Source: JAYEMH01 sp034717985 [NCBI: Candidatus Ratteibacteria bacterium] (GTDB taxonomy: Bacteria > CAZDME01 > JAYEMH01). From it: a stretch of 5,877 bases of DNA. Under the pieces are notes generated by a model, which saw only the letters and a list, made by a program, of their open reading frames with translations, ran no database searches and was not told where the DNA came from. Both the position numbers and the translations under genes were made by a program. Below, one piece after another: positions 1 to 5,877 of the stretch (positions are counted from its first letter, which is position 1; each line of letters starts with the position of its first letter). The stretch spans positions 4,549 through 10,425 of the forward strand of contig JAYEMH010000033.1 of assembly GCA_034717985.1 (NCBI GenBank). The letters run 5' to 3'.

Positions 1-990
1 ATGAAGATTGCGATTGATGCCATGGGAGGAGAATTTGCTCCCCAGGCAGTTGTTGAGGGGGCAATTCAGGCGGCGGAAAAAAGTAAGGCTGAATTAGTTC
101 TGGTCGGGGATAAAAAAGCCATAGAGAAAGAATTGAGGAAATACCGGAGATTCCCGGCTATTTCCGTTTATCCGGCCAGCCAGGTTATTGAAATGCATGA
201 TTCTCCTTCGATTTCAATCCGCCGGAAAAAGGATTCTTCCATTGTCAAAGCAGTGAAACTGGCTAAAGAGGGAAAAATAGAGGCGGTAGTTACGGCCGGG
301 AATACCGGGGCGGCGGTTGCCGCCAGTGTCTTATCCTTGAGAACATTAAAAGGAGTTGACCGTCCGGCCATTGCCATTCCTTTGCCCACCAGGCAGGGGG
401 TTTCTGTTCTTTTAGACGTCGGGGCTAACGTGGATTGCAAGCCCAGGCATCTTTTTCAATTTGGAGTAATGGGTGAGGTTTATGTCCGTCATATTTTAAA
501 AAAACGCAATTTGCGGATCGCTTTGTTGAACATCGGAGAAGAAGAAACAAAGGGGAATACCTTAACAAAAAGCGCCTATAAACTGTTTGGCAATAAAGAG
601 CTGAATTTTATCGGTAACATCGAAGGCCGAGACCTTTTTAGCGGTAAAGCTGATGTAATTGTTTGTGACGGTTTTGTAGGGAATATCATTCTAAAAGTCA
701 GTGAGAGTTTAGAACGAATTTTTAAAGAATTTCTCCGCGAAGAAATCTCCAAGGAAATTGTTTCTAAAATCGGAGCCTATCTTATGGGAAGCGCCTTTAA
801 AGGAATGAAAAAAAAGACTGATTATTCTGAATATGGCGGAGCGCCTCTTCTGGGAATCAACGGCGTTTGCATTATTGCCCATGGCAGTTCCTCGGCCAAA
901 GCTATTAAGAATGCTATTTTTGTGGCTGAGAAATTTATTGATTATGAAATTAACAGGCATATTGTAGAGAATATTGGGAAGTATGCCTGA
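1..990 (+). CDS. plsX: Phosphate acyltransferase PlsX
   Basis: PlsX converts acyl-ACP and inorganic phosphate to acyl-phosphate, the donor used by the membrane acyltransferase PlsY to start phospholipid synthesis. It is a soluble enzyme that acts at the inner face of the membrane. The 329-residue product has the family's usual length and opens with the typical N-terminus, DAMGG at residues 6-10. Other family blocks are TAGNTGA (98-104), LDVGAN (138-143), NIGEE (177-181), EGRD (208-211), FVGNI (225-229), YGGAPLLGI (278-286) and AHGSS (293-297). The ATG is base 1 of the window, so its Shine-Dalgarno and the upstream neighbour (often rpmF) cannot be seen; the canonical MKIAIDAMGG opening makes this start secure. 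It leads a FAS II cluster, where it links chain synthesis to membrane lipid. Identification is near certain. Confidence 0.97.
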   Translation: MKIAIDAMGGEFAPQAVVEGAIQAAEKSKAELVLVGDKKAIEKELRKYRRFPAISVYPASQVIEMHDSPSISIRRKKDSSIVKAVKLAKEGKIEAVVTAGNTGAAVAASVLSLRTLKGVDRPAIAIPLPTRQGVSVLLDVGANVDCKPRHLFQFGVMGEVYVRHILKKRNLRIALLNIGEEETKGNTLTKSAYKLFGNKELNFIGNIEGRDLFSGKADVIVCDGFVGNIILKVSESLERIFKEFLREEISKEIVSKIGAYLMGSAFKGMKKKTDYSEYGGAPLLGINGVCIIAHGSSSAKAIKNAIFVAEKFIDYEINRHIVENIGKYA

Positions 991-1014
991 AAAACCAGAT
1001 TTCAGAGTACAGAA

Positions 1015-1049
1015 GACAGACAACGGACAATAGACCATAGACAATAGAC
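1015..1049. repeat. Five tandem 7-bp units, consensus NAYRGAC
   Basis: Five consecutive heptads fit N-A-Y-R-G-A-C: gacagac, then aacggac, then three ATAGAC-type units at 1029-1049. The 10-mer gacaatagac occurs exactly twice, at 1026-1035 and 1040-1049, 14 bp (two units) apart. It lies 25 bp after the plsX stop in the 143-bp plsX-fabH gap. The rest of that gap is A-rich, with no gene or clear promoter. The unit closely resembles the one at 4548-4582. It is not a coding repeat, since 7 is not a multiple of 3 and no ORF runs through it. Function is unknown. Confidence 0.75.
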
Positions 1050-1121
1050 TAAGGTGAAAAAAGTAAATAGAGATTATAAGTATCTCTGTGATTAAGTATT
1101 TGATAAAATTGTAACGGGATA

Positions 1122-1126
1122 GAGGA
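1122..1126 (+). promoter_or_regulatory. Ribosome binding site of fabH
   Basis: GAGGA lies 7 nt upstream of TTG at 1134. This spacing supports the TTG as the true fabH start, because the next in-frame ATG falls well inside the conserved domain. Confidence 0.75.
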
Positions 1127-1133
1127 AAAGAAG

Positions 1134-2120
1134 TTGACAAAGATTAATGCGGGAATTACCGGTGTGGGTTCGTATTTACCGCCCAAAATTCTTACGAATG
1201 CCGACCTTGAGAAAATGGTTGACACCAGTAATGAATGGATTATTACGCGCACCGGGATTAAAGAGAGAAGAATTGTTGAGGGTGATGTCGCTACCTCTGA
1301 TTTAGCCGTGGAAGCGGCCAAAAAGGCAATCGAAGCGGCCCAGCTTGAAGCCCGGGATATTGAGCTAATTTTAGTGGCCACCGCCACCCCGGATATGCTT
1401 TTCCCTTCAACGGCCTGTATTGTCCAGGATAAACTCAAAGCAGTAAATGCGGCCGCCATGGATGTTGGCGCCGCTTGTTCGGGTTTTATTTACACCTTAT
1501 CTATCGCCCGGGCATATATTACCAGCGGAATGTATAAGAATGTTTTAGTCATTGGGGCTGAGACTCTTTCCAAAATTACTGATTGGCAGGATAGAGGGAC
1601 CTGTGTTCTTTTAGGCGATGGCGCCGGGGCGGCGGTGGTACAGCCGGTTCCGGACGGCAAAGGCATTATTTCCGTGTATCTGGGAGCCGATGGAAGCGCC
1701 GGAGATCTTTTAAAACAGCCGGCCGGAGGTTCTCGTCTGCCGGCCAGCCACGAGACGGTTGACAAACGACTGCATTATATGAAGATGTCAGGGAATGAAT
1801 TATTTAAAATTGCGGTTAAACTCATGGCTGGGGCGGCCCAGAGAGCTTTAGCCCAATGCGGCTTAACCTGCGAGGACGTTGCCTGTCTTATTCCTCATCA
1901 AGCCAATATTCGAATTATCAATGCGGCCGCTAAAAGATTAGCTCTGCCTCAGGAAAAAATCTTCCTGAACATTGAAAAATACGGTAATGTTTCGGCCGCC
2001 TCTACCATTATCGGTCTGGATGATGCCCTTTGCCAGAAGAGGATAAAACCCGGTGATATTGTGGTTCTGGTTGCTTTTGGCGGCGGATTGACCTGGGGAT
2101 CCTGTGTAATGAAATGGTAA
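1134..2120 (+). CDS. fabH: Beta-ketoacyl-ACP synthase III (FabH)
   Basis: FabH starts fatty acid synthesis by condensing an acyl-CoA primer (usually acetyl-CoA, or branched acyl-CoAs in some bacteria) with malonyl-ACP. The 328-residue product has the family's length. The thiolase-fold catalytic triad is complete: Cys115 in GAACSGF (112-118), His255 in PHQAN (254-258) and Asn285 in YGNVSAAS (283-290). Also visible are EWIITRTGI (34-42), whose Trp35 and Arg39 match CoA-contacting residues of the family, DRGT (153-156), and the C-terminal GGGLTWG (316-322). TTG at 1134 is chosen because GAGGA lies 7 nt upstream and the protein then opens with INAGITGVGSYLP, the normal FabH N-terminus. It is separated by 143 bp from plsX and 89 bp from fabD, both gaps carrying repeats. 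Primer preference cannot be read safely from sequence. Confidence 0.96.
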   Translation: MTKINAGITGVGSYLPPKILTNADLEKMVDTSNEWIITRTGIKERRIVEGDVATSDLAVEAAKKAIEAAQLEARDIELILVATATPDMLFPSTACIVQDKLKAVNAAAMDVGAACSGFIYTLSIARAYITSGMYKNVLVIGAETLSKITDWQDRGTCVLLGDGAGAAVVQPVPDGKGIISVYLGADGSAGDLLKQPAGGSRLPASHETVDKRLHYMKMSGNELFKIAVKLMAGAAQRALAQCGLTCEDVACLIPHQANIRIINAAAKRLALPQEKIFLNIEKYGNVSAASTIIGLDDALCQKRIKPGDIVVLVAFGGGLTWGSCVMKW

Positions 2121-2129
2121 GTTATAAAC

Positions 2130-2199
2130 CGTATCCCGTATCGCGTATTTCGTATATCGTATTCCCCGACGGTATACGGACGACGAAATACGGTATACA
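2130..2199. repeat. 70-bp inverted heptad element (5 x CGTATNN, then 5 x reverse)
   Basis: From 2130 to 2164 CGTAT occurs five times at exact 7-bp spacing, with the two filler bases being cc, cg, tt, at and tc. From 2165 to 2199 the register continues in the opposite orientation as NNATACG-like heptads; units 2 and 4 carry exact ATACG, units 1 and 3 carry CGACG, and the last reads ATACA. The two halves fold back: 2144-2153 pairs perfectly over 10 bp with 2183-2192, extending outward to 14 of 16 pairs (2138-2153 with 2183-2198). An inner 5-bp stem joins 2158-2162 to 2174-2178. The element starts 10 bp after the fabH stop and its last base touches the fabD Shine-Dalgarno, so it fills 70 of the 89 bp. 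There is no T-tract after it, so it is not a typical intrinsic terminator. Confidence 0.85.
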
Positions 2200-2203
2200 G
2201 AGG
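2199..2203 (+). promoter_or_regulatory. Ribosome binding site of fabD, abutting the hairpin
   Basis: AGAGG ends 6 nt before the fabD ATG. It begins at the last base of the inverted heptad element, immediately 3' of the predicted stem, so folding of that stem could affect ribosome access. That effect is inference. Confidence 0.7.
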
Positions 2204-2209
2204 TAATAA

Positions 2210-3154
2210 ATGAATAGAATTGCCTTCATATTTCCCGGACAGGGTTCGCAGTATACCGGGATGGGAAAAGATTTTTTTGAAACTTCCGGAAAAATCCGGG
2301 ATTTGTATGCCGAAGCGGAGACGGTTTTAAAAATTAATCTATCCGAAAAAATCTTTAATGGAAATGCTGAAGCTTTAAAAGATACCGCTGTTTCCCAGCC
2401 GGCGATTTTTCTGACCAGTTTTTCCTGCTGCCGGATGCTGGAAGAGGCAGATATTTTTCCGGAGGTGATGGCCGGACACAGTTTAGGAGAATATTCAGCT
2501 TTAACCTGTTCCGAAACTTTTTCATTTTCAGACGGGCTGAAAATAGTTCAGAAACGCAGTTTGTGGATGGCCGAGGCTTCCCGGGAGCATCCGGGAAAAA
2601 TGGCGGCTGTCATTGGTCTTTCCGCCGAAGAGGTAAGGAAAATTTGTCAATCGGTAAAAGGGCGGGGAGTAATTTCCACCGCCAACTTGAATTCTCCCCG
2701 GCAGACGGTTATTTCCGGCGAAAGTTTGGCTGTTGAAGAAGCAATGAAATTAGCCAGGGAAAGAGGGGCCGGACGTGTAGTGGTACTTCGGGTATCCGGA
2801 GCTTTTCATACCGAATTAATGAAAGAAGCAGGCGATAAATTGAAAGGTTTTCTTGATTCCATAGATTTGAAGCCGCCCCGGGTTCCCGTGGTCAGCAATG
2901 TTACGGCTAATTCGGAAAAAGAGCCGTTAAGAATTAAGGAAAATCTGATTAAACAGGTAAGTCATCCGGTTCGTTGGACGGATTCCGTAGAAAATTTGAT
3001 TAATCAGGGTTTTAACGTTTTTATTGAAGTTGGTCCCCGAAGGGTTCTCTCGGGGTTGCTTGCTCAGTTTGGCAATAAAGAAATAATCAGTTTAAATGTC
3101 GAAGACAGGGAATCTTTGGAAAAAACCAAAGAGGCAGTGTCAAAAGTAACATGA
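2210..3154 (+). CDS. fabD: Malonyl-CoA:ACP transacylase (FabD)
   Basis: FabD moves the malonyl group from CoA to holo-ACP, supplying the extender unit used by FabH and FabF. The 314-residue product has the usual length. It opens with FPGQGSQ (8-14, Gln11 in the oxyanion region), and carries the nucleophile Ser91 in GHSLGE (89-94), Arg116 that would bind the malonyl carboxylate, and the catalytic His200 in GAFHT (198-202). Gln249 in KQVSHPVRW (248-256) matches the residue that positions the histidine in known FabD structures. The ATG at 2210 has AGAGG 6 nt upstream and yields the canonical N-terminus. Upstream lies the inverted heptad element; downstream is the largest gap of the window (373 bp). 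No missing residue or frameshift is seen. Confidence 0.97.
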   Translation: MNRIAFIFPGQGSQYTGMGKDFFETSGKIRDLYAEAETVLKINLSEKIFNGNAEALKDTAVSQPAIFLTSFSCCRMLEEADIFPEVMAGHSLGEYSALTCSETFSFSDGLKIVQKRSLWMAEASREHPGKMAAVIGLSAEEVRKICQSVKGRGVISTANLNSPRQTVISGESLAVEEAMKLARERGAGRVVVLRVSGAFHTELMKEAGDKLKGFLDSIDLKPPRVPVVSNVTANSEKEPLRIKENLIKQVSHPVRWTDSVENLINQGFNVFIEVGPRRVLSGLLAQFGNKEIISLNVEDRESLEKTKEAVSKVT

Positions 3155-3169
3155 AAGAAAATAAAAGGA

Positions 3170-3242
3170 ACCACAGAGGACACAGAGCGGAAAACAAAAA
3201 AACAAACCACAGGAAAAGAAATTAACCACAGAGTACACGGAG
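3170..3242 (+). repeat. ACCACAGAG 9-bp repeat family, two pairs
   Basis: Two adjacent 9-bp units, accacagag and gacacagag, lie at 3170-3187. A second pair, accacagag and tacacggag, lies at 3225-3242. A fragment, aaccacagg, is at 3205-3213 between them. The pairs have the same order and period, so they look like diverged copies of one element. An inverted copy occurs at 3489-3499. Confidence 0.7.
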
Positions 3243-3279
3243 GAAAAGAAAACTAAAAAATAGAGGAAAAAGAATTTCT

Positions 3280-3298
3280 GACAGGATTTACAGGATTT
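3280..3298 (+). repeat. ACAGGATTT 9-bp tandem, first copy
   Basis: Two exact 9-bp units acaggattt occupy 3281-3298. The 17-mer at 3280-3296 is repeated without change at 3384-3400, 104 bp downstream, and again as a diverged inverted copy at 3454-3470. Confidence 0.75.
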
Positions 3299-3321
3299 AA
3301 AAAGAATTAAAAAATATGTAG

Positions 3322-3341
3322 GGGACGGGCATGCCCGTCCC
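3322..3341. repeat. Perfect 20-bp GC-rich palindrome
   Basis: The half-site gggacgggca is followed directly by its exact reverse complement, with a possible G-T wobble pair just outside (3321 with 3342). Its GC richness contrasts with the A-rich surroundings. It is flanked by taggg on both sides (3319-3323, partly inside the palindrome, and 3347-3351). No T-tract follows on the + strand, so it is unlikely to be an intrinsic terminator. It resembles small REP-like intergenic palindromes; that class assignment is inference. Confidence 0.8.
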
Positions 3342-3383
3342 TCTAATAGGGAGACAACAAAATAAAAAAAATAAGGAATTCCC

Positions 3384-3470
3384 GACAGGATTTACAGGAT
3401 AAAATTAGACAAAATTGACAAGATTAAAGATATGACGAAATTAAAGATTTAAAATCCTGTTAATCCCGTC
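3384..3470. repeat. ACAGGAT repeat in head-to-head inverted arrangement
   Basis: The + strand copy gacaggatttacaggat (3384-3400) faces an inverted copy at 3454-3470 whose reverse complement is gacgggattaacaggat. The two match at 15 of 17 positions, giving stem arms around a 53-nt interior. That interior keeps traces of the 9-bp unit, such as gacaaaatt (3408-3416), gacaagatt (3417-3425) and gacgaaatt (3434-3442). The design, forward short-period units followed by reversed ones, is the same as that of the 7-bp element at 2130-2199. Confidence 0.7.
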
Positions 3471-3488
3471 AAAAAAAGAAAAGAAGTT

Positions 3489-3499
3489 CTCTGTGGTTA
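3489..3499 (-). repeat. Inverted ACCACAGAG copy upstream of fabG
   Basis: CTCTGTGGTTA is the exact 11-bp reverse complement of 3223-3233. The two sites bound a 277-bp interval (3223-3499). It ends 28 bp before the fabG start. No target-site duplication is visible outside the pair. Confidence 0.6.
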
Positions 3500-3516
3500 G
3501 TTTTTGGCAGTACCAA

Positions 3517-3524
3517 GGGAGGGG
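3517..3524 (+). promoter_or_regulatory. Ribosome binding site of fabG
   Basis: GGGAGGGG ends 3 nt before ATG at 3528, with its GGAGG-like core about 4-5 nt away. It fixes the start at this ATG rather than at the upstream in-frame TTG (3504), which lacks a comparable site and would place this purine tract inside the coding sequence. Confidence 0.75.
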
Positions 3525-3527
3525 ATA

Positions 3528-4271
3528 ATGTTGGATTTAAAGGATAAGGTGGCGATGATTACGGGTGCGGCTCAAGGGATTGGCCGGGCTTGCGCCGAGA
3601 GCTTTGCCCGGGCGGGCGCCTATCTTTTCTTGGTCGATATCGACCAAGATTCAATCCGGAAAACGGCTAAAGAATTTAATGATTCAGGCTTTGATTGTTT
3701 GGCTCTTGGAGTGGATATTTCTTCTTTGAATCAAGTAGAGGAAGCGGTGAGGAAGGCGCTTGACAAATTAAAAAAAATTGATATACTAATCAACAATGCC
3801 GGCATTACCCGGGATGCGCTTCTTTTGAGGATGAAGGAAGAGGACTGGGACAAAGTGTTGGCCGTTAATTTAAAAGGGGTTTTTAACTGTACCAAAGTTG
3901 TCTCCCGGGCAATGGTTAAACAGAGAGCCGGTTCCATAGTGAATATAGCCTCTATTATAGGGCAGATAGGGAATGCGGGCCAGGCAAACTATGCCGCCTC
4001 TAAAGCCGGGGTTATCGGTTTTGCCAAATCAGCGGCCCGGGAGTTAGCCGCCAGGCAAATAACGGTTAATGCCATTGCCCCCGGTTTTATTAAAACGCGG
4101 ATGACTGAAAGTTTATCTGAAGAGGTGAAAAATAAAATGCTGGAGCGTATTCCTCTGGGCCGGTTTGCCGAGCCGGAGGAGGTAGCCGACCTGGCAGTTT
4201 TTTTAGCGGGTAGTTCCGCCCGATATATAACCGGGCAGGTTTTTAGAGTGGACGGCGGAATGGTAATGTAA
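3528..4271 (+). CDS. fabG: 3-oxoacyl-ACP reductase (FabG), short-chain dehydrogenase
   Basis: FabG reduces beta-ketoacyl-ACP to (3R)-hydroxyacyl-ACP, the first reduction of each elongation cycle. From ATG 3528 the product is 247 residues, the standard family length. A Rossmann-type SDR fold is shown by TGAAQGIG (12-19), NNAG (89-92) and the tetrad Asn114, Ser142, Tyr155 and Lys159 (YAASK, 155-159). [17 protein letters not shown] (148-164) is highly typical of FabG. An in-frame TTG at 3504 would add eight residues, but a strong purine-rich site just before 3528 and the [13 protein letters not shown] opening favour the ATG. One odd point: Gln16 replaces the Arg seen in E. coli TGASRGIG, and Asp37 ends the second beta strand (LVDID, 35-39). 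In SDRs this combination points to NADH rather than NADPH. acpP follows after 22 bp, so the pair is surely co-transcribed. Confidence 0.95.
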
Positions 4272-4277
4272 CTATGA

Positions 4278-4287
4278 AAAGGAGGGG
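4278..4287 (+). promoter_or_regulatory. Strong ribosome binding site of acpP
   Basis: AAAGGAGGGG, the closest match in the window to the ideal Shine-Dalgarno, ends 6 nt before GTG at 4294. A strong site fits the high protein level usually needed for ACP and supports the GTG start. Confidence 0.8.
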
Positions 4288-4293
4288 AAAACT

Positions 4294-4533
4294 GTGAGTG
4301 TTGCCGAAAAAGTGAAGGATATTGTAGTTGAACAACTCGGGGTAAATCGAGAGGAAATTACTCCGGAGGCTTCTTTTATTGACGATTTAGGGGCGGATTC
4401 TTTAGATACGGTAGAATTGGTCATGGCTTTAGAAGAAGAATTTGGATTAGAGATTCCCGATGAAGAGGCCGAAAAGATTGCCACAGTCGGGCTGGCCATT
4501 GACTATATTACCAAGAAAACCGGCAAAGAATAA
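4294..4533 (+). CDS. acpP: Acyl carrier protein
   Basis: ACP carries the growing acyl chain as a thioester on a 4'-phosphopantetheine arm and presents it to every FAS II enzyme and to PlsX. The product is 79 residues, small and very acidic as the family requires. The arm attaches at Ser36 in DSL (35-37), within the recognition-helix region [20 protein letters not shown] (32-51). The N-terminal helix (about 3-15) and the IPDEEAEKI block (54-62) are also typical. The GTG start at 4294 is supported by a near-ideal Shine-Dalgarno and gives the normal MSVAEKV opening. It sits 22 bp after fabG and 142 bp before fabF, the usual place for acpP. The AcpS enzyme that attaches the arm is not in the window. 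Confidence 0.97.
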
Positions 4534-4547
4534 AATAGCCGGCAGAT

Positions 4548-4582
4548 AATAGTCCATAGTCGACAGTCCACGGTCGATAGAT
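4548..4582. repeat. Five tandem 7-bp units, consensus NAYRGTC
   Basis: Consecutive heptads begin at 4548: aatagtc, catagtc, then gacagtc, cacggtc and a decayed fifth unit, gatagat. The first four fit N-A-Y-R-G-T-C. This is the same pattern as 1015-1049 except that position 6 is T in the first four units here and A in every unit there. It begins 15 bp after the acpP stop, in the 142-bp acpP-fabF gap. The remainder of the gap is A/T-rich and holds the small tandem at 4621-4634. Confidence 0.75.
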
Positions 4583-4620
4583 AAAGAAAAAGAAGGAGAT
4601 AGAAATTTAAGATTTTTCTG

Positions 4621-4634
4621 TGGATTATGGATTA
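4621..4634 (+). repeat. Two exact 7-bp TGGATTA units
   Basis: TGGATTA is repeated exactly in tandem, followed by the partly matching heptad aaaatta. It is short enough to be chance taken alone, but it shares the 7-bp period of the other gap repeats. The preceding ttctg also forms TTCTGTGGATTA (4616-4627), similar to motifs upstream of fabH and fabG. Confidence 0.4.
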
Positions 4635-4662
4635 AAAATTAAATTGTGGTCTGTTTTTGAAT

Positions 4663-4666
4663 GGAG
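4663..4666 (+). promoter_or_regulatory. Ribosome binding site of fabF
   Basis: GGAG lies 9 nt before TTG at 4676, a modest site. An in-frame TAG at 4667-4669 closes the frame just upstream, so no earlier start is possible; the ATG at 4661 runs straight into this stop. Confidence 0.6.
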
Positions 4667-4675
4667 TAGAGTCAT

Positions 4676-5877
4676 TTGCAAAAAAAACGAAGGGTAGTTA
4701 TAACCGGCATTGGCGTTATTACGCCTTTAGGGAATGAAAAAGAAAAATTCTGGGAAAATCTGACAGCCGGAAAAAGCGGGACTGATTATATTACTCACTT
4801 TGACACCAAAGATTTCCCCAGTAAAATTGGCGCTGAGGTTCGTGATTTCAATCCTCTTGATTTTATCTCCCCTAAAGAAGCCAAGCGGATGGATAAATTT
4901 ATCCAATTTGCCGTAGCGGGGGCAAAATTAGCGGCGGCCGATGCCAATTTAGACCTGGATAAGATTGATAGAAACCGGGCCGGTGTTCTGGTTGGTTCGG
5001 GAATCGGCGGTATCGAAACTATCGAACGAGAACACCGGACTCTTATCAGCAAAGGGCCTTCCCGGATAAGTCCTTTTCTTATCCCGATGTTGATTGTCAA
5101 TATGGCTCCCGGACAGATTTCTATGAAGTTAGGTCTTAGGGGGCCTAATTCTTGTGTAGCTACCGCTTGCAGCAGCGGCTCGCATGCCGTTGGTGATGCC
5201 TTCAAGATTATTCAGCGGGGTGATGCCGAAATAATGCTTGGCGGAGGAACAGAAACAGCCCTTACCCCTTTGGGATTTGGCGGGTTTTGTTCTATGCGGG
5301 CTTTGTCGACGCGTAATGACCAGCCCGAAAAGGCCAGCCGTCCTTTCGATAAACTCCGGGATGGTTTTATTATGGGAGAAGGCGCCGGGATCGTTATTTT
5401 AGAAAGTTTAGAACATGCCCAAAAACGGGGCGCCCGCATCTATAGCGAAATTTGCGGTTATGGTTTAACCGGCGATGCCTATCATATAACGGCTCCCGCT
5501 CCGGGAGGGGAGGGAGCGGTTCGATGTATAAGGATGGCACTGCAAGATGCCGGTCTTTCTTTAGAGGATGTTGACTACATAAACGCCCATGGAACCTCGA
5601 CTCCTTTAAACGATAAATATGAAACCATGGCCATAAAGACTGTCTTCGGAAAAGGCGCCTCAAAAATAGCGGTAAGCTCCACCAAATCTATGACCGGCCA
5701 CCTTTTAGGAGCGGCTGGCGGGGTAGAAGCGGCTATCTGCGCCCTCATTCTGGAAAGAAATATTATTCCGCCGACCATAAACTATGAGTATCCGGATCCG
5801 GATTGCGATTTAGATTACGTTCCCAATCAAGCTCGAAAGGCTGAAGTTAAGGTTGCCCTGTCTAATTCTCTCGGATT
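4676..5877 (+). CDS. fabF: Beta-ketoacyl-ACP synthase II (FabF), 3' end cut by window
   Basis: FabF elongates acyl-ACP by two carbons by decarboxylative condensation with malonyl-ACP. 400 codons are visible, and the reading frame is open to the window edge, ending inside NSLG-F of the NSFGFGGTN-like C-terminal motif. By family length only some 10 to 15 residues are missing. The Cys-His-His triad is present: Cys165 in TACSSG (163-168), His305 in NAHGTSTP (303-310) and His342 in MTGHLLGAAG (339-348). Lys337 in STKSMTGH is the conserved lysine. GFGGFCSMRALSTRND (200-215) and RPFDKLRDGFIMGEGAG (222-238) are family hallmarks. TTG at 4676 is the only possible upstream start because TAG at 4667 closes the frame. 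The motif has Leu where Phe is more usual (NSLGF), just before the gating Phe. FabB is less likely given the cluster and sequence style. Confidence 0.95.
   Translation, partial: MQKKRRVVITGIGVITPLGNEKEKFWENLTAGKSGTDYITHFDTKDFPSKIGAEVRDFNPLDFISPKEAKRMDKFIQFAVAGAKLAAADANLDLDKIDRNRAGVLVGSGIGGIETIEREHRTLISKGPSRISPFLIPMLIVNMAPGQISMKLGLRGPNSCVATACSSGSHAVGDAFKIIQRGDAEIMLGGGTETALTPLGFGGFCSMRALSTRNDQPEKASRPFDKLRDGFIMGEGAGIVILESLEHAQKRGARIYSEICGYGLTGDAYHITAPAPGGEGAVRCIRMALQDAGLSLEDVDYINAHGTSTPLNDKYETMAIKTVFGKGASKIAVSSTKSMTGHLLGAAGGVEAAICALILERNIIPPTINYEYPDPDCDLDYVPNQARKAEVKVALSNSLG

What the first reader, a model, noticed from the sequence alone, without database searches (positions are those of the whole stretch)
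2130..2199. 70-bp element with strict 7-bp phasing that reverses orientation at its midpoint
CGTAT recurs five times at exactly 7-bp steps, then the same register continues for five heptads in reverse orientation, giving a foldback structure that fills nearly all of the fabH-fabD gap and ends on the fabD Shine-Dalgarno. Seen directly: the spacing, the switch of strand at 2164/2165, and a 10-bp perfect arm inside a 14/16 stem. Phased units with free filler bases are not what simple slippage makes; they suggest selection on a spaced core, copying of a unit, or a transcript structure. Position next to the Shine-Dalgarno makes translational tuning of FabD possible, which is inference.
Basis: partly seen in the sequence, partly recalled or inferred. 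Interest (0 to 1): 0.65.

Follow-up and report, generated by a model that had tools for sequence, protein, structure and literature searches.

The report
Gene-less hairpin repeat between fab genes
A strictly 7-base-stepped, folded-back DNA repeat sits between two fatty-acid genes, and it looks like the gene-less form of a little-studied kind of selfish element that elsewhere carries a small ring-forming protein gene between the same sort of repeats.

Summary
CGTAT recurs five times at exact 7-bp steps (2130-2164); the mirror arm (2165-2199) keeps the register, though only two of its five cores are exact ATACG. It is neither chance nor unique: two other gaps of the window hold 7-bp arrays, and in Omnitrophota and the nearest kin held, 7-bp (often also 8-bp) arrays with many different cores dominate the tandem repeats. 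fabH and fabD overlap in 62 of 94 junctions examined, 54 at exactly -7. Of 17 other distinct junctions with a gap of 28 bp or more, 15 hold foldbacks or phased arrays. In two genomes this same junction holds inverted arrays around a PF05635 gene (23S rRNA intervening-sequence protein, S23p). The two flanks of PF05635 genes match as inverted copies in 23 of 29 loci, against 25 of 812 locus swaps and 17 of 673 ordinary ORFs. Best reading: a gene-less derivative of an S23p-type element inserted at the fabH/fabD junction. Mobility, S23p-heptad contact and an effect on FabD are inferred.

The parts
1134..2120 (+). fabH (beta-ketoacyl-ACP synthase III), ends AAATGGTAA
   Evidence: Pfam PF08541/PF08545; best relatives 61-65% identical, among them Omnitrophota
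2130..2164 (+). forward arm: five heptads CGTATCC CGTATCG CGTATTT CGTATAT CGTATTC
2165..2199 (-). inverted arm in the same 7-bp register; cores CGACG, ATACG, CGACG, ATACG, ATACA at 2167, 2174, 2181, 2188, 2195
   Evidence: RNA fold; second pairing register
2116..2120 (+). left copy of GGTAA, possible 5-bp target-site duplication (weak: short, could be chance)
2202..2206 (+). right copy of GGTAA, overlaps the Shine-Dalgarno
2199..2203 (+). fabD Shine-Dalgarno AGAGG, at the edge of the element
   Evidence: sequence
2210..3154 (+). fabD (malonyl-CoA:ACP transacylase)
   Evidence: Pfam PF00698
1003..1054 (+). second heptad array, plsX-fabH gap, core GACNATA; no inverted partner noticed by eye
4548..4577 (-). 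third heptad array, acpP-fabF gap, GACNATA-like core on the other strand
3163..3504 (.). nested foldbacks in the fabD-fabG gap: CCACAGAG arms 3163-3181/3486-3504 around ACAGGATTT (9-bp step) arms 3275-3302/3448-3475
   Evidence: inverted repeats I1, I5, I6; tandem rows

Best explanation
The 70-bp segment is a gene-less, MITE-like foldback belonging to a class of dispersed elements whose full form is [phased 7- or 8-bp array] - gene for the four-helix-bundle 23S-rRNA-intervening-sequence protein (PF05635/TIGR02436, S23p) - [the same array inverted]. It sits at the fabH/fabD junction, which in most related genomes is a direct overlap or a gap of a few bases. Once there it is transcribed with the fab operon as an imperfect hairpin, breaks the ancestral stop-start coupling, and leaves fabD with its own Shine-Dalgarno. 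Shown here: the anatomy, the recurrence of the class, the S23p association, and full and gene-less forms at this same junction in different genomes. Inferred: movement, the direction full form to gene-less form, any role of S23p in recognising the heptads, RNase III processing and any effect on FabD.
For: Junction: of 94 resolved fabH/fabD junctions (108 tried; 2 duplicates; window included), 62 overlap, 54 of them at exactly -7; 15 of 17 other distinct junctions with a gap >=28 bp show fold z <= -2.5 or lag-7/8 z >= 4, 8 of them on phasing (thresholds set after seeing the data). G309 (L114), from the small group nearest by FabD, has the same plan with another core: four AAGCTNC heptads, a short loop, then inverted heptads. 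In G241 (L302) and G135 (L322) this junction holds an S23p gene between inverted heptad arrays (18/21 and 19/21 inverted match), with FabH before and FabD after. Class: lag-7 arrays run at 73-298 per Mb in five genomes and 0 in 168, 100 and 83 kb of three others; lags 7 and (in G001, G308) 8 with their multiples stand out, with a smaller peak at 10 in G001. In four of these genomes 26 array pairs with an inverse partner downstream within 800 bp were found from 209 arrays (reversed control 2 of 209), 24 of them within 251 bp and none enclosing an S23p gene, so gene-less foldbacks prevail. S23p link: best flank period is 7 or 8 in 27 of 29 upstream and 25 of 29 downstream flanks; the two flanks match as inverted copies (>=17/21) in 23 of 29, against 25 of 812 swapped, 2 of 29 direct and 17 of 673 ordinary ORFs of five of the genomes (8 of 207 for ORFs of 300-600 nt). 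CGTAT-core S23p elements exist in several genomes (L317, L321, L337, L323, L324); in held sequence CGTAT-then-ATACG neighbours outnumber the reverse order 6 to 1 (same-direction neighbours 7). PF05635 occurs in 41 of 48 CGTAT-array genomes against 132 of 237 others (p = 8e-5), and in 20 of 20 with four or more matches. Independent precedent: the intervening sequence of Coxiella 23S rRNA has inverted ends and tandem heptamers (GACAGAT) just before its S23p start codon (PMC4990558, passages and one section read).
Against: No S23p gene lies between the arms and the window's genome is not held, so a partner in trans cannot be shown. No empty/filled pair of close relatives was found; the nearest FabD is 48% identical. 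The target-site duplication is only 5 bp. Seven of 48 CGTAT-array genomes lack a detectable PF05635 gene (each has three matches or fewer) and 132 of 237 genomes without CGTAT arrays have one. G025 has one CGTAT match and no PF05635; G023 has a PF05635 gene but no lag-7 array in 83 kb. In 50 genomes of other phyla, arrays in the fabH locus did not track PF05635 (2 of 13 with, 4 of 37 without). Only 10 of 19 S23p loci of a wider set had inverted flanks at the threshold, 4 of the 10 from one Akkermansia genome whose flanks are mostly not phased. G246 has PF05635 beside fabD but no heptad flanks; no FabH was found in the short stretch upstream before the contig ends. Several long fabH-fabD gaps hold unphased palindromes (L284, L265, L002, L157, L152), so foldbacks of other kinds also land here. 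Most dispersed arrays lack a clear inverted partner within 150 bp (47 of 54 in G001; 38 of 54 if pairing within the array is allowed). S23p elements could also be drawn to existing arrays instead of making them.
Confidence: 0.6

Rival explanations
1. Ordinary heptanucleotide repeat expansion. Polymerase slippage favours 7-nt units, hairpin-templated strand switching makes the inverted arm, and S23p has nothing to do with it.
For: Heptanucleotides were the most abundant long simple repeats in most genomes of an earlier survey, attributed to polymerase slippage (as told in PMC4679880, section 3 read, and PMC4692102, passages read). The period is constant while cores vary.
Against: Does not predict matched inverted arrays flanking one protein family (23 of 29 against 17 of 673 ORFs), nor the same core recurring at several loci of a genome (consensus lists), nor arrays filling an otherwise overlapping gene junction.
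Confidence: 0.22
2. A cis-acting regulatory RNA of the fab operon that tunes FabD translation or operon mRNA stability.
For: The hairpin is better than 199 of 200 shuffles and its base touches the Shine-Dalgarno.
Against: No Rfam match of weight (best E = 1.3, a microRNA family far below its cut-off); most relatives examined have no gap here, and those that do carry mostly unrelated sequences; the same class sits beside and inside unrelated genes. A host use after insertion remains possible.
Confidence: 0.1
3. Paired binding sites for a DNA-binding global regulator, as proposed for heptad and octad repeats paired on opposite strands in Geobacter metallireducens.
For: That genome's class 1-3 sites have similar anatomy (PMC2700814, passages read).
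Against: Cores differ between sites of one genome (39 consensus units in 54 arrays of G001, some of them variants of each other), which one sequence-specific protein would not read; arrays also lie in coding sequence.
Confidence: 0.06
4. Intrinsic transcription terminator or promoter between fabH and fabD.
For: A hairpin exists.
Against: No T-run follows; the scan of 1900-2400 finds no terminator-like or promoter-like site in the gap.
Confidence: 0.02

Closest known systems
23S rRNA intervening sequences (IVS) with S23p ORF, e.g. Coxiella (PMC4990558)
   Same: Inverted ends that form a long stem; heptameric repeats next to the S23p gene; called a selfish element; S23p of Xanthomonas (2gsc) is a ring of five
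   Different: Sits in a protein operon, not in rRNA; the window copy has no S23p gene; here both arms are arrays of degenerate heptads with element-specific cores
Geobacter metallireducens paired 7- and 8-mer tandem sites, classes 1-3, and 49 GGGACCG elements (PMC2700814)
   Same: Tandem 7- or 8-mers in pairs on opposite strands with variable spacing (classes 1-2 by the file descriptions); heptad elements between and within genes
   Different: Described there as regulator binding sites or regulatory RNA, each class with one core; no link to S23p in the passages read
TAACTGA heptamer direct repeats of Beggiatoaceae (PMC4679880) and heptanucleotide long simple repeats
   Same: 7-nt unit, often just upstream of start codons
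   Different: Uniform unit; 169 direct sets and one indirect repeat in the genome described, so no foldback plan
MITEs and REP/BIME-type intergenic palindromes (recalled)
   Same: Short, gene-less, inverted, dispersed in gene gaps including within operons
   Different: Defined by a conserved sequence; here only step and inversion are conserved, and the putative partner is not a transposase

Membership tests
23S rRNA intervening sequence (IVS/S23p element) | inserted in a 23S rRNA gene | tested here: not met
   lies between fabH and fabD
23S rRNA intervening sequence (IVS/S23p element) | complementary ends forming a stem | tested here: met
   RNA fold -32.2, z -3.06; arms 23 of 35 mirror matches
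23S rRNA intervening sequence (IVS/S23p element) | S23p ORF between the ends (some IVS lack it, recalled) | tested here: not met
   arms abut, leaving no room for a gene; none of the six window genes is PF05635; the other ORFs were not scanned
23S rRNA intervening sequence (IVS/S23p element) | excision of the transcript by RNase III | not testable with these tools
   needs RNA work
S23p-flanked heptad elements (class described here) | two inverted arrays of 7- or 8-bp units with matching core | tested here: met
   compare 23 of 29 S23p loci
S23p-flanked heptad elements (class described here) | S23p gene in the element or elsewhere in the genome | not testable with these tools
   own genome not held; no gene in the window copy
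MITE | target-site duplication | tested here: inconclusive
   GGTAA at 2116-2120 and 2202-2206, too short to exclude chance
MITE | transposase partner sharing the terminal repeats | not tested
   the partner proposed is S23p, which is not a transposase; transposases were not searched
heptanucleotide simple sequence repeat | identical tandem units in one orientation | tested here: not met
   two variable phases and reversal at 2164/2165
intrinsic terminator | G+C-rich hairpin followed by a T-run | tested here: not met

The most novel reading that the evidence does not exclude
Phased heptad arrays are the working ends of a widespread, so far unrecognised class of mobile element built around the pentameric S23p ring. 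S23p binds the repeated units as RNA or single-stranded DNA, roughly one 7-nt unit per subunit, so the step is conserved while the sequence drifts. Gene-less foldbacks like this one are its non-autonomous copies, and much of the unexplained excess of heptanucleotide repeats in bacteria would come from it.
Probability: 0.25. Interest if true: 0.88.

Novelty: new variant of a known kind. Interest (0 to 1): 0.7.

Why it matters
S23p has a solved structure and, by the Coxiella paper (PMC4990558), no known function, and the excess of 7-bp repeats in bacteria has been put down to polymerase slippage. Finding that S23p genes outside rRNA are often framed by matched, inverted 7- or 8-bp arrays, and that such arrays occur without the gene at 73-298 per megabase in the five array-bearing genomes sampled (nearly all of them gene-less, since one search found one S23p gene in the stretches of four of these genomes), ties the two puzzles together and makes both testable. 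It also shows how one operon junction can be rewritten repeatedly by short foldbacks.

Tried and rejected
Plasmid similarity search: no match. Rfam: two matches at E 1.3 and 6.3, far below cut-off. The idea of one conserved protein-binding core was dropped: cores differ and phase conservation is only mild. The idea that arms hold exactly five units, matching a five-subunit ring, is not established: the dispersed-array mode of five (72 of 128) sits at the detection floor, and arms at S23p genes have medians of 3.7 and 4.9 units. The control built into (pattern read backwards) is not clean: by my count of its rows 17 of 285 genomes match it, because GCATANN heptads are another core of the same class (15 of these 17 have PF05635). 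A cross-phylum test of arrays against PF05635 in small loci showed no relation. My notebook entry listed G246 as a third fabH-S23p-fabD junction; searches do not support that and it is withdrawn. In one search the part on shared heptamers, from G308 on, and its control failed from a script error (a variable was overwritten) and are not used; the consensus lists printed before it are. One search ended with an error after printing its counts; array sequences were then printed (40 of the 54 for G001). The random-slot inverted-match histogram contains 48 perfect matches, probably from runs of N, and was replaced by the swap and ORF controls. In one search shuffles were mononucleotide. G061 and G254 were picked for density measurements because they were rich in CGTAT matches; G001 and G308 were not picked on CGTAT; the regions were the first 20 kb or less of numbered contigs (for G061 only the 14 regions not chosen for arrays were counted). 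Of 82 PF05635 matches, the 30 with loci returned by the tool were examined, one of them with its upstream flank cut off.

Full report
What is there. The window is a fatty-acid cluster, plsX-fabH-fabD-fabG-acpP-fabF. In the 89-bp fabH-fabD gap CGTAT starts at 2130, 2137, 2144, 2151 and 2158. Mirrored about 2164/2165, the five corresponding positions read CGACG, ATACG, CGACG, ATACG, ATACA, so the register is kept but only two reverse cores are exact; the 35-nt arms agree at 23 of 35 mirror positions. The RNA folds at -32.2 kcal/mol, z = -3.06; as DNA it is not unusual. Two other gaps hold 7-bp arrays with a GACNATA-like core in opposite orientations (1003-1054 and 4548-4577), and the fabD-fabG gap holds nested foldbacks, one with a 9-bp step.

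Where it comes from. The own genome is not held. FabH relatives are 61-65% identical at best and include Omnitrophota and some Clostridia MAGs. FabD is 48% identical in a small group represented by G001 (5 of 6 genomes match) and at most 47% among the listed rows, 45% for the best-scoring one, in 285 Omnitrophota (266 match). No close relative was found, so species-level comparison was impossible.

It is one of a class. CGTATNNCGTATNNCGTAT matches 48 of 285 Omnitrophota genomes, with up to 50 overlapping matches in one, and 1 of 25 genomes of the nearest FabH loci. A lag scan (28-nt span, 75% identity) finds lag-7 arrays as follows: G001 54 in 271 kb, G308 19 in 64 kb, G061 12 in 165 kb, G254 29 in 211 kb, Elusimicrobia G015 14 in 189 kb, and none in Clostridia G005 (168 kb), Spirochaete G025 (100 kb) or G023 (83 kb). 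Lag 8 gives 47, 9, 4, 2 and 0 in the first five; apart from 7, 8 and their multiples, other lags give 0-10, the 10 being lag 10 in G001. The cores are many: 39 different consensus units in 54 arrays of G001, some of them variants of each other. A partner array in inverse orientation within 150 bp is present in 7 of 54, 4 of 19, 4 of 12, 10 of 29 and 1 of 14 arrays of these genomes, against 1, 0, 0, 0 and 0 for the reversed and 4, 2, 0, 3 and 0 for the complemented control. A second scan of G001, G308, G061 and G254 sequence (lags 7 and 8) gave 26 pairs with a downstream inverse partner within 800 bp from 209 arrays, reversed control 2 of 209; 24 lie within 251 bp and none encloses an S23p gene.

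The junction. I compared fabH/fabD junctions in 107 loci plus the window; 94 were resolved, 14 not. 62 overlap (54 at exactly -7, where the fabD ATG lies inside the last codons of fabH), 11 have gaps of 1-12 bp, 2 of 13-27 and 19 of 28 or more (L001/L112 and L004/L113 are the same loci, so 18 distinct long gaps including the window). Of the 17 others, 15 show fold z <= -2.5 or lag-7/8 z >= 4; L275 and L003 do not. Eight pass on phasing (L302, L001, L114, L171, L292, L282, L008, L153), with mostly different cores; seven pass on folding only, among them palindromes without 7-bp phasing. G309 (L114) has the same plan as the window: four AAGCTNC heptads, a short loop, then inverted heptads. The simplest history is that the gap exists because the element went in. 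GGTAA on both sides (2116-2120, 2202-2206) would fit a 5-bp target duplication but is weak.

The S23p connection. In L302 the long gap holds a left heptad array, a small ORF and an inverted right array (18/21 inverted, 11/21 direct). The ORF is PF05635, 23S_rRNA_IVP (2.6e-28), TIGR02436 four helix bundle protein; its only solved relative found by sequence is 2gsc, deposited with five chains. PF05635 occurs in 18 of 20 chosen genomes, 2-10 matches each; the two without are G005 and G025, whose sampled stretches hold no lag-7 array, and none of 14 control genomes has it. Of 30 such loci examined (of 82 matches), 22 have a lag-7/8 array within 220 bp and 15 on both sides, against 9% and 0.3% of 600 random slots. 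In the 29 with both flanks, the two flanks match as inverted copies (>=17/21) in 23; swapping flanks between loci gives 25 of 812, direct orientation 2 of 29; ordinary ORFs of five genomes give 17 of 673, and 8 of 207 for those of 300-600 nt. The best period is 7 or 8 in 27 of 29 upstream and 25 of 29 downstream flanks. L322 (G135) shows a second fabH - array - S23p gene - inverted array - fabD junction, with FabH and FabD confirmed by tblastn. In a wider set of 19 loci from 9 genomes 10 pass (swaps 6 of 342): phased ones in Acidobacteria (L356, L364), Nitrospirae (L357, L359), Elusimicrobia (L362) and G023 (L365), and four of six Akkermansia loci, whose flanks are mostly unphased inverted repeats.

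Genome-level association. 41 of 48 Omnitrophota genomes with CGTAT arrays have PF05635, against 132 of 237 without (Fisher p = 8e-5); all 20 with four or more matches have it (cross-tabulated, recounted; test). Absences are soft, since these are largely draft genomes. Against it: G025 has one CGTAT match without PF05635, G023 has PF05635 but no lag-7 array in 83 kb, and in 50 genomes of other phyla the small fabH loci show no association.

Precedent in print. The Coxiella 23S rRNA intervening sequence is described as a selfish element with complementary ends, an S23p ORF of the family whose Xanthomonas member is a ring of five, and tandem heptamers GACAGAT just before the ORF whose number differs between strains (PMC4990558, passages and section 16). 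Geobacter metallireducens has heptad and octad repeats paired on opposite strands, read there as regulator sites (PMC2700814, passages). Heptamer excess in bacteria is attributed to polymerase slippage (PMC4679880 section 3, PMC4692102 passages). A search for two or more of S23p, heptameric repeats, four helix bundle, rRNA intervening sequence, PF05635 and TIGR02436 found only the Coxiella paper; some searches gave, in the listed titles and abstract starts (30 of 348 papers listed), nothing on dispersed S23p elements with phased ends, and (Omnitrophota, tandem repeats, intergenic) found no paper. PMC11270868 (insertions in CPR rRNA genes) was seen only in the listing. Most subscription papers are not in that library.

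How it probably works. Shown: phased inverted arms, recurrence, matched arms around S23p genes, and both forms at one junction. Inferred: S23p or its transcript helps the element persist or move; the arms are kept alike within an element by unit copying and hairpin-templated repair, which keeps the step while the core drifts; loss of the gene leaves foldbacks such as this one, which may still move in trans. After insertion the hairpin lies in the fab transcript and could be cut by RNase III or mask the fabD start, of which only a three-pair contact with the Shine-Dalgarno is predicted.

Limits. The window copy itself carries no S23p gene, so its place in the class rests on anatomy, junction and shared core.

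Noticed in passing
L101 and L107, about 1480-1530: Heptad array inside an open frame reading ...LACGTG(A/S)VASALLYAIRYTLSA..., by eye dapF, at the same place in two genomes and in frame.
   Followed up: partly
L098 1501-1534, 1960-1993, 2598-2631; also downstream flanks of L321 and L337: CGTAT-type arrays lie at the 5' ends of prepilin-like genes; the first two of L098 are open into the prepilin frame (for example KKRYTIYDIRHTKQG before LTLIEL; the third was not translated), and an S23p gene lies just upstream of the first.
   Followed up: partly
window 3155-3527: fabD-fabG gap packed with nested foldbacks: CCACAGAG arms around ACAGGATTT arms around a GGGACGGGCATGCCCGTCCC hairpin.
   Followed up: no
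L002, L284, L265 fabH-fabD gaps: A GGGACTGTCCC-type palindromic repeat, not phased by 7, lies in the same junction in three Omnitrophota genomes.
   Followed up: no
L347-L352 (G333, Akkermansia MAG, 15 PF05635 matches): S23p-family genes, four of six examined with long, nearly exact but mostly unphased inverted flanks, a possible second kind of end.
   Followed up: no
G001 and other loci: An 8-bp-stepped class is nearly as common as the 7-bp class in G001 (47 against 54 arrays) and rare in G254 (2 against 29).
   Followed up: no
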